In this document: positions 1-64,000 of the stretch, in pieces | Layout: every line of letters begins with the position of its first letter | How positions within the stretch are numbered: the stretch's first letter is position 1 | Source: Natrinema sp. CBA1119 | GTDB taxonomy: Archaea; Halobacteriota; Halobacteria; Halobacteriales; Natrialbaceae | Assembly: GCF_002572525.1 (NCBI RefSeq) | Contig: NZ_PDBS01000001.1 | Coordinates: 1,364,001-1,428,000 of the forward strand | Reading direction: 5' to 3' | Length of the DNA: 64,000 bases | Program-made: the position numbers and the translations under genes | The notes under the pieces: model-generated | Databases searched by the model: none | What the model saw: only the letters and a program-made list of their open reading frames with translations | Told to the model about the DNA's origin: nothing

Positions 1-616
1 GCAGGTCCTCGAGTTCCCCCTTGGGTTTCAACCGCCGCGTTTCGTCGTCGACGACCTCGCGCCAGTCGAAGCGCACCGCGCCGGGCAACCGAGCCTCCTC
101 GAACTCCTCACGCTCGCGCGTGTCGACGAAGACGGCGTCGCGCTCGAGGGCGTCCGCGACGGCGTCGTAGCCCACCAGCGGGCTCTCCGAGGGCTCGAGC
201 GGATCGGGATCGTAGTCGGTCGGCTCGATCTCTGGGACCTCACTGGTGGTCTCGTACTCCTGGTTCCAGGCGCTGTAATCGCCGTCGAGCAGGCGGACGT
301 CGTCGTGGCCGTACTCGAGGGCGGTGAGCACGAACCGGGCGGCGAAGACGCCGTGGGTGTCGTCGTAGGCGACGATCGTGTCGTCGGAATCGATCCCCGC
401 TTCTCCGAGCAGATCGGCGAAGGCCTTGGCACCGGGCAAAGTGCCGCGGTCGACATCGCTCTCGTCGCGGTAGCTGTCGAAGGGAACGTTCACTGCGCCG
501 GGCAGGTGACCGATCCCGTCGTACTCCCAGGCGTCCCTGACGTCGACGATGCGCACGGTCGGGTCGTCTAAACGCGCTGCGAGCCAGTCGGGGGAGACGA
601 CGACGGATTCGTCCAT
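1..616 (-). CDS. Rhodanese-family sulfurtransferase, 3' end outside the window
   Basis: Translation from the ATG at 616 gives a protein beginning MDESVVVSPDWLAARL and running off the left edge after about 205 residues. The first rhodanese domain (about residues 1-115) contains the VDVRDAWEY and HLPGAVNVPFD segments, and the position of its catalytic loop reads AYDDTHG, without cysteine, as is normal for the inactive half of a tandem rhodanese. A second domain starts near residue 150 (VDTREREEFEEARLPGA), and its active-site loop would lie beyond the edge. The family transfers sulfane sulfur from thiosulfate or 3-mercaptopyruvate to cyanide or thiol acceptors in the cytoplasm. It is divergent from another rhodanese at 896. 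Thiosulfate and mercaptopyruvate specificity cannot be separated without the missing loop. Confidence 0.9.
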   Translation of the reverse strand, partial: MDESVVVSPDWLAARLDDPTVRIVDVRDAWEYDGIGHLPGAVNVPFDSYRDESDVDRGTLPGAKAFADLLGEAGIDSDDTIVAYDDTHGVFAARFVLTALEYGHDDVRLLDGDYSAWNQEYETTSEVPEIEPTDYDPDPLEPSESPLVGYDAVADALERDAVFVDTREREEFEEARLPGAVRFDWREVVDDETRRLKPKGELEDL

Positions 617-895
617 TAGGCGACCGATACGAGCCGCAGATCCGAGTACGCACCGATTTCGGCACGATCCCGGCTACCGGGACAGTGGCAACACTTGCTT
701 GTTTTCGGTGGAGTTCCTGTCCTGTCCCGCCCTCTCGCTCCAGTAAACACCGCGAATCCAACGAATACAGCCGCTGTACGAACGGTGATGTGGCTCACCG
801 ATCCCAGTGGCGGCAATTGTTTCCGACAGAGTCGACTGGTGTCCGAATTGACCGGTTAAGTAGTCCCTTTGTGTGTCCCCGTCCATAGAACGAGT

Positions 896-1759
896 ATGGC
901 AAACGACTACGCCAAAGACGTACTCGTCACGGCTGATTGGGTCGAGGAGCGCCTCGACGACTTCCAGGACGACGGCTCCGACCTTCGACTGGTCGAGGTT
1001 GACGTCGACACGGAAGCATACGAAGACGCACACGCACCCGGCGCGATCGGATTCAACTGGGAGACGCAACTCCAGGATCAGACCCAGCGAGACATTCTCG
1101 ATAAGGAGGACTTCGAGGATCTCCTCGGGAGCCACGGCATCAGCGAGGACGACACGGTCGTCCTCTACGGCGACAACTCCAACTGGTTCGCCGCCTACAC
1201 CTACTGGCAGTTCAAGTACTACGGTCACGACGAGGTCTACCTGCTCGACGGCGGCCGCGAGTACTGGCTCGAGAACGACTATCCCACCACGGACGAGGAG
1301 CCCGACTTCTCGAGCACCGAGTACGACGCCGCCGGCCCGCGCGAGAGTATCCGCGCGTACCGAGAGGACGTCGAGAACGCGATCGATCGCGGCGTTCCCC
1401 TCGTCGACGTTCGCTCGCCCGAAGAGTACTCCGGCGAAATCCTCGCGCCCCCAGGACTCCAGGAGACCGCCCAGCGCGGCGGCCACATCCCCGGCGCGAA
1501 GAACATCTCGTGGGCTGCCGTGACCAACGACGACGGCACCTTCAAGGATCCCGAGGCGCTCGAGGAGCTCTACGCCGACGAGGGCATCGACGGCGACGAG
1601 ACGACCGTCGCCTACTGCCGCATCGGCGAGCGTTCCTCCGTCGCCTGGTTCGCCCTGCACGAACTGCTCGGCTACGAGGACACCGTCAACTACGACGGCT
1701 CCTGGACCGAGTGGGGCAATCTCGTCAACGCGCCGATCGAGAAGGGCGCGGGCGACTGA
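896..1759 (+). CDS. Tandem-domain thiosulfate sulfurtransferase (rhodanese)
   Basis: The 287-residue protein has two rhodanese domains. The first carries VEVDVDTEAYEDAHAPGA, and its loop position (LYGDNSNW) has no cysteine. The second carries VDVRSPEEYSGE and the active-site loop YCRIGERSS with the persulfide-forming cysteine near residue 241. CRxGERS is typical of thiosulfate sulfurtransferases. The ATG at 896 was chosen over an upstream GTG because a TATA-like ttaagta lies at about 856-862, giving a short leader. The gene is divergent from the rhodanese at 1-616, and the pair suggests shared sulfur-transfer or cyanide-detoxification roles. Its last codons and stop are included in the 129-bp tandem duplication that follows. 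Confidence 0.93.
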   Translation: MANDYAKDVLVTADWVEERLDDFQDDGSDLRLVEVDVDTEAYEDAHAPGAIGFNWETQLQDQTQRDILDKEDFEDLLGSHGISEDDTVVLYGDNSNWFAAYTYWQFKYYGHDEVYLLDGGREYWLENDYPTTDEEPDFSSTEYDAAGPRESIRAYREDVENAIDRGVPLVDVRSPEEYSGEILAPPGLQETAQRGGHIPGAKNISWAAVTNDDGTFKDPEALEELYADEGIDGDETTVAYCRIGERSSVAWFALHELLGYEDTVNYDGSWTEWGNLVNAPIEKGAGD

Positions 1760-2019
1760 GCGGAGCGAAGGAGACCGCGTAGCGAAACGGGGAGCGCAAG
1801 CGACCCGTGGAGCGGGGCGGCGCCGAGTAAAACGAGGCGCCGAAAAAGCGAGCGGGCGATAGCCCGCGAGCAGGGCGCGGGCGACTGAGCGGAGCGAAGG
1901 AGACCGCGTAGCGAAACGGGGAGCGCAAGCGACCCGTGGAGCGGGGCGGCGCCGAGTAAAACGAGGCGCCGAAAAAGCGAGCGGGCGATAGCCCGCGAGC
2001 AGGGCGCGGGCGACTGAGC
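1743..2019 (+). repeat. 129-bp tandem duplication of a gene tail (2.15 copies)
   Basis: Two essentially identical 129-bp units (1743-1871 and 1872-2000) and the first 19 bases of a third (2001-2019) follow each other. Unit 1 begins inside the last six codons of the rhodanese and includes its TGA stop, so each copy repeats the gene's end (gggcgcgggcgactgag). Each unit contains two perfect hairpins: a 7-bp stem cggcgcc/ggcgccg with an 11-base loop (1818-1842 in unit 1) followed by five A residues, and a 6-bp stem gcgggc/gcccgc with a gata loop (1852-1867). The period is a multiple of three, which creates an open frame on the opposite strand with no protein-like content. From 2020 to the next gene (2119) nothing else is seen. 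Confidence 0.95.
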
Positions 2020-2119
2020 AGCGAGAAGGTGGACAACTAGCGGCTCCGCCGCATCCATTTCTGTCGCACTCGCAAAAATAGCGTCAGCCACGCTGACGGA
2101 CGATCATTCGCCTGAGCGT

Positions 2120-3340
2120 CTACTCCTCGTAGATGTGGTTCGACGCGATGTCGTCCGGCCCGATGACCTCGAGGTCACCAGCCGACTCGAGGTCGCTGAG
2201 ATGGGAGAGCGTCTCCTCGAGCGCCATCCCCGTCGCGCCGGAGAGGTCGGCGTAGCTGAGCGTGGTGATCGTCCGGAACTGCGCCGTCCGGTCGAGTAAC
2301 TGCGTGGCCTCGTCGGCGGACGGACCGACCGTCCGCGGAGCGGTCGCCGGGTTCAACAGATCGGCGTGACCGCCGTAGCCGCCGACGAAGCCGACGTCGT
2401 GGTGCTCCTCGACGAGGGACATCGTCGTCTCGTCGTAGCGATTGAGCGGATAGGCGAAGTAGCCGGCACCGTCTTCGAACCCGTTGCTCTCGAGCCACTC
2501 GATCGCGCCCTGGATGCGATCTCGCTGTATCGATTCGGACCGGCCGGCGAGACTGCCACTGGACGTCCCCTGACTGGCGATCGTCCATCCCTCGCTCTGG
2601 AGAGTCTCGAGTTGGCCCTGACTGACGTAGCCGGAGCCGCCGACGTAGTCGGTGGGGACGAACGCGGTCGCAGGGAAGTCGTAGTCCGACAGCGCCGAGC
2701 GAGCCCGGGTCGCGGTGGATGCGCGGCCGCCGTCGAACTGGAGGAGGACTTTGCCGGTGTCCGGGCGAGAGACGAAGTGGAGGTCGTCACACCACAGCGT
2801 CACCGACTCGCCGTTGCCCGCCAGCGCCGAAATCTTGATGTGGGCGATCGAACTCAGATCCGGGTCGCCGTCGGTCCCGATGACCCCGAGATCGTAGCGG
2901 GCGAACGGAAGTCCCGGCGGGACGTCACACTGGAGGAGGAGCCGGTTGCCGTCCGTATCGGAGAGCTGGACGATCGGGTCGACATCCTGCTCGGTCGCGA
3001 ACGCCATCGCCGGGAACTCGTCGGAGAGGTCCCGCGGCTGGTCGAACCGCCGTTTGATCATCACTCGTTGCTCTGCCTCCGTCGCCTCCATGCGGCCGGA
3101 CTGCTCGCCGACGTATGCGCGTTCGGCGTCGAGTTCGAGCGAGCCTTCCATCACCGTCCACATCGAGAGGTCGTCGAACTGATCGAACGACCCGGGATCC
3201 TCGTCGACCGGATCCGGCGAGTCAGAATCTCCGTTACCGTCGTCATCGTCCGGTTCGTCCGACGTTTCGGAATCGCTCAGGGCGGAACAGCCACCGAGCG
3301 TCGCTGCGGCGGCCGTCACGAGATACGCTCGTCGTTTCAT
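2120..3340 (-). CDS. Lipoprotein with a degenerate polysaccharide-deacetylase (NodB) domain
   Basis: The start at 3340 gives MKRRAYLVTAAAATLGGC, a signal sequence ending in a lipobox with Cys18; an ATG eight codons upstream adds residues before the signal peptide and is less likely. An acidic Asp/Ser/Pro linker (about 20-55) precedes a beta-rich module (about 55-190) that looks like a carbohydrate-binding or concanavalin-like fold. The NodB-type domain (about 198-350) starts LLQFDGGRAS. The usual TFDDG motif has become QFDGG, losing the metal-binding aspartate, and the HxxxH metal motif is replaced by SQGTSSGSL without histidine. The C-terminal 50 residues are helical. It probably sits on the outer face of the membrane and binds rather than deacetylates polysaccharide, if the missing residues mean loss of activity. 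Confidence 0.8.
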   Translation of the reverse strand: MKRRAYLVTAAAATLGGCSALSDSETSDEPDDDDGNGDSDSPDPVDEDPGSFDQFDDLSMWTVMEGSLELDAERAYVGEQSGRMEATEAEQRVMIKRRFDQPRDLSDEFPAMAFATEQDVDPIVQLSDTDGNRLLLQCDVPPGLPFARYDLGVIGTDGDPDLSSIAHIKISALAGNGESVTLWCDDLHFVSRPDTGKVLLQFDGGRASTATRARSALSDYDFPATAFVPTDYVGGSGYVSQGQLETLQSEGWTIASQGTSSGSLAGRSESIQRDRIQGAIEWLESNGFEDGAGYFAYPLNRYDETTMSLVEEHHDVGFVGGYGGHADLLNPATAPRTVGPSADEATQLLDRTAQFRTITTLSYADLSGATGMALEETLSHLSDLESAGDLEVIGPDDIASNHIYEE

Positions 3341-3423
3341 TCCGATCGAAGAAATTCCGGACACGGTAATTGTTATGCCGCCGTTGGCGTTCGGTCCGCG
3401 ACGGGTAACCGGCGCCTATCGAC

Positions 3424-3496
3424 GGACGAGGCGGGACGGACAACACGGGGACGGACGAGGCGGGACGGACAACACGGGGACGGACGAGGCGGGACA
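3424..3496. repeat. 29-bp tandem repeat, about 2.5 copies
   Basis: The unit begins ggacgaggcgggacgg. Copies start at 3424, 3453 and 3482, and the third is truncated after about 14 bases. It lies between the lipoprotein start and the rubrerythrin-like gene, upstream of both. The copies are identical, suggesting recent slippage or active homogenisation. No function can be assigned. Confidence 0.9.
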
Positions 3497-3618
3497 GGGC
3501 AAGGCGGGGTCGAGGGCGAGCCAACGGGAGCCGTCACAGCGGCCAGCGCGGAGGCCCGCGGCTCCGGCAGCGAGTCGCTGACGACAGACATAACTCGAGC
3601 CCGGTCGAAGCACTCCGC

Positions 3619-4254
3619 ATGACCGATCCGGACGCGTTCGTCGAGGCCGTTAGCGAGGACAACCAGACCGCACTCTCGCGACTCGGCTCCTCGAAGTCGC
3701 TGTACGCCGACACCGGCGGGGAGATCGACACCGAACCCGTCCTCGAGGCGACCGCCGACGCCGAGTACGCCGCCTGGCAGACGTTCCGCGAGTGGGCCGA
3801 CGACGAGGCCGACGACGAGGCTCGCGCGGCATTCGAGACCACGGCCGAGGAGGAGCAAAATCACTACGAGACCGTCGACGGCAAACTCGACGCCGACGAG
3901 TACGAACCGAACGAGATCCCCCAGCTCCACGAGTATCTCCGAAATCGCGAGGACACCGTGGAACGGGTCGGCGCACTCGTCGGCCGCATTCTCGCGAGCC
4001 AGCGCTCGAAGGACCAGGTCGTCGGCTACTTCGTCGGCGACGCCGACCCGCAGACGGCCAGCCTGTTCCGCGACTTCGGCGAGGACCTGGACGACCAGCT
4101 CGAGCGCGCGAAAACGCTGCTCGAGACGGTCTGCGACAGCGACGAGGACTGGGACCGCGCCCAGGAGGCCGCGAGCGGCGCGATTCAGGCCGCCTACGAG
4201 GAGTACGTCGAGACGCTCGAGGGAATGGGCGCGAACCCCAAGCCGGTCTGTTAA
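3619..4254 (+). CDS. Rubrerythrin/ferritin-like family protein
   Basis: This 211-residue helical protein contains two Glu-rich helices of ferritin-like type: EYAAWQTFREW (about residues 48-58) and EEEQNHYETV (about 75-85), where ExxxH-type spacing would supply di-iron ligands. A second pair of helices follows (about 110-205), but it is less clearly metal-binding. Rubrerythrin-like proteins in archaea act in peroxide detoxification or iron handling in the cytoplasm. No C-terminal rubredoxin CxxC domain is present, so it is not a classical rubrerythrin. The gene stands alone, with a TATA-like cataactcg at about 3589 consistent with a leaderless mRNA. Confidence 0.8.
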   Translation: MTDPDAFVEAVSEDNQTALSRLGSSKSLYADTGGEIDTEPVLEATADAEYAAWQTFREWADDEADDEARAAFETTAEEEQNHYETVDGKLDADEYEPNEIPQLHEYLRNREDTVERVGALVGRILASQRSKDQVVGYFVGDADPQTASLFRDFGEDLDDQLERAKTLLETVCDSDEDWDRAQEAASGAIQAAYEEYVETLEGMGANPKPVC

Positions 4255-4623
4255 CGCCAGCGAATCGGACGGGTTCTTGCTAACGAATATTTTGTAACTT
4301 CGTGCTCAATTCAGGGGGAGTAACGTATCGCTCCAGACCGGTCAACCGGCGTGCGGTGGCGCGCGCTATGCCGCGGTGAATGCTAATGAACCGCGGCACT
4401 AAATTGCGCGAGGGATGAGCGAACGAACAGAGTGAGTGAGCGAATCGGCTGGGGAGGGTGTGGCCATTCCCTGTTGCCACGATAGCAGGACGCTTTGCTG
4501 CACTTAGCCACTAGCAGAACCACTGCACCATTCACGACACACACCGAACGAACCGATTCCAAAAGTCTCTCGATGAGAATCGATACGACACGCTCCTCGA
4601 ATCGACAAAAACCGCGAGAACCG
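4255..4623. other. Gene-free stretch containing a 9-bp hairpin
   Basis: No convincing reading frame is present. The notable element is a perfect 9-bp stem, tgccgcggt (4369-4377) with accgcggca (4390-4398) around the 12-base loop gaatgctaatga. The surrounding bases are less GC-rich than the neighbouring genes. Subterminal hairpins of this size are typical of IS200/IS605-type transposon ends, so a decayed element end is possible, but no transposase fragment was recognised. Confidence 0.5.
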
Positions 4624-4896
4624 CTAGACGCCCTCGAGGTCCGATCGGAACTCGGAGATCGCTGCAAGCGCATCCTCGAGACTCGACGCGACGTCGCCGC
4701 CCTCGTCGTCGGCGATCTCGTTCAGAATGTGTTCGTGGCGCGCGAGCTGGCCGTGATCCGGTCCGTGATCGGCCGTCGCATAGTCCTCGAATTTCGCCGC
4801 CTGCGTCTGGAGTCGGTCCCGCACCTCGTCGTCGGCCGTCGCGTCGGCCGCCCGTTCGATCGAGTCGGCCGCGCGTTGGAGTTCGTCTCGAGCCAT
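4624..4896 (-). CDS. Small haloarchaeal helical protein (DUF7553-like)
   Basis: The 90-residue acidic protein begins MARDELQRAADSIERAADAT and is predicted to be almost entirely helical. It has a distinctive central segment DHGPDHGQLARHEH with five histidines. The pattern matches a family widespread in Halobacteria that I believe is catalogued as DUF7553; the number is from memory. No enzymatic motif, signal peptide or membrane segment is seen. The histidine cluster could bind metal. It is monocistronic and faces away from the rubrerythrin-like gene. Confidence 0.75.
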   Translation of the reverse strand: MARDELQRAADSIERAADATADDEVRDRLQTQAAKFEDYATADHGPDHGQLARHEHILNEIADDEGGDVASSLEDALAAISEFRSDLEGV

Positions 4897-4986
4897 ACGC
4901 TTCTGTTTACCAGCAGGTACTAAAACGGTTTCAATACGATCCGACTATCAGAACGGTGTCCGGCGAAATTCAGCCGGGTCAGCGCC

Positions 4987-5070
4987 CCTGTTCGAGTGAG
5001 ATGCAGCGCACCTGATCGAGCGTGATTCAGTTCACTCGCTCGAGCGTGATTCAGCGCACCTGTTCGAGTC
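4987..5070. repeat. 24-bp tandem repeat spanning the 3' end of thiM (3.5 copies)
   Basis: Imperfect 24-bp units start at 4987, 5011, 5035 and 5059; a core is tcgagcgtgattcagcgca. The unit at 5059 begins the last codons of thiM on the minus strand, and the gene's TGA lies in the adjoining copy, so the gene tail with its stop has been copied repeatedly downstream. The unit is eight codons long, so reading past the stop would stay in frame. Confidence 0.85.
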
Positions 5071-5881
5071 GGTCCTCGAGGGAGAGACCGGCGACGGTAT
5101 CACCCGTCACGCCGGCGACGGCGTCGCGGAAGTTCGTCCGGTAGCTGCCCGGGCCCGCGTACCCCATGTCGGCCGCGCGCTCGCCGGCGAGACCGAACGC
5201 GAGCGTCCCGTGGACGGCGGCTTCGCGGGCGTCCTCGAGCGCGCCACAGAAGGTCGCGACGGTCACGCCGAGCATGCAGCCAGTGCCGACGACCTCGCCG
5301 AGCATCTCGTGGCCGGCGGTGAGCCGGACTGCGCCGTCGGCGTCCGCGACGACGTCGTCGACGCCGGAAGCGACAACGGTGGCACCGGTCGACTCGGCGA
5401 GAGAGCGGGATGTCCGCTCGATCGTCTCGTAGTCGCCGACGGATTCGACGCCCTTGACCTCGGCCTCGACGCCCGCGAGCGCGCTGATCTCTCCGTAATT
5501 GCCCTTGATCACGGTGAAGTCGATCACCGAGAGCAGGCTCTCGGCGACCGCCTCTCTCGAGGGCGTCGAGCCGACGCCGACGGGATCGAGGACGACCGGA
5601 ATGCCCCGTTCGTTCGCCTTCTTCCCGGCTTCGTGCATCGCCTCGACGCGGCCGTCGGGCACCTGACCGGTGTTGATCAGGACCGCACGCGCAAGGTCGG
5701 CCATCTCGCCGGCGTCGCCGAACGAGTCGGCCATCACCGGGAGCCCGCCCCAGTGAAGGGTCACGTTCGCGACGTCGTTGATCGTCACCGTGTTGGTCAG
5801 CGACTGGACGAGCGGTTCCGTTTCCCGAACCGTCCGAACCGATTCCGCGAAGTCGCCGGCGTCGATGTCGGTTACGCTCAT
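5051..5881 (-). CDS. thiM: Hydroxyethylthiazole kinase ThiM
   Basis: The 276-residue protein matches ThiM throughout, at normal length. It has LTNTVTINDVANVTLHWGG near the N-terminus (substrate pocket), DPVGVGSTPSR around residue 95, GNYGEISALAG in the middle, and the GTGCMLG phosphate-binding motif near residue 200 whose cysteine is conserved. It phosphorylates 4-methyl-5-(2-hydroxyethyl)thiazole with ATP in thiamine salvage. The start overlaps the stop of thiE by four bases, so the two are translationally coupled and supply both the kinase and the coupling step. The downstream tail is part of a 24-bp tandem repeat. Confidence 0.96.
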   Translation of the reverse strand: MSVTDIDAGDFAESVRTVRETEPLVQSLTNTVTINDVANVTLHWGGLPVMADSFGDAGEMADLARAVLINTGQVPDGRVEAMHEAGKKANERGIPVVLDPVGVGSTPSREAVAESLLSVIDFTVIKGNYGEISALAGVEAEVKGVESVGDYETIERTSRSLAESTGATVVASGVDDVVADADGAVRLTAGHEMLGEVVGTGCMLGVTVATFCGALEDAREAAVHGTLAFGLAGERAADMGYAGPGSYRTNFRDAVAGVTGDTVAGLSLEDRLEQVR

Positions 5882-6543
5882 TCCCCTTGTCCTCCGGTAT
5901 CGATCGCCTTCGGCGTTTCGACGGCGGCAGTCAGCGACTCGGTCGCGGCCGCCGGATCCGGAGCCGCCGTAATCGCACTAATCACGGCCACGCCGGCCGC
6001 GCCCGCCTCGACGACCGGCCGAGCGTTATCGGCCGTGATGCCGCCGATGCCGACGATCGGGATCGAGACCGCGTCGGCGATCGCGGCGATTCGCTCCGGA
6101 CCGACTCCGTCCTTGTCCGCGTCGACATCCTTCGAGGAAGTCCCGTAAACGGCCCCGACGCCGAGGTAGTCCGCCCCATCGGCGTCCGCCTCCCGCGCCG
6201 CCGCGACCGTCGACGCCGAACAGCCGACGATCGCATCCGAACCGAGCAGGTCGCGGGCGACCCCGACCGAAAGGTCCGATTGGCCGACGTGGACGCCGTC
6301 AGCGTCGATCGCTCGCGCGATGTCGACCCGGTCATTGACGAGCAGGTCGACGCCCGCCTCGGCCGTGAGTTCGCGCAGTTCGAGCCCCAGTTCGTACCGC
6401 GAGCGAGCGCTTGTTTCTTTCTCGCGCAACTGGATAGCGTCGACGCCGCCGTCGACGGCCGCGCGAACGATATCGAGCGTCGTCCGGTCGTCCGACAGCG
6501 ACGCCTGCGTGACGAAGTAGGTCCGCCAGTTCGATGGATTCAC
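5878..6543 (-). CDS. thiE: Thiamine-phosphate synthase ThiE
   Basis: The 221-residue TIM-barrel protein has the expected motifs: IQLREKETSARSRYEL near residue 40 (pyrophosphate and Mg binding), LLVNDRVDIARAIDADGVHVGQSDL near residue 65, GCSAST near residue 110, GVGAVYGTSSKDVD near residue 130, and VGIGGITADN near 175. It joins thiazole phosphate and HMP pyrophosphate to make thiamine monophosphate. It is the first gene of a thiE-thiM operon. I looked for a TPP riboswitch in the 128 bases upstream and saw no thi-box-like structure, so control is probably at the promoter. Confidence 0.96.
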   Translation of the reverse strand: MNPSNWRTYFVTQASLSDDRTTLDIVRAAVDGGVDAIQLREKETSARSRYELGLELRELTAEAGVDLLVNDRVDIARAIDADGVHVGQSDLSVGVARDLLGSDAIVGCSASTVAAAREADADGADYLGVGAVYGTSSKDVDADKDGVGPERIAAIADAVSIPIVGIGGITADNARPVVEAGAAGVAVISAITAAPDPAAATESLTAAVETPKAIDTGGQGE

Positions 6544-6670
6544 GAGAGATAGTAGTCGGTGGTCGAACTAAGCGGCTTCGGTCAGGTAGCCGTCTCGAGC
6601 CGCCGTTCGACCGATTCAGTGGCGGAACGAACGGTCCACGTTCTTTGCGCTCCGCGACATAGGGGCCGCC

Positions 6671-7360
6671 ATGGCCTTCGATCCCGACCGCGTGAGGACT
6701 GTCACGTTCGACTCCTACAGCACGCTCGTCGACGTCGATGCGACCGCGGCTGCCCTCGCGGAGCACGCGAACGTCGACGATCCAGCACCCATCTCGCAGA
6801 CCTGGCGGGAGCGCTCGATGCAGTACACGCTCGTCGCGAACCACCTCGAGGAATACGAGACGTTCTACGAGATCAACCGCGATGCGCTCGCGTACGCGCT
6901 GGCGGCCCACGGGATCGACCTCTCCGCCGACGAACGCGAGGAAATCCTCGAGGTCTACCACGAACTCGAGGTCTTCGACGACGTTCGGGAAAGCGTCGAG
7001 CGGTTGCACGAGGCCGGCTACGACACGTACGTCCTCTCGAACGGCAATCCGGAAATGCTCGAGTCGATGGTCGACCACGCCGGAATCGACGACCTCCTCG
7101 TCGATACCATCAGCGCGGACGAACTCGAGACGTTCAAACCCGACCCGGATCTCTACCGCCACGCCGCCGGGCGGACGGGGACGCCGATCGACGAACTCGT
7201 CCACGTCTCGGCGCTCTGGTTCGACGTGCAGGGCGCGATCCACGCGGGAATGCAGGGCGTCTGGCTCGACCGGAAGGGGAACCCGTGGGAGCCCTTCGGC
7301 GCGGAACCGGACCTGATCACCGAGGGGCTCGGGGAGCTGGCGGATCGACTGGGCTGCTGA
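6671..7360 (+). CDS. HAD-superfamily hydrolase, haloacid dehalogenase type II-like
   Basis: This 229-residue HAD protein has nucleophile motif TFDSYSTL with Asp14, motif II VLSNGNP, the FKPDPDLY lysine motif and a final motif region SALWFDVQGAIHAGM that resembles the VSAHxWDVxGAxxAG block of (S)-2-haloacid dehalogenases. A helical cap is inserted at about residues 20-95. The family hydrolyses 2-haloacids or phosphate monoesters through an aspartyl intermediate. The SALWFDVQGA block favours the dehalogenase subfamily, but phosphatase activity cannot be excluded. The gene is divergent from thiE and convergent with the acetyltransferase that follows. Confidence 0.85.
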   Translation: MAFDPDRVRTVTFDSYSTLVDVDATAAALAEHANVDDPAPISQTWRERSMQYTLVANHLEEYETFYEINRDALAYALAAHGIDLSADEREEILEVYHELEVFDDVRESVERLHEAGYDTYVLSNGNPEMLESMVDHAGIDDLLVDTISADELETFKPDPDLYRHAAGRTGTPIDELVHVSALWFDVQGAIHAGMQGVWLDRKGNPWEPFGAEPDLITEGLGELADRLGC

Positions 7361-7409
7361 GTCGGCGGGACGACCGGTGTCAGGAGAGCTGGAATCGGGT
7401 CGGCTGGAA

Positions 7410-8015
7410 TCATGACAGCTCGAGCGCGTCCTCGCCCGACCGCACGAGTGAGTCCCAGTCGTCGTCCTCGCGAACCGCCGGGAACGAGCGCGGCCGCTCG
7501 GGCGTCGCGGATTTCTCGGCGAGCGGCCGCCGCCACCAGGCCACGTCCTGCCACTCGTCCTGCGTGTAACCGATTCCCGGGAAGTCGACCAGTCGCTCGA
7601 ACCCCAGCCGCTCGTGGAACCGCTCGGTTTCGGGGTTGGGAACCGTCGTCACCGCGTAGGCGTCGCGGATTCCCTGTCGCTCGAGGACGGCGAACAGCGA
7701 CTCGTAGAGCGCGCGGCCGACCCCCGTCCGACGGGCCGAGTCGGCGACGTAGACCGACAGCTCGACGACCCACTCGTAGGCGCGGCGCTTCCGCAACGCC
7801 CCCGCGTAGGCGTAGCCGACGACCGCACCGTCGACCTCACAGACGAGCCAGGGATGCGTCTCGAGGGTTGATTCGATTCGATCGGCCAGCTCGGCCGTCG
7901 ACGGAACGGTTTCCTCGAAGGTGACCGCCGTCGACTCGCAGAAGGGCGCGTAGATATCGCGGACGGCGGCCGCGTCCGCCGGGGTCGCAACGCGAATGAG
8001 CGCGTCGGATGCCAT
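7410..8015 (-). CDS. GNAT N-acetyltransferase, phosphinothricin acetyltransferase-like
   Basis: The 201-residue protein has the PAT-type GNAT pattern: IRVATPADAAAVRDIYAPF at the start, TFEETVPS (substrate-side glutamates), VVGYAYAGALRKRRAYEW, ELSVYV and the acetyl-CoA loop RRTGVGRALYESL near residue 105, then HERLGFE. Relatives acetylate phosphinothricin, methionine sulfone or related amino acids. The last 30 residues are a haloarchaeal extension without known motif. It stands alone, convergent with the HAD gene. Confidence 0.88.
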   Translation of the reverse strand: MASDALIRVATPADAAAVRDIYAPFCESTAVTFEETVPSTAELADRIESTLETHPWLVCEVDGAVVGYAYAGALRKRRAYEWVVELSVYVADSARRTGVGRALYESLFAVLERQGIRDAYAVTTVPNPETERFHERLGFERLVDFPGIGYTQDEWQDVAWWRRPLAEKSATPERPRSFPAVREDDDWDSLVRSGEDALELS

Positions 8016-8612
8016 GGTCGAGGTTGCCGCGTCCCCGAAATAAGTCCGCTGAAGCGACTCGAGCGCGTCGTTTGTTCGGACTCCATACCAGCGCCGCCGT
8101 TTGACCGTCGGTCGTGGTTCTCGGACGAGGCACTGACAGAACGAACGCCAGTTCGGAGTCAGTCGACAGCTGAACGACAGCAGCGCCGAGTGCCGTCGCT
8201 ATCGAATTCGAATACGTAGAGAAGACGACTTCCCGTCATAGCTCTACCTTGTGACTAGAGGTACTTAAAGTCAGAATTGAGCTCGGATCGGAGTCGAACC
8301 GACTGATTACGAGACGCATACCGTTGTGACTGTCGAATAGTGGTACCCGAGAAGTGCGTTCTCCCGTCGTATCTTCACCTTGTGACCAGAAGCACTTAAA
8401 GAGAGAACGGGCCGAAAGACGACTCGGCATCCGCGAGGAGAGACGACACCGTCCGTCTCGATTTGTCACGGTCATTCACGCGGTTTCGGCGGCGTAATCA
8501 CAACTCCCATATCAGGCGCGGGGAGTATCTGGTTTCGAATGCAGCGCGTAACTGTTGCACGGCCGCCGAGTCCCTCGAGTCGCCAGCTCACTGCGAGGTC
8601 GAGCGCCGACTG
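8016..8612. promoter_or_regulatory. 600-bp gene-free region with a duplicated TATA-bearing block
   Basis: No credible gene is present. Two 46-base blocks (8231-8276 and 8362-8407), 131 bp apart, are about 80% identical and share tcccgtc, the exact octamer-plus ccttgtgac, an eight-base gap, and acttaaag. The acttaaag could be a TATA box on the plus strand, or ctttaagt on the minus strand, so the blocks may be tandem promoters for the transporter gene at 8613, for the acetyltransferase at 8015, or for a short untranslated RNA. The conserved ccttgtgac would be a factor site. The function is inferred; only the duplication is seen. Confidence 0.5.
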
Positions 8613-9572
8613 ATGGCCGATCTCCTCGGTATCTTCGGCTCCGCGATCGGCCCGATCGTCGCCATCGCGGCCGTCGGCTACGTGCTGGCCACGGTCAAGG
8701 AGATCGATCCGGAGCCGCTGAACACGGCCGTCGTCTACGTGTTAGCGCCCGCACTGGTCTTCCACAGCCTCGCCGTCACCGAACTCGAGGCGGCGACGCT
8801 GCTGCGAGTCACGGCTGGGATCGGTCTCTTCACCGCGGCGATGTGGGGGATCGCCGAGGTCGCCGGTCGCGCCGTCGGCGAGGAAGAGCCGGCGTTGAGC
8901 GCGCTCGTGCTCGTCGCGATCTTCTGTAACTCGGGAAACCTCGGCATCCCCGTCTCCGACTTCGCGTTCGGCGAGATCGGCCGCCAGACGGCCGTCCTCT
9001 TCCTCTCGGTCCAGTCCGTGCTGATGTACACCGTCGGCGTCTACGTCGCCTCCCGGAGCAGCGGCTCCGCCGGCCTCGAGGGCGTCCGCCGCGTGTTCTA
9101 CATTCCGCTGGCCTACGCCGTCATCGCGGCACTGCTCGCGCGAGCGCTGGATATCGTCCCGCCCGCCGACACGGCGGCGATGGAGACGCTCCAGCTCGTC
9201 GGCGACGCGTCGATCCCGCTGATGTTACTCATCCTCGGTATCCAGCTCGCGAGAGCCGATACCGCATCCGCAGTCTCTCGAGCCTGGCCCGCGACGGCGC
9301 TCAAGATGGGCGTCGCGCCCGTCGTCGGCCTCGGTATCGCGCTTCTGATCGGCTTCGAAAACCCGACCGTCGCTCGCGTGTTCGTGCTCGAGACCGCGAT
9401 GCCGGCCGCCGTGACGCCGCTGATCCTCGTCATCGAGTTCGCCGGCAGCGCCCGCTCGGAGGGCGTACTCGTCACCGAGTACGTCTCGACGTGCGTGTTC
9501 CTGACGACGCTGCTCGCGATCCCGGTTCTCACCGTCATGATCGCGATACTGCAGTCCGGTGTGATACTCTGA
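8613..9572 (+). CDS. AEC-family (auxin efflux carrier-like) membrane transporter
   Basis: The 319-residue protein from ATG 8613 has about ten membrane-spanning stretches in two five-helix halves. These include VAIAAVGYVLATVKEID, NTAVVYVLAPALVFHSLAV and CNSGNLGIPVSDFAFGE in the first half, and SIPLMLLILGIQLARA and AMPAAVTPLILVIEFA in the second. CNSGNLGIP is the characteristic broken-helix motif of the AEC/malate permease family. Upstream frames extend but add non-hydrophobic residues, so the internal ATG is preferred. Substrates are unknown; relatives export auxin or carry malate and malonate. Confidence 0.87.
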   Translation: MADLLGIFGSAIGPIVAIAAVGYVLATVKEIDPEPLNTAVVYVLAPALVFHSLAVTELEAATLLRVTAGIGLFTAAMWGIAEVAGRAVGEEEPALSALVLVAIFCNSGNLGIPVSDFAFGEIGRQTAVLFLSVQSVLMYTVGVYVASRSSGSAGLEGVRRVFYIPLAYAVIAALLARALDIVPPADTAAMETLQLVGDASIPLMLLILGIQLARADTASAVSRAWPATALKMGVAPVVGLGIALLIGFENPTVARVFVLETAMPAAVTPLILVIEFAGSARSEGVLVTEYVSTCVFLTTLLAIPVLTVMIAILQSGVIL

Positions 9573-10116
9573 GGAGACCACTCAGCGCTCGTCGCTGGCT
9601 CCGGCTCGGAGAGACGCTCGCACCACATCGGATGGTCTGTGAAGAAATTGAGAAGACGGAAGGGGGGTACACTCGCGTGGCCGCCGTACACCGTCGATGC
9701 ATCGTGACGGGGGTACGTTGCATCTGGGAGCTCATTCACGCTATGCGGCCACGCAAGTGTGTCAATATCTAGCACGAATGGGCATAAATAAGTTAGCCCG
9801 AGACAGTAGCAGGCCGAAACTCTCGAGAGAGGGAGATAGTAGTGTGGGTATCGTTCGCATGCATAGGTCGGCCCAAAGCCTATGGAAAAACACCGCACAC
9901 GATCGAGTGATCTGTGTCCGGCATCTACTACTGGCCCGGAGGCGGATCGAGCCGAGACACCGTTGCCGAATCCGATACTGGACGAACGGACAGCGAACCG
10001 GGGCGTCCCACCCCTTTCACGGGTCGGTTTCGAACGAGATGGACGAGCAGCGGCCGTCCCGGAAAGGCGAGAGAACGAACGTAATAGCGGAGAACAGCGG
10101 CTTCGAAGCGACGTGG
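9573..10116. other. Gene-free stretch of 544 bp
   Basis: No supported gene was found on either strand. It contains a perfect 10-bp inverted repeat, gcgtggccgc at 9675-9684 and gcggccacgc at 9745-9754, and a TATA-like cataaataag near 9783 set between gggc and gccc. It separates the transporter from the 3' end of the FrhB-like gene, so promoters would not be expected here, and an unannotated RNA is possible. Confidence 0.35.
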
Positions 10117-11796
10117 TCAGTGCCCCTGATCGTGGGGGTTGAGCGCCGTACCGTAGTTCTCGGCGTGGTCGGTGTACTCGATGAACCGCGGCGCGTCGGG
10201 GTCGAACGGCCGCTCGAGGCTCTCGAAGGCCTTCTTCTTGTCCCAGCCCTGGAGCTTGCCGACCGCGGACTTGTCCTCTAAGTCGTGGTAGTCCAGGTTC
10301 GGCTCGGTGAGCTCCCAGGCCTTCATCCCCTGCTCGGTCCGGACGATGACGCTCGAGTACTCGTCGCTCGAGCCGACGGAGCCGACGGTGATGTCCGAAC
10401 AGAAGCCGGTGAAGTCGGCACACTCGTCACAGCCCTTGAGCGCAGCGTCGTGGAAGTTCTCGATGTCCTCCTCGACGATCATCTCGCCGTCGTGGTCGTA
10501 GACCATCATCTTGCCGTTGAGAACGTCCATCTTGCCGATCTCCGACGGCGAGATGCCGCGTTGCTCCTCTAGCTGCTCGCCCATGAGGCTGTGGTAGTTG
10601 AAGTTCTTGGTACACATCAGCGCGATCGTGTAGTCCACAGCTCGAATACCCTCGTTCTGGTCCTGGTAGTCCCACTCGAAGTCCTGCAGGGCGCGGATGC
10701 CCTCGATCTCACACGGCGTGCCGACGATCGCGATGCTGAGTTCGTCCCAGGACTTGTCGGGGAGCTTGTGCTCCCACTGCTCTAAGTCGAGATTTCCCAG
10801 CGCCATCGTCTGGTTGTAGACGGTACCGGCGTTTTCGATGAGCTCCTCGGTCGTCGTCGCGAGGTAGCTCTCGGCCTTCCACTCTTGCTCGTCGCTCTCG
10901 GTCGCGACGAGCGCGCCGTCGATCTCGCCCTCCTCGAGCAGCGTCGCGAGGACGCCGGTAACGACGCCGCCGTCCTGGGCGTTGTCGGTCCAGTCGTCCT
11001 CGACCTTCGCGGAGAACTCCGTGATCGGATCGCCAGCGCCCTTGACGTTGTCGTCGCCGCCGGTGATCTTCCACTGGCGCTCGTAGCGCAGGCCGCCGCG
11101 GGGACAGAAGTCCCAACAGAGCGAACAGCCGGTGCACATCTTGACGAGTTCCGGCTCCCCGTCGTCGCCGATCCCGATGGAGTCCGACGGGCAGGCGGCG
11201 ACACAGGTCCCACACTGGATACAGCGGCCCTCGTCGATGACTGCCTCGTCCAGTTCCATGAACCAGGTCTTCTCGTCCGGCGTCTCGATATCGTTCATCC
11301 GCGAGCGGATCGAGTACTCCGGCGTCTCGAGGTCGACGCCCTCGGGAATCCCGACGCGCGCGTCGGGCGAGCCGTTGTCGACGTCCTGACTGACGTTCTC
11401 GGCGGGCTCGGTGAACTCGAGGTCGCCGAGTTCGCCCATCTCGTCGACGTTTGCCACACCTGCGCCGTCGGTCGCGACCGGCTGCGTCTCCGACTCGGCG
11501 TCGGCAGCCGTCTTCTCGCCGCAGGTGCAGGTGTTCGGCGAGCAGCTATCGTCGCTGCTGGCGTCGGCGGCACCGCTGCCGCCGTCAGTTCGAATTGCCC
11601 CCTCTCGAGCGTGATCCTCTCGGGAACGTGACGCACCGCCGCTGGCTTCAGGAACCATCACGGCGTCGTCATCGCCGCTCGAGTCGGGAACGCGTGGGAA
11701 TCGACGCTCGTCGTCCTCGCTCCCTCGCGGGTCGCTTCGCTCCCCGCTCGATCCGTTCGAGGACTCACTGCGTTCGTCCTCGCTATTAGTCCCCAT
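10117..11796 (-). CDS. FrhB-like F420 dehydrogenase/ferredoxin-domain protein paired with a siroheme reductase
   Basis: The 559-residue protein (ATG at 11796) has a low-complexity acidic N-terminal 130 residues containing a CSPNTCTC cysteine cluster. A two-cluster ferredoxin domain follows at about 185-235 (CIQCGTCVAACP and CTGCSLCWDFCP), then the FrhB N-terminal region with VVTGVLATLLEEGEIDGA and the FrhB C-terminal region with GTPCEIEGIRAL and CDECADFTGFCSDITVGSVGS. FrhB proteins bind flavin, oxidise F420H2 and pass electrons to iron-sulfur clusters. The gene overlaps the end of the siroheme reductase gene by 11 bases, so it is almost certainly its electron-delivering partner. The electron donor (F420H2 or ferredoxin) is not proven by sequence. 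Confidence 0.85.
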   Translation of the reverse strand: MGTNSEDERSESSNGSSGERSDPRGSEDDERRFPRVPDSSGDDDAVMVPEASGGASRSREDHAREGAIRTDGGSGAADASSDDSCSPNTCTCGEKTAADAESETQPVATDGAGVANVDEMGELGDLEFTEPAENVSQDVDNGSPDARVGIPEGVDLETPEYSIRSRMNDIETPDEKTWFMELDEAVIDEGRCIQCGTCVAACPSDSIGIGDDGEPELVKMCTGCSLCWDFCPRGGLRYERQWKITGGDDNVKGAGDPITEFSAKVEDDWTDNAQDGGVVTGVLATLLEEGEIDGALVATESDEQEWKAESYLATTTEELIENAGTVYNQTMALGNLDLEQWEHKLPDKSWDELSIAIVGTPCEIEGIRALQDFEWDYQDQNEGIRAVDYTIALMCTKNFNYHSLMGEQLEEQRGISPSEIGKMDVLNGKMMVYDHDGEMIVEEDIENFHDAALKGCDECADFTGFCSDITVGSVGSSDEYSSVIVRTEQGMKAWELTEPNLDYHDLEDKSAVGKLQGWDKKKAFESLERPFDPDAPRFIEYTDHAENYGTALNPHDQGH

Positions 11797-13495
11797 GCGC
11801 AACACCTCGTGCAACCGGCGCGTCCGCCCCTTGCATGATCGTCCGGAGTCGCTCGTTGTCGACGCCGCGACACCACTCGTAGAACTTCTCGCCGTCGGCG
11901 CGATCCGCGGAGTAGGCCTCGAACAGCTGCTCGAGGGCCGGGATCACGGAATCAGCGGGAACGGCGCTCTCGACCCAATCGAGGAACTCGTTGTCGGCTC
12001 CCAGCGAGCCGCCGAGTCCGAAGTCCATCCCTTCGACGATGTTGTCGCCCTCGGCGTTGGTACTGTTCTCGTCCTCGAGTTTGACGGTCTCGCCGCGGAA
12101 GCCGATGTCGGCGATCTGGGGCTGGGCGCACGACGCGGAACAGCCGGACATGTGCATCCGGATGGCCTCGATGTCGTCGGGGACGTCGATGCGCTCGTCG
12201 AGTTGGCGGGCCCAGCGCTTGGTGCGCTTTTTCGTCTCGATGATGGCGTAGTTACAGAACTCGTTGCCCGTACAGCCGACCGCGCCCCGCGAGAACGGCC
12301 CCGGATCGGGGCTGTACTCCTGTGCGAACGGCTCCGCGAGCAGGTCGTCGACGTTCTCGTCGGGAATGTGGGTGATGAGGAAGTTCTGGTCGGTCGCGAG
12401 GCGCACGGAGGCGTCCTCGGTCCCGTACGTTTCAGCGGCGCGGGCGGCCGCGGCGAACTCGTCGCCGCCCATGCGGCCGGCGATGACGTTGAAGCCGACG
12501 TAGTTGAGCCCGTCCTGCTTCTGGTCGTTGACGCCGACGTGGTCGCCCTGATAGCCGACGGTCAGGTTCTGGCCACCGGTCGGCAGGTCGATCGTACAGC
12601 GGTCGCGGACCGCTTCCTCGAACTTCTCGGGGCCGAGCTGTTCGACGAGGTAGCGCATGCGGCAGACGCCGCGGTTGTTGCGGTCGCCGATCTCCTTGAA
12701 CGTCTGGGCGACGGCGCGGCAAAACTCGACGGCGTCTTCGGGTTTGATGAAGGCGTCGAGTTCCGAACCCATTCGCGGGCCGTCGGAGAGGCCGCCACCG
12801 ACGCGGGCGTGGAAGCCGTAGAGGTGCTCGCCGTCAATCTCCTTCTTCGCGGGGACGAGTCCGACATCGTTGATCTGGGACTGCGCACAGTCGTGAGCGC
12901 AGCCGGTGATCGTGATCTTGAACTTCCGCGGGAGGTTGGCGTACTCCCGGTTCTCGGTGAAGAAATCGGAGACGGCCTCGATGACCGGCTGTGCGTTGAA
13001 ACACTCATGATCGTCGAGTCCGGCCGCGGGGCATCCAAGAACGTTCCGGGCGGAGTCACCGCAGCCCTGGACCGTCGTCAGGCCGACCTCGTCGTAGCGG
13101 TTCCACATCTCGGGGACGTCCTCGACGCGGATCCAGTGTTTCTGGATGTCCTGACGGGTCGTGATGTCGAGATAGGCATCTCCCCAGAGTTCGTTCTGCG
13201 CTTCGCCGCCGTACTCCTCGGGGGCGACCGCGAGGTCCTCGGTGACCTCGCCGATCACTTCGGCCTGCTCGGGAGTGAGCTTCCCGCCCGGCACTTTCGT
13301 CCGGATCATGAAGTAGCCCTCCTGCTTCTGGGCGTACATCCCGGCCCACTTCAGGCGCTCCCACTCGCCGCCGCCGGCGCGCTCCTCGATCTCCTCGAAG
13401 GAAAGCTCCTCGTCGGCGTAGTCGTAGACGTCGTCGATAACGTCGAGCGGGTGTTTGTTCTGTTTGTATTGTTCTGTTGTATTCACGCGAACCAC
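11786..13495 (-). CDS. Siroheme [4Fe-4S] nitrite/sulfite reductase
   Basis: The 569-residue protein has the two ferredoxin-like half-domains and siroheme folds of the assimilatory nitrite/sulfite reductase family: YFMIRTKVPGGKLTPEQ, TTRQDIQKHWI and GCGDSARNVLGCPAAG in the first half. Cluster and siroheme cysteines occur as GCTGNEFCNYA (C-x5-C, near residue 406) and GCSASCAQPQ (C-x3-C, near 448). CTGNxFC with ETKKR downstream resembles ferredoxin-type nitrite reductases more than dissimilatory sulfite reductase, but substrate choice is uncertain. It starts at GTG 13495 or possibly GTG 13486. The FrhB-like gene overlaps its 3' end. No nitrate reductase or transporter lies nearby, which leaves sulfite a real possibility. 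Confidence 0.9.
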   Translation of the reverse strand: MVRVNTTEQYKQNKHPLDVIDDVYDYADEELSFEEIEERAGGGEWERLKWAGMYAQKQEGYFMIRTKVPGGKLTPEQAEVIGEVTEDLAVAPEEYGGEAQNELWGDAYLDITTRQDIQKHWIRVEDVPEMWNRYDEVGLTTVQGCGDSARNVLGCPAAGLDDHECFNAQPVIEAVSDFFTENREYANLPRKFKITITGCAHDCAQSQINDVGLVPAKKEIDGEHLYGFHARVGGGLSDGPRMGSELDAFIKPEDAVEFCRAVAQTFKEIGDRNNRGVCRMRYLVEQLGPEKFEEAVRDRCTIDLPTGGQNLTVGYQGDHVGVNDQKQDGLNYVGFNVIAGRMGGDEFAAAARAAETYGTEDASVRLATDQNFLITHIPDENVDDLLAEPFAQEYSPDPGPFSRGAVGCTGNEFCNYAIIETKKRTKRWARQLDERIDVPDDIEAIRMHMSGCSASCAQPQIADIGFRGETVKLEDENSTNAEGDNIVEGMDFGLGGSLGADNEFLDWVESAVPADSVIPALEQLFEAYSADRADGEKFYEWCRGVDNERLRTIMQGADAPVARGVAHGD

Positions 13496-13817
13496 CGCCG
13501 CCGAGGGGTCTCGGCAGCTACTCGACCTTGCATACTATCGTGAAGGGCCATTGGGTAGCGGGTAATAACACCCCGCACCTATACACCCCCGTAACTCGGC
13601 GAATCATGACGTGGGTCGGCCACTCCAGTAAATATTGCCTCAACGTGCGGCGACGGACGATCGGACCAGTCGGAGACGGACGGCCAACGGTTCGATACGA
13701 ACCGGCTCGAGCCGAGAGCAGCGACGGCCCGCCGATAATAGCGGCAATTATATCCGACAATACGTGATCGCGGCGTCGATCCGATTCGATCACTCACCGA
13801 CGAGATATCCCATCCGC
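13496..13817. other. Upstream region of the reductase operon
   Basis: No gene is seen in 322 bp. On the minus strand, a TATA-like gatagtatgca lies at about 13525-13535, correctly placed for a start near 13505. Further upstream is an interrupted inverted repeat gcggg/cccgc around taataacac (about 13556-13574), which could bind a regulator. The rest of the stretch shows no feature I can name. Confidence 0.4.
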
Positions 13818-14453
13818 TTAATTCAAACAGGCCACGAGTCCTCCCTGCCGTCGCGGGTCGGGCTCGAGTGACAGATTTTCGGCGACCCCGTCGTATCGCG
13901 CCCGAAGAACGATGTTCTGGTCAATGTAGTACGTAACACGGATATCCCACTCGTCGCGCGGATCGGCGGCCGACAGTTGGGTTCCCAGGGTCAGGTCATA
14001 GCGAAGCGCCACCATGACCGCGTCCGCGTTCGTGGACGATCCGATCGCAGCCGTTCGATGGGCACTGCGGCGAAGATCGAACGTCCGTGTCATGTTTCCG
14101 AACTGGGCGATAAACGCGTTCCGTCGGTACGCTCGCTCGAACTCGGTCACGTACTCGGCCGCGCTGTCCACCAGCAACGGCGGCGATCGGTCCGACGAAT
14201 CGCTCGCCTCCTCGGACACGCTCCCCCACGGAAGTGACGGGTACGGGCGAGGCGTGAGCGCGCCGTCATCCGTCGGCGTGTCCGGCTCGGGACGCGTTAC
14301 TGACTGACAGTCGTACCAGTCGGCGGGGACGGTTCCCGACTCGAGCGGCGGTCTGTTTGTGGCGTTCGATACGTGCTCGAAACCGCCCGTCGCGACCGCC
14401 GCCGTGGTCACAACCGACGCGAGGAGCGCACGTCGAGACCGAGGGCGGTTCAT
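13818..14453 (-). CDS. Exported protein of unknown function
   Basis: The ATG at 14453 gives MNRPRSRRALLASVVTTAAV, a short twin-arginine-like or Sec signal with RSRR before a hydrophobic stretch; there is no lipobox cysteine. The 211-residue product has a Pro/Ser/Asp-rich middle and a C-terminal half with beta-type segments (VMVALRYDLTLGTQ, DIRVTYYIDQNIVLRARYDG). No catalytic motif or known family was recognised. It is downstream of and opposite to nothing informative, ending about 320 bp before the reductase operon start. Confidence 0.6.
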   Translation of the reverse strand: MNRPRSRRALLASVVTTAAVATGGFEHVSNATNRPPLESGTVPADWYDCQSVTRPEPDTPTDDGALTPRPYPSLPWGSVSEEASDSSDRSPPLLVDSAAEYVTEFERAYRRNAFIAQFGNMTRTFDLRRSAHRTAAIGSSTNADAVMVALRYDLTLGTQLSAADPRDEWDIRVTYYIDQNIVLRARYDGVAENLSLEPDPRRQGGLVACLN

Positions 14454-14532
14454 ACGCAAAGATCTCAGACGGTCAATAAGTGTCTTCTGAAATAGTACCA
14501 AACTGAGAAGTCGATGATCGCAGGCCAGCAGC

Positions 14533-16206
14533 CTATTCGTCGGCCAGCAGCCGGTCGATCATCTCGTCGGGATCGAACCGTTCCAAATCGTCGTACCCCT
14601 GTCCGACACCGAGGAACAGGATCGGCTTCCCGGTGACGTGCGCGACCGAAATGGCCGCGCCGCCGTTGGAGTCGGCATCGGCTTTCGTCAGAATCGCGCC
14701 GTCGATTTCTGCCGCGTCGTTGAACTCACGGGCCCGGTTAACCGCGTCCTGCCCGGCGACGGCCTCGTCGACGAACAGCGTCATATCGGGATCGACGACG
14801 CGACCGATCTTCTCGAGCTGATCCATCAGGCCCTCGTCGGTGTGGAGTCGGCCCGCAGTGTCGCCCAGCACGATATCGACGTCGTTAGCCTCGGCGTACT
14901 CGACGGCGTCGTACAACACTGCGGCGGGATCGCCGCCCTGTTCGTGGCTAATGCACTTCGTGCCCAGGGCGTCGGCGTGTTCCTGAATCTGCTCGTTCGC
15001 TCCCGCACGATAGGTGTCGCCGTTCGCCATCACTGACGAGTAGCCGCGTTCCTCGAAGTAGCGGCTCAGCTTGGCGATCGAGGTCGTCTTTCCGACGCCA
15101 TTGACGCCGGTGAAGATGATGGTGACCGGCTTGTCCGCAGCGGCGATCCGCTCGTCGAAGTCGAACTGGCCGACGCTGATCACGTCGTAGATCGCATTGT
15201 GCAGCGCCTCCTCGACGACTGCGCCCGTCGAGGTCGTGAAGGTCCGGGTCTCGCCGACTAGTTCGTCGCGGATGTTGTCGAGGATCTCCTCGGCGACGCC
15301 CATCTCGACGTCGCTCGAGAGCAGCGCCATCTCGAGTTCGTAGAGCGGGCCCTCGAGGTCCTCTTCCTCGATGACGAACTTCCCCTTGACGAGGGACTTG
15401 GCCTTCGTGCCGAATCCAGTCGAGTTGCCGCCGTCGTCGGTTTCGGCGTCCTCAGTCTCGTTGTCGACGACCGGTTCGTCCTCCTCGACGACCGCTTCCT
15501 CGTCAGCGACCGATCTCTCGTCACCGGCCGCCCCGTCGACCGAGTCCGCCTCGATGGCCGGCTCGGTCGGCTCCTCGTCCGGCGTCGCCCCAGCGGCCTG
15601 CGCCGCCTCGGGGGTCGCCTCGTCCGCTTCCGGTTCGGCGTCGTCAGACGACCCCGTAAAGAGGGATCTCGCTCTGGCACCGAGACCGGTCCGTCCGCCG
15701 TCCTCGTCGGCGTCTCCGTCCCCGTTAGCGTCTTCCTCCTTGTTCCCGTCGACTTCTTCGTCCTCGTCGACGGCTGATTCCTCGTCGGAAGTCACCGTCT
15801 CGGCCGGCTCCCCATCGGGAACCGCCTCGTCCGCGACCGAATCGGACTCGTCGGACTCGAGGAAATCGGGTTCGGGTTCGGTCGCCGGCTCCTGTCCCGC
15901 GGACTCGGCCGCGTCAGCAGTGGCGGATTCGGTCGTCGAGTCCGGCTCCGATCCTGCGTCCGGTTCCGGCTCCACGTCAGCTGTCGCCGTGGCTGCCGGC
16001 TCAGACGTCTCGACGTCCGTCGGTTCGGGAGTAGTATCGGTGGCTTCCGCGTCCGTCGAGGCCGCCGCTTCCGCGTCCGGGCCGACGGCCGCGAGTTCCT
16101 CGCCTTCCTCGAGTTCGTCGTCGTCGACCGCCTCGACGTTCTCCTCGGCGGCTTCTTCGGCGTCTTCGCGGAAGCTCCCGAGCTTGTCCTTCAGGTTATC
16201 GAACAT
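14533..16206 (-). CDS. ftsY: Signal recognition particle receptor FtsY
   Basis: The 557-residue protein ends in a full SRP-GTPase NG domain (about 260-557): P-loop GVNGVGKTTSIAKL, insertion-box region ANGDTYRAGANEQI, GDTAGRLHTDEGLM (G3), LTKADADSNGGAA (G4) and FLGVGQGYDDL. It receives ribosome-SRP complexes at the membrane for co-translational insertion. The first 250 residues are a highly acidic, low-complexity Glu/Asp/Ala/Ser/Thr tail, longer than in most archaea and typical of salt-adapted membrane-docking regions. It is the last gene of rplX-pfdA-ftsY, 25 bp after pfdA. Confidence 0.97.
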   Translation of the reverse strand: MFDNLKDKLGSFREDAEEAAEENVEAVDDDELEEGEELAAVGPDAEAAASTDAEATDTTPEPTDVETSEPAATATADVEPEPDAGSEPDSTTESATADAAESAGQEPATEPEPDFLESDESDSVADEAVPDGEPAETVTSDEESAVDEDEEVDGNKEEDANGDGDADEDGGRTGLGARARSLFTGSSDDAEPEADEATPEAAQAAGATPDEEPTEPAIEADSVDGAAGDERSVADEEAVVEEDEPVVDNETEDAETDDGGNSTGFGTKAKSLVKGKFVIEEEDLEGPLYELEMALLSSDVEMGVAEEILDNIRDELVGETRTFTTSTGAVVEEALHNAIYDVISVGQFDFDERIAAADKPVTIIFTGVNGVGKTTSIAKLSRYFEERGYSSVMANGDTYRAGANEQIQEHADALGTKCISHEQGGDPAAVLYDAVEYAEANDVDIVLGDTAGRLHTDEGLMDQLEKIGRVVDPDMTLFVDEAVAGQDAVNRAREFNDAAEIDGAILTKADADSNGGAAISVAHVTGKPILFLGVGQGYDDLERFDPDEMIDRLLADE

Positions 16207-16231
16207 GGGTAATGAAAGTCCCTACGGCGCG

Positions 16232-16684
16232 TTACTCGTCGGGCTGGCCCTGACCCTGACCCATCCCCTGCATCTGCTGTTGCATCGCCTGCTGCTGGAG
16301 CTGCTGGGCCTGCTGCTCGAGTTCCTCGCTCTCGGTCTCGAGTTCGGCGAGTTGCTCGTTGAGCTCCTCGATCTGGTCGTCGAGGTGGTCTTTCTTGTTA
16401 TCGAGGGCGTCGACGGCGTCGTCCTCCTCGAACTCCGCGGCGTAGTCGGCACCGAGTTCGACGATCACTTCGTCGATGTTCTCGATCGTCGTTCGAAGAT
16501 ACGCGCCGCCCCCGAGGGGCATCTGTACGGTCGAGTCGGTCTCGAGCGTCTCGATAGCTTCGATAGCCTCGTCGACCTCGGTCTTCTCCTGCTGGACGGC
16601 CTCGATGTTCGCCTGCAGGCCCTCGATCTGTTCGTCGATCTCCTGAAGCTCCTGAGACAGCTGCTGGAGTTGCTGCTGACTCAT
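16232..16684 (-). CDS. pfdA: Prefoldin alpha subunit
   Basis: The 150-residue protein consists of two long coiled-coil helices (about 1-50 and 95-140) joined by a short beta hairpin region (VQMPLGGGAYLRTTI, EVIVELGADYAAEF), the prefoldin alpha fold. The C-terminus is a Gln/Met-rich tail. With the beta subunit it forms the hexameric jellyfish chaperone that hands unfolded proteins to the thermosome. The ATG at 16684 overlaps the rplX stop (ATGA), so translation is coupled; an upstream in-frame extension lies within rplX and is not used. Confidence 0.95.
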   Translation of the reverse strand: MSQQQLQQLSQELQEIDEQIEGLQANIEAVQQEKTEVDEAIEAIETLETDSTVQMPLGGGAYLRTTIENIDEVIVELGADYAAEFEEDDAVDALDNKKDHLDDQIEELNEQLAELETESEELEQQAQQLQQQAMQQQMQGMGQGQGQPDE

Positions 16685-16857
16685 TGTTCGGACACCTCGT
16701 CGAGTTTGATTTCGCTCCGCTTGAGGCCGTGTTGACTCCCGAACTGGGAGAGGGTGTGTTCGCGGGCGACGTTCTCGTTCTGGGCGTCGATGGTCGTCTC
16801 GAACTCCGCGAAGCCGTCGCGGCTCTTGAACCGACCACTGACCGTAAATTGACTCAT
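16681..16857 (-). CDS. rplX: 50S ribosomal protein LX (L18Ae/L20a)
   Basis: The frame from ATG 16857 to TGA 16681 encodes 58 residues beginning MSQFTVSGRFKSRDGFAEFE and containing ENVAREHTLSQFGSQHGLKR, matching archaeal ribosomal protein LX. It overlaps the prefoldin alpha start by four bases. In many archaea this gene follows tif6 in one operon; here a plus-strand gene lies between them, so rplX must have its own promoter. Confidence 0.93.
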   Translation of the reverse strand: MSQFTVSGRFKSRDGFAEFETTIDAQNENVAREHTLSQFGSQHGLKRSEIKLDEVSEQ

Positions 16858-17008
16858 ACATCACCATCCGGCAGGGAGTCGGAAGAATCTTCCCTTCCAG
16901 TCCGGACCGCCGAACCCAGCAGAACGTGGCGAGAGACGGGGCGCAGCCGCTGTTTGGCCGACGAGTGACGGGTTAACGGTTTTATCGAGCGGACTCCAAT
17001 CGGAGTGT

Positions 17009-17320
17009 ATGAGCGAACGCAATCCCGGCGACCTGTTACCCAGCGATCGAATGCAGCGTCAGGCCCTCGAGGGCGCGGTCACTCAGATCCACCGCGGTCA
17101 CCAGTACGCCGAGGAGGGGGACACGTTCACGATCGACGGAACGACCTTCGACGTGATTGCGGTCCGCGAACGCACGCTTGGCGATCTGACCGACGAAGAC
17201 GCCCAGGCAGAAGGAATGGAAGACCTCGAGGCGTACGAACGCCTGCTCGAGCGCGCCCACGAGAACTTCGAGTGGGACGACGACAGCGAGGTCGTGTTAC
17301 ACCGGTTTGAACGACGGTGA
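17009..17320 (+). CDS. ASCH/PUA-like domain protein
   Basis: The 103-residue acidic protein begins MSERNPGDLLPSDRMQRQAL and has the compact beta-barrel pattern of ASCH proteins: EGDTFTIDGTTFDVIAVRERTLGDLTDEDA followed by an amphipathic helix (MEDLEAYERLLERAHENF) and a final strand VVLHRFER. ASCH domains are RNA-binding or nucleoside-deaminating relatives of PUA. It is encoded on the opposite strand between tif6 and rplX, so it separates what is usually one operon, and its 3' end runs to within 22 bp of the tif6 stop. Confidence 0.8.
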   Translation: MSERNPGDLLPSDRMQRQALEGAVTQIHRGHQYAEEGDTFTIDGTTFDVIAVRERTLGDLTDEDAQAEGMEDLEAYERLLERAHENFEWDDDSEVVLHRFERR

Positions 17321-17342
17321 AAACGGAAGGAAAGCGAGACCG

Positions 17343-18008
17343 TCAGTCGAGATAGCCCAGCGCGTCTTCGATCCGGCCCAGTTCGGGACCGGTCGTGTCC
17401 TCGCCGATGACGTAGCCGGCATCGTTGGCGATCAGACCGGAGCCGACCAGCGGCGCACCGTAGTTGATCGTCCCGACGTCGGCGCGGACGTCTAAGGCAT
17501 CCTCGAGCGTGTCGAGTTCTTCGTCGGTCGCCTTCGGGTGACAGAGCACGCCGGTGTTGTTCGCCACCGCGGCCGTGCCGACGGTGCGAACGCCCGCGAG
17601 ATCGCCGCGTTCGACGGGCACCTCGAGGGTGTCTGTGACGATTTGAACCGCCTCGCGGGGCAGGTCCGGATGGACGTAGGCCCCGGAGTCGTTCGCGAGG
17701 ACGACGTTGCCGGCGGCGTTGATACTGCCCGGTAGCTCCGCGACGGGGAGGTCGAGCTCCTCCTCGAGCGTCTCGCGTTCGTACTCGAGGACACGCGAAC
17801 TGACGAGGAGACCGTTTTCGTTACCGGTTGCTAACGCACCGACCGTGGAGGAACCGCCGACAGTCGTCCGGACGGCGGGCACCTCGAGTTCGTCGGTCAG
17901 GTCGGCGACGACGTCGTCATCGACGTCCGGGCGAACGAGCACGCACGAGTCGGTCGCACGGGCGAAGACACCGACGTACGCCGACCCGGCGAAGGCGAGG
18001 CGTTGCAA
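17343..18008 (-). CDS. tif6: Translation initiation factor aIF6
   Basis: The 221-residue protein is built from five repeats of about 45 residues (for example [90 protein letters not shown]), the pentein propeller of eIF6/aIF6. It binds the 50S subunit and prevents subunit joining. It starts two bases after rpl31e ends, in rpl39e-rpl31e-tif6 order. Confidence 0.96.
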
Positions 18009-18010
18009 GT

Positions 18011-18289
18011 TTAGTCGGCGACCTCGGCTTCGACGACGGCGTCACCCTCTTCGTCGAAGCGGGCTGCGCGGACGCGCAGCTTTCGCGGCGGGTTGGAGCG
18101 ACCGTTCGACCAGATCGTCTCGTTGATCGAGGGATCCAGTCGGATGGCGTCCTCGTCGACCGCAAAGTGTTTCGCGAGGTGTTCGCGGATGAGTCGCATC
18201 GCGTAGTCGGCGGCCTCGTGGTTGGCTCCCTTCTTGACGTCGCGCAGCGGAACGGTGACGACGCGTTCCTCGAAATCAGTTGCACTCAT
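18011..18289 (-). CDS. rpl31e: 50S ribosomal protein L31e
   Basis: The 92-residue protein ([20 protein letters not shown]) contains the L31e core [20 protein letters not shown] and [24 protein letters not shown]. It is part of the large-subunit tunnel exit region. It sits between rpl39e and tif6 with two-base spacers on both sides, so all three are co-transcribed. Confidence 0.96.
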
Positions 18290-18291
18290 CG

Positions 18292-18444
18292 TTATTCGTC
18301 GGTGTCGTTACGCCGCCAGTTGCGTCGCTTCGGGTTGCGCTGGACGTCCATGTCCGTCTTCATCATAACCCAGGCCGGCACGCGGCTGTTCTGGTTCTCG
18401 AGTTTGGCAAGTCGCTTCTTCTTGCCCTTCGATTTCTTACCCAT
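18292..18444 (-). CDS. rpl39e: 50S ribosomal protein L39e
   Basis: The frame from ATG 18444 encodes 50 residues, [20 protein letters not shown] then [30 protein letters not shown], the standard L39e length and sequence. It lines the peptide exit tunnel. A minus-strand TATA-like ttttaag at about 18471-18477 is placed for a leaderless transcript, making this the first gene of the operon. Confidence 0.95.
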
Positions 18445-18797
18445 AGTAGCCGGACGTAGCCCGCGGTGGCTTAAAATCTTGTCCATCTTGCAGGGATACC
18501 GCGGACAGCTACTCGCGAGACGATCGATCACCGCGAATCGCTATCCGATCGCAACCGAACCCGCCGCGACGAACCCGCAACGAGAGGTGTGGGAGGTATC
18601 GAGCCGCCGCTCGAGAACGCGCGTTACGCCCTCGCACATCGTCACGCTACGTTCGGTCGTGTCGGTCCAGTTTTCGATACCGGCGTTGCCGTCGTGGCGA
18701 GAGAACCGCCCCCGGTTTCAGCAGCCGGTGCCGTGGAAGCGGGTGCCGCCGCCGATCCGGTCCGGACCGGCGTAGGCGGTCTCGATCGGGACCGGCG
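18445..18797. other. Upstream region of the ribosomal operon, 353 bp
   Basis: Apart from the minus-strand TATA element at about 18471 for rpl39e, I see no gene. Small frames exist but none has family resemblance or start signals. Confidence 0.4.
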
Positions 18798-19355
18798 TCA
18801 CTCGAGGGGGAACGATTCGACCGTCGAGTAGACCGGGCCCCCGTCCGTGAGAGTGCTCTCGGTCAGTCGAATCTCGTCGACTCGAGTCTCGCCGATGGTC
18901 GGATCGCGCTCCCGGACGAGGTCCTGTACCAGTTCCTTGCCGCCGGCGTGTTCCATCCGCGCGAGCGTGACGTGGGGCGTGAAGTCGTGATCCTCGGCGT
19001 CGAATCCCATCGCAGTCGTCCGGTGTTCGATGGCTTCGTGGAGTCGAGTGAGTTCGTCGCCGCCCTCCTTGACGCCGAGCCAGACGACGCTGATGTACTC
19101 GAGGCTCGGGAAGACCCCCAGTCCGCCGTAGCGGACGGTGAAGGGGCCGATATCGGCGTCCGCGACTGCGGCGGAGATCTCTCGCTCGAGGGCGGGTAAC
19201 CGACCCTCCTCAACATCGCCGAGAAACTTCATCGTGATGTGGGCCTGCTCGGGGTCCGTGAATTTGAGTCCGCTGGCCTCGGTGAACTCGGCTTGCAGGT
19301 CGGCGACCGGTTCGGCGAGGTCGTCGGGCAGGTCGACGCTGACGAACAGTCGCAT
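18798..19355 (-). CDS. thpR: RNA 2',3'-cyclic phosphodiesterase (LigT family)
   Basis: The 185-residue 2H phosphoesterase begins MRLFVSVDLPDDLAEPVADL and carries the two catalytic HxT motifs, HITMKFLG (about residue 39) and HVTLARM (about residue 127), with the expected spacing. The family hydrolyses 2',3'-cyclic phosphates in RNA ends and in vitro can ligate tRNA halves. Its length is normal. It is encoded alone, upstream on the same strand as, and about 350 bp before, rpl39e. Confidence 0.94.
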   Translation of the reverse strand: MRLFVSVDLPDDLAEPVADLQAEFTEASGLKFTDPEQAHITMKFLGDVEEGRLPALEREISAAVADADIGPFTVRYGGLGVFPSLEYISVVWLGVKEGGDELTRLHEAIEHRTTAMGFDAEDHDFTPHVTLARMEHAGGKELVQDLVRERDPTIGETRVDEIRLTESTLTDGGPVYSTVESFPLE

Positions 19356-19504
19356 ATGCAGGGCTTCGAGAGAGCGAATATTGAACGTGTGGCTTCGGTC
19401 GACGATGGAGTGGAACGCGGTCGGTGCCGGAGTGGTACGTTCACGTTCGGTGTGTGAAACGAACCGATTGGAGCGTCTCTCCGTCGACCGACCGGTATCG
19501 GACC

Positions 19505-20140
19505 CTACGGTTCAGCGCGGTCGGGCAGGTGGTTGTTCTCCTCGATGGCGCTGGTGAGGAGCTTCGACTGCGCCTTGCGGAGGTGTTCGAGCGCCGTCGT
19601 CCGGCTGATATCCAGTTCGTCGGCAAGCTCCTCGCTGCTGATCCGCCGCGGCCACTCGAAGTATCCCTCCTCGAGGGCACACGTGACGACCTCCAGTTGC
19701 CGGTCAGTGAGCATCGATTTCGACTTGTTGAACTCCGTAAGCTTGCCCAGCGTGACGGTGCCGATCCGGCTGAAATCGTCGATCATGGCCCGCAGGTCCT
19801 CCCGGCGGAAGAACAGGACCGTGTAGACGCGGCGGTTCGTGAGAACGCGACTCTGTCGTCGGAGGACGCCGTGGTTACGGTCGATGGCGGAGTACGCACC
19901 GCACGACGTCTTCGTGATCAGGTAGTTCGCTTCGTCGAGTTGCTCGACGTGCTCGACCTGCTCGGAGTCCGTGAAGAACTCGACGTACTCGTCGCGGGGC
20001 TCTTCCATCCGAATCGTAAACGTCACGAGATGGTCGTGGAGCTCCTCGATGTCGACGTCGAACGACGTGTCGAAGTACTCCGCGAAGTCGTTGAGCACGC
20101 ACGCTTTCTCCTGTTGGAGGTGTATTTCGGCTTGAAACAT
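19505..20140 (-). CDS. HTH_10 (bacterio-opsin activator-type) transcription regulator
   Basis: The ATG at 20140 gives a 211-residue protein starting MFQAEIHLQQEKACVLNDFA. A minus-strand TATA-like tttttagg near 20190 argues against the start 14 codons upstream. The N-terminal 140 residues are an unnamed sensory domain with LVTFTIRM and YLITKTSCGAYSAIDRNHG, and residues about 150-205 form the HTH_10 domain (LTDRQLEVVTCALEEGYFEW, SSEELADELDISRTTALEHL). HTH_10 proteins control varied responses in Halobacteria. It lies downstream of the LeuA-like/CoA-transferase pair on the same strand with 111 bp between, so it could regulate that cluster, but this is only positional. Confidence 0.87.
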   Translation of the reverse strand: MFQAEIHLQQEKACVLNDFAEYFDTSFDVDIEELHDHLVTFTIRMEEPRDEYVEFFTDSEQVEHVEQLDEANYLITKTSCGAYSAIDRNHGVLRRQSRVLTNRRVYTVLFFRREDLRAMIDDFSRIGTVTLGKLTEFNKSKSMLTDRQLEVVTCALEEGYFEWPRRISSEELADELDISRTTALEHLRKAQSKLLTSAIEENNHLPDRAEP

Positions 20141-20251
20141 CGGTACCGGTCGGTATCTGTATGGTACCAGTCCGCATGACATAACCCTTGCCTAAAAACG
20201 CCCGACCAGTGGAGGGTCGAGTAACGGCTCGAGCGGCGGACCGATCGTCTC

Positions 20252-21343
20252 TCAGTCCCCGAACTCCCGCGTCGCGAGGGTCAGCGCCTCGTCCAGATCG
20301 AACGGGCCGCGCTCGGCCAACGTCGATTTGAACGACGAAAGCGTCTCGTCGTCGGTCTCGACACCCGCGCGTTCGAGGAGTTTGCGCGCGCCATCGTCCC
20401 CCGTTGCCTTGCCGAACACGAGTCGGCGCTCACCGCCGAAAGCAGCGGGATCGAACGGTTCGAGCGTGGCGGGATCGCTGAGCATCGCGGCGGTGTGGAT
20501 CCCCGACTCGTGTTCCGAGATCGCCTCGCCGAGGATCGCCTTTCGGTCGCCGTACTCCTCCCCGAGCGTCTCGAGGACGGTCCGACAGACCGGAACGAGT
20601 TCGTCTGTCTCGATGCCGAGGTTGTCGCCGAGATCGACGGCACAGGCGACGACCACTTCCTCGAGCGAACTGTTCCCCGCCCGTTCGCCCAGCGACGCGA
20701 CGCTCACGTCGGCCTTTTGGACGCCGGCGTGGTACGCCGTCAGGACGTTCGCCGTGCCACAGCCCATATCGTCGTGGAAGTGGACGCCGACGCGCGAGAA
20801 GTCGACGTCGTCCGAGAGCCGATCGAGGGTCGACGAGACGGTCGCGGGCGTCCGTGCGCCGACGGAGTCTGCGAGCGTGACGAACGGGACGTTCGGGATC
20901 GTTTCGAAGACCTCGATCAGCGCTTCGTGATCCGTTCGGAAGGCGTCCGCGAGCGTGACGTGCGGTGTGACGCCGCGATCGGAGATATAGTCGACCGCCT
21001 CGGCCAGCATCGCCAGCATCTCCTCCCGGGACATCCCGAGGAGGTGCTCGAGGTGTCTGTCCGAAACCGAGACGAACGTTTCGACGACGTCGGCACCGGC
21101 GTCGACCGCCGCGTCGATGTCGCGCTCGAGCGCCCGCGCCAGCGCGATGATCTCCGCGTCGGTCGTGCCACTGAGTTCCGCGACGACGGACCTGTCCTTC
21201 TCGCCCGTCGCTGGAAACGCCGGTTGAACGAACGGAACGCCGAGGTCGGCGAGCGCGCGGACGCACTCGATCTTTTGCTCGGCGGTGTACTCCCGTCCGG
21301 GCATCTGGTCGCCTTCCCGGAGCGTCACGTCGTTCAGTTGCAT
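20252..21343 (-). CDS. LeuA/NifV-like Claisen-condensing enzyme (DRE-TIM family)
   Basis: The 363-residue protein begins MQLNDVTLREGDQMPGREYT, the TLREGxQ active-site motif of the isopropylmalate/homocitrate synthase family, and has metal ligands in VHFHDDMGCGTANVL. The region ISEHESGIHTAAMLSDPATL followed by RRLVFGKATG resembles NifV/homocitrate synthases. It lacks the regulatory C-terminal domain of true LeuA. It would condense acetyl-CoA with a 2-oxo acid or cleave a related product. The gene starts at the base after the CoA-transferase stop, so the two work together; the substrate is unknown and a lyase role is possible. Confidence 0.83.
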   Translation of the reverse strand: MQLNDVTLREGDQMPGREYTAEQKIECVRALADLGVPFVQPAFPATGEKDRSVVAELSGTTDAEIIALARALERDIDAAVDAGADVVETFVSVSDRHLEHLLGMSREEMLAMLAEAVDYISDRGVTPHVTLADAFRTDHEALIEVFETIPNVPFVTLADSVGARTPATVSSTLDRLSDDVDFSRVGVHFHDDMGCGTANVLTAYHAGVQKADVSVASLGERAGNSSLEEVVVACAVDLGDNLGIETDELVPVCRTVLETLGEEYGDRKAILGEAISEHESGIHTAAMLSDPATLEPFDPAAFGGERRLVFGKATGDDGARKLLERAGVETDDETLSSFKSTLAERGPFDLDEALTLATREFGD

Positions 21344-22561
21344 CTAGATGATTCCCTCCGCTTTCAGTTCCGTGTACTCCTCGGCCGTCATCCCGAGTTC
21401 GCCCCGGTAAACGTCCTCGTTGTGCTCACCGTGTTGCGGGCCGAGGAACTCCACTTCGCCCGGCGTCCTGGAGAACTTCGGGACGGGGGCGAACGTCTTG
21501 ATCGATCCGACGTCCGGATCCTCGACCTCGACGAAGCTATCGCGGGCCTGGAACTGCTCGTCCGCGAAGATATCCGCCATGTCGTAAACGGGACCGACGA
21601 TGGCGTCGTGGGCCTCGAGCGCCTCGGTCGCCTCGGCGGTCGTGCGCTGTTTCGTCCACGATTCGATCGCCGCGTTGAGCGGTTCGTTGTTCTCGACGCG
21701 GGCCGAGTTGTCTTCGAATCGCGGATCGTCGACGAGTTCGGGCTTGTCGATGGCCTCGGCGACGCGCTCGAAAATCTTCTGGTTCGAAGCGGACATGGTG
21801 ATGTGCCCGTCGGCGGTCTCGTAGATGTTCCGCGGGGCCGTGCTCGGGTGCTGGTTGCCGGTCCGTTCGCGGACGTGTTCCATCCGGTCGTAGGCCTCGA
21901 CCTCGCCGAAGAACAGCCGCCAGAGGGGCTCCGTCAGCGACACGTCGATGACCTGTCCCTCGCCGCTTCCGCCGCGGCCGATGTCGCGCTCGAAGATCGC
22001 CATCATGGTCGCCTGCAGGGCGAACTGCGCGGCCGTCAGATCCGCGAGACTGATCGGGGGCAATAGCGGTTCGCGGTCGGGGAAGCCGTTCGCGTGCGCC
22101 CAGCCGGAGATACCCTCCGCGATCGTCCCGAACCCCGGTTTCTGGGACTTCGGGCCCGTTTGTCCGTAGCCGGAGAGCCGAACCATGATCGCCTCCTCGT
22201 TGACGTCGTGAACGTCGTCGGGGCCGAGTCCCCACCGCTCCATCGTCCCCGGACGGAAGTTCTCGAAGACGACGTCGGCGTCTTCGATCAGGACGAGAGC
22301 GATCTCGCGACCGCGTTCAGAACCGAGATCGAGCGTGATACACCGCTTGTTTCGACCCAGCGATTTCCAGGCGAGCGATTCCCCGCTCTCGGTCTTCTGG
22401 GGCCACTCGCGGATCGGATCACCGGTCTGGGGATGTTCGATCATCACGACGTCCGCGCCGAAATCGCCCATCATTGTCGTCGCGAACGCGCCGCTTATCA
22501 TCCCGGACATGTCGATGACGCGGAGCCCATCGAGCGGACCCGTTCGTTCTCGTGCTGTCAT
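21344..22561 (-). CDS. Class III CoA transferase (CaiB/BaiF family)
   Basis: The 405-residue protein has the interlocked-fold class III CoA-transferase pattern: LDGLRVIDMSGMISGAFATT, GADVVMIEHPQTGDPIR, NKRCITLDLGSERGREIAL, VVFENFRPGTMERWGL, and ISLADLTAAQFALQ with the catalytic aspartate. The family transfers CoA between carboxylic acids such as oxalate, carnitine, succinate or itaconate. Its start at 22561 is about 30 bases from a predicted transcription start controlled by the mirrored promoter element at 22604-22624. It is co-transcribed with the LeuA-like gene and divergent from hyuA. Confidence 0.9.
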   Translation of the reverse strand: MTARERTGPLDGLRVIDMSGMISGAFATTMMGDFGADVVMIEHPQTGDPIREWPQKTESGESLAWKSLGRNKRCITLDLGSERGREIALVLIEDADVVFENFRPGTMERWGLGPDDVHDVNEEAIMVRLSGYGQTGPKSQKPGFGTIAEGISGWAHANGFPDREPLLPPISLADLTAAQFALQATMMAIFERDIGRGGSGEGQVIDVSLTEPLWRLFFGEVEAYDRMEHVRERTGNQHPSTAPRNIYETADGHITMSASNQKIFERVAEAIDKPELVDDPRFEDNSARVENNEPLNAAIESWTKQRTTAEATEALEAHDAIVGPVYDMADIFADEQFQARDSFVEVEDPDVGSIKTFAPVPKFSRTPGEVEFLGPQHGEHNEDVYRGELGMTAEEYTELKAEGII

Positions 22562-22603
22562 TTCGGTGTGCTACATCGCGTCGACCAAAGACAGTTGGTC
22601 CAC

Positions 22604-22624
22604 CCAGTGTTGGCTATTTATATA
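22604..22624 (-). promoter_or_regulatory. Promoter with operator for the CoA-transferase operon (left arm of an inverted repeat)
   Basis: Read on the minus strand, the site is tatataaatagccaacactg plus one further g: a TATA box (22617-22624) followed immediately by agccaacactgg. It is the mirror of the element at 22784-22804, with one mismatch in 21 bases. The TATA-to-start distance puts initiation near 22590, about 30 bases before the ATG. The 12-base agccaacactgg lies between TATA and initiation site, where a bound protein would block transcription. Confidence 0.75.
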
Positions 22625-22783
22625 CCCTGCCGGACCAGTCGGGGCGGGATGCGTCGGAAAACCAGAACCAGGAAACACGGAAGTCACCGCTTCGAGACGA
22701 GTTGCACACTATCCTCGGCAAGAACGTCAGTCGAGAGCGTACCGGTTCTCGTCGCGGTCTCGCTCGAGAAGCGAGAACACACA

Positions 22784-22804
22784 TATATAAACAGCCAACA
22801 CTGG
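22784..22804 (+). promoter_or_regulatory. Promoter with operator for hyuAB (right arm of an inverted repeat)
   Basis: TATA box tatataaa (22784-22791) is followed by agccaacactgg (22793-22804), so the same element as on the other side is read outward in the opposite direction. Initiation is expected near 22813-22818, about 40 bases before the hyuA ATG. The two arms are 159 bp apart. The near-identity including the TATA box suggests both divergent transcripts are controlled by the same factor. Confidence 0.75.
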
Positions 22805-22857
22805 TCGGGAGAACGTTTACTCGAGGTGCTGTGGTTTTGATACACGTACGATAACAA

Positions 22858-24921
22858 ATGCCACACAATTTAGGAGTGGACGTGGGTGGGACGTTCACTG
22901 ACGTCATCGTCTTCGACGAGGACACCCACGAACTCACGATCGACAAGGTGCTATCCACGCCGTCGAACCCGTCGGAGGGCGTGATCAACGGAATCGGGGA
23001 AGCCGTCGACAAAGCCGGCACGACCGTCAGCGATCTGAACCTGTTGTTCCACGGCACGACCGTCGTAACGAACATGCTGCTCGAGGAGACCGGCTCGCGA
23101 GTCGGTCTGATCACCAGTGAGGGGCACGAGGACATCCTCCACCTGGCTCGAGCGTGGACGCCGGGACCGCTCTACGGATGGATGGACATGGAGAAACCGG
23201 CTCCGCTGGCCGATCTCGTCGACACGCGGAGCGTCGGCGGGCGAATCGACTCACCTGAGGGGAACGAACAGGAGCCGATCGACGAGGACGAGGTACGAGC
23301 CGCCGTTCGAGAACTCGCCGATTCGGGAGTCGAGTCGCTTACCGTCGCCCTCCTGAACTCGTACCTGAACCCGACGCACGAACGGCAGGTTCGGGACGTC
23401 ATTCGGGACGAGTGTCCGGAGCTTCCGGTCTCGATCTCCGCGGAGATCGTCCCGGAGTACGGCGAGTACGAACGGACGCTGACGACGGTCATCAACGACT
23501 ACGCGCGACCGCAGGTCATCGACTATCTCGACGAGCTCGACGCCTCGCTCGAGGACGCCGGCTCGACGGCGAAGATGAACGTCGTCCGCTCCGACGGAGG
23601 GCTGATGAGTTCCGGCGCCGCGAAACACCGGCCGGTCGAGCTCGCCCTGTCGGGGCCGTCGGGCGGCGTCGTCGGTGCAGCGACCATCGCTGAGAAGAAG
23701 GGGGTTCCCGACGTACTCACGCTGGACATGGGCGGCACCTCGACGGACGTCTCGCTGGTTGAGGACGGCAAACCGGGGACGACTCGCCAGACGAAAGTCG
23801 GCTACAGAGAGTTCAAATCCCGAGCCGTGGACGTGAACACGGTCGGTGCGGGCGGCGGTTCCATCGCTCGCGTTCAGCTGTCCGGTTCGCTCCAGGTCGG
23901 CCCCGAGAGCGCCGGGGCCGATCCGGGGCCGGCCTGTTACGGTCAGGGGGGCGACGAGCCCACCGTGACCGACGCGAACGTCGTTCTCGGTCGCATTCCC
24001 TCGAACGTCCAGCTCGGCGGTCGAATGGACCTCGACCGCGATGCGGCCCGTAACGCGATCCAGACGGTCGCTGACGAACGCGGCAGTACCGTGGAGGAAG
24101 CCGCCCAGGCGATCCTCGACATCGTCAACGAGAACATGTACAGCGCGCTCCGCGTCGTCTCCGTCGAGCGCGGCTACGACCCGCGCGACTTCGGTCTCGT
24201 CGCCTTCGGTGGTGCCGGCCCGATGCACGCCAACGCGCTGGCGGACGTGATGGACGCCTACCCGCTGATCGTCCCGCCGGGGCCGGGCGTCATGAGCGCC
24301 TTCGGCTTCCTGACGAGCGACGTCCAAAACGAGTTCTCCGAAACCTACCTGAAGACGGATCGGGACGTCGAGGGGGAGGCAGTGTACGACGCGTACCAGG
24401 AGCTAAACGACGAGGCGGCCGACTGGCTCGCATCCGAGGGCGTCGCCGAGAAGAACCACGCCTTCGAGTACTACGCCGACTGCCGGTACTACCGGCAGGA
24501 CGTGCAGATGTCCATCCCGATCGACGTGTCGACCCTCCGGACGGAGGACGGCATCGCGGCGATCAAAGACGACTTCGAGGCGCGCCACGAGCAACGCTTT
24601 GGCTTCTCATTGGACGCGCCACTCGAGATCGCGAACCTCCGCGTCATCGGCAAGGGGACCATGCAGGGAGTGACGCTCGAAGCGAGCGAGCTCGGCGACG
24701 AGGACGCCAGCGACGCACGAGTTGGGACACAGGACGTCTTCTTCGACGATGCCTCCCACGACACGCCGATCTACGACCGCGAACTGATGCGACCCGGGAA
24801 CGTGATCGACGGGCCGGCGATCGTCACCGACGACGACTCGACCGTCGTCGTCCAGCCCGATCACGCCGCGACGGTCGATCGGTACGCAAACCTCGAGATA
24901 ACGCGGAGTGATTCCAAATGA
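22858..24921 (+). CDS. hyuA: Hydantoinase/oxoprolinase subunit A (HyuA)
   Basis: The 687-residue protein begins MPHNLGVDVGGTFTDVIVFD, the ATP-binding start of the hydantoinase A/oxoprolinase family, and has LFHGTTVVTNMLLE, GLITSEGHEDILHL, ALSGPSGGVVGA, LDMGGTSTDVSLV, GAGGGSIARV and GAGPMHANAL, all in family order. The family uses ATP to open hydantoin or oxoproline rings, or to drive acetone or acetophenone carboxylation, always with a B subunit. Its stop overlaps the hyuB start by four bases. With the amidase-like gene downstream, N-methylhydantoin hydrolysis is the most economical assignment, which remains inferred. Confidence 0.92.
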   Translation: MPHNLGVDVGGTFTDVIVFDEDTHELTIDKVLSTPSNPSEGVINGIGEAVDKAGTTVSDLNLLFHGTTVVTNMLLEETGSRVGLITSEGHEDILHLARAWTPGPLYGWMDMEKPAPLADLVDTRSVGGRIDSPEGNEQEPIDEDEVRAAVRELADSGVESLTVALLNSYLNPTHERQVRDVIRDECPELPVSISAEIVPEYGEYERTLTTVINDYARPQVIDYLDELDASLEDAGSTAKMNVVRSDGGLMSSGAAKHRPVELALSGPSGGVVGAATIAEKKGVPDVLTLDMGGTSTDVSLVEDGKPGTTRQTKVGYREFKSRAVDVNTVGAGGGSIARVQLSGSLQVGPESAGADPGPACYGQGGDEPTVTDANVVLGRIPSNVQLGGRMDLDRDAARNAIQTVADERGSTVEEAAQAILDIVNENMYSALRVVSVERGYDPRDFGLVAFGGAGPMHANALADVMDAYPLIVPPGPGVMSAFGFLTSDVQNEFSETYLKTDRDVEGEAVYDAYQELNDEAADWLASEGVAEKNHAFEYYADCRYYRQDVQMSIPIDVSTLRTEDGIAAIKDDFEARHEQRFGFSLDAPLEIANLRVIGKGTMQGVTLEASELGDEDASDARVGTQDVFFDDASHDTPIYDRELMRPGNVIDGPAIVTDDDSTVVVQPDHAATVDRYANLEITRSDSK

Positions 24922-26783
24922 GCCAGCACGCAAACGCCACGCCCGACTTCGTGGGGGACCACGATATCGACACGACGACCCTCGATATTATCGAGAACAC
25001 GCTCTCGAACACGCGCTACGAGATGGATCGCGTCCTCGAGACGACGGCCATCAGCCCGGTCATTCGGGAACAGTCGGATCAGTTTCCCCTCATCGCCGAC
25101 CGGAACGGCCGGATGGTGATGGGGCAGTTCGGCAGCGCGATCGACACGATCATCGAGAACGCGCCGTTCGGCTGGGACGAGCTGAACGACGGCGACGTCA
25201 TCGCCACCAACGATCCCTACATGTGCGCCGGTGCGGTCTCGCACACGCCGGACATGCTGTTACTCCGACCGATCTTCTACGAGGACGATCTCGTCGGCTT
25301 CGGCAGCCAGTGGGGGAACCTGATGGACGTCGGCGGGAAGACGCCCGGCAGCATGCCCGTCCAGGCCACCACCATCTTCGAGGAGGGTATGCGTCTCCCA
25401 CCGGTCAAACTCTACAAGGAAGGCGAGTTCGACAGCGAACTCCTCGAGACGTTCGCGCACAATACGCGTCTTCCCGAGCACGCGGAGGCGGACATCAAAG
25501 CGCTCGCGGCCGGGACGGCCGCCGCCGAAGCTCGCGTGCAGGAACTCTGTGACCGCTTCGGAAAGGAGACCTACCTGGAGGGGTGCGACGCCATCCTCGA
25601 CCGTACCCGCGACGGAATGATCGACCTCATCCGGGAGTTCGTGCCCGAGGGCGAACGCTACACCTTCGAGGATTACGTCGACGACGACGGCATGGGCAAC
25701 GGCCCGATCAAGCTCCACCTCGAGATCTACCGCGAGGGCGATACGGTCCACCTCGACTGGGAGGGGACCGACGCGCAGGTCCCCGGCACGGTGAACTTCC
25801 TGCTGAACGAGAAGATGTTCAAGATGTTCACCGGCGTCTTCCTCATCATGGCCTTCGACCCGCTACTGACGTTCAACGACGGCTACTACGATCTCTTCGA
25901 GGTCAACCTGCCCGAGGGGACCGTCGTCCAGCCGGAGTTCCCGGCCGCACTGGGCAACCGGCTGCCGCTGATGGCCCGCCAGTTCGACGTCCTGCAGGCG
26001 ACCTTCTCGAAGCTCATCGACGACTTCAGCGTCGCCGGCAGCTACGGCACCTCGCCGAACCTAGTGTACGCCGGGACGGACTCCGAGGGGAACGACTTCC
26101 AGATGCTCGAGATCCTCTACGGCGGCATCCCCGCTCGGCCGGGCGGCGACGGCCTCGACGGCCACTCCTGGTGGCCGCTGTTCCGAACCGTTCCCGCCGA
26201 GTTTCAAGAGGCCTACTACCCGCTCACCATCAACGAGTACAGCACGCGCGCCGATACCGGCGGTGCGGGAGAGTTCCGCGGTGGACACGGCATCACGAAA
26301 GTCTATACCTTCGAAGAGGACGGCGCGATTACGTTCCAGGACGATCGCGCACACACCTATCCGTGGGGGGTCGACGGCGGGAAACACGCACAGACCAGCG
26401 AAAAACGACTCGTCCGGACCGACGGGACCGAGGAGGAACTCCCCTCCAAAGTCGAAAACGTCGCCGTTTCGGCCGGCGACAAACTGATCTTCCGGACCGC
26501 CGGCGGCGGCGGACTGGGCGATCCGTTCGAGCGGGATCCCGAACTGGTCGCCGAGGAGATCCGGCAGGGACTCGTCTCCACCGAGGCCGCACGCGAGGAG
26601 TACGGCGTCATCGTCGGCGACGACGGAACCGTGGATCGGGCCGCGACCGAGGAGGCGCGCGAAACCGGGCGCGACGAACGAGACGACCTCGAAGAGTTCG
26701 ACTACGGCCCTCTGCCCGAGGAGGGCGAACTCGCCGATCGGATCGCCGCCGAACGCCGCGAGTTCGACGACCGTCACAACTGA
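24918..26783 (+). CDS. hyuB: Hydantoinase/oxoprolinase subunit B (HyuB)
   Basis: The 621-residue protein shows the HyuB pattern: DIIENTLSNTRYEMDRVLET, DRNGRMVMGQFGSAIDTI, ATNDPYMCAGAVSHTPDMLL, GSQWGNLMDVGGKTPGSMP, TITING-type segments around RADTGGAGEFRGGHGI and a C-terminal TAGGGGLGDPFERDPELV. It forms the second subunit of the ATP-dependent ring-opening enzyme with HyuA. The start is coupled to hyuA by ATGA overlap. A 20-bp degenerate tandem repeat follows it. Confidence 0.92.
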   Translation: MSQHANATPDFVGDHDIDTTTLDIIENTLSNTRYEMDRVLETTAISPVIREQSDQFPLIADRNGRMVMGQFGSAIDTIIENAPFGWDELNDGDVIATNDPYMCAGAVSHTPDMLLLRPIFYEDDLVGFGSQWGNLMDVGGKTPGSMPVQATTIFEEGMRLPPVKLYKEGEFDSELLETFAHNTRLPEHAEADIKALAAGTAAAEARVQELCDRFGKETYLEGCDAILDRTRDGMIDLIREFVPEGERYTFEDYVDDDGMGNGPIKLHLEIYREGDTVHLDWEGTDAQVPGTVNFLLNEKMFKMFTGVFLIMAFDPLLTFNDGYYDLFEVNLPEGTVVQPEFPAALGNRLPLMARQFDVLQATFSKLIDDFSVAGSYGTSPNLVYAGTDSEGNDFQMLEILYGGIPARPGGDGLDGHSWWPLFRTVPAEFQEAYYPLTINEYSTRADTGGAGEFRGGHGITKVYTFEEDGAITFQDDRAHTYPWGVDGGKHAQTSEKRLVRTDGTEEELPSKVENVAVSAGDKLIFRTAGGGGLGDPFERDPELVAEEIRQGLVSTEAAREEYGVIVGDDGTVDRAATEEARETGRDERDDLEEFDYGPLPEEGELADRIAAERREFDDRHN

Positions 26784-26807
26784 ACTGGCCAACGACTGCT
26801 CTCGGAC

Positions 26808-26880
26808 CCATCAGACAGCCGGGGAACCACCTGACAGACCCGGAACGCATCCGACAGACTCAGAACGCACTGACAGACAC
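26808..26880. repeat. 20-bp degenerate tandem repeat between hyuB and the amidase-like gene
   Basis: Units of 20 bases with core ctgacagac and ggaacgca-type ends start at about 26808, 26828, 26848 and 26868. The last copy runs into aatttatg just before the next start codon, so the final repeat lies where promoter or leader signals would be. Divergence between copies suggests an older duplication than the 29-bp and 129-bp repeats. Confidence 0.75.
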
Positions 26881-26885
26881 AATTT

Positions 26886-27527
26886 ATGGACTGGATCGAA
26901 GCCACCGAAGACCGCTACGACGAACGAGAATTCGGCGAGACCGTCGGTATGGGAGAGCGACCGGCACTGGTCGTCATCGACCTCATCAACGCCTTCACCG
27001 ATCCGGACTCGAATCTCGGGTCGGACGTCGAAGACGTCCTCGAGCAAACCGAACGCCTCCTCGAGGCGTTCCGAGCGTTCGATCTCCCGCGGTACTTCAC
27101 CACCGTCGCGTTCGAGGAGTCCTACGGTGATGCGGGAGTGTTCATCGAGAAAGTACCCGCGCTCAGGGAACTCCGACTCGGCACCGAACGCGTCGAGGTC
27201 GACGACCGAATCGCACCGCTCGACGACGAGCGCGTCATCCTCAAGAAGTACGCCAGCGCCTTCTTCGGCACCGACTTGCAATCGGAACTGACCACCAACC
27301 GCGTCGATACCCTCGTCATCGCCGGTGTGACCACCAGCGGCTGCGTTCGCGCGACTGCAGTCGACAGCCTCCAGCACGGCTATCGAACGATCGTCCCCGC
27401 CGATGCCGTCGGCGACAGAGCCGAGGGACCACACCGTGCGAACCTCTTCGACATCGACGCCAAGTACGGCGACGTCGTGACGACCGATGCCGTCCTCGAA
27501 GAACTCGAGGCTCCCGTCGACGACTGA
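26886..27527 (+). CDS. Isochorismatase-fold hydrolase resembling N-carbamoylsarcosine amidase
   Basis: The 213-residue cysteine hydrolase has the triad of the isochorismatase-like family: aspartate in LVVIDLINAFTDP (about residue 32), lysine in ILKKYASAFFGTDL and cysteine in GVTTSGCVRATAVDSLQHGY. The TTSGCVRAT segment is typical of N-carbamoylsarcosine amidohydrolases. This enzyme releases ammonia and CO2 from N-carbamoylsarcosine to give sarcosine and would act directly after HyuAB on N-methylhydantoin. It follows hyuB by 102 bp and is probably co-transcribed. Other ureido-acid or nicotinamide-type substrates are possible. Confidence 0.85.
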   Translation: MDWIEATEDRYDEREFGETVGMGERPALVVIDLINAFTDPDSNLGSDVEDVLEQTERLLEAFRAFDLPRYFTTVAFEESYGDAGVFIEKVPALRELRLGTERVEVDDRIAPLDDERVILKKYASAFFGTDLQSELTTNRVDTLVIAGVTTSGCVRATAVDSLQHGYRTIVPADAVGDRAEGPHRANLFDIDAKYGDVVTTDAVLEELEAPVDD

Positions 27528-27634
27528 TGGCCGCGCCGCTTTCGTCTCGACCGCCTCGTTCGCAGGGAGCCGGGCCGCCGACCGGTTCGTAGGGAGGGAC
27601 GCTCGTTATATACATCGGCGACCAGAACACTCCA

Positions 27635-29260
27635 ATGACCGACGTAGCCGTCCTCGGCGGCGGGATCGGCGGCCTCACCGCGGCCCACGAACTCGCCGAG
27701 CGTGGGTTCGACGTGACCGTCTTCGAGGCCAACGACCGCTTCGGTGGCAAAGCACGCTCGATGCCGATCGGAGACGATCCGGACGCGCTCCAGGGCGAAC
27801 ACGGCTTCCGATTCTTTCCGGCGTTCTACCGGCACGTCGTCGAGACCATGGAACGGATCCCCGACGGCGACGGCACCGTCGCGGACAACCTCGTCGAGAC
27901 CGAAGCGACGCTGATCGCGAATTCGACGGGCCCGAGTCGCATCGCCGAGACGCGCACCCCCGACACGATCCGCGGCTGGCTCGAGGCCCTTCGCCCAGCG
28001 TTCGCGGAGGATCTACCCCGCAAGGACGTTCGCTTTCTGCTCGAGCGGTTGCTGTACCTGTTGACCGCCTGCGAGTCCCGGCGCGAGGGCGAACTCGACG
28101 ATATCTCCTGGTGGGAGTTCATCGACGCGGAGAACCGCTCGCAGGCGTTTCGCGACCGGGTCGCGTACACCACGCAGGCGCTCGTCGCGCTCCGGCCGCA
28201 GGTCGGGAGCGCCCGGACGGTCGGCACCATCTACCTCCAGTTGTTGTTCGGCCAGCTCGATCCGACCGAGCCGACCGAGCGCGTGCTGAACGCGCCGACG
28301 AACGAGGCCTGGATCGATCCGTGGGTTCGCCACCTCGAGACGCTGGGCGTCGAGTTCCGGCCGAACACCCCCGTGCAGGGCCTCGCGTTCGATGGGCGAC
28401 GCGTTACCGGCGCCGAGCTGGCTGGCGGGACGAGAGTCACGGCCGACGAGTTCGTGCTGGCCGTCCCGGTCGAAGTCGCCCCCCGAGTTCTCACGCCGGA
28501 GCTGCGCCGAGCGGCACCGGAACTGGGACGGATCGGGTGGCTCGAGACGGCCTGGATGAACGGGATCCAGTTCTACCTCACCGAGAACGTCGAACTGAGC
28601 CGCGGCCACCAGGTCTACGCCGATGCACCGTGGGCGCTAACCTCGATTTCACAGCGCCAATTCTGGACGGCGTACGACCTCGAGAGTCGCGGCCCCGACG
28701 CGGTCGAGGGCGTTCTCTCGGTGATTGCCTCCGACTGGGACACGCCGGGAATCGACCACGAAAAACCGGCCAGGGAATGCACGCGCGAGGAGATCGCCGA
28801 GGAGATCTGGGCGCAGCTAAAGACCCACCTGAACGGACCCGACCGGCGGCTGCGGGACGACATGCTGGTCGACTGGTTCCTCGATCCCTCGATCGTCGAA
28901 ACGGATACTGGGGTCGAAAACCGCTCGCCGCTGTTGATCAACACCGTCGGGTCGCTCCGGAATCGACCGCCGGCCGACGTCGCCATCAGAAACCTGACGC
29001 TGGCGAGCGACTACGTGCGAACGAATTCGGATCTGGCGTCGATGGAGTCGGCCAACGAGGCCGGCCGCCGCGCGGCGAACGCCGTCCTCGATCGACACGG
29101 CGGACGGGGTCGTGCGCAGGTCTGGGAGCTCAGAGAGCCCGCGGTCTTCGACCCGCTCAAGCGACAGGATCGGGTCCGGTACCAGCTCGGACTGCCGCAT
29201 CCGGCGGAAGTAACGCAGTCCCTTCGAGGAGTCACGAGACGCCTCGGCAAACGAGTCTGA
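27635..29260 (+). CDS. FAD-dependent amine-oxidase-fold enzyme (hydroxysqualene dehydroxylase/phytoene desaturase-like)
   Basis: The 541-residue protein opens with the dinucleotide-binding motif VAVLGGGIGGLTAAHELAER followed by VFEANDRFGGKARS and GEHGFRFFPAFYRHV, as in phytoene desaturases and hydroxysqualene dehydroxylases. A closing FAD segment ESANEAGRRAANAVLDRHGG is near the C-terminus. Relatives act on isoprenoids such as squalene or carotenoid precursors. A TATA-like ttatatac at about 27606 precedes the ATG by 29 bases, implying a leaderless mRNA. No carotenoid genes are adjacent, so the substrate is open. Confidence 0.82.
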   Translation: MTDVAVLGGGIGGLTAAHELAERGFDVTVFEANDRFGGKARSMPIGDDPDALQGEHGFRFFPAFYRHVVETMERIPDGDGTVADNLVETEATLIANSTGPSRIAETRTPDTIRGWLEALRPAFAEDLPRKDVRFLLERLLYLLTACESRREGELDDISWWEFIDAENRSQAFRDRVAYTTQALVALRPQVGSARTVGTIYLQLLFGQLDPTEPTERVLNAPTNEAWIDPWVRHLETLGVEFRPNTPVQGLAFDGRRVTGAELAGGTRVTADEFVLAVPVEVAPRVLTPELRRAAPELGRIGWLETAWMNGIQFYLTENVELSRGHQVYADAPWALTSISQRQFWTAYDLESRGPDAVEGVLSVIASDWDTPGIDHEKPARECTREEIAEEIWAQLKTHLNGPDRRLRDDMLVDWFLDPSIVETDTGVENRSPLLINTVGSLRNRPPADVAIRNLTLASDYVRTNSDLASMESANEAGRRAANAVLDRHGGRGRAQVWELREPAVFDPLKRQDRVRYQLGLPHPAEVTQSLRGVTRRLGKRV

Positions 29261-29351
29261 GAGCCACATTCTGAGGGGCGTTCGGCGCTCTCGGAACGCC
29301 GTCGATACCCGGGTCGCAGCCCTTAACAGTCGTCGTCGCCAATTTGCAGCA

Positions 29352-30290
29352 ATGACTGACCGAGACGACGATCGCGACCATCGCTTCTCCGAGGGAGAGG
29401 GGTTCGGCGATCCCTACGAGGAGTTCGACCTGGACCCGCCGGAGCTCGGCGTCGACCCGTCGAAGGTCGACCCCGTCGACTCCCGCGTCGTCACCGACAC
29501 GTTAGACCAACACAACATCGATCAGGACGACGTCGACGCGAGCGAACTGCTCGACGTCGGCCTGAACTACATGCAGATCAATCGCTACGAGCAGGCCACC
29601 GAGGCCTTCGATCGGACCGCTCACTTCGCCGAGGACGACGGGATCGCACAGGAGGCGTGGGTAAACAAGGGCGTCGCCCACGGCGAACTCGAGGAGTGGG
29701 ACGAGGCAATCGGGGCCCACCGCGAGGCCCTTCGGATCGACGAGGAGAGCGAGCACGCCGCGACCGCCGAGACGAACCTCGCCTACGCGCTCTGGGAGTT
29801 TGGCCAGACGAGCGAGGCGTTAGAGCACGCCGAACGCGCTATCGAGATCGACGAGCGCTTCGCCGCGGGCTGGTTCAACCGCGCCTTTTTCCTCTCGGAG
29901 CGCGGGCTCTCCGAGGAGGCGCTCAACTGCGTCGACAACGCGATCCGACTCGGCCTGCGCAACGCCAAGGTGCTCGAGACGAAAGCCGAGATCCTCGAGG
30001 AGCTCGGCGAGTTCGACGAGGCCGAAGAGATCGCCGAAGAAGCAAACCGGATGCGCGAAGACGCCGAACAGGAGATGATGGACGACCGCGAGGAGATGCT
30101 CGGACAGGGGCAGGGCGGAGCGGGCGGCCGTCCGGGAGCCGGTCGCGGTGGTGGCGGAGCCGGCGGTCGCGGGATGGGAGGCCAGTCGCCGCCCCAGCGA
30201 CAGGGCGACATCGGTCTGGACGATCTCGGCGTCGCCGATCTCAGCACCGAAGATGACGACGAGGACGAGCGCGAGTGGGAACTCGAGTAA
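29352..30290 (+). CDS. Tetratricopeptide-repeat protein
   Basis: The 312-residue acidic protein has an Asp-rich first 70 residues, about five TPR units from residue 75 to 230 (for example LNYMQINRYEQATEAFDRTA, WVNKGVAHGELEEWDEAIGA, WFNRAFFLSERGLSEEALNC) and a Gly-rich tail (about 255-290). TPRs mediate protein-protein contacts. It overlaps nothing but is followed five bases later by the DUF424 gene, so the pair is co-transcribed. A specific partner cannot be named. Confidence 0.88.
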   Translation: MTDRDDDRDHRFSEGEGFGDPYEEFDLDPPELGVDPSKVDPVDSRVVTDTLDQHNIDQDDVDASELLDVGLNYMQINRYEQATEAFDRTAHFAEDDGIAQEAWVNKGVAHGELEEWDEAIGAHREALRIDEESEHAATAETNLAYALWEFGQTSEALEHAERAIEIDERFAAGWFNRAFFLSERGLSEEALNCVDNAIRLGLRNAKVLETKAEILEELGEFDEAEEIAEEANRMREDAEQEMMDDREEMLGQGQGGAGGRPGAGRGGGGAGGRGMGGQSPPQRQGDIGLDDLGVADLSTEDDDEDEREWELE

Positions 30291-30294
30291 TCGA

Positions 30295-30588
30295 ATGATC
30301 GTCAACGAGCGAGAGACGACGGAAGGGGTGCTGGTCGCCGTCTGCGACGAGGAGGTCCTCGGCGAGACGTTCGAGGAGGGCGAGCTCTCCCTGACCGTTA
30401 CCGAGGAGTTCTACGGCGGCGACGAGGTCGACGAGAACGCGGTCGTCGAGAGTCTCGCACGGGCGGCCGTCGCCAACATCGTCGGCACCCGCGCCGTCGA
30501 ACTCGCCGTCGAGGAGGGCTTCGTCGATGAAGCGAACGTCCTCGAGGTTGGAACGACGCTGCACGCGCAGTTACTGCAGATGCAATAG
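30295..30588 (+). CDS. DUF424 family protein
   Basis: The ATG at 30295 gives a 97-residue acidic protein beginning MIVNERETTEGVLVAVCDEE with the conserved VLGETFEEGELSLTVTEEFY and ANIVGTRAVELAVEEGFVDE, the signature of archaeal DUF424. The family is nearly universal in archaea and has been suggested to act with translation or tRNA, but its function is not established. It is five bases after the TPR gene. Confidence 0.88.
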   Translation: MIVNERETTEGVLVAVCDEEVLGETFEEGELSLTVTEEFYGGDEVDENAVVESLARAAVANIVGTRAVELAVEEGFVDEANVLEVGTTLHAQLLQMQ

Positions 30589-30715
30589 GCGAGCGAACTA
30601 CGAGAGGGGTGGCTTTTCTGCGAGCGCTACGATGGCGCGACAGAGCGCCCGGTCCAGCCCTCCGACGGACTACGCTCCGTCAATTCCGGCGCACCCGCGA
30701 CCCGCCAGACAGTCG

Positions 30716-32398
30716 TTAGGAGAGTTGCTCGCCGACGAGTTCGTCGGCGCGTTCGATAAACGCCTCTTCGTTTCCTTTCGGAACCGTCGCACCCGCCGCG
30801 ACGTCGTGGCCGCCGCCGTCGCCGCCGACGGCTCGAGAAGCCTCCCCCATCACGGTCGAGAGGTCCAGTCCCTGCCGGACGAGCGAGTGGGTGCCACGCG
30901 AGGAGACCTTGACCGCTTCGTCGCCCTCCGCGGCTTCGCCGCTCCGGTTCGCGGAGGGCGGCTCCGCGCTCTTCTCTGCGAAGGCGATGATCGGCTTCGA
31001 GCGGCTGATCCCTGCGTTGCCCATCGCCATTCCCGCGACGATGCCGACGATGGTCTCGCGAATCTCGTCGCTCGCGTGGAACCACTGGACGTGTTCCTCC
31101 TGGGTCGCCCCCTCGCGAGTGACCAGATCGATACCGTTCGAGAGGTTCCGGCGGTGCTCGCGCAGGAGCTGTCGGGCGCGCTCGAGCGCGCCGTCCCGAT
31201 CACCGAGACAGACGCCGAGCCCCACGTCGGCCCGCTCGTAGCGGGCGGTCGCGTTCAGCAGCGTCGAGAACTCACTGGCATCCCGGAGTTCGGTACCGAC
31301 GGGCTCGTTGCTGAGGACGTAGGCCGTACTCACGAGCTGGTCGATCTTTTTCGCGGGGACGCCGCTCGAGACGGCCCGCCGGACCAGCGCGCTGGCGACT
31401 GTCTGCTTTTCGTCGTTGGTGAGCCCCGACCAGCGCCGCCACTCGCCGTCGCGTTTCAACTCGAGGTCGAGGCCGTCGAGGAACCGCAACGCGCCGTTCG
31501 AGTCGTTCGAGATGCCTGGGATGTGAACGTCGGTGGCGTACTCGAGCAGCTTGGGGAGCGGACGGGTCTGTTTCCCGTAGAGCGCGAGGTCCTTGCCCGT
31601 TTCGAGGACGCCGGCGTCGACGCCCTCTTCGACGATCGCAGCGTTCGCGCCGTGGAGTTCGCCGCCAGCGGCCTGCATATCGCCCACGGCGCCGACGACT
31701 GCGAGGGCGGCGAGATCGCAGTTGTCGGCGCGGGCGTTTGCGGCTCCCGACGCGGTAACGGTGCCGCCGTCGGAGCGCTGCTCCGACGTAGATCGCGGTC
31801 CGTTGGACCTCTCACCGCCGTCAGAGCGTTGCTCTGACGTGGTTTGCCTCGTTTGACTCGGTTCACCGCCGTCAGAGCGTTGCTCTGACGTGGTTCGCAA
31901 ACCCGTGGTTTGCTCACCACCGTCGGCCGCAACCGACGGATCCGAGCTATCGTCGGAAACGTCCGCGAGCGCACGTGCGAGGACGTAACTCGCGCCGGCC
32001 CCCGAGAGTTCGGAGGCCCCGTTGATCCCGAACAGCAGCGGATTGAGGTGGTACTCGGTCTCCCTGTCGGCGGGCTGGTGGTGATCCGCGATCACCGGGG
32101 TGAAGTCGCCGGCGTCCTCGTGGTCACCGATAATCTCGAGTTGGCCGCTCCCGAAGTCCGTGAAGAGGACGGTGTCGTAGTCGGTCGCCGCGATATCGGC
32201 GACCGCGTCCTCGTCGAGTTGCTTTTCGAAGACCGTCTCGAACGGAATTTTCGCCCGCTCGAGGGCTTTCGCGGCGATCGCCGCGCTGGTGAGTCCGTCG
32301 GCGTCGATATGCGAGGCGAGCAGCACGCGATCTGCCTCGCACAGCCGTTCGGCGCACGCTACCGCACGATCCTCGAGTTCGGGAACCGGCCCTGCCAT
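30716..32398 (-). CDS. DHH-family RecJ-like nuclease with palindromic-repeat insert
   Basis: The 560-residue protein has the DHH phosphoesterase motifs SHIDADGLTSAAIAAK, DTVLFTDFGSGQLE and VIADHHQPADRE in the first 110 residues and a DHHA1 domain near the C-terminus with GTHSLVRQGLDLSTVM and GGDGGGHDVAAGA. Archaeal RecJ-like proteins are single-strand exonucleases, some binding the replisome as GAN. Between the two domains, residues about 160-212 are a Ser/Thr/Gly/Asp-rich insert made of three 17-residue units that each contain TSEQRSDGG. The insert probably forms a disordered loop. No other gene is coupled to it. Confidence 0.88.
   Translation of the reverse strand: MAGPVPELEDRAVACAERLCEADRVLLASHIDADGLTSAAIAAKALERAKIPFETVFEKQLDEDAVADIAATDYDTVLFTDFGSGQLEIIGDHEDAGDFTPVIADHHQPADRETEYHLNPLLFGINGASELSGAGASYVLARALADVSDDSSDPSVAADGGEQTTGLRTTSEQRSDGGEPSQTRQTTSEQRSDGGERSNGPRSTSEQRSDGGTVTASGAANARADNCDLAALAVVGAVGDMQAAGGELHGANAAIVEEGVDAGVLETGKDLALYGKQTRPLPKLLEYATDVHIPGISNDSNGALRFLDGLDLELKRDGEWRRWSGLTNDEKQTVASALVRRAVSSGVPAKKIDQLVSTAYVLSNEPVGTELRDASEFSTLLNATARYERADVGLGVCLGDRDGALERARQLLREHRRNLSNGIDLVTREGATQEEHVQWFHASDEIRETIVGIVAGMAMGNAGISRSKPIIAFAEKSAEPPSANRSGEAAEGDEAVKVSSRGTHSLVRQGLDLSTVMGEASRAVGGDGGGHDVAAGATVPKGNEEAFIERADELVGEQLS
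31764..31916 (-). repeat. Three 51-bp in-frame repeats, each carrying an 8-bp palindrome
   Basis: Copies start at 31764, 31815 and 31866, and a partial fourth at 31917. Each contains an inverted repeat of 8-bp arms with a 5-base loop: cgtcggag/ctccgacg at 31768-31788, and cgtcagag/ctctgacg at 31819-31839 and 31870-31890. The first copy differs from the others at paired positions, one in each arm, keeping perfect pairing, and both changes are silent serine codons. They encode TSEQRSDGG in the RecJ-like protein. Confidence 0.9.
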
Positions 32399-32470
32399 CG
32401 AGGAATGGTGGGGCGGCTTCGCCCATAAACCCGCGGATCGTCCCGCTCGTCCGTCCGGGAACGAAACGGG

Positions 32471-33559
32471 TCACAGCGAGACGACGAGACCGTCGCCGTC
32501 CCGTTCGTACGTCGTCTCGAACGGAGCGGACCGAGCGCGCATCGTCTCCCGGAGCCAGGCCGCCTCGTCCTCGCCGGCGCGAGAGACGCCGTCGTCGATC
32601 GCGATGGGGACGAGTCGTATCTCCTCGAGACGCCCGCCCTCAAGCGTGACCTCGAAGAGGTAGCTTCGGTCGTTGCCCAGGTCGCCTTTGATCCCGAAAT
32701 CGTCGACGAAGTTGCCGGTATCATGGAGGACGACTCCGTCGCCGTAGCGCTCGATCGCCTGAACGACGTGGGCGCTATGGCCGTGAACGAGGTCCACGCC
32801 CCGATCGACGAGCCAGTGGCCGAAATCGACGAGCAGTTTGCCGGGACGTTCGACCCAGTTTGGCCCCCAGTGGACCGACGCGACGAGCAGATCCGGATCG
32901 TCGGCTTGCGCGCGCTCGATCGCCCCTCCGACGACCCGTTGGGTGTCGGGATCCGCCGGATCGGGTTTGATATGGGCTATTCCGGGCCGGTCGTCGGTCG
33001 CGCTGTAGCCGACGTAACGATCCGCAAATGAGACGACGGCGACGTCGACGGCGCCGACGGAAAACGTGGCCGGCTCGCGGGCCGCTGCCGGTGACTCACC
33101 GGCGCCCGCGACGTCGATGCCCGCCGCCTCGAGTGCATCGATCGTGTCGGTCAGCGCCACCGCTCCGTAATCCATCGCGTGATTGTTCGCCAGCGACGCA
33201 AACCGGACGTTTGCAGCACTGAGTGCAGGCACGGCCCACCCGGGATCACCCCGAAAGTGGTACGTTCGGTTCGGAACGGGTTCGCCGCGCCTCGACAGAC
33301 AGCACTCGAGGTTACAGCAGACGCCGTCGAGTGACTCGAGCCGGGGCCGGAGGTCGCCCCAGACGGACGCGGGATCGACGTCGTCTCGCCCGTAGTGCCC
33401 GTTGAGATCCCGTCCGAGCATCGTATCGCCGGCGAACCCGATCGTCGTTTCGGTGCGTTCGTGATCAGTGGGCGAGACCGGGTCAGATTCGGGTGTGGTG
33501 CAGCCACCGGCCACTGCCGTTCCCGTCGCTGCCAGAAACCGCCGACGGCTCCCGTTCAT
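32471..33559 (-). CDS. CapA-family (PgsA-like) metallophosphatase-fold lipoprotein
   Basis: The ATG at 33559 gives MNGSRRRFLAATGTAVAGGC, a twin-arginine signal (SRRRFL) with lipobox cysteine at residue 20, so the 362-residue protein is an exported lipoprotein. An earlier ATG only adds residues before the signal. The catalytic-type domain follows the CapA pattern: TIGFAGDTMLGRDLN, CNLECCLSRRGEPV, SLANNHAMDYGAVALTDTID, SVHWGPNWVERP, LVDRGVDLVHGHSAHVVQAI. CapA proteins serve poly-gamma-glutamate or capsule assembly, and the fold is that of calcineurin-like phosphatases. No other capsule gene is adjacent. Confidence 0.88.
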   Translation of the reverse strand: MNGSRRRFLAATGTAVAGGCTTPESDPVSPTDHERTETTIGFAGDTMLGRDLNGHYGRDDVDPASVWGDLRPRLESLDGVCCNLECCLSRRGEPVPNRTYHFRGDPGWAVPALSAANVRFASLANNHAMDYGAVALTDTIDALEAAGIDVAGAGESPAAAREPATFSVGAVDVAVVSFADRYVGYSATDDRPGIAHIKPDPADPDTQRVVGGAIERAQADDPDLLVASVHWGPNWVERPGKLLVDFGHWLVDRGVDLVHGHSAHVVQAIERYGDGVVLHDTGNFVDDFGIKGDLGNDRSYLFEVTLEGGRLEEIRLVPIAIDDGVSRAGEDEAAWLRETMRARSAPFETTYERDGDGLVVSL

Positions 33560-33761
33560 CGGTCCGGTATCTCGCCCCGCGTATCTCCGCGAGTAGCTCG
33601 GTTCGCGATCGCTCGAGTCCGTTCGGATCGGCACATCGATCCCTCGTTCGAATCCCAGGTTCAAATAGCCCGCCGGGCCGCCGTTCCTCGGTCCGTCGTC
33701 CCGGTCACCGTCTCTGTTCGGCGAACCGTACAGTTACAATCCCGTGATAGAAAAAGCCGGT

Positions 33762-34634
33762 ATGGATGTCCTGGTCGCGGGCGGTTCGGGATTCATCGGT
33801 CAGGCGCTGTGTCGCGTCTTGGTCGATCGCGGCCACGAGGTTACAGCAGCATCGCGGACGCCCGATGCGGACGGTCTCCCGGCTGCCGTCGAGACGGCCG
33901 TCGCCGACGTGACTGACTCGAATCTCGAGGAAGTTGTCGACGGTCACGACGCAGTCGTCAACCTCGTTGCGCTCCCGTCGCACGTCCAGCCGCGAGGGCA
34001 GAGCCACGAAGCCGTTCATTTCGAGGGGACCCGTCACCTCGTGGCGGCCGCCGAACGAACCGGGGTCGAGCGGTTCGTCCAACTGAGCGGACTGGGCGTC
34101 GAGTCGGGCGTCGATACGGCCTACTTCCGAGCGAAGCGGCGGGCCGAACGCGTCGTCCGCGACGCCGACCTCGAGTGGGTGATCTACCGTCCGTCGGTCG
34201 TCTTCGGCGACGGCTGTGCGTTCATCCCGTTCGTCGAACGGCTATCTCCGCCGCTGGTCACGCTGCTGCCGGGGGGCGAACGGACGTGGCTCCAGCCGAT
34301 CTGGGTCGACGACCTCGCGCCGATGCTCGCGGACGGCCTCGAGGACGACCGCCACGTCGGCCAGTGCTACGAGATCGGCGGCCCCGAACGGCTCACGCTC
34401 GCCGAGACGGTCAGCCGGATTCGTGGCGGGGGAGCCGTTGTGTCGATCCCGATGGGGTTGGCCGCGATCGCGGCGATCCTCGTCGACCCCATCCCCTGGG
34501 TTCCGTTCGGCCGCGACCAGTATCGCGTGCTAGGGCTGGACAACACGACCGCGGACAACGACGCCACGGAATTCGGGGTATCGTCGAAATCGCTCCGAAC
34601 GTTGTCGGCGTACCTGGCCGACGAGCACCGATAG
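33762..34634 (+). CDS. NAD(P)-binding SDR-type protein (NDUFA9-like)
   Basis: The ATG at 33762 gives a 290-residue extended short-chain-dehydrogenase beginning MDVLVAGGSGFIGQALCRVL with the GGxGFIG nucleotide motif, followed by VVNLVALPSH, QLSGLGVESG and YFRAKRRAERVVRDADLEWV. There is no YxxxK catalytic pair in the classical position, which fits the atypical NmrA/NDUFA9 branch. These proteins often bind NADPH without strong catalysis. It precedes the DUF4166 gene by 85 bp and may be co-transcribed with it and the YndJ-like gene. Confidence 0.85.
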   Translation: MDVLVAGGSGFIGQALCRVLVDRGHEVTAASRTPDADGLPAAVETAVADVTDSNLEEVVDGHDAVVNLVALPSHVQPRGQSHEAVHFEGTRHLVAAAERTGVERFVQLSGLGVESGVDTAYFRAKRRAERVVRDADLEWVIYRPSVVFGDGCAFIPFVERLSPPLVTLLPGGERTWLQPIWVDDLAPMLADGLEDDRHVGQCYEIGGPERLTLAETVSRIRGGGAVVSIPMGLAAIAAILVDPIPWVPFGRDQYRVLGLDNTTADNDATEFGVSSKSLRTLSAYLADEHR

Positions 34635-34719
34635 CGCTACGACATCGATCGAGATATGATTCCAAAACGCACTGAGACCCACCGACTGACAGCGTTCACC
34701 GGAGGAACGGGGGAGAGTC

Positions 34720-35397
34720 GTGACCGGGCTGTTCGAGCGCGGGGTCGGCGACGCGTGGCGGACGCTCCATCCCCGCGTCCGCGATCGGTACGGCCTCGAG
34801 TCAGGCGCGGGCCGCGAGGCGGTGGGCGTCGGCCGAATGCACGAACTCGATCGGAGCCCCCTCGCAGTGCCGGCCCTCTGGCTCGGAACGCTCGACGACT
34901 TCCTCTTCCCAGAGCGGGGGGCCGACGTTCCGTTCACGATCGTCACGGAGCCGTTCGTCGACGACGAGGGCACCGAAGCGCTCGTCCTTCGCCGGCGCTT
35001 TGAGACATCGCCGCCCCGGACGTTCGTGGATACGCTCCGATGGAACCCTGCTCGAGGCTGTCTCACTGACCTCTTCGGGCGGCATGGGCGCGTCGCGGCC
35101 GATCTCCACATCTCGGCCGAGGACGGCGCGCTGGCGCTCTCGATCGGCACGCAGTGGCTTCGGGTCGGCGGACGGTACCTCGAGGTTCCCCCTCCGTTCT
35201 CGGCCGACGGCCACCTTCGTGACTGGTACGACGACGGCGAAAACCGGTTTCGCGTTTCGGCCACGATCACCAATCCTGTCGTCGGAACCGTCTTCGAATA
35301 TCAGGGCGCGTTCGAGACCGAGTTTCGACCGCTCGAGGACGACGCTCCGTCTCCGTCAGCCCTCGGCGGAGTCGCTCTGCCGGGTGAGAACGCGTGA
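34720..35397 (+). CDS. DUF4166 domain protein
   Basis: The GTG at 34720 starts a 225-residue protein with LHPRVRDRYGLESGAGREAV, the DUF4166 pattern, then paired strand-rich segments (FTIVTEPFVDDEGTEALVL, TFVDTLRWNPARGCLTDLFG, LRVGGRYLEVPPPFSADGHL). Function is not established. Its stop overlaps the next gene's start by four bases. In some bacteria DUF4166 is fused to a YndJ-like membrane protein, and here the same two parts are adjacent genes. Confidence 0.82.
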   Translation: MTGLFERGVGDAWRTLHPRVRDRYGLESGAGREAVGVGRMHELDRSPLAVPALWLGTLDDFLFPERGADVPFTIVTEPFVDDEGTEALVLRRRFETSPPRTFVDTLRWNPARGCLTDLFGRHGRVAADLHISAEDGALALSIGTQWLRVGGRYLEVPPPFSADGHLRDWYDDGENRFRVSATITNPVVGTVFEYQGAFETEFRPLEDDAPSPSALGGVALPGENA

Positions 35398-36419
35398 GTG
35401 ATCGCGAGCCAGCCGCTGCTCGAGAGCCAGTCCCGACGACGAGTGTCTGCCCTCGCCCTCGATTCGCCGGTCGGCGCGTTACCGACCTGAGCGCGGTAGC
35501 GGGTAGCGTCATCTGGCTGGGACTCGTCGCCGGGACGATCGATGGGACGATTCCGATCGCTCCCGTAGCGCTGTACGTGGCGCTCGCCGCGCTCGTCCTC
35601 GTCCCGCTCGGTTTCGGTGTAGTCGAGATTCCTCGAGACGGGACTGCTGTGACGGTTCCGTATCGAGCTGCCGTCGTCGGGCAGGGCCCGGCCGCGCTGG
35701 CGCTCGTTGCCGCCCTCGCCGCGCCGCAGGGGTCGCTCGTTGCAGTGGCGCTCACCCTCCCGTGGCTCTGCGTTACCGGTTCGATCGCGCTCTGTGGACT
35801 CGGGCGGCTCACCGCCCGCGGTGGCGGTCCGCTTCCCGAACTCGCGATCGACGCCGGCCTGCTGTACGTGCCGGTCGCCGCCACGTTTCTCTGCATGCAC
35901 GCGGCCGGTGTCAGTCTCCGGTTCGCGCCGATTATCGTCCTTCTGACGGGCGTCCACTTCCACTACGCCGGATTCGCGTTGCCACTCGTCGTCGGCCTGA
36001 CGGGTCGAATTCTGACGGAAGACGACGGAACGTTCCCGGCGACGATCACGGGACGGGCAACGGCCGCGGCGACGGTCGTCATCGTCGTCGGCATCCTCCT
36101 GATCGCGGTCGGGATCACGTTCTCACCGCTGGTCGAGGTCGTCGCAGTCGTCGCCTTCACGGTCGCCGTCGCGGGATTCGCGATCCGCCTCCTCCGTGAC
36201 GTCGTTCCCGCCGTGGCGCGACTGCCGGGACTGTTGCTCGCCGTCGCCGCGCTGTCGATCTGCTGGACGATGGCGCTGGCGCTCGCCTTCGCGTCCGCCT
36301 CGCTTCCCGGAACGCCGTCGCTCATCACGATCCCCGAGATGATCCGCTGGCATGGGAGCGTCAATGCCTTCGGATTTGCGCTCCCGGCCCTGCTCGCCGT
36401 CCGACTGCTCGAGGGCTGA
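35394..36419 (+). CDS. YndJ-like multi-pass membrane protein
   Basis: The 341-residue protein (GTG start) has about ten hydrophobic segments, among them AVAGSVIWLGLVAGTI, APVALYVALAALVLVPLGFG and TFLCMHAAGVSLRFAPIIVL. The LTGVHFHYAGFALPLVVGL segment is characteristic of YndJ-like proteins. The function is unknown; the conserved HFHYAG histidines suggest metal or haem binding. It is translationally coupled to the DUF4166 gene and follows the NAD-binding gene, so the three may be one membrane-associated redox unit. Confidence 0.82.
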   Translation: MSDREPAAAREPVPTTSVCPRPRFAGRRVTDLSAVAGSVIWLGLVAGTIDGTIPIAPVALYVALAALVLVPLGFGVVEIPRDGTAVTVPYRAAVVGQGPAALALVAALAAPQGSLVAVALTLPWLCVTGSIALCGLGRLTARGGGPLPELAIDAGLLYVPVAATFLCMHAAGVSLRFAPIIVLLTGVHFHYAGFALPLVVGLTGRILTEDDGTFPATITGRATAAATVVIVVGILLIAVGITFSPLVEVVAVVAFTVAVAGFAIRLLRDVVPAVARLPGLLLAVAALSICWTMALALAFASASLPGTPSLITIPEMIRWHGSVNAFGFALPALLAVRLLEG

Positions 36420-36453
36420 TTCGTAGCGAAAAGAGCAGGCCGTCGAGGCATCG

Positions 36454-37197
36454 TTACGGTTTGCGCGCCGACGTTGCCGCCACGGTCTCCCGGGCGAGCG
36501 CGTCGAACGTCGCTTCGTCGGGCACCACGTCGACGTCGATCCCCCGTTCGGCTGCCGTTTCCGCCGTCGGTTCGCCGATGACGCCGACGACGGCGTCTGC
36601 GAGTCCCTCGAGCGCCGCCTCCCGAACGCCCGCCTCCGCGGCGGCCTCGAGGAAGTGTTCGACGGTCAGCGACGAGGTGAAACAGACGGCGTCGAGCCCG
36701 ACCTCGGCGGCCAGCTCGGCCGACTCGCCGCTACCGCCGGGCCGAACTAGCCGATAGAGAACCGTTTCGTGGACGTACGCGCCCGCGTCCTCGAACCCCT
36801 CGAGCAACACCGGGCTGCCGTGATCGCTGCGGGCGACTTCGACGCGCGCGCCGTCGATCTCGCGTTCCAGTGCGGCGACCAGCCCGCTCGAGGTGAACTT
36901 CTCGGGAACGATATCGACCGCGTACCCTTCCTCTCGGAGCGCGTCCGCCGTCGCGGGGCCGATCGCACAGACGGTCTCGCCGTCCGGCTCCCACCCCGCT
37001 TCGGAGACGAGTTCGGCTCCGGTCTTGCTCGTGAAAATCACGTACTCGGCGTCGGTTCGTGGCGTCGCGTCGGTCGGTTCGACGGCCAGCATCGGATCCG
37101 CGACCGGCTCCGCGCCGAGCTCCGAAAGCAGGTCGACGGCTCGCTCGAGGCGGTCGTCGTCGGGCCGGAAAACGGCCACTGTGGGTGCGTCGCTCAT
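36454..37197 (-). CDS. hemD: Uroporphyrinogen-III synthase HemD
   Basis: The ATG at 37197 gives a 247-residue protein with the two-domain HemD outline: VAVFRPDDDRLERAVDLLSE, YVIFTSKTGAELVSEAGW, VCAIGPATADALREEG, DAVCFTSSLTVEHFLEAAAE, GVIGEPTAETAAERGIDVDV. HemD sequences are poorly conserved, but these blocks and the neighbours make it secure. It cyclises hydroxymethylbilane with inversion of ring D. It follows the SUMT gene by four bases. Confidence 0.92.
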   Translation of the reverse strand: MSDAPTVAVFRPDDDRLERAVDLLSELGAEPVADPMLAVEPTDATPRTDAEYVIFTSKTGAELVSEAGWEPDGETVCAIGPATADALREEGYAVDIVPEKFTSSGLVAALEREIDGARVEVARSDHGSPVLLEGFEDAGAYVHETVLYRLVRPGGSGESAELAAEVGLDAVCFTSSLTVEHFLEAAAEAGVREAALEGLADAVVGVIGEPTAETAAERGIDVDVVPDEATFDALARETVAATSARKP

Positions 37198-37201
37198 CGG
37201 C

Positions 37202-38014
37202 TCAGTCCCCACTCTCGGCCGTCTCGTCGGCGGCTGCGCCGTAGTCGTTTTGCAGAAAGTCGACGACCGACTCGCGCGTTCCCGCGACGTCACCGATCAC
37301 CGTCACCGCGGGCGGTTCGATACCTGCCTCGTCGCGGGCGTCGACGATCGTCTCGAGGGTGCCCGTCGCGACCCGCTGGCCGGGCCAGGTGCCCCGTTCG
37401 ACGAGCGCAACCGGCGTCTCGGGGGCCATCCCGGCCTCGAGCAGCGCCGCGGTGTAGTCCGGAAGCCGGCCCACCCCCATCAGGACGACGATGGTGCCGC
37501 CGGTCGCGGCTAACGCCTTCCAGTCGACCGCCGACTCCTCCTTGGTCGGGTCCTCGTGGCCCGTGACGAAGGAGACGGAGGAAGCGTGATCGCGGTGCGT
37601 GACCGGGATGCCGGCCACCGCTGGCGCGGCGATCGCCGAGGTGACCGCGGGCACGACCTCGAAGGGCACCTCGTGGGCCGCGAGATACTCCGCTTCCTCG
37701 CCGCCGCGGCCGAAGACGAAGGAGTCGCCGCCCTTCAGCCGGACGATGGACTTGCCCTCGCGAGCCAGTTCGACCAGCCGCTCGTTGATCTCGGACTGGG
37801 GCGTGCGTTCGCCGCCCGCCCGCTTTCCGACGTCTTCGCGGCGCTCCTCGGGGAGCGTGTCGATGATTTCGGGACCGGGAAGCTTGTCGTGGAGGACGAC
37901 GTCCGCGGCCTCGAGCAGGCGGTTCGCCTTGACGGTGAGGAGGTCGGGATCGCCGGGGCCGCTGCCGACGAGGTAGACGGTACCGGGGTCGGCCTCGATA
38001 TCGGGTCTTGACAT
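37202..38014 (-). CDS. cobA: Uroporphyrinogen-III C-methyltransferase (SUMT)
   Basis: The 270-residue methyltransferase has the full SUMT signature: VYLVGSGPGDPDLLTVKANR, GGERTPQSEINERL, RLKGGDSFVFGRGGEEAEYL, VVPAVTSAIAAPAVAGIPVT, DHASSVSFVTGHEDP and GRLPDYTAALLEAGM. It adds two methyl groups from SAM to uroporphyrinogen III to give precorrin-2, the branch to siroheme, cobalamin and, in haloarchaea, siroheme-dependent haem synthesis. It lies between hemC and hemD with 14-base and 4-base spacers. Confidence 0.95.
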   Translation of the reverse strand: MSRPDIEADPGTVYLVGSGPGDPDLLTVKANRLLEAADVVLHDKLPGPEIIDTLPEERREDVGKRAGGERTPQSEINERLVELAREGKSIVRLKGGDSFVFGRGGEEAEYLAAHEVPFEVVPAVTSAIAAPAVAGIPVTHRDHASSVSFVTGHEDPTKEESAVDWKALAATGGTIVVLMGVGRLPDYTAALLEAGMAPETPVALVERGTWPGQRVATGTLETIVDARDEAGIEPPAVTVIGDVAGTRESVVDFLQNDYGAAADETAESGD

Positions 38015-38028
38015 TTGGTACTCGCTAC

Positions 38029-39168
38029 CTACTTCCCCTCGGGTTTATCTTCCTCGGAGACACCGCCGTCGTCGCTCTCGGCGTCATCGCGGGCCCCCTC
38101 GATCAGTTCGGCTGCGCCGCGGTCCGCGAGATCCCGCGCGAACTCGCGGGCGGCCTCCGCGTGGGTTTCGACCGGCAGATCTCGGCTCCCGGCCACCGAT
38201 TCCTCGCCGTCGCGGTCGAAGACGCTCACGGTCGCGTGGACGTGCTCGCCCTGGACGAGCGCGTAGATGCCGATCGGCGCGATACAGCCCCCGCCGAGCT
38301 CCGCCAGAATCGTTCGCTCGACGGTCGTCTCGACGCGGCTCCGCGGGTAGTCGATCGCAGTCTGGATATCGCGTGCCGTCTCGCCGTCCCGAGCGGTCAC
38401 CGCGAGCGCTCCCTGTCCCGGTGCCGGGACGAACGTCGACGTCGGTAGCTCCTGATAGTCGACGTAGTGGGCGAGCCCGCTGCGCTCGAGGCCCGCCTGC
38501 GCGAGGACGATCGCGTCGTACGACGTCTCGATCTCTCGACCGAGCGCGCCCTTCTCGAGTTCCGAGAGGTCGTCGAACCACTCGTCGGTGGTGCGGTCGT
38601 ACTCGGCCTCGAAGTCCTCGTCCCCGGTATTCCCCTTCCGCTCCTTGTCCGCTTCCGTCCGCTGCTGGTGTTCGTCCTGCAGCGCGGGTGCGAGCAGCTT
38701 CTCGAGACGCGTGTCGACGTTCCCGCGCAGGGGCTCGACCGTGAGGTCGTCGCGTTCCGAGAGCAGTTGCGCGCGCCGGCGCAGACTCGAGGTGCCGACG
38801 GTCGCGCCCGCGGGCAGTTCCTCGAGCGTCGCTCCGTCGGGCGTGACGAGCGCGTCGCCCGGCCGCCCTCGCTCAGGAACTGCGGCGGTCACGAGTTCCT
38901 CGGGCTGTTCGGTCGGCATATCTTTCATCGAGTGGATCGCGCCGTCGAGATCCTCCTCGAGGACGCGCTCGTCGAGTTCGCGGACGAACGCGCCGGTCTT
39001 CCCGAGCCGGTGGATCAACTCGTCTCTGATCTGGTCGCCCGTCGTCTCTACGGTGACGAGTTCGACCTCGTACCGGTGGTCTTCCAGGGCCTCTTTCACC
39101 AGCGAGGCCTGTCGCCGGGCGAGTGCGGACCCCCTCGTCGCCAGTCGCAGCGTCCCGTGCGTTCTCAT
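38029..39168 (-). CDS. hemC: Hydroxymethylbilane synthase HemC with internal insert
   Basis: The ATG at 39168 gives a 379-residue protein beginning MRTHGTLRLATRGSALARRQ. Family motifs include HSMKDMPTEQPEEL and the dipyrromethane-cofactor cysteine in GGGCIAPIGIYA. It is longer than the usual 310 residues because about 50 acidic, charged residues (around positions 165-220, LQDEHQQRTEADKERKGN and following) are inserted between DTRLEKL and YDAIVLAQAGLERSGL. It polymerises four porphobilinogen units. It is the first gene of hemC-cobA-hemD. The earlier in-frame start adds 24 residues with no similarity. Confidence 0.95.
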   Translation of the reverse strand: MRTHGTLRLATRGSALARRQASLVKEALEDHRYEVELVTVETTGDQIRDELIHRLGKTGAFVRELDERVLEEDLDGAIHSMKDMPTEQPEELVTAAVPERGRPGDALVTPDGATLEELPAGATVGTSSLRRRAQLLSERDDLTVEPLRGNVDTRLEKLLAPALQDEHQQRTEADKERKGNTGDEDFEAEYDRTTDEWFDDLSELEKGALGREIETSYDAIVLAQAGLERSGLAHYVDYQELPTSTFVPAPGQGALAVTARDGETARDIQTAIDYPRSRVETTVERTILAELGGGCIAPIGIYALVQGEHVHATVSVFDRDGEESVAGSRDLPVETHAEAAREFARDLADRGAAELIEGARDDAESDDGGVSEEDKPEGK

Positions 39169-39303
39169 AGGAGTCAGTCGGTGCCTCGAGTTGAAAAGCG
39201 CACGCTTGTCCGACGCGAGAGTGGCGTGGACCGCCGACACTGAGGACTGCTGTCACGAACGGCGTTTCGAGGCGAGTCAGGCCGAATCCGGCGTGGAACC
39301 TCG

Positions 39304-39360
39304 ATTGTGTGGTGATCTCACACAATATTTTTGCGACACACGTTCGGCATGCTATTTATA
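39304..39360 (+). promoter_or_regulatory. Palindromic operator and TATA box of the haemoglobin gene
   Basis: A perfect inverted repeat attgtgtg (39304-39311) and cacacaat (39319-39326), 7 bases apart, lies upstream of the TATA box tatttata (39353-39360). The TATA is 28 bases before the ATG at 39388, implying a leaderless mRNA. The palindrome is about 27 bases upstream of the TATA, where an activator rather than a blocking repressor would be expected. A factor that senses nitric oxide or oxygen is a reasonable guess from the genes. Confidence 0.7.
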
Positions 39361-39387
39361 CTATTAGGGGCGGATAGATCCGATCGA

Positions 39388-39753
39388 ATGACGAAGACCC
39401 TCTACGAGCGACTCGGTGGCGAAGACGCGATCGCGGCGGTCGTCGACGAATTCTACGATCGCGTCATGGCGGACGAACAGGTCGCGGGCTACTTCGACGA
39501 CGTCGACATGCAGAAACAGCGGGCTCACCAGGCCCAGTTCATCAGTTCGGTCACCGGCGGCCCGGTCGAGTACGCCGGCGGCGAGATGAAAGCCGTCCAC
39601 GCGGAGATGGGCATCACCCCATCGGACTTTCAGGCGATCGCGACCCACCTCGACGACGCGCTCGCCGAGTTCGATGTCGGCGATGTCGACCGTGAGGCGG
39701 TCCTCGAGGAAATCGCGAGCTACCAGGGTGCGATCGTCACGGCCGCCGACTGA
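39388..39753 (+). CDS. Truncated haemoglobin (group I-like)
   Basis: The 121-residue protein from ATG 39388 begins MTKTLYERLGGEDAIAAVVD and has FYDRVMADEQVAGYFDDVDM, FISSVTGGPVEYAG and MKAVHAEMGI, in which His71 is the proximal haem ligand. It lacks the longer N-terminal extension of flavohaemoglobins. Such proteins bind O2 and NO and often turn NO to nitrate. It is preceded by a palindromic operator and followed 215 bp later by a nitric oxide reductase gene on the same strand, forming an NO-response pair. Confidence 0.93.
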   Translation: MTKTLYERLGGEDAIAAVVDEFYDRVMADEQVAGYFDDVDMQKQRAHQAQFISSVTGGPVEYAGGEMKAVHAEMGITPSDFQAIATHLDDALAEFDVGDVDREAVLEEIASYQGAIVTAAD

Positions 39754-39811
39754 GCCCGCCCGTCGGATCGGTCCGTAACGGCGAGACGCGACGCGCTTCG
39801 TTTGTCTCGAC

Positions 39812-39857
39812 GGAGAGATAACGGGTGTGTGACGGGAGAGATAACGGATGTGTGACG
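39812..39857 (+). repeat. 23-bp direct repeat upstream of the NO reductase
   Basis: Two adjacent 23-base units (39812-39834 and 39835-39857) with ggagagataacgg then (g/a)tgtgtgacg differ at one base. They lie about 110-160 bases before the qNOR start, in the region where regulators bind. The tgtgtgac half may be related to the tgtgtg arms of the haemoglobin operator, but similarity is short. Confidence 0.7.
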
Positions 39858-39968
39858 GCTACGAGTTCTCACCACCTCATCGCTGTCACGAACACGTTCG
39901 CCTCCTTTTCCATATCGTCGGAATTCACGGGCCGTTTGACGGGGCTTTCTACGCGAGTTGTAGCTGTC

Positions 39969-42287
39969 ATGCAGATATCCAGAAAGCAACTCGCTACGTT
40001 CCTCGCGACGATTTTCGTCGTGAATCTCGTCGTCATGGGCGGCGGGGCGTGGCTCTCCTACGCGAACGAACCGGAGATTCCCGACACCATCGTCGGCCCG
40101 GACGACGAAACGGTCGCGACGAGCGACGACGTCCAGTCCGGGAAGGCGGTCTTTCAGGAGAATGGCCTGATGAACCAGGGCTCGATTCTGGGCCACGGCA
40201 GTTACTACGATACTGACTACACCGCCGACGCGCTCGAGTCGAAGACCGAACACATGCGCGAGTACTACGCCCGGGAGCGCCACGGCAAGAACTACTCGGC
40301 GCTAAATGCGTCGGTTCAGGCGGGAATCGACCAGGAAGTCCGACAGGAACTCCAGTCGAGTCAGTACCAGTCCGATCGGGTCGAGTACTCCGGCGCGGAG
40401 GTCTACGCCCACGAACAGGTCCGCGAGGAGTACGTCGAGCGCTACTACGAGGGCGACCGCGAGCGCGGGATTCCCGAGGGACAGGTGCCCAGCGTCGAGG
40501 AAGCCGAGGAGTTCGCCGACTTCGCGCTGTGGACCGCCTGGATCTCCCACACCGATCGCCCCGACTCCGAGGCGTCGTTCACCAACGACTGGCCGTACTC
40601 GCCCGCCGCGGGCAACGATGCGGGCGGGCCGGTGATGACCTGGAGCGTCATCGCGATGGTGTTGCTAGTCGGCGGTGCGGGGGTCGCGATTTGGCTCTAC
40701 CAGTCCGTCGAGATTCCCGAACCCGACGCGGCCGGCGTCTCGATCCCGCATCCCTCGGAGATCGACCTGACCCCGAGCCAGCTGTTGAGCACGCGATTCA
40801 TCCTGATCGGCGCGCTCCTCTTCGCCGCACAGACGTTCCTCGGCGGTTTGCTCGCCCACTACTACGTCGAGCGCGACGGCTTCTTCGGCCTCCGCGAAGC
40901 GATCGGGTTCGACATCCTCCAGTGGCTGCCCTGGTCGATCGCTCGGACCTGGCATATCGACCTCGGGATCCTCTGGATCGCCACGATGTGGCTCGGTGCG
41001 GGGCTGTTCCTCGCACCGCTCCTCACCGGTCGTGAACCCCCCAAACAGGCCCGCTACGTGAAGTGCCTGATCGTCGCGCTGCTGGTCGTCGCCGTCGGCG
41101 GGCTGGCCGGCATCTGGCTCGGGACGAACAACGTCTTCGACGGCCAGCTCTGGTGGCTGCTTGGCAACGAGGGACTCGAGTACCTCGAGATCGGCCGCGT
41201 CTGGCAGTTCGGGCTGCTGGCCGGCTTCCTCGGCTGGACCGCGCTCGTGGCCCGCGGGTTCAAGCCGCTGCTGGACCGCGAGCCCCGCTACGGGCTGGCA
41301 CACATGATCGTCTACGCGGGCGGCTCGATCGGCCTGCTGTTCGTCGCGGGCTTCCTCTACACGCCCCAGACCAACATCGTCACCACCGAGTTCTGGCGCT
41401 GGTGGGTCGTCCACATGTGGGTCGAAGGCGTCTTCGAGTTCTTCATCGTCGTCGTCATCGCGCTGACCCTGGTCTCGATGAACCTCCTCACCAAGAAATC
41501 CGCCGAGAAGGCCGTCATCTTCCAGGCCGCGCTCGTCATGGGCAGTGGGATCATCGGCGTCTCGCATCACTACTGGTGGGTCGGCCTCCCCGAAGCCTGG
41601 CTCCCCATCGGGAGCGTCTTCTCCACGCTCGAGTTCATTCCGCTCCTCTTTATCCTCTACGAGGCGCTGGGCCAGTACCGCGCGATGGACACCGCGGGGA
41701 CGGACTTCCCCTACCGGACGGCCTTCTACTTCATCGTCGCCTCGAGCGTCTGGAACTTCTTCGGGGCCGGCGTGATCGGCTTCTTCATCAACCTCCCGCT
41801 GATCAGCTACTACGAGACCGGGACCTACCTCACCGTCGCCCACGCCCACGGCGCGATGTTCGGCGCCTTCGGCCTCCTCGCGATGGGGATGGCCGTCTAC
41901 ATCCTCCAGCTGACCACCCGCGACGCACACTGGTCCGACCGCCGGCTGCGCTGGTCGTTCTGGTGCTGTAACGTCGGGCTGGCGCTGATGCTCTTCATGT
42001 CCCTGCTCCCCATCGGCTTCCTCCAGCTCGAGACCGCGTTCACCCAGAGCTACGCCGCGGCGCGCAGCCTCGAGTTCTACAACGGCGGGCTGATCCAGAC
42101 CCTGTTCTGGCTGCGCATGCCCGGCGATACGCTACTGATCGCCGGCGCGGTTCTCTTCGCCTGGGACGTCGGCGCGAAACTCCTCTTCCAGCGGAAGGCG
42201 ACCGCAACGGAGACGACCGGTCACGTCATCGCCGACCGGATCTTCGGCGACCACGACTCCCTCGAGTCGGTCAGCGACGACGACTGA
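39969..42287 (+). CDS. norB: Quinol-dependent nitric oxide reductase (qNOR)
   Basis: The ATG at 39969 yields a 772-residue membrane protein. The N-terminal part has one helix (LATFLATIFVVNLVVMGGGA) and a soluble domain of about 200 residues, then about 13 helices. Haem and iron ligands are visible: RTWHIDLGILW (about residue 327), HMWVEGVFEFF (about 480, with FeB-site histidine and glutamate), GVSHHYWWVG (about 531) and VAHAHGAMFG (about 623). The long N-terminal domain without a c-haem CxxCH motif marks the quinol-oxidising single-subunit type. It reduces 2 NO to N2O. It is preceded by the truncated haemoglobin and followed by a histidine kinase. Confidence 0.95.
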   Translation: MQISRKQLATFLATIFVVNLVVMGGGAWLSYANEPEIPDTIVGPDDETVATSDDVQSGKAVFQENGLMNQGSILGHGSYYDTDYTADALESKTEHMREYYARERHGKNYSALNASVQAGIDQEVRQELQSSQYQSDRVEYSGAEVYAHEQVREEYVERYYEGDRERGIPEGQVPSVEEAEEFADFALWTAWISHTDRPDSEASFTNDWPYSPAAGNDAGGPVMTWSVIAMVLLVGGAGVAIWLYQSVEIPEPDAAGVSIPHPSEIDLTPSQLLSTRFILIGALLFAAQTFLGGLLAHYYVERDGFFGLREAIGFDILQWLPWSIARTWHIDLGILWIATMWLGAGLFLAPLLTGREPPKQARYVKCLIVALLVVAVGGLAGIWLGTNNVFDGQLWWLLGNEGLEYLEIGRVWQFGLLAGFLGWTALVARGFKPLLDREPRYGLAHMIVYAGGSIGLLFVAGFLYTPQTNIVTTEFWRWWVVHMWVEGVFEFFIVVVIALTLVSMNLLTKKSAEKAVIFQAALVMGSGIIGVSHHYWWVGLPEAWLPIGSVFSTLEFIPLLFILYEALGQYRAMDTAGTDFPYRTAFYFIVASSVWNFFGAGVIGFFINLPLISYYETGTYLTVAHAHGAMFGAFGLLAMGMAVYILQLTTRDAHWSDRRLRWSFWCCNVGLALMLFMSLLPIGFLQLETAFTQSYAAARSLEFYNGGLIQTLFWLRMPGDTLLIAGAVLFAWDVGAKLLFQRKATATETTGHVIADRIFGDHDSLESVSDDD

Positions 42288-42429
42288 GACGGTCTGTCGT
42301 CCCGATCTACCGGAGCGATCGCAGGACGGTTCGCGGTTGCTCCGGAACTGACTGCCAACAGTCCGTATACGGCTCGAATCGATTTTCTTTTCAGGTCACG
42401 AACGGCCGTTACCGGCCCGTTAGAGGGGA

Positions 42430-43656
42430 ATGGCCGGAACTACTAACCGAGCCGGTTGGTACTACCAGGGTATGCAATGGGCCGAGAACGCCAGAACCGT
42501 CGCCACGGATCGACTGCCGGCGTCTCTGACGATCTTCGGAACGGGATTGGCGGTCGTGTTACTCGCCGAAATCGCGCTCCGAGTGACGTTCGTCTCGGCC
42601 GCAGTCACTGAGGGTCAGTTTCTAGTCGGGGTCGTAACGACGATTCCCCTCCTCGTGGGAATCGCGTACGCGGGCCGCTGGCTCCGTTCGTCCTCGCTCT
42701 CACCGGCGCGATATCCGCGTATCGCGTGGTGGTTTCTCGGCGGTCTCACCGTGTTTCTGAGCGTCAACGTCGCGCTCATGGTCCCCATTCCGACCGACTC
42801 GTGGGCCCTGATCGGGGCGTGGGCTCGGTGGGCCGTGGCGTTCGGTGCCGGAACCGGATTGCTCATCGGTTGCATCGAGGGCCGCGCCGTCGAGCGCGCC
42901 CTGACCGCCGAGCGGACGGCCCTCCGGACGGAACACCTCGAGGAGCAGCGCGATTATCTCGATTACCTCAACGGGATCCTCCGCCACGAGGTGTTGAACA
43001 CCGCGACGATCATCAACGGCTACGCGTCGCGGGTCCTCGAGACGGAGTCCTCGCTGGACGGCCACAGCCGTCGCTGGCTCGAGATCGTCATCGACGAGTC
43101 CGAGGCCATGTCGACGGTGATCGACGACGTCCGCGTCCTGCTCCAGACGACCGAAGGCAGCTACCGGCCCGAGCGCGTCGACGCCGCTCGAGTGCTGGCC
43201 GACGAGGTCCGAAAACTGGAGCACAACTGGGACCCGATCGACGTGGAGACCTCGATCCCGGATCACGTCTTCGTCCGCGCGGACGACCTGCTCCCCCGTA
43301 TCTTCGCCAATCTCCTCTCGAACGCGATCGAGCACAACGACGCCGCGACGCCACGCGTCGAGGTGACGGTCGAACCGGGCCCCGAAACCGTCCGGTTCGA
43401 AATCGCGGACAACGGCCCCGGAATCCCCGAACCGACGGTCGACTCCCTCTTCGACCGCGTCGAAAGCTACGGGAGCACGCACGGACTCGGCCTCTATCTG
43501 GTCTCCCAGCTGGTCGCCCGCTACGACGGGAGCGTCGAACTCACCGAGACCGGCTCGGACGGCAGTCGCTTCGCGGTCGAACTCCCGGCCGCCTCGAGCG
43601 AACGGGACGACGAATCGCTCGCGGGCGCGACGACGACAGCACTCGTACTGGAGTGA
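42430..43656 (+). CDS. Membrane sensor histidine kinase
   Basis: The 408-residue protein has about four membrane segments in the first 150 residues (LPASLTIFGTGLAVVLLAEI, GQFLVGVVTTIPLLVGIAYA, GGLTVFLSVNVALMVPI). A cytoplasmic kinase follows, with H-box ILRHEVLNTATII (histidine about residue 186), N-box NLLSNAIEHND, G1 ADNGPGIP and G2 HGLGLYLV. No response regulator is next to it. Its location 142 bp after the NO reductase gene suggests a role in sensing NO or respiratory state, but this is positional. A second ATG at 42472 is a possible start. Confidence 0.87.
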   Translation: MAGTTNRAGWYYQGMQWAENARTVATDRLPASLTIFGTGLAVVLLAEIALRVTFVSAAVTEGQFLVGVVTTIPLLVGIAYAGRWLRSSSLSPARYPRIAWWFLGGLTVFLSVNVALMVPIPTDSWALIGAWARWAVAFGAGTGLLIGCIEGRAVERALTAERTALRTEHLEEQRDYLDYLNGILRHEVLNTATIINGYASRVLETESSLDGHSRRWLEIVIDESEAMSTVIDDVRVLLQTTEGSYRPERVDAARVLADEVRKLEHNWDPIDVETSIPDHVFVRADDLLPRIFANLLSNAIEHNDAATPRVEVTVEPGPETVRFEIADNGPGIPEPTVDSLFDRVESYGSTHGLGLYLVSQLVARYDGSVELTETGSDGSRFAVELPAASSERDDESLAGATTTALVLE

Positions 43657-43689
43657 GTGGGCACCGTCCGCCACCCGCGAGTCGCCCGA

Positions 43690-45087
43690 TCACAGCGCTT
43701 CCTTGTACGCCTCGAGCGTCTCCTCGACGTCTTCTTCGGTGTGGCCGTAACTGACGAACTGGCACTCGAACTGGTTCTGCGAGAGGAAGACGTCCTGTTC
43801 CTTCATCTCCCCCCAGAAGATGCGCCGCCAGCGCTCGGTCTCGGCGTTTTTCACGTCGCCGGCGTTCTTCGGCGAGTAGTCGTAGCGCGGACAGGTCGGA
43901 TCCTGCCGACAGCCGGCCGGGCACTGCTCCTCGAGCGAGTCCGGACCCTGCTCGCGGTTGTCACCGCTCGCGTCTTCCGGCGTGCGTTGCACGCCGCTCG
44001 GCCCTTCGCGGGTGAATATCACCTTGAACATGCTGTCCGTGCCGGTGACGGTGTAGCTGGGTGCCTGATCGGCGACGATATCGGTCAGCCCGCGGCGTAA
44101 TCGGTCACCGAGCCCGTTGACGTGGCTATAGACATCGTTTTCCGCGGCGAATTTGAGGGTCTCGAGGCCGGCGGCCATCGTGATCGGGTGGCCGGAGAAG
44201 GTACCGGCCTGAAAGACGTCGCCCGTCGGCGCGAAGTGCTCGATAATTTCGGCACGGCCGCCGATCGCGCCGACGGGGAAGCCGCCGCCGATGATCTTCC
44301 CGAAGGTCGTCAGATCGGGCGTGACGCCGAACTCGCTCTGGGCGCAACCGAGGCCGCCGACGCGGAAGCCGGTGATCACTTCGTCAAAGATGAGCAGGGA
44401 GCCGTGTTCATCGGTGAGCTCTCGGAGGAACTCGTGGTAGCCCTCTTCGGGGTAGACGATTCCGTAGTTGCCCAGAATCGGTTCGGTGAGGACGGCGGCG
44501 ATATCGTCGCCGTGTTCCTCGAACACCTCGCGGATCGCGTCCTCATCGTTGAACGGCACCGGCAGGGTGTGCTCGGCGAACGACTGCGGAATCCCGGCCG
44601 AGGAGGGCTGGGGGTCCTCGGCGTCGCCCTCGACCAGCGTCGACTCCTGTGCGCCGTGGTAGCCCCCCTGCATGACGACGATCTTGTTCCGACCGGTGTA
44701 CCCCCGCGCGAGGCGAACGGCGGAGGTAGTCGCCTCGGTCCCCGAGTTGACGAACCGGATTTTCTCGACGCTCGGGACGTGGCGGACGACGAACTCCGCG
44801 AGGTCGACCTCGACCTCCGTCGGGGTGCCGTACATCGGTCCCTCGCTGGCTTTCTGCTGGATGGCGGCCCGGACCGGCTCGGGCAGGTCGTGTCCCAGCA
44901 ACAGCGGGCCGAGTCCCATCACCCAGTCGATGTAGCGGTTGCCGTCGGCGTCGATGACGTGGCCGCCCTCGCCCTTTCGAACGAAGAACGGATACGGCTC
45001 GATCGCCGCACGGACCGCGGAGTTGACGCCCCCGGGCAGCACCGACAGCGCCCGATCGTACAGTTCGCGTGAGTTATCCTCGGTCAT
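43690..45087 (-). CDS. hemL: Glutamate-1-semialdehyde aminotransferase HemL with Cys-rich insert
   Basis: The ATG at 45087 gives a 465-residue PLP enzyme beginning [20 protein letters not shown]. It has [57 protein letters not shown] and [18 protein letters not shown], whose lysine binds PLP. It makes 5-aminolevulinate from glutamate-1-semialdehyde. It is about 30 residues longer than most family members, with an insert around 365-410 containing [16 protein letters not shown]. The three cysteines there could bind metal. It belongs functionally with hemB and the hemC-cobA-hemD operon although these are separated. Confidence 0.93.
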
Positions 45088-45650
45088 GGGTGGAGGTTGG
45101 ATTTCGGGCGGGAAAGTTGTACCGAGGTCGGTCGCCGAACCGCGTGGCCAGCCGCCGAACCGATGACCCGCAGCCGAACCGATGACCCGCAGCCGAACCA
45201 CTGGCCGGACGCCGCCAAATCAGCGGACCCACGTCGAACGCGTTCGGCTCGAGCCGGAGGACTCTCGAGTCTCCTCGATCGACACGGCGGACGGGTTTCC
45301 GTCGGCTACCGGGAGGAAACGGATCGCAAGAAAAGCGGCGAACGCCGCGCGAATTCAGCACGGCAATGTCCGATCAAAACCACAGTGAGCTGCACTGTGT
45401 CGGCCGCGAGGCGGGTGAGGCCACAGCCGACGTGACGCCCGGTTCGGACGGGCCTCGAGTCGCCAAACCTCGTTTGCCAGACACCGTGGAATGCGGGTCG
45501 CGTGATACGGTTTGCTGTAACGATTTACCGGCGCGACCGCGATCCGGCCTGCGGTCGCGCCGGGAATGACTTACAGCAGACCGTATGAGTCACCTCACGT
45601 CGCGGTCCGTTGGCGGGCGGACCGCGATCGGTCGACCGCGTGAGCCGAAC
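45088..45650. other. 563-bp gene-free region with tandem repeat and large palindromes
   Basis: A 19-20-bp tandem repeat with core gccgaaccgatgacccgca starts at 45134, 45154, 45173 and 45192. A long imperfect palindrome follows at 45505-45586. A perfect 9-bp hairpin cgcggtccg/cggaccgcg with an 8-base loop lies at 45601-45626, 25 bases beyond the Amt-PII stop on the minus strand. No gene with family similarity was found. Confidence 0.6.
45505..45586. repeat. 36-base-arm palindrome
   Basis: Left arm 45505-45540 and right arm 45551-45586 surround the loop gatccggcct. The outer 16 bases (atacggtttgctgtaa) pair with one mismatch, the inner 13 (ccggcgcgaccgc) pair perfectly, and seven bases between are mostly unpaired. 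The structure is symmetric and could be a mobile palindromic unit or a terminator-like hairpin; neither strand shows a clear T-run. Confidence 0.75.
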
Positions 45651-47327
45651 TTAGACGGCATCACGACCGGTTTTCCCGGTGCGGATCTGGGTCGCGCCCT
45701 CGACGGGCATGACGAAGATCTTGCCGTCGCCGGGTTCGCCGGTTTCGGCGCCGTCGCGGATAGCGTCGACGACCTCCTGGGCCGGGATGTCCGCGACCAC
45801 GCACTCGATCTTGACCTTCTGGTGGAGGTCGACCGTGTACTCCTCGCCGCGCCACTGGCCCTTCTTCGCGGGCTGTGAGCCGCGACCGGAGACGTTGGTG
45901 ACGGTCAGCGACGGTGCGCCGGCTTCTGCGAGGGACTTCTTGATCGCTCCGAGGCGGTCCGGGCGGACGATCGCGGTGACCATCTTGATCTCGCCGTCGT
46001 TCGGCTCGCCGCCGTCGGCGCGAATGATCTCATCGCTGCCGCCGTCGGTCGCGACGTCGGGCTGTCCGAACTCGGGGTAGGTGTCGACGCCGTGTTCGGA
46101 GACGTCGAGGCCGTCGCGCTCGTGTTCGGGCGAAACGCGGGCCTGTCCCACGGCCTTCAGCGCACCGAAGACCAGAGCGGTCATGACGACCGTCCAGACG
46201 GTGATGGCGACGACGCCTGCGAGCTGTGCGATGAACGCATTGGCGACGCTATCGACCATGCCCGGAGCGGCCACGAACGGGAACAGCAGCGTTCCGAGGA
46301 CGCCCGCGGATCCGTGGACGGGGAAGACCGCACAGACGTCGTCGATCTTCAGGCGCTGCTCGACGAAACTGAAGACGATCGGCAGCTGTGCGCCGGCGAG
46401 CAGACCGACGACCAGGGCACCCCACCACGCAGTGACGTCGGGGATTGCAGTAATGCCGACGAGACCGGCCAGCAGGCCGTTCGCAACGTAGAGCGTGTCG
46501 ACTTTGCCGGTTTTCAGGAGGGCGACTGCGCCGGAGCCGATGGCGCCCATCGCCATCGCTAGCGTTGTCGTCAGCACAACGCGGCCGAGGACGGCTGCGT
46601 TGAACACCATCTCGCCGTCGGCGTTCTCGACGAAGATCGAGGCCGTCCCGACGTTGAACCCGTACCAGCCGAAGGCGAGCAAGAGCGTTCCCAGCACCGC
46701 GAACGTCATCGAGTGACCGGGAATGACGTTGACGCTCCCGTCACTGTTGTACCGGTCCATGCGCGGACCGAGTACCCACGCCGCGGTGAGCCCGGCGATG
46801 CCGCCCATGCCGTGGACGATCATCCCGCCGGCGAAGTCCTGGAAGCCGGTTCCGACGTACTCGAGAATGTACCCACCGGACCACGTGATCCCAGTGACCA
46901 CCGGGTAGATGACCGCCGCTAGCAGGACGGTGTACGCGACGTACGCGCGGAGTTTCGCGCGTCCGGCGACGGCACCGGAGACGATCGTCGCCGCCGTCAT
47001 CGCGAAGACGGCCCCGTAAAACCAACCGCTGGCCCACGAACCGGGATCGTTACCGGCGATCCAGGTGAATCCGCCCCCGCCGACGAAACTGCTCACACCG
47101 GCTCCGACGAGGAAGAACGCGACGACACCGACCGACCAGGTCAGCAGGTTCTTCGTCAGCTGGTTGGCGACGTTCTTCGAGCGAACCTGACCGGCCTCCA
47201 GCATCGCGAAGCCCGCGTGCATGAAGAAGATCAGGAAACACACCACCAGGATCCACGTGTAATTGAGCGCGTCGACGAGGACGCCAACGTCGGCGACCTC
47301 TCCGGACTGCAAGAGCGTCGGCTCCAT
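45651..47327 (-). CDS. Ammonium transporter fused to a PII (GlnK) domain
   Basis: A single 558-residue frame contains both partners. Residues 1-about 415 form an Amt channel with about 11 helices and the pore motifs [14 protein letters not shown] and [15 protein letters not shown], each with a channel histidine. An acidic linker (about 415-445) leads into a complete PII domain (about 446-558): [20 protein letters not shown], a T-loop [17 protein letters not shown] and [18 protein letters not shown]. Separate GlnK normally binds Amt to close the pore; here it is covalently attached. No stop or frameshift lies between the parts. It is encoded alone on the minus strand. Confidence 0.92.
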
Positions 47328-47810
47328 CAGGCAGCCACCCCCGTTCCCGTCGTTTTGCTACCGATACGTTGTAGACGTATGTCCATGTATGAGTCGTTCG
47401 AGCGCATGGTTGTCTTCTGAATCACGTCTGATGTCGATGGACTAGCTGCATATAAGGGTTAGCGTTGATGAACGTCGAATAATGAGCGAGTAATAGGGAC
47501 AACCGAACAAATCTAAAGGTGATCTAATGTGTATAAGGCAATTCGATCTTGCGGATTTTTCGAGCCGTGGTTATATATTCTCTCTTTGTAAACCCGGAAA
47601 AACTCGAGGGGATTCGGATCGTCTCCGTAACGACCCATTACACCCCTCGAACAGCACAACACGGCTCGCGCGCGGTAGATGTTGCCAGTTGTCCGTCATC
47701 GCTGGGCGAGGTATGGACGTTCGTTCGAATGTCACCGGCTGCTCGCGCGGAGTCGGTCGGTTCGACGGTGCGCTCGCCGATTCACCCTCGGCTCGGCCAG
47801 GGTCGTCCGG
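47328..47810. other. Upstream region of the Amt-PII gene
   Basis: This 483-bp stretch is more A+T-rich than its surroundings. On the minus strand, ttatat at about 47448-47455 and tatata near 47575-47581 could be TATA boxes for the Amt-PII gene. No protein-coding frame was supported. Confidence 0.4.
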
Positions 47811-48839
47811 CTATCGACCGCCGGTCAGCCCTTCGGCGACGTCCTCCGCGAAGTAGGTGAGAATTAGATCCGCACCGGCCCGCTTGATCGAGAGCAGCGA
47901 CTCGAGTGCCGCGTCCTCGAGGTCCAGCCACCCCTTCTCGGCGGCGGCCTGTAGCATGGCGTACTCGCCGGAGACGTTGTAGGCCGCGACGGGGTGGTCG
48001 AACTCCCGGCGAATTGCCGAGACGATATCGAGGTACGGAAGGGCGGGCTTGACCATCATCACGTCGGCGCCCTGCTCGGCGTCGAGTCGGACTTCCCGCA
48101 TGGCCTCCCGCGAGTTCGCGGGATCCATCTGATAGTGACGGCGGTTCCCGAAGGAGGGGGCCCCGTCCGCAGCGTCCCGGAACGGGCCGTAGAAGGCGCT
48201 CTCGTACTTCGCCGCGTAGCTCATGATCGGGACGCGTTCGAACCCCGCTTCGTCCAGCGCCGATCGGACGACGCCGACCATCCCGTCCATCATCCCGCTC
48301 GGTGCGACCATGTCCGCGCCCGCGCGAGCGTGCGAAACGACGATACGCTCGAGAGCCTCGAGCGTCGCATCGTTGTCGACGGTCAGCGTCGGTTCGCACG
48401 CGGGCCCGTCCGCCTCGACGATGCTGCCATCGGTTCGCAACTCTTCCTCGAGCGGCCCGCAGTGGCCGTGGTCGGTGTACTCGCAGAGGCAGACGTCGGT
48501 GATGACGTAGGCGTCGGTCTCGCTCGTGACTCGACGTAGCGCCTCCTGAATAACGCCGTCCTCGGCCCAGGCGCGGCTCCCCTCGGGGTCTTTCGACTCC
48601 GGAATGCCAAAGAGCATGATCGCCTCGACGCCCGTCTCGAGGACCGCCTCGACGCGATCGACGATCCCGTCGATCGGGACCCGCTCGTGGCCGGGCATCG
48701 ACTCGATCGGGACCCGCTCGTCGGTCGTGGCGTCGACGAACACCGGCGCGATCAGATCGGACGGCTCGAGGCTCGTCTCGCTGACGAGGCCGCGAACCCG
48801 GTCCTGTCGGAGCCGCCGGGGGCGATGTGTGAGGTTCAT
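47811..48839 (-). CDS. hemB: Porphobilinogen synthase HemB
   Basis: The ATG at 48839 gives the standard 342-residue protein: RLRQDRVRGLVSETSLEPSD, metal-binding DVCLCEYTDHGHCG (three cysteines), MMDGMVGVVRSALDE, SYAAKYESAFYGPFRDA and MVKPALPYLDIV with the Schiff-base lysine. The cysteine triad marks a zinc-type enzyme. It condenses two 5-aminolevulinates into porphobilinogen. It lies between the Amt-PII gene and an MFS transporter and appears monocistronic. Confidence 0.96.
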   Translation of the reverse strand: MNLTHRPRRLRQDRVRGLVSETSLEPSDLIAPVFVDATTDERVPIESMPGHERVPIDGIVDRVEAVLETGVEAIMLFGIPESKDPEGSRAWAEDGVIQEALRRVTSETDAYVITDVCLCEYTDHGHCGPLEEELRTDGSIVEADGPACEPTLTVDNDATLEALERIVVSHARAGADMVAPSGMMDGMVGVVRSALDEAGFERVPIMSYAAKYESAFYGPFRDAADGAPSFGNRRHYQMDPANSREAMREVRLDAEQGADVMMVKPALPYLDIVSAIRREFDHPVAAYNVSGEYAMLQAAAEKGWLDLEDAALESLLSIKRAGADLILTYFAEDVAEGLTGGR

Positions 48840-49004
48840 AGACGTGTATTCGACGGGAGTCGCAAAAGCGATGCGCTCCGGCCGGCGGTCGGACTCGAGG
48901 CGGCGGCTGCCGGTAGCAGTATCCTCATCCGTCAGGGTCGGTGACTGCCTGATGCGATCGCGTCCCGGCCCCCGGGAGCCGCGACCGACGGGTGAACTCG
49001 AGTA

Positions 49005-50177
49005 ATGCGCTGGCGATACGAGGAGACGGTCCTGGCGATGTGTACGCTCGCCTTCCTGGCGACGATGGCCGCCAGGCTGGTGATCAGCCCGGTCGTTCCC
49101 CGGATCACCGCCGAGTTCGGCGTCTCGAACTCGGTGATCGGGCTCGCGCTGACGGGGATGTGGACGGCGTACTTTTGCTCGCAGTTCCCCAGCGGCGTTT
49201 TCGGCGACCGGTTCGGCGAGCGCCGCGTCATTCTGGTCGCCGTCGGCGGGACGGCCGTCGCGAGCGCGTTCCTCGCGATCGCACCCCTGTTCCCCGTCTT
49301 CGTGGTCGGCACCATCGCGCTCGGGGCCGTCGCCGGCCTCCACTACAGCGTCGCGACGTCGCTGCTGACCCGGACCTACGACGAGATCGGAGCCGCGATC
49401 GGCGTCCACAACAGCGGCGGTCCCCTTGCGGGACTCGTCGCGCCGCCGATCGCCGCCTGGGTCGCCGTCCGGTACGGCTGGCGGGCCGCGATCGCGGTCG
49501 GTGCGGTGGTCGCCGTCCCCATCTTCGTCCTGTTCGCCCGCTCGGTCCGGCCGACCGCCCCCCAGCGGCCCGACCAGCCGATGGCCGAACGGTTCGAACT
49601 CGAGCCGGTCGTCGAACTGCTCTCCCGGCCGGAGATCGCCTTCACGTGCGCGCTCGCGATCCTGGGCGACTTCGTCTGGCAGGCGACGTCTTCGTTTCTG
49701 CCGACCTTCCTCGTCGCCCACCGCGGCCAGTCCGCGACGACGGCGAGTCTCGTCTTCGGGGGCTACTTCGTCGTCCAGGGGATCACGCAGGTCGGTGTGG
49801 GTTCGGTCTCCGACCGCTACGGTCGTGACGTGACGACGGCGGCCTGCATGGTCCTCTCGGTCGCCGGCTTCGCGCTGTTCGTCGCGGTTCCGGGGACCGT
49901 CGCGGTCGCGGCCGGCGTCGTGCTCCTCGGGATCGGCCTCGGCTGGGGTGCAGCGCTACTGCCCCGCTTCATGGACCACCTCTCGCCGGCCGAACGCGGC
50001 GCGGGATTCGGTCTCGTACGGACCGTCTACGGCGTCGTCGGCGCGCTGGGCTCGGTCGTCACCGGAGCCCTGGCGGATCTGTTCGGCTGGGGAGTCTCCT
50101 TCGGGTTCCTCGCCGTGTTATTGGCCCTCGTCTTCGTCGCGCTGGCCGTCAACTGGGCTCTCTCGCTGGGTTACTGA
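49005..50177 (+). CDS. Major facilitator superfamily transporter
   Basis: The 390-residue protein has 12 predicted membrane helices. It shows MFS features such as GVFGDRFGERRVILVAVGG between helices 2 and 3 and SVSDRYGRDVTTAACMVLS in the second half, plus HNSGGPLAGLVAPPIAAWV in the first. Its closest kinds are small-solute or drug exporters of the DHA/NarK-like group, but the substrate cannot be read from sequence. It is divergent from hemB. Confidence 0.87.
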   Translation: MRWRYEETVLAMCTLAFLATMAARLVISPVVPRITAEFGVSNSVIGLALTGMWTAYFCSQFPSGVFGDRFGERRVILVAVGGTAVASAFLAIAPLFPVFVVGTIALGAVAGLHYSVATSLLTRTYDEIGAAIGVHNSGGPLAGLVAPPIAAWVAVRYGWRAAIAVGAVVAVPIFVLFARSVRPTAPQRPDQPMAERFELEPVVELLSRPEIAFTCALAILGDFVWQATSSFLPTFLVAHRGQSATTASLVFGGYFVVQGITQVGVGSVSDRYGRDVTTAACMVLSVAGFALFVAVPGTVAVAAGVVLLGIGLGWGAALLPRFMDHLSPAERGAGFGLVRTVYGVVGALGSVVTGALADLFGWGVSFGFLAVLLALVFVALAVNWALSLGY

Positions 50178-50489
50178 TCCGAACTCCGCGGCTCGGACGT
50201 CGTTGTTACGGCCGGAGCACACGTCCCTGTATTCCCGTTGAACTCACAACTGGCTTATGTGTTCTCAGGGAGTAGATTGCCCCATGGAAGCAGCGTCACG
50301 GCGGAAGGGTGCAGCACGATGTACGGACTGCGGAAGAGCGATGGCAGTCTGGCTCTCTCCCGGCGAGATTCGACCGATCGGCAGCGCCGACGGCTGTCCC
50401 TGTGGGGGAGACTCCTTTCGCACGTTTTCCTGACCGCCGTATAACGGCGTGGCGGTAGAAAGCCGCGTTCTTTCCCCCGTTCTGACTGT
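50178..50489. other. Upstream region of the TrmB gene, 312 bp
   Basis: A TATA-like cgtataacgg at 50438-50447 lies about 45 bases before the TrmB start and predicts transcription from about 50468. No other feature or gene was found. Confidence 0.4.
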
Positions 50490-51299
50490 GTGTCAACCGT
50501 GTCGAACGCCGAGGAAGCAGTGACAACCCTCGAGGAACTCGGGCTGACGAAGTACGAGTCTCGGTGTCTCGTGGCCCTGGTCCGAATCTCGAAGGGGACT
50601 GCCAAGGAGATCAGTCAGGTCGCGGATATCCCTCGCTCGCGGGTGTACGATACCATCGAGCGCCTCGACCGGAAGGCCCTGGTCAGCGTCCAGCAGACCG
50701 AACCGCGCCAGTACAAAGCCGTCCCAGTCGATACGGCCTGTCGACGGCTTCGCGAGGACTTCGACTCGCGGATCAACGCCGCCGAGAACGCGCTCGGCCA
50801 ACTCGAGGAACCCGATTCACAGGACGACGAGGGAATGTGGGAAATCACGCAGAAAGAACACGTCACCGAGCGCGTCGTCCTTTTCCTCGAGGACGCCGAG
50901 GACACCGTCCACTACCTCGTTCCGGCGACCGAAGTCGTCGATCAGGAGATCCGCTCGGCTCTCGAGTCGACCGCCGATCGCGGCGTCGACGTGTACGTCG
51001 AAGTCCCGACCGAGGACGCTCGCGAGACGTTCTCGGCGGCGGCTCCGAGCGCGGAGGTCGTCGTTGTACCCGCCCTCCAGACGACCAACAACGTCCAGGA
51101 CGAGTGGCCGGCGCAGTTGCTCATGGTCGATCAGGAAGCGATCGTCGCGGCCGGAATCCAGGAGAGCGATCTTCCCGACGTGGTCGACGAGATGGCGGTC
51201 TGGACTTACGGCCGCGATCACGGCTTCGCCGTCTGGACGCGCGAACTCCTCGACGACCGGCTCGAGAAGCGCGCCAAGGACCGAACGACGGACGAGTAG
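50490..51299 (+). CDS. TrmB-family transcription regulator
   Basis: The GTG at 50490 begins a 269-residue protein with a TrmB-type winged helix at about 15-80 (GLTKYESRCLVALVRISKGT, ISQVADIPRSRVYDTIERLD) followed by a coiled region and an effector-binding half (VTERVVLFLEDAEDTVHYLV, YVEVPTEDARETF, QDEWPAQLLMVDQEAIVAAG). TrmB proteins respond to sugars or other metabolites. A second GTG three codons later is an equal start choice. It stands alone before the zinc ferredoxin. Confidence 0.9.
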   Translation: MSTVSNAEEAVTTLEELGLTKYESRCLVALVRISKGTAKEISQVADIPRSRVYDTIERLDRKALVSVQQTEPRQYKAVPVDTACRRLREDFDSRINAAENALGQLEEPDSQDDEGMWEITQKEHVTERVVLFLEDAEDTVHYLVPATEVVDQEIRSALESTADRGVDVYVEVPTEDARETFSAAAPSAEVVVVPALQTTNNVQDEWPAQLLMVDQEAIVAAGIQESDLPDVVDEMAVWTYGRDHGFAVWTRELLDDRLEKRAKDRTTDE

Positions 51300-51330
51300 A
51301 CTGCTGGCGGCCGCTCGCATTGCAGTGAGT

Positions 51331-51693
<363 letters not shown>

Positions 51694-51710
51694 CAGAACG
51701 CGAGACGATC

Positions 51711-51875
51711 CTATTCGGCGCGATCGACGTCGACTTTCTCCTTCAAGCTCTCGAGGCCGTCCGCTTCGGCGAGCTCCTGTAACCGAGTCCGGAAGTGCTC
51801 CTCGCACAGGCCGACCTTGAGTCCGTCGGACTCAGCGGCGAACGCAGCCTCGCGGTCACAGTAGTGGCAGTTCAT
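51711..51875 (-). CDS. Small zinc-finger protein (DUF6757-like)
   Basis: The frame from ATG 51875 to TAG 51711 encodes 54 residues beginning MNCHYCDREAAFAAESDGLK. CHYC and CEEH (about residue 24) give a treble-clef-like zinc site. The rest is a charged helix (RTRLQELAEADGLESLKEKV). I recall the family as DUF6757 in Halobacteria. It converges on the ferredoxin gene with 17 bp between stops. Function is unknown. Confidence 0.8.
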   Translation of the reverse strand: MNCHYCDREAAFAAESDGLKVGLCEEHFRTRLQELAEADGLESLKEKVDVDRAE

Positions 51876-51919
51876 ACTCGCTCGTTAGGACTACGATGCA
51901 TTGAACCCTCCGCTAGCGG

Positions 51920-52711
51920 TCAACGTTCGGAGTACCCGGCCGTCAGCTCGAGTCGCTCGAAGGCTCGTCGAGAGAGCCCGTCGACGCCGAGGCGCTCGTC
52001 GTGGGCGTCGCTGCCACCGGTCGGGAGCAGCTCGTCGCGCTCGATCGCTCGCTCGACGGGGGCGCGGTCGACCTCGCGGCCGTAGGGGTAGTGCAGTTCG
52101 ACGGCATCGAGTTCGGCCGCGTGCGCGAGCGCGCCCTCCGGATCGCGGTACCGGAGCGGATGAGCCAGCGACACGAGCCGACAGGATTCGGCCAGCGCCG
52201 CCTGCCCCCGTTCGAACGACGGAACGTCTCGAGGGACGTAACACGGACAGCCGGACCCGATGACGCGATCGAACGCGCCCTGATAGTCGTACTCGGTCTC
52301 GGGATGTGCGTCGATCGCCCGCGCGATGTGCGGTCGTCCGAACCCGCCGTCGATCGTCACGTCGAGATCGATGCTCAGCCGCGATTCCACGCAGTCGACG
52401 ATCGCCCGTCCGCGCTCGATTCGGTTTTCCTGGATCCGCTCGAGGATGGCCTCGAGGTCCGCGCTCGGCTCGAGACCGTACCCCAGCAGGTCGATCCGTT
52501 GCCCACCCGTCGTCTCGACGCGAAGCTCGATTCCGTGGATCAGCGTCACGCCGTCGCGTTCGACGACCGGCCCGTCGAACGGCTGTACCCGATCGTGGTC
52601 CGTCACCGCGACCACGTTGACGCCGCCGCGTCGAGCGGCGTCGGGGACCGCCTCGAGTGCGAGGCTGCCGTCCGAGCGCGTCGTGTGGACGTGCAAATCG
52701 GCATATGGCAT
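51920..52711 (-). CDS. PHP-domain metal-dependent phosphoesterase
   Basis: The ATG at 52711 gives a 263-residue PHP protein: YADLHVHTTRSDGSLALE (HxH), VAVTDHDRVQPF (second motif), GIELRVET, LSLAHP-type VSLAHPLRYR and GGSDAHDERLG (last motif). These four blocks form the trinuclear metal centre. The family hydrolyses phosphoesters such as 3',5'-pAp or oligonucleotides (TrpH/YciV-like). It is encoded alone, 36 bp upstream of the small zinc-finger gene. Confidence 0.9.
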   Translation of the reverse strand: MPYADLHVHTTRSDGSLALEAVPDAARRGGVNVVAVTDHDRVQPFDGPVVERDGVTLIHGIELRVETTGGQRIDLLGYGLEPSADLEAILERIQENRIERGRAIVDCVESRLSIDLDVTIDGGFGRPHIARAIDAHPETEYDYQGAFDRVIGSGCPCYVPRDVPSFERGQAALAESCRLVSLAHPLRYRDPEGALAHAAELDAVELHYPYGREVDRAPVERAIERDELLPTGGSDAHDERLGVDGLSRRAFERLELTAGYSER

Positions 52712-52869
52712 ACGGTATTCGAACGCCCCCGCTCTGAAAGGCGTTTCTCCGGGCTCGCTCCCGGGTTCCACGATCTCTAGGGTGATACTAGGTATATTAG
52801 GTATACAGTGCTACTAGGAAACATAGATGGACAATGTTTATAATTATCGTTCACGGAGGATAGGGTGTA

Positions 52870-61265: not shown

Positions 61266-62403
61266 CGCTCTCGTCTGGCAGAATGTGCAATCCCGCCCGA
61301 CTCTTCAGTACGGGGACGGTCTCGGCCTCGGCGTCGAAGTAGTCCGGTCGCGCGACGGTCGTGGCCCGGAAGGTCTCGGGATCGAGCACCTGCACGGCGT
61401 TGTCGTCCTCGACGGTGACGACCGTCGCTTCGTCCGCGTCCTCGAGCGAACCGAGCCTGCGCGCGTTGGGCGAGTTCCCCTCCTCGTAGCTCGCCTCGTA
61501 GCGCTCACCGGTCGTCACACGGACGCCCTTGAGGTTGCCGCGGGCGCTGCGGACGAGCACAGGACCGCCGTCGTCCTCGGCGAGGTCGATGACATCGCCG
61601 GGCGTGTACGGCGGCAGGCGGACGGCGAAGGTGACCCGATAGACCTCGTTGCCGTCCTCGTCCTCCGTGACGAGGGTTTCGGCGTCGTTGACGGTGCCGC
61701 CGAACTCCTCGATCATCTTGTTCGAGATTTTCTTGCCGATCTTGTTGGTCGAAACCCTGATGTTCAGCCCGTCGTCGGTCTCGCTCGTCTCCGTGACGAA
61801 GGCGTTGCGGTCGCCCGTCGCCTCCATGTCGGCGACGATCGCGTTCGCGATCTCCTTCGCCCGTTCGATCTCCTCGGTCGTCGGGGTGCGGTCCTCGGCG
61901 CGGATCTGGACGATGCTGGCGTAGTAGTCGCCGGCGATCCGCCCGCAGCGGGTACAGGTCTGGCGGGCGATTTTGACCGGGACGGTCACCTGTTCGTCCA
62001 CCGGCGTTCCGCGCACCACGCCCGTGAAGTAACAGTGCATCCGGATCGTGTTCTGATCGACCTGTTCGGGGTCGATCTGCCAGGCGACGTCCTCGACGTC
62101 GACGTGGACGCCCAGCGCTTCGCTGACCTCCTCGATGGCGATGTCGGTGTAGTCGTCCGCGCCGACGTCGACCCATCGGTTCCCCCGGTAGACCGCACCG
62201 CAGCGGGCGCAGACGCGAACGTCGATCCGGTTCGGCGCGTCCACGAAGTCGAAGTCCTCGAAGTAACACGAATCGCAGAGTTCGACCTCCGCGCCGGGCC
62301 GCAACGGGCTATTCGCGTCGCTCGCCGACCGCTCGGGCACCGCGTCCCCGCACCGGGGACAGAACGCACGCGACTCACTCATTGGCCCCGTTTGGGTGCT
62401 CAC
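61258..62403 (-). CDS. nmd3: NMD3-family ribosome-biogenesis zinc protein
   Basis: The 381-residue protein has serial zinc motifs AFCPRCGDAV, LCDSCYFEDFDF, VCARCGAVYRGNRW and TCTRCGRIAGDYY in the first 160 residues, the hallmark of NMD3. It includes the conserved segments AIVADMEATGDRNAF and STNKIGKKISNKMIEEFGG. In eukaryotes NMD3 is the 60S export adaptor; in archaea it is thought to act in large-subunit maturation. An internal ATG at 62382 (MSESRAFCPRCG) is a possible start. It overlaps the tRNA-modifying gene by eight bases. Confidence 0.94.
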   Translation of the reverse strand: MSTQTGPMSESRAFCPRCGDAVPERSASDANSPLRPGAEVELCDSCYFEDFDFVDAPNRIDVRVCARCGAVYRGNRWVDVGADDYTDIAIEEVSEALGVHVDVEDVAWQIDPEQVDQNTIRMHCYFTGVVRGTPVDEQVTVPVKIARQTCTRCGRIAGDYYASIVQIRAEDRTPTTEEIERAKEIANAIVADMEATGDRNAFVTETSETDDGLNIRVSTNKIGKKISNKMIEEFGGTVNDAETLVTEDEDGNEVYRVTFAVRLPPYTPGDVIDLAEDDGGPVLVRSARGNLKGVRVTTGERYEASYEEGNSPNARRLGSLEDADEATVVTVEDDNAVQVLDPETFRATTVARPDYFDAEAETVPVLKSRAGLHILPDESDD

Positions 62404-62778
62404 GGAGTTAAGGGACGCGTTCCGATATTTCGCCGCGGTCGCTCGAGGAGATCCACACGGTTCGCTCGCGGTCTCCGACCGGTTTCGTTCCCCGGCGTTC
62501 GTGTCGTTCGACTCGAAACGAAGGGTGGCGGACCGAATCCGTCAGACGCACGTCAGACATCCTCTCAGCTCCCTGTTGTCAGACGTCACCGCGTCACGCG
62601 GTCTCCAGCCGAAACGAAGGGGTTGGACGGGTCGATCCGACGGTCGCTGATCGGTCAGCGAACGCGAAACGTATCCTCTCGGTTTGACAGACCCGGTGTC
62701 GGCTGCGGTAGTACTATCGCGTTCGTTCTCGAGCCTCTTGTCAAGGCACTTATCTCGCCGGAGCCCCTCATTCAGGGT
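62404..62778. other. Intergenic region between nmd3 and htpX
   Basis: A TATA-like cacttatct at about 62747-62755, near -25 from a start just before 62779, could serve htpX. An upstream pair ttgacag and ctcttgtcaa is weakly symmetric. No gene was found in the 375 bp. Confidence 0.4.
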
Positions 62779-63669
62779 ATGAACTGGCAGGCGGACTGGG
62801 GGTTGCGCGCGCGGATGTTCGTGACGATGTTCCTGCTGTTCGCATTGTACATCGTATTCGCCGGCGCGCTCGCCCTCTATATCGGTGGTGGGCTGTGGGT
62901 GTTCGCGTTGCTGTTCGCGAGCTTTTCGCTCGTCCAGTACTACTTCAGCGACACGCTCACGCTCAAGAGCATGGGCGCGAAGACGGTCTCGGCCGACGAG
63001 TATCCGCAGCTCCACGCCTCGATCGAACGGCTCTCCCAGCAGGCTGACCTCCCGAAACCGAAGGTGGCGGTCGTCGACTCGAAGGTCCCGAACGCCTTCG
63101 CGACCGGGCGCAACCAGAAAAACGCTGCAGTCTGCGTGACGACCGGGATCATGGACACGCTCGAGCAGGACGAACTCGACGGCGTCCTCGCGCACGAACT
63201 CGCCCACGTCAAGAACCGCGACATGATGGTGATGACCATCGCCTCCTTCCTCTCGACCATCGCGTTCATGATCGTCCGCTGGGGGGCCTTTTTCGGCGGC
63301 GGCCACGGTCGCGGCGGCGGCCGGGAGGGCGGCGGCGGCATCGTCGTCGCCATCCTCGTCTCGCTGGTCGTCTGGATCATCAGCTACCTGCTCATTCGGG
63401 CGCTCTCGCGCTACCGCGAGTACGCCGCCGACCGCGGCGCGGCCGCCATCACCGGGAATCCGTCGGCGCTCGCCTCGGCGCTCCTGAAGATCTCCGGCGA
63501 GATGGACAAGGTCCCGAAAGACGACATGCGCGAGGAGGCCGAGATGAACGCCTTCTTCATCATCCCGATCAAGTCCGGCATCGTCGGCCGGCTCTTCTCG
63601 ACGCACCCGCCGACCGAGCGCCGCGTCGAACAGCTTCGGGACCTCGAGCGCGAAATGCAATCGTTCTAA
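62779..63669 (+). CDS. htpX: HtpX-type M48 membrane metalloprotease
   Basis: The ATG at 62779 gives a 296-residue protein with two N-terminal membrane spans (FVTMFLLFALYIVFAGALAL, LWVFALLFASFSLVQYYFS), zinc motif VLAHELAHVKNRDM and a third and fourth span around a Gly-rich loop and AILVSLVVWIISYLLIRALS, then YREYAADRGAAAITG. HtpX degrades misfolded membrane proteins. An N-terminally longer frame starting far upstream is antisense to nmd3 and not a real extension. A PspAB gene follows after 24 bp. Confidence 0.95.
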   Translation: MNWQADWGLRARMFVTMFLLFALYIVFAGALALYIGGGLWVFALLFASFSLVQYYFSDTLTLKSMGAKTVSADEYPQLHASIERLSQQADLPKPKVAVVDSKVPNAFATGRNQKNAAVCVTTGIMDTLEQDELDGVLAHELAHVKNRDMMVMTIASFLSTIAFMIVRWGAFFGGGHGRGGGREGGGGIVVAILVSLVVWIISYLLIRALSRYREYAADRGAAAITGNPSALASALLKISGEMDKVPKDDMREEAEMNAFFIIPIKSGIVGRLFSTHPPTERRVEQLRDLEREMQSF

Positions 63670-63693
63670 GGAACCGGCCCCGTCACTCCACAC

Positions 63694-64000
63694 ATGGGAC
63701 TGCTGGACGGACTCCGCGCCATCCTCGGCTCGCGCGCCGAGGCCGACGCCGGACGCGACGCCGACCCCGACGACCTCTTCGGCATGAGCACCGCCTACCT
63801 CACGATGCAAGCCGACCTGGGCTACGAGTCGCTGGACGTCGGCGCGCTCTGTTTCTCTGACGTCGACTCGAGCGACTTCCGGGACGCCGTCGACGAGGTC
63901 GAAGCGATCCTCGAGGCCGGGCAGGAGGAGACCGGCACCAAGTTCTCGGTTACCAGCGACGATCACGGCTATCACTGGGTGGTCCTCGCGGACGACGATC
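63694..64000 (+). CDS. PspAB-like protein, 3' end outside the window
   Basis: The visible 102 residues begin MGLLDGLRAILGSRAEADAG and continue DDLFGMSTAYLTMQADLGY, FSDVDSSDFRDAVDEVEAIL and TKFSVTSDDHGYHWVVLADD, matching PspA-associated PspAB proteins. Its position right after htpX agrees with the phage-shock-like membrane stress groups in other archaea and actinobacteria. The C-terminal part is missing, so the total length is unknown. Confidence 0.85.
   Translation, partial: MGLLDGLRAILGSRAEADAGRDADPDDLFGMSTAYLTMQADLGYESLDVGALCFSDVDSSDFRDAVDEVEAILEAGQEETGTKFSVTSDDHGYHWVVLADDD

Follow-up and report, generated by a model that had tools for sequence, protein, structure and literature searches.

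A predicted F420H2-dependent siroheme sulfite reductase encoded by two overlapping genes in Natrinema and other haloarchaea

Introduction

In the genome of Natrinema sp. CBA1119, a gene for a siroheme reductase overlaps a gene for an FrhB-type subunit, raising the question of whether the two products work together, with which electron donor and on which substrate. The locus lies in a 64,000-nucleotide stretch of contig NZ_PDBS01000001.1 (positions 1,364,001 to 1,428,000), here called the window, and all coordinates below count from its first letter. The idea of an F420-linked pair is already known from the 2012 prediction of Susanti and Mukhopadhyay, who named the putative haloarchaeal pair aFsr-alpha/aFsr-beta (PMC3448663). 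The pair in the window matches their description both in having a NirA/aSir-type siroheme reductase gene adjoining an Fsr-N homologue and in the Fsr-N architecture of an FrhB core with two N-terminal ferredoxin-type clusters, a likeness judged from their published description. No experimental test of the 2012 prediction was found in the literature, and the main text of that paper, in the part available, makes no mention of an N-terminal cysteine arm, a rhodanese-fused clade or gene-pair statistics. From the sequence analysis reported here, the predicted product of the two genes is a two-subunit siroheme sulfite reductase that depends on F420H2 (aFsr), a reading given a probability of about two in three.

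Results

The gene pair and its conservation in Halobacteria

11786..13495, minus strand: aFsr-alpha, NirA/aSir-type siroheme [4Fe-4S] reductase, GTG start, 569 aa (Pfam, NCBIfam and PDB matches)
10117..11796, minus strand: aFsr-beta, predicted FrhB-type F420H2 dehydrogenase subunit, 559 aa from the ATG at 11794-11796 (Pfam, NCBIfam and PDB sequence matches)
11786..11796, minus strand: stop/start overlap of 11 bases, ATGGGGACTAA (sequence)
11803..11808, minus strand: Shine-Dalgarno match GAGGTG, inside the reductase gene, 6 bases before the FrhB ATG

The first-pass annotation had described two open reading frames with an 11-base overlap and characteristic motifs, and the ORF list and sequence bear this out. 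The mechanical ORF of the FrhB gene begins at a TTG 18 bases upstream of the ATG at 11794-11796; the ATG is the best start.

Pairing in relatives had been set beforehand as a test. Across 292 Halobacteria genomes, 111 FrhB loci were found in 90 genomes, and at 108 of the 111 a NirA-type gene immediately preceded FrhB on the same strand, the order being the same throughout; the pairing is near-exclusive and is not by chance. The Haloferax volcanii genome used as a control gave no PF04432 match. The pairs comprised 83 of the window type (class A) and 25 from a sister clade (class B). A NirA at least 70% identical to that of the window occurred in 83 genomes, and these were the same 83 that carry a class A pair. 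In a tree, paired reductases of both classes were split from 10 unpaired ones by a 100/100 branch. Reductase and FrhB distances correlated with an r of 0.989 over 108 pairs, much of which is given by shared descent alone, and a mirror-tree comparison against FtsY gave a partial r of 0.58 (permuted maximum 0.63) with only 12 loci passing the filter. A complementary distribution of pairs and unpaired reductases with two substrate lysines spaced K-x-K was also considered; its strict form fails, with 45 of the 90 pair-bearing genomes holding both (the unpaired type being K-x-K in 9/9 read), while 30 of the other 45 have only the NasA-linked type and 15 have neither the unpaired nor the NasA-linked type. 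The presence of the unpaired type in those 45 genomes also counts against the aFsr reading.

The ORFs overlapped in all 83 class A pairs, with overlap lengths overstated by the use of mechanical ORFs from the furthest start. A crude search placed a Shine-Dalgarno match before FrhB in 45/83 class A and 22/25 class B pairs, so that translational coupling would not, by this measure, be general across pairs.

The siroheme reductase subunit

12128..12274, minus strand: cysteines of the siroheme-bridged [4Fe-4S] cluster, C408, C414, C452 and C456 (alignment)
12917..12925, minus strand: substrate lysines K191 and K193, K-F-K (alignment)

The translated reductase contains the motifs GCTGNEFC and GCSASC, and the four cluster cysteines were invariant in 118 aligned reductases. 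Pfam matched NIR_SIR and NIR_SIR_ferr only, with no Fer4. In NCBIfam, ferredoxin-nitrite reductase PRK09566 ranked first at 390 bits, short of its 594-bit cut-off; for both subunits the groups agreeing with Pfam ranked first, all below cut-offs among the matches listed. The best PDB matches were plant nitrite reductases (1e-82), compared with 7e-9 for Fsr. These PDB ranks and the NIR_SIR domains support the assignment to the assimilatory NirA branch made in the first-pass annotation. Its description of the locus as a split Fsr did not hold, the reductase being far from the reductase half of Fsr; according to PMC3448663, the two reductases arose from different precursors, aSir and Dsr-LP. An origin of the pair by fission of an Fsr gene was rejected, as the two reductases are of separate branches.

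The FrhB-type subunit and its electron donor

11191..11223, minus strand: ferredoxin-type cluster motif 1, C192, C195, C198 and C202 (alignment)
11104..11136, minus strand: ferredoxin-type cluster motif 2, C221, C224, C227 and C231 (alignment)
10303..11013, minus strand: FrhB core, with FAD motif QDGG 274-277, cluster-1 cysteines C362, C395, C456 and C459, and GSVGS loop 472-476 (Pfam, alignment)

The FrhB protein, carrying the motifs CIQCGTC and CTGCSLC in its translation, matched FrhB_FdhB_N/C and a 4Fe-4S dicluster in Pfam. By sequence, its core matched in the PDB an Fsr-like chain (9tn7, 5e-33), an F420-reducing CODH module (8riu, 1e-30), Fsr (7np8, 6e-30) and FrhB (9e-30). A structure search with the predicted model of the last 390 residues, whose mean pLDDT of 56 is adequate for fold ranks and not for the cofactor site, likewise placed F420-reductase modules, Fsr and FrhB first. 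Pfam, PDB and structure ranks agree with the original placing of this protein in the Fsr/Frh/F420-reductase group.

All eight ferredoxin cysteines, the cluster-1 cysteines and the Q, G and G of the FAD motif were conserved in 110/110 aligned FrhB proteins, the D of the motif being found in 83/83 class A and 17/25 class B (residue roles in the core according to PMC3591093 and PMC3930138). Loss of F420-binding residues had been named in the first annotation as a refuting result; in the alignment the Fe-S cysteines, FAD motif and GSVGS loop were conserved throughout class A, and two lysine positions were not or only partly conserved. The Lys75 position, proposed to lie near FAD/F420, was Val, Phe or Ile in 83/83 class A and Lys in 0/25 class B, and the second lysine of IGKGK was Lys in 58/83 class A and 1/25 class B; K422, near the IGKGK position, was Lys in 83/83 class A and 7/25 class B. 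Because these proposed lysines are absent or partly conserved, we only infer that F420 is the donor. Their loss weakens and does not refute F420 use, because 8riu, which comes from a complex that reduces F420, has Asn at the Lys75 position in the alignment; F420 activity was measured for the 8riu/8rja complexes (PMC11493965).

The lysine losses would also fit an FrhB-type subunit that works without F420, acting instead as an adaptor that supplies the siroheme subunit with electrons drawn from ferredoxin, as in ferredoxin-dependent HCAR, or from some other donor, a reading that appears unlikely. HCAR has the same fold (structure search, weak model), and relatives of the reductase without an adjoining FrhB occur in other haloarchaea (9 loci read). 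Against this, HCAR scored 0.87 by sequence compared with 6e-30 for Fsr 7np8, and in the structure search with the weak model Fsr, Frh and the Ethanoperedens modules all ranked above it, though FdhB ranked lower. Distance to HCAR alone cannot settle the donor, because F420-using FdhB (7bkb_E) is equally distant by sequence (1.1 in the same search) and lower by structure. CofD, an enzyme of F420 synthesis, is encoded in the genome (9e-107), a further point against a donor other than F420.

Sulfite or nitrite as substrate

Of the two substrates originally suggested, nitrite and sulfite, sulfite is the likelier. The two substrate-site lysines, spaced K-x-K and named for Fsr in PMC10229431, were present in 83/83 class A and 25/25 class B reductases in the alignment, whereas the nas-cluster (NasA-linked) reductase of the same genome (L006) has K-x-N and no FrhB; this difference, holding for 108/108 paired reductases, favours sulfite over nitrite.

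It seems improbable that the pair is instead an F420H2-dependent nitrite reductase, or a bifunctional enzyme with nitrite as its main substrate. Such an activity would agree with the first rank of PRK09566 and of plant nitrite reductases, which unpaired and NasA-linked reductases share with the paired type. Two same-genus relatives (G107 and G193) have NasA with the class A enzyme as their sole siroheme reductase, so that in these the pair may serve nitrite, and methanogen Fsr reduces both sulfite and nitrite (PMC10202398). Besides K-x-K, gene distribution argues the other way. A separate NasA-linked reductase is found in the same genome and the type occurs in 129/292 genomes, at least 108 of the 129 lying within 15 kb of NasA, compared with 0/83 class A and 2/25 class B (among the NasA matches listed); on these matches, class A does not show the NasA linkage of NasD-like ferredoxin nitrite reductases. 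Moreover, NasA (E<=1e-100) and the NasA-linked reductase type are both missing from 23/90 pair-bearing genomes, and the sister clade is fused to rhodanese.

Gene neighbourhood and possible sources of sulfite

In the window, the named neighbours of the pair are genes for FtsY, prefoldin, eIF-6, ThiE, GNAT, HAD and membrane-transport (Mem_trans) proteins, and 50/83 class A loci have an FtsY/SRP54-type gene within 5 kb. No sulfur-assimilation gene, and so no operon with sulfate assimilation, was seen among the neighbours of the window pair, a point against the aFsr reading. A search of this genome for ATP sulfurylase (PF01747) gave no match, so that the sulfite could equally well come from thiosulfate, sulfonates or the medium as from sulfate. 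Two PAPS-family proteins are encoded, one with a CysD-like match well under the cut-offs (84.5 bits compared with 195) and the other TtuA-like. Because they lie kilobases from the pair, the rhodanese genes in the vicinity of 16 class A loci (Pfam run on one) were not counted as evidence.

The cysteine arm and the rhodanese-fused clade

11521..11544, minus strand: CSPNTCTC, C-x4-C-x-C, residues 85-92 of aFsr-beta, in the acidic N-terminal arm

The CSPNTCTC cluster reported in the acidic N-terminus of FrhB was located at residues 85-92 and is one form of a class A cysteine arm. The pattern was found in 75/83 class A, 0/25 class B and 0/2 lone FrhB proteins; shuffled class A arms gave a mean of 0.34 and a maximum of 3, compared with the 75/83 observed. 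Class B reductases are fused to rhodanese, with two rhodanese stretches in 7/7 scanned with Pfam and the loop YCNTARRLS, an intact catalytic loop, in 25/25; the window's own reductase is without this fusion. The class B architecture is that of the rhodanese-NirA fusions of Halobacteria, where 19/529 NirA proteins were rhodanese-fused and a sulfur role was suggested (PMC11237513). That report, in the part available, makes no link to FrhB, whereas the 25 class B fusions were found here via FrhB and all precede one.

It is conceivable, if doubtful, that a module for carrying sulfur is built into the paired reductases, a tandem rhodanese in class B or a flexible FrhB arm with three to four cysteines in class A. 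The pair would in that case be a sulfite/thiosulfate reductase driven by F420H2 and equipped with a sulfur relay. The class A arm, attached about 100 residues away from the ferredoxin domain, would then shuttle thiol-bound sulfur to or from the siroheme or, alternatively, supply sulfite from bound thiosulfate; the DsrC arm carries sulfur for Dsr. The main alternative to a sulfur relay is that the arm is a plain metal-binding site.

Discussion

In the predicted aFsr complex, F420H2 would reduce the FAD of the FrhB-type subunit by hydride transfer, and electrons would then move singly through the [4Fe-4S] cluster of FrhB and on into its ferredoxin domain with two further clusters. This domain would dock on the NirA-type subunit at the site for soluble ferredoxin and feed the siroheme-[4Fe-4S] centre, where sulfite would be reduced to sulfide with six electrons from three F420H2. 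The built-in ferredoxin domain may stand in for the soluble ferredoxin that NirA/SiR ordinarily use and also for the extra pair of clusters inserted in Fsr.

Methanogen Fsr (7np8, 7npa; PMC10229431) shares with the pair the FrhB/FAD module, the N-terminal two-cluster ferredoxin, a siroheme-[4Fe-4S] centre and the two substrate lysines spaced K-x-K. It differs in being one fused chain, compared with two genes in the order reductase then FrhB, and in having a Dsr-type reductase with a further inserted two-cluster ferredoxin, compared with a NirA-type reductase without Fer4 in Pfam. The CODH/Fwd F420-reductase modules of Ca. Ethanoperedens (8riu, 8rja; PMC11493965) likewise use an FrhB-like subunit to plug F420 into another redox enzyme, and the CODH module has an N-terminal ferredoxin domain as in the window FrhB. 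Unlike in the proposed aFsr, the partners in these modules oxidise C1 compounds and the direction is that of F420 reduction.

A 2021 review of unresolved annotation questions knew of only one reported F420-dependent reaction in halophilic archaea and considered the role of F420 there enigmatic (PMC8305020). The pair, with its FrhB in 90/292 genomes, is a concrete and widespread candidate and a good lead to that role, and the rhodanese-fused clade is a strong pointer to sulfur in the question of substrate. F420H2 oxidase and siroheme reductase would have been joined at least twice, as the Dsr-type fusion Fsr and as the NirA-type pair.

The pair as a conserved two-gene unit

The two genes form a real, conserved unit on the minus strand of the window:

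11786-13495, minus strand, siroheme reductase (aFsr-alpha, 569 aa; Pfam NIR_SIR and NIR_SIR_ferr)
10117-11796, minus strand, FrhB-type protein (aFsr-beta, 559 aa; Pfam FrhB_FdhB_N/C and 4Fe-4S dicluster)

The ORFs share the 11 bases described in the first-pass annotation (ATGGGGACTAA; window, minus strand), with a Shine-Dalgarno match (GAGGTG) 6 bases ahead of the FrhB ATG, and all motifs quoted there were found in the two proteins. NCBIfam agreed with Pfam on both proteins, the rows shown scoring under their cut-offs, and the nearest named relatives of the FrhB protein were from Natrinema (98% identity).

That annotation had proposed pairing in relatives as a check. In 292 genomes evenly drawn from the class Halobacteria, FrhB_FdhB_C was present in 90 and NIR_SIR in 258. 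The FrhB loci examined comprised the window and all those listed outside it (L007-L116, n=111 in total), and a NirA-type gene was found directly upstream on the same strand at 108 of them, window included. These fell into 83 loci of the window type (class A) and 25 of a sister clade with a rhodanese-fused reductase (class B). Starting from the reductase, NirA matches of at least 70% identity occurred in 83 genomes, exactly those holding a class A pair; scores dropped from 948 to 572 bits after class A, the next matches belonging to the second clade. From pairing and overlap only, the two subunits are predicted to form a complex.

The three unpaired loci were two lone FrhB genes (L009:7301-8584 and L024:6859-8142), about 70% identical to the window FrhB, lacking its acidic N-terminal extension (the arm) and an adjoining reductase, and a decaying class B locus (L116:7315-8231) with FrhB in two overlapping pieces, no fused reductase adjoining and neighbors also seen at other class B loci. 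The window pair is adjoined by a 227-aa ORF (window:13818-14501) that has no counterpart in Pfam and is hydrophobic over a stretch close to the N-terminus; members of its family lie near 15 class A loci.

F420 as the likely electron donor

In sequence searches, the FrhB core was nearest to a 613-aa Fsr-like chain (9tn7, 5e-33), followed by the F420-reducing CO dehydrogenase module (8riu, 1e-30), Fsr (7np8, 6e-30) and FrhB (9e-30), compared with 0.87 for HCAR, which shares the fold but depends on ferredoxin; 7bkb, a formate dehydrogenase subunit that uses F420, was about as far as HCAR (1.1). A structure search with a weak model (mean pLDDT 56) placed 8riu, Fsr and Frh at the top, HCAR below them and FdhB lower still. 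The retention of F420-binding residues, on which the first-pass annotation had made its reading depend, gave a divided result. Using the FAD and cluster residues named in PMC3591093 and PMC3930138 (excerpts), all four cysteines of cluster 1 and all eight of the ferredoxin domain were kept in 110/110 proteins, and QDGG and GSVGS in all 83 of class A. The Lys75 position, on the other side, was Val, Phe or Ile in 83/83 class A proteins and never Lys among the 25 of class B, and the IGKGK lysines were not kept, the last being Lys in 58/83 and 1/25, respectively. F420 stays the likely, if unproven, donor despite the missing lysines, because 8riu, with Asn aligned at the Lys75 position, belongs to a complex that reduces F420 (PMC11493965, excerpt). 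CofD of F420 synthesis is encoded in the window genome.

Sulfite or nitrite as substrate

In Fsr, sulfite is held by Lys460 and Lys462 together with two arginines, all conserved among sulfite reductases (PMC10229431, excerpt). The window reductase aligns K191-F-K193 at the lysine position, and both residues are Lys in 83/83 class A, 25/25 class B and 9/9 unpaired loci read, with no nitrate cluster around these nine. The window genome encodes two siroheme reductases in all, the second (L006) having Asn at the second lysine position, as do plant nitrite reductase chains in PDB alignments; the pair's is therefore its only K-x-K enzyme. An Asn226Lys exchange in tobacco reportedly increases sulfite reduction. 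L006 adjoins NasA (NF041323, 1226 bits, cut-off 1000) and a transporter, and its relatives at ≥66% identity occur in 129 genomes, 108 of them lying within 15 kb of a NasA match listed. The corresponding counts were 0/83 for class A, 2/25 for class B (G089 and G269) and 0 among the 150 matches listed for the unpaired type. An exclusive sulfite role is weakened because two genomes of the window's genus (G107 and G193) hold NasA with class A as the sole siroheme reductase found, and methanogen Fsr also reduces nitrite (PMC10202398, abstract).

The nitrate assimilation cluster at L006:4283-10059 consists of NasA, an MFS transporter and the K-x-N reductase without FrhB. Directly upstream of one unpaired K-x-K reductase lies a small cysteine-containing protein (L123:6677-7018, 113 aa) with no match in Pfam or NCBIfam and relatives at L120 and L124.

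Rhodanese fusion and the cysteine arm

Class A combines a reductase of about 570 aa with an FrhB bearing the long arm, and class B a reductase of about 800 aa, N-terminally fused to a rhodanese part, with an armless FrhB. Two rhodanese stretches were found in 7/7 class B reductases scanned by Pfam (L055 and six others); the best rhodanese-type PDB match of L055 was a thiosulfate sulfurtransferase (3hzu, 1e-29), and the second-rhodanese loop YCNTARRLS was identical in 25/25. The order of rhodanese-NirA-type reductase, then FrhB, was observed at L055:4541-8218 and the 24 other class B loci. The window genome has no class B locus, its only FrhB being that of the window. In an unrooted tree of 57 reductases (22/83 class A, all 25 class B and 10 unpaired loci fetched), classes A and B together were set apart from the unpaired reductases with 100/100 support, and each class was also delimited by a branch of its own (100/100 and 99/97). 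A single origin of the pairing is likely, short of proof given the missing root and the long NasA-linked row.

The CSPNTCTC cluster lies in the acidic arm, as first annotated, at residues 85-92. The pattern C-x(1-6)-C-x-C occurred in 75/83 class A arms (shuffled arms: mean 0.34, maximum 3 in 500 shuffles), taken from mechanical ORFs of which a few upstream ends may precede the true start, and in 0/25 class B and 0/2 lone FrhB proteins. The cysteines are constant and the letters between them vary (CSPDTCTC, CGCGSSCGC, CGSNCGC), with 89-125 residues (median 99) to the first ferredoxin cysteine. Among the eight arms without the pattern, two (L036 and L064) have cysteines spaced otherwise, which the other six do not. 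At least four histidines in the 30 residues preceding the motif were found in 6/75. The arm is possibly a metal site; a thiol or persulfide carrier is also possible, and weakly suggested by its absence where rhodanese is fused.

Proposed mechanism and relation to earlier work

In the favored scheme, electrons would pass from F420H2 to FAD and cluster 1 in the FrhB-type subunit, then through the two ferredoxin-domain clusters to siroheme-[4Fe-4S] and sulfite. Pfam found no inserted ferredoxin in the pair's reductase, so this wire would be shorter than that of Fsr. ATP sulfurylase was not found in the window genome.

The aFsr prediction was published by Susanti and Mukhopadhyay in 2012 (PMC3448663, excerpt), which makes the central idea of the first-pass annotation a rediscovery, and PMC9295563 uses the name again in the legend to a figure (excerpt). 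The pair belongs to this kind, for which "F420-linked sulfite reductase" is a better name than "split Fsr"; it is apparently untested so far, a search of open-licence PMC papers having found no experimental test. PMC11237513 counted 19 rhodanese-fused NirA among 529 halobacterial NirA and suggested a sulfur role; its excerpt mentions no FrhB partner, whereas the class B fusions here are paired with FrhB. New within the literature searched are these FrhB-linked rhodanese fusions, the pairing counts in both directions, the distinction between the pair and the NasA-linked reductase, and a cysteine arm that is conserved. The class B unit is a candidate F420H2-linked thiosulfate/sulfite reductase.
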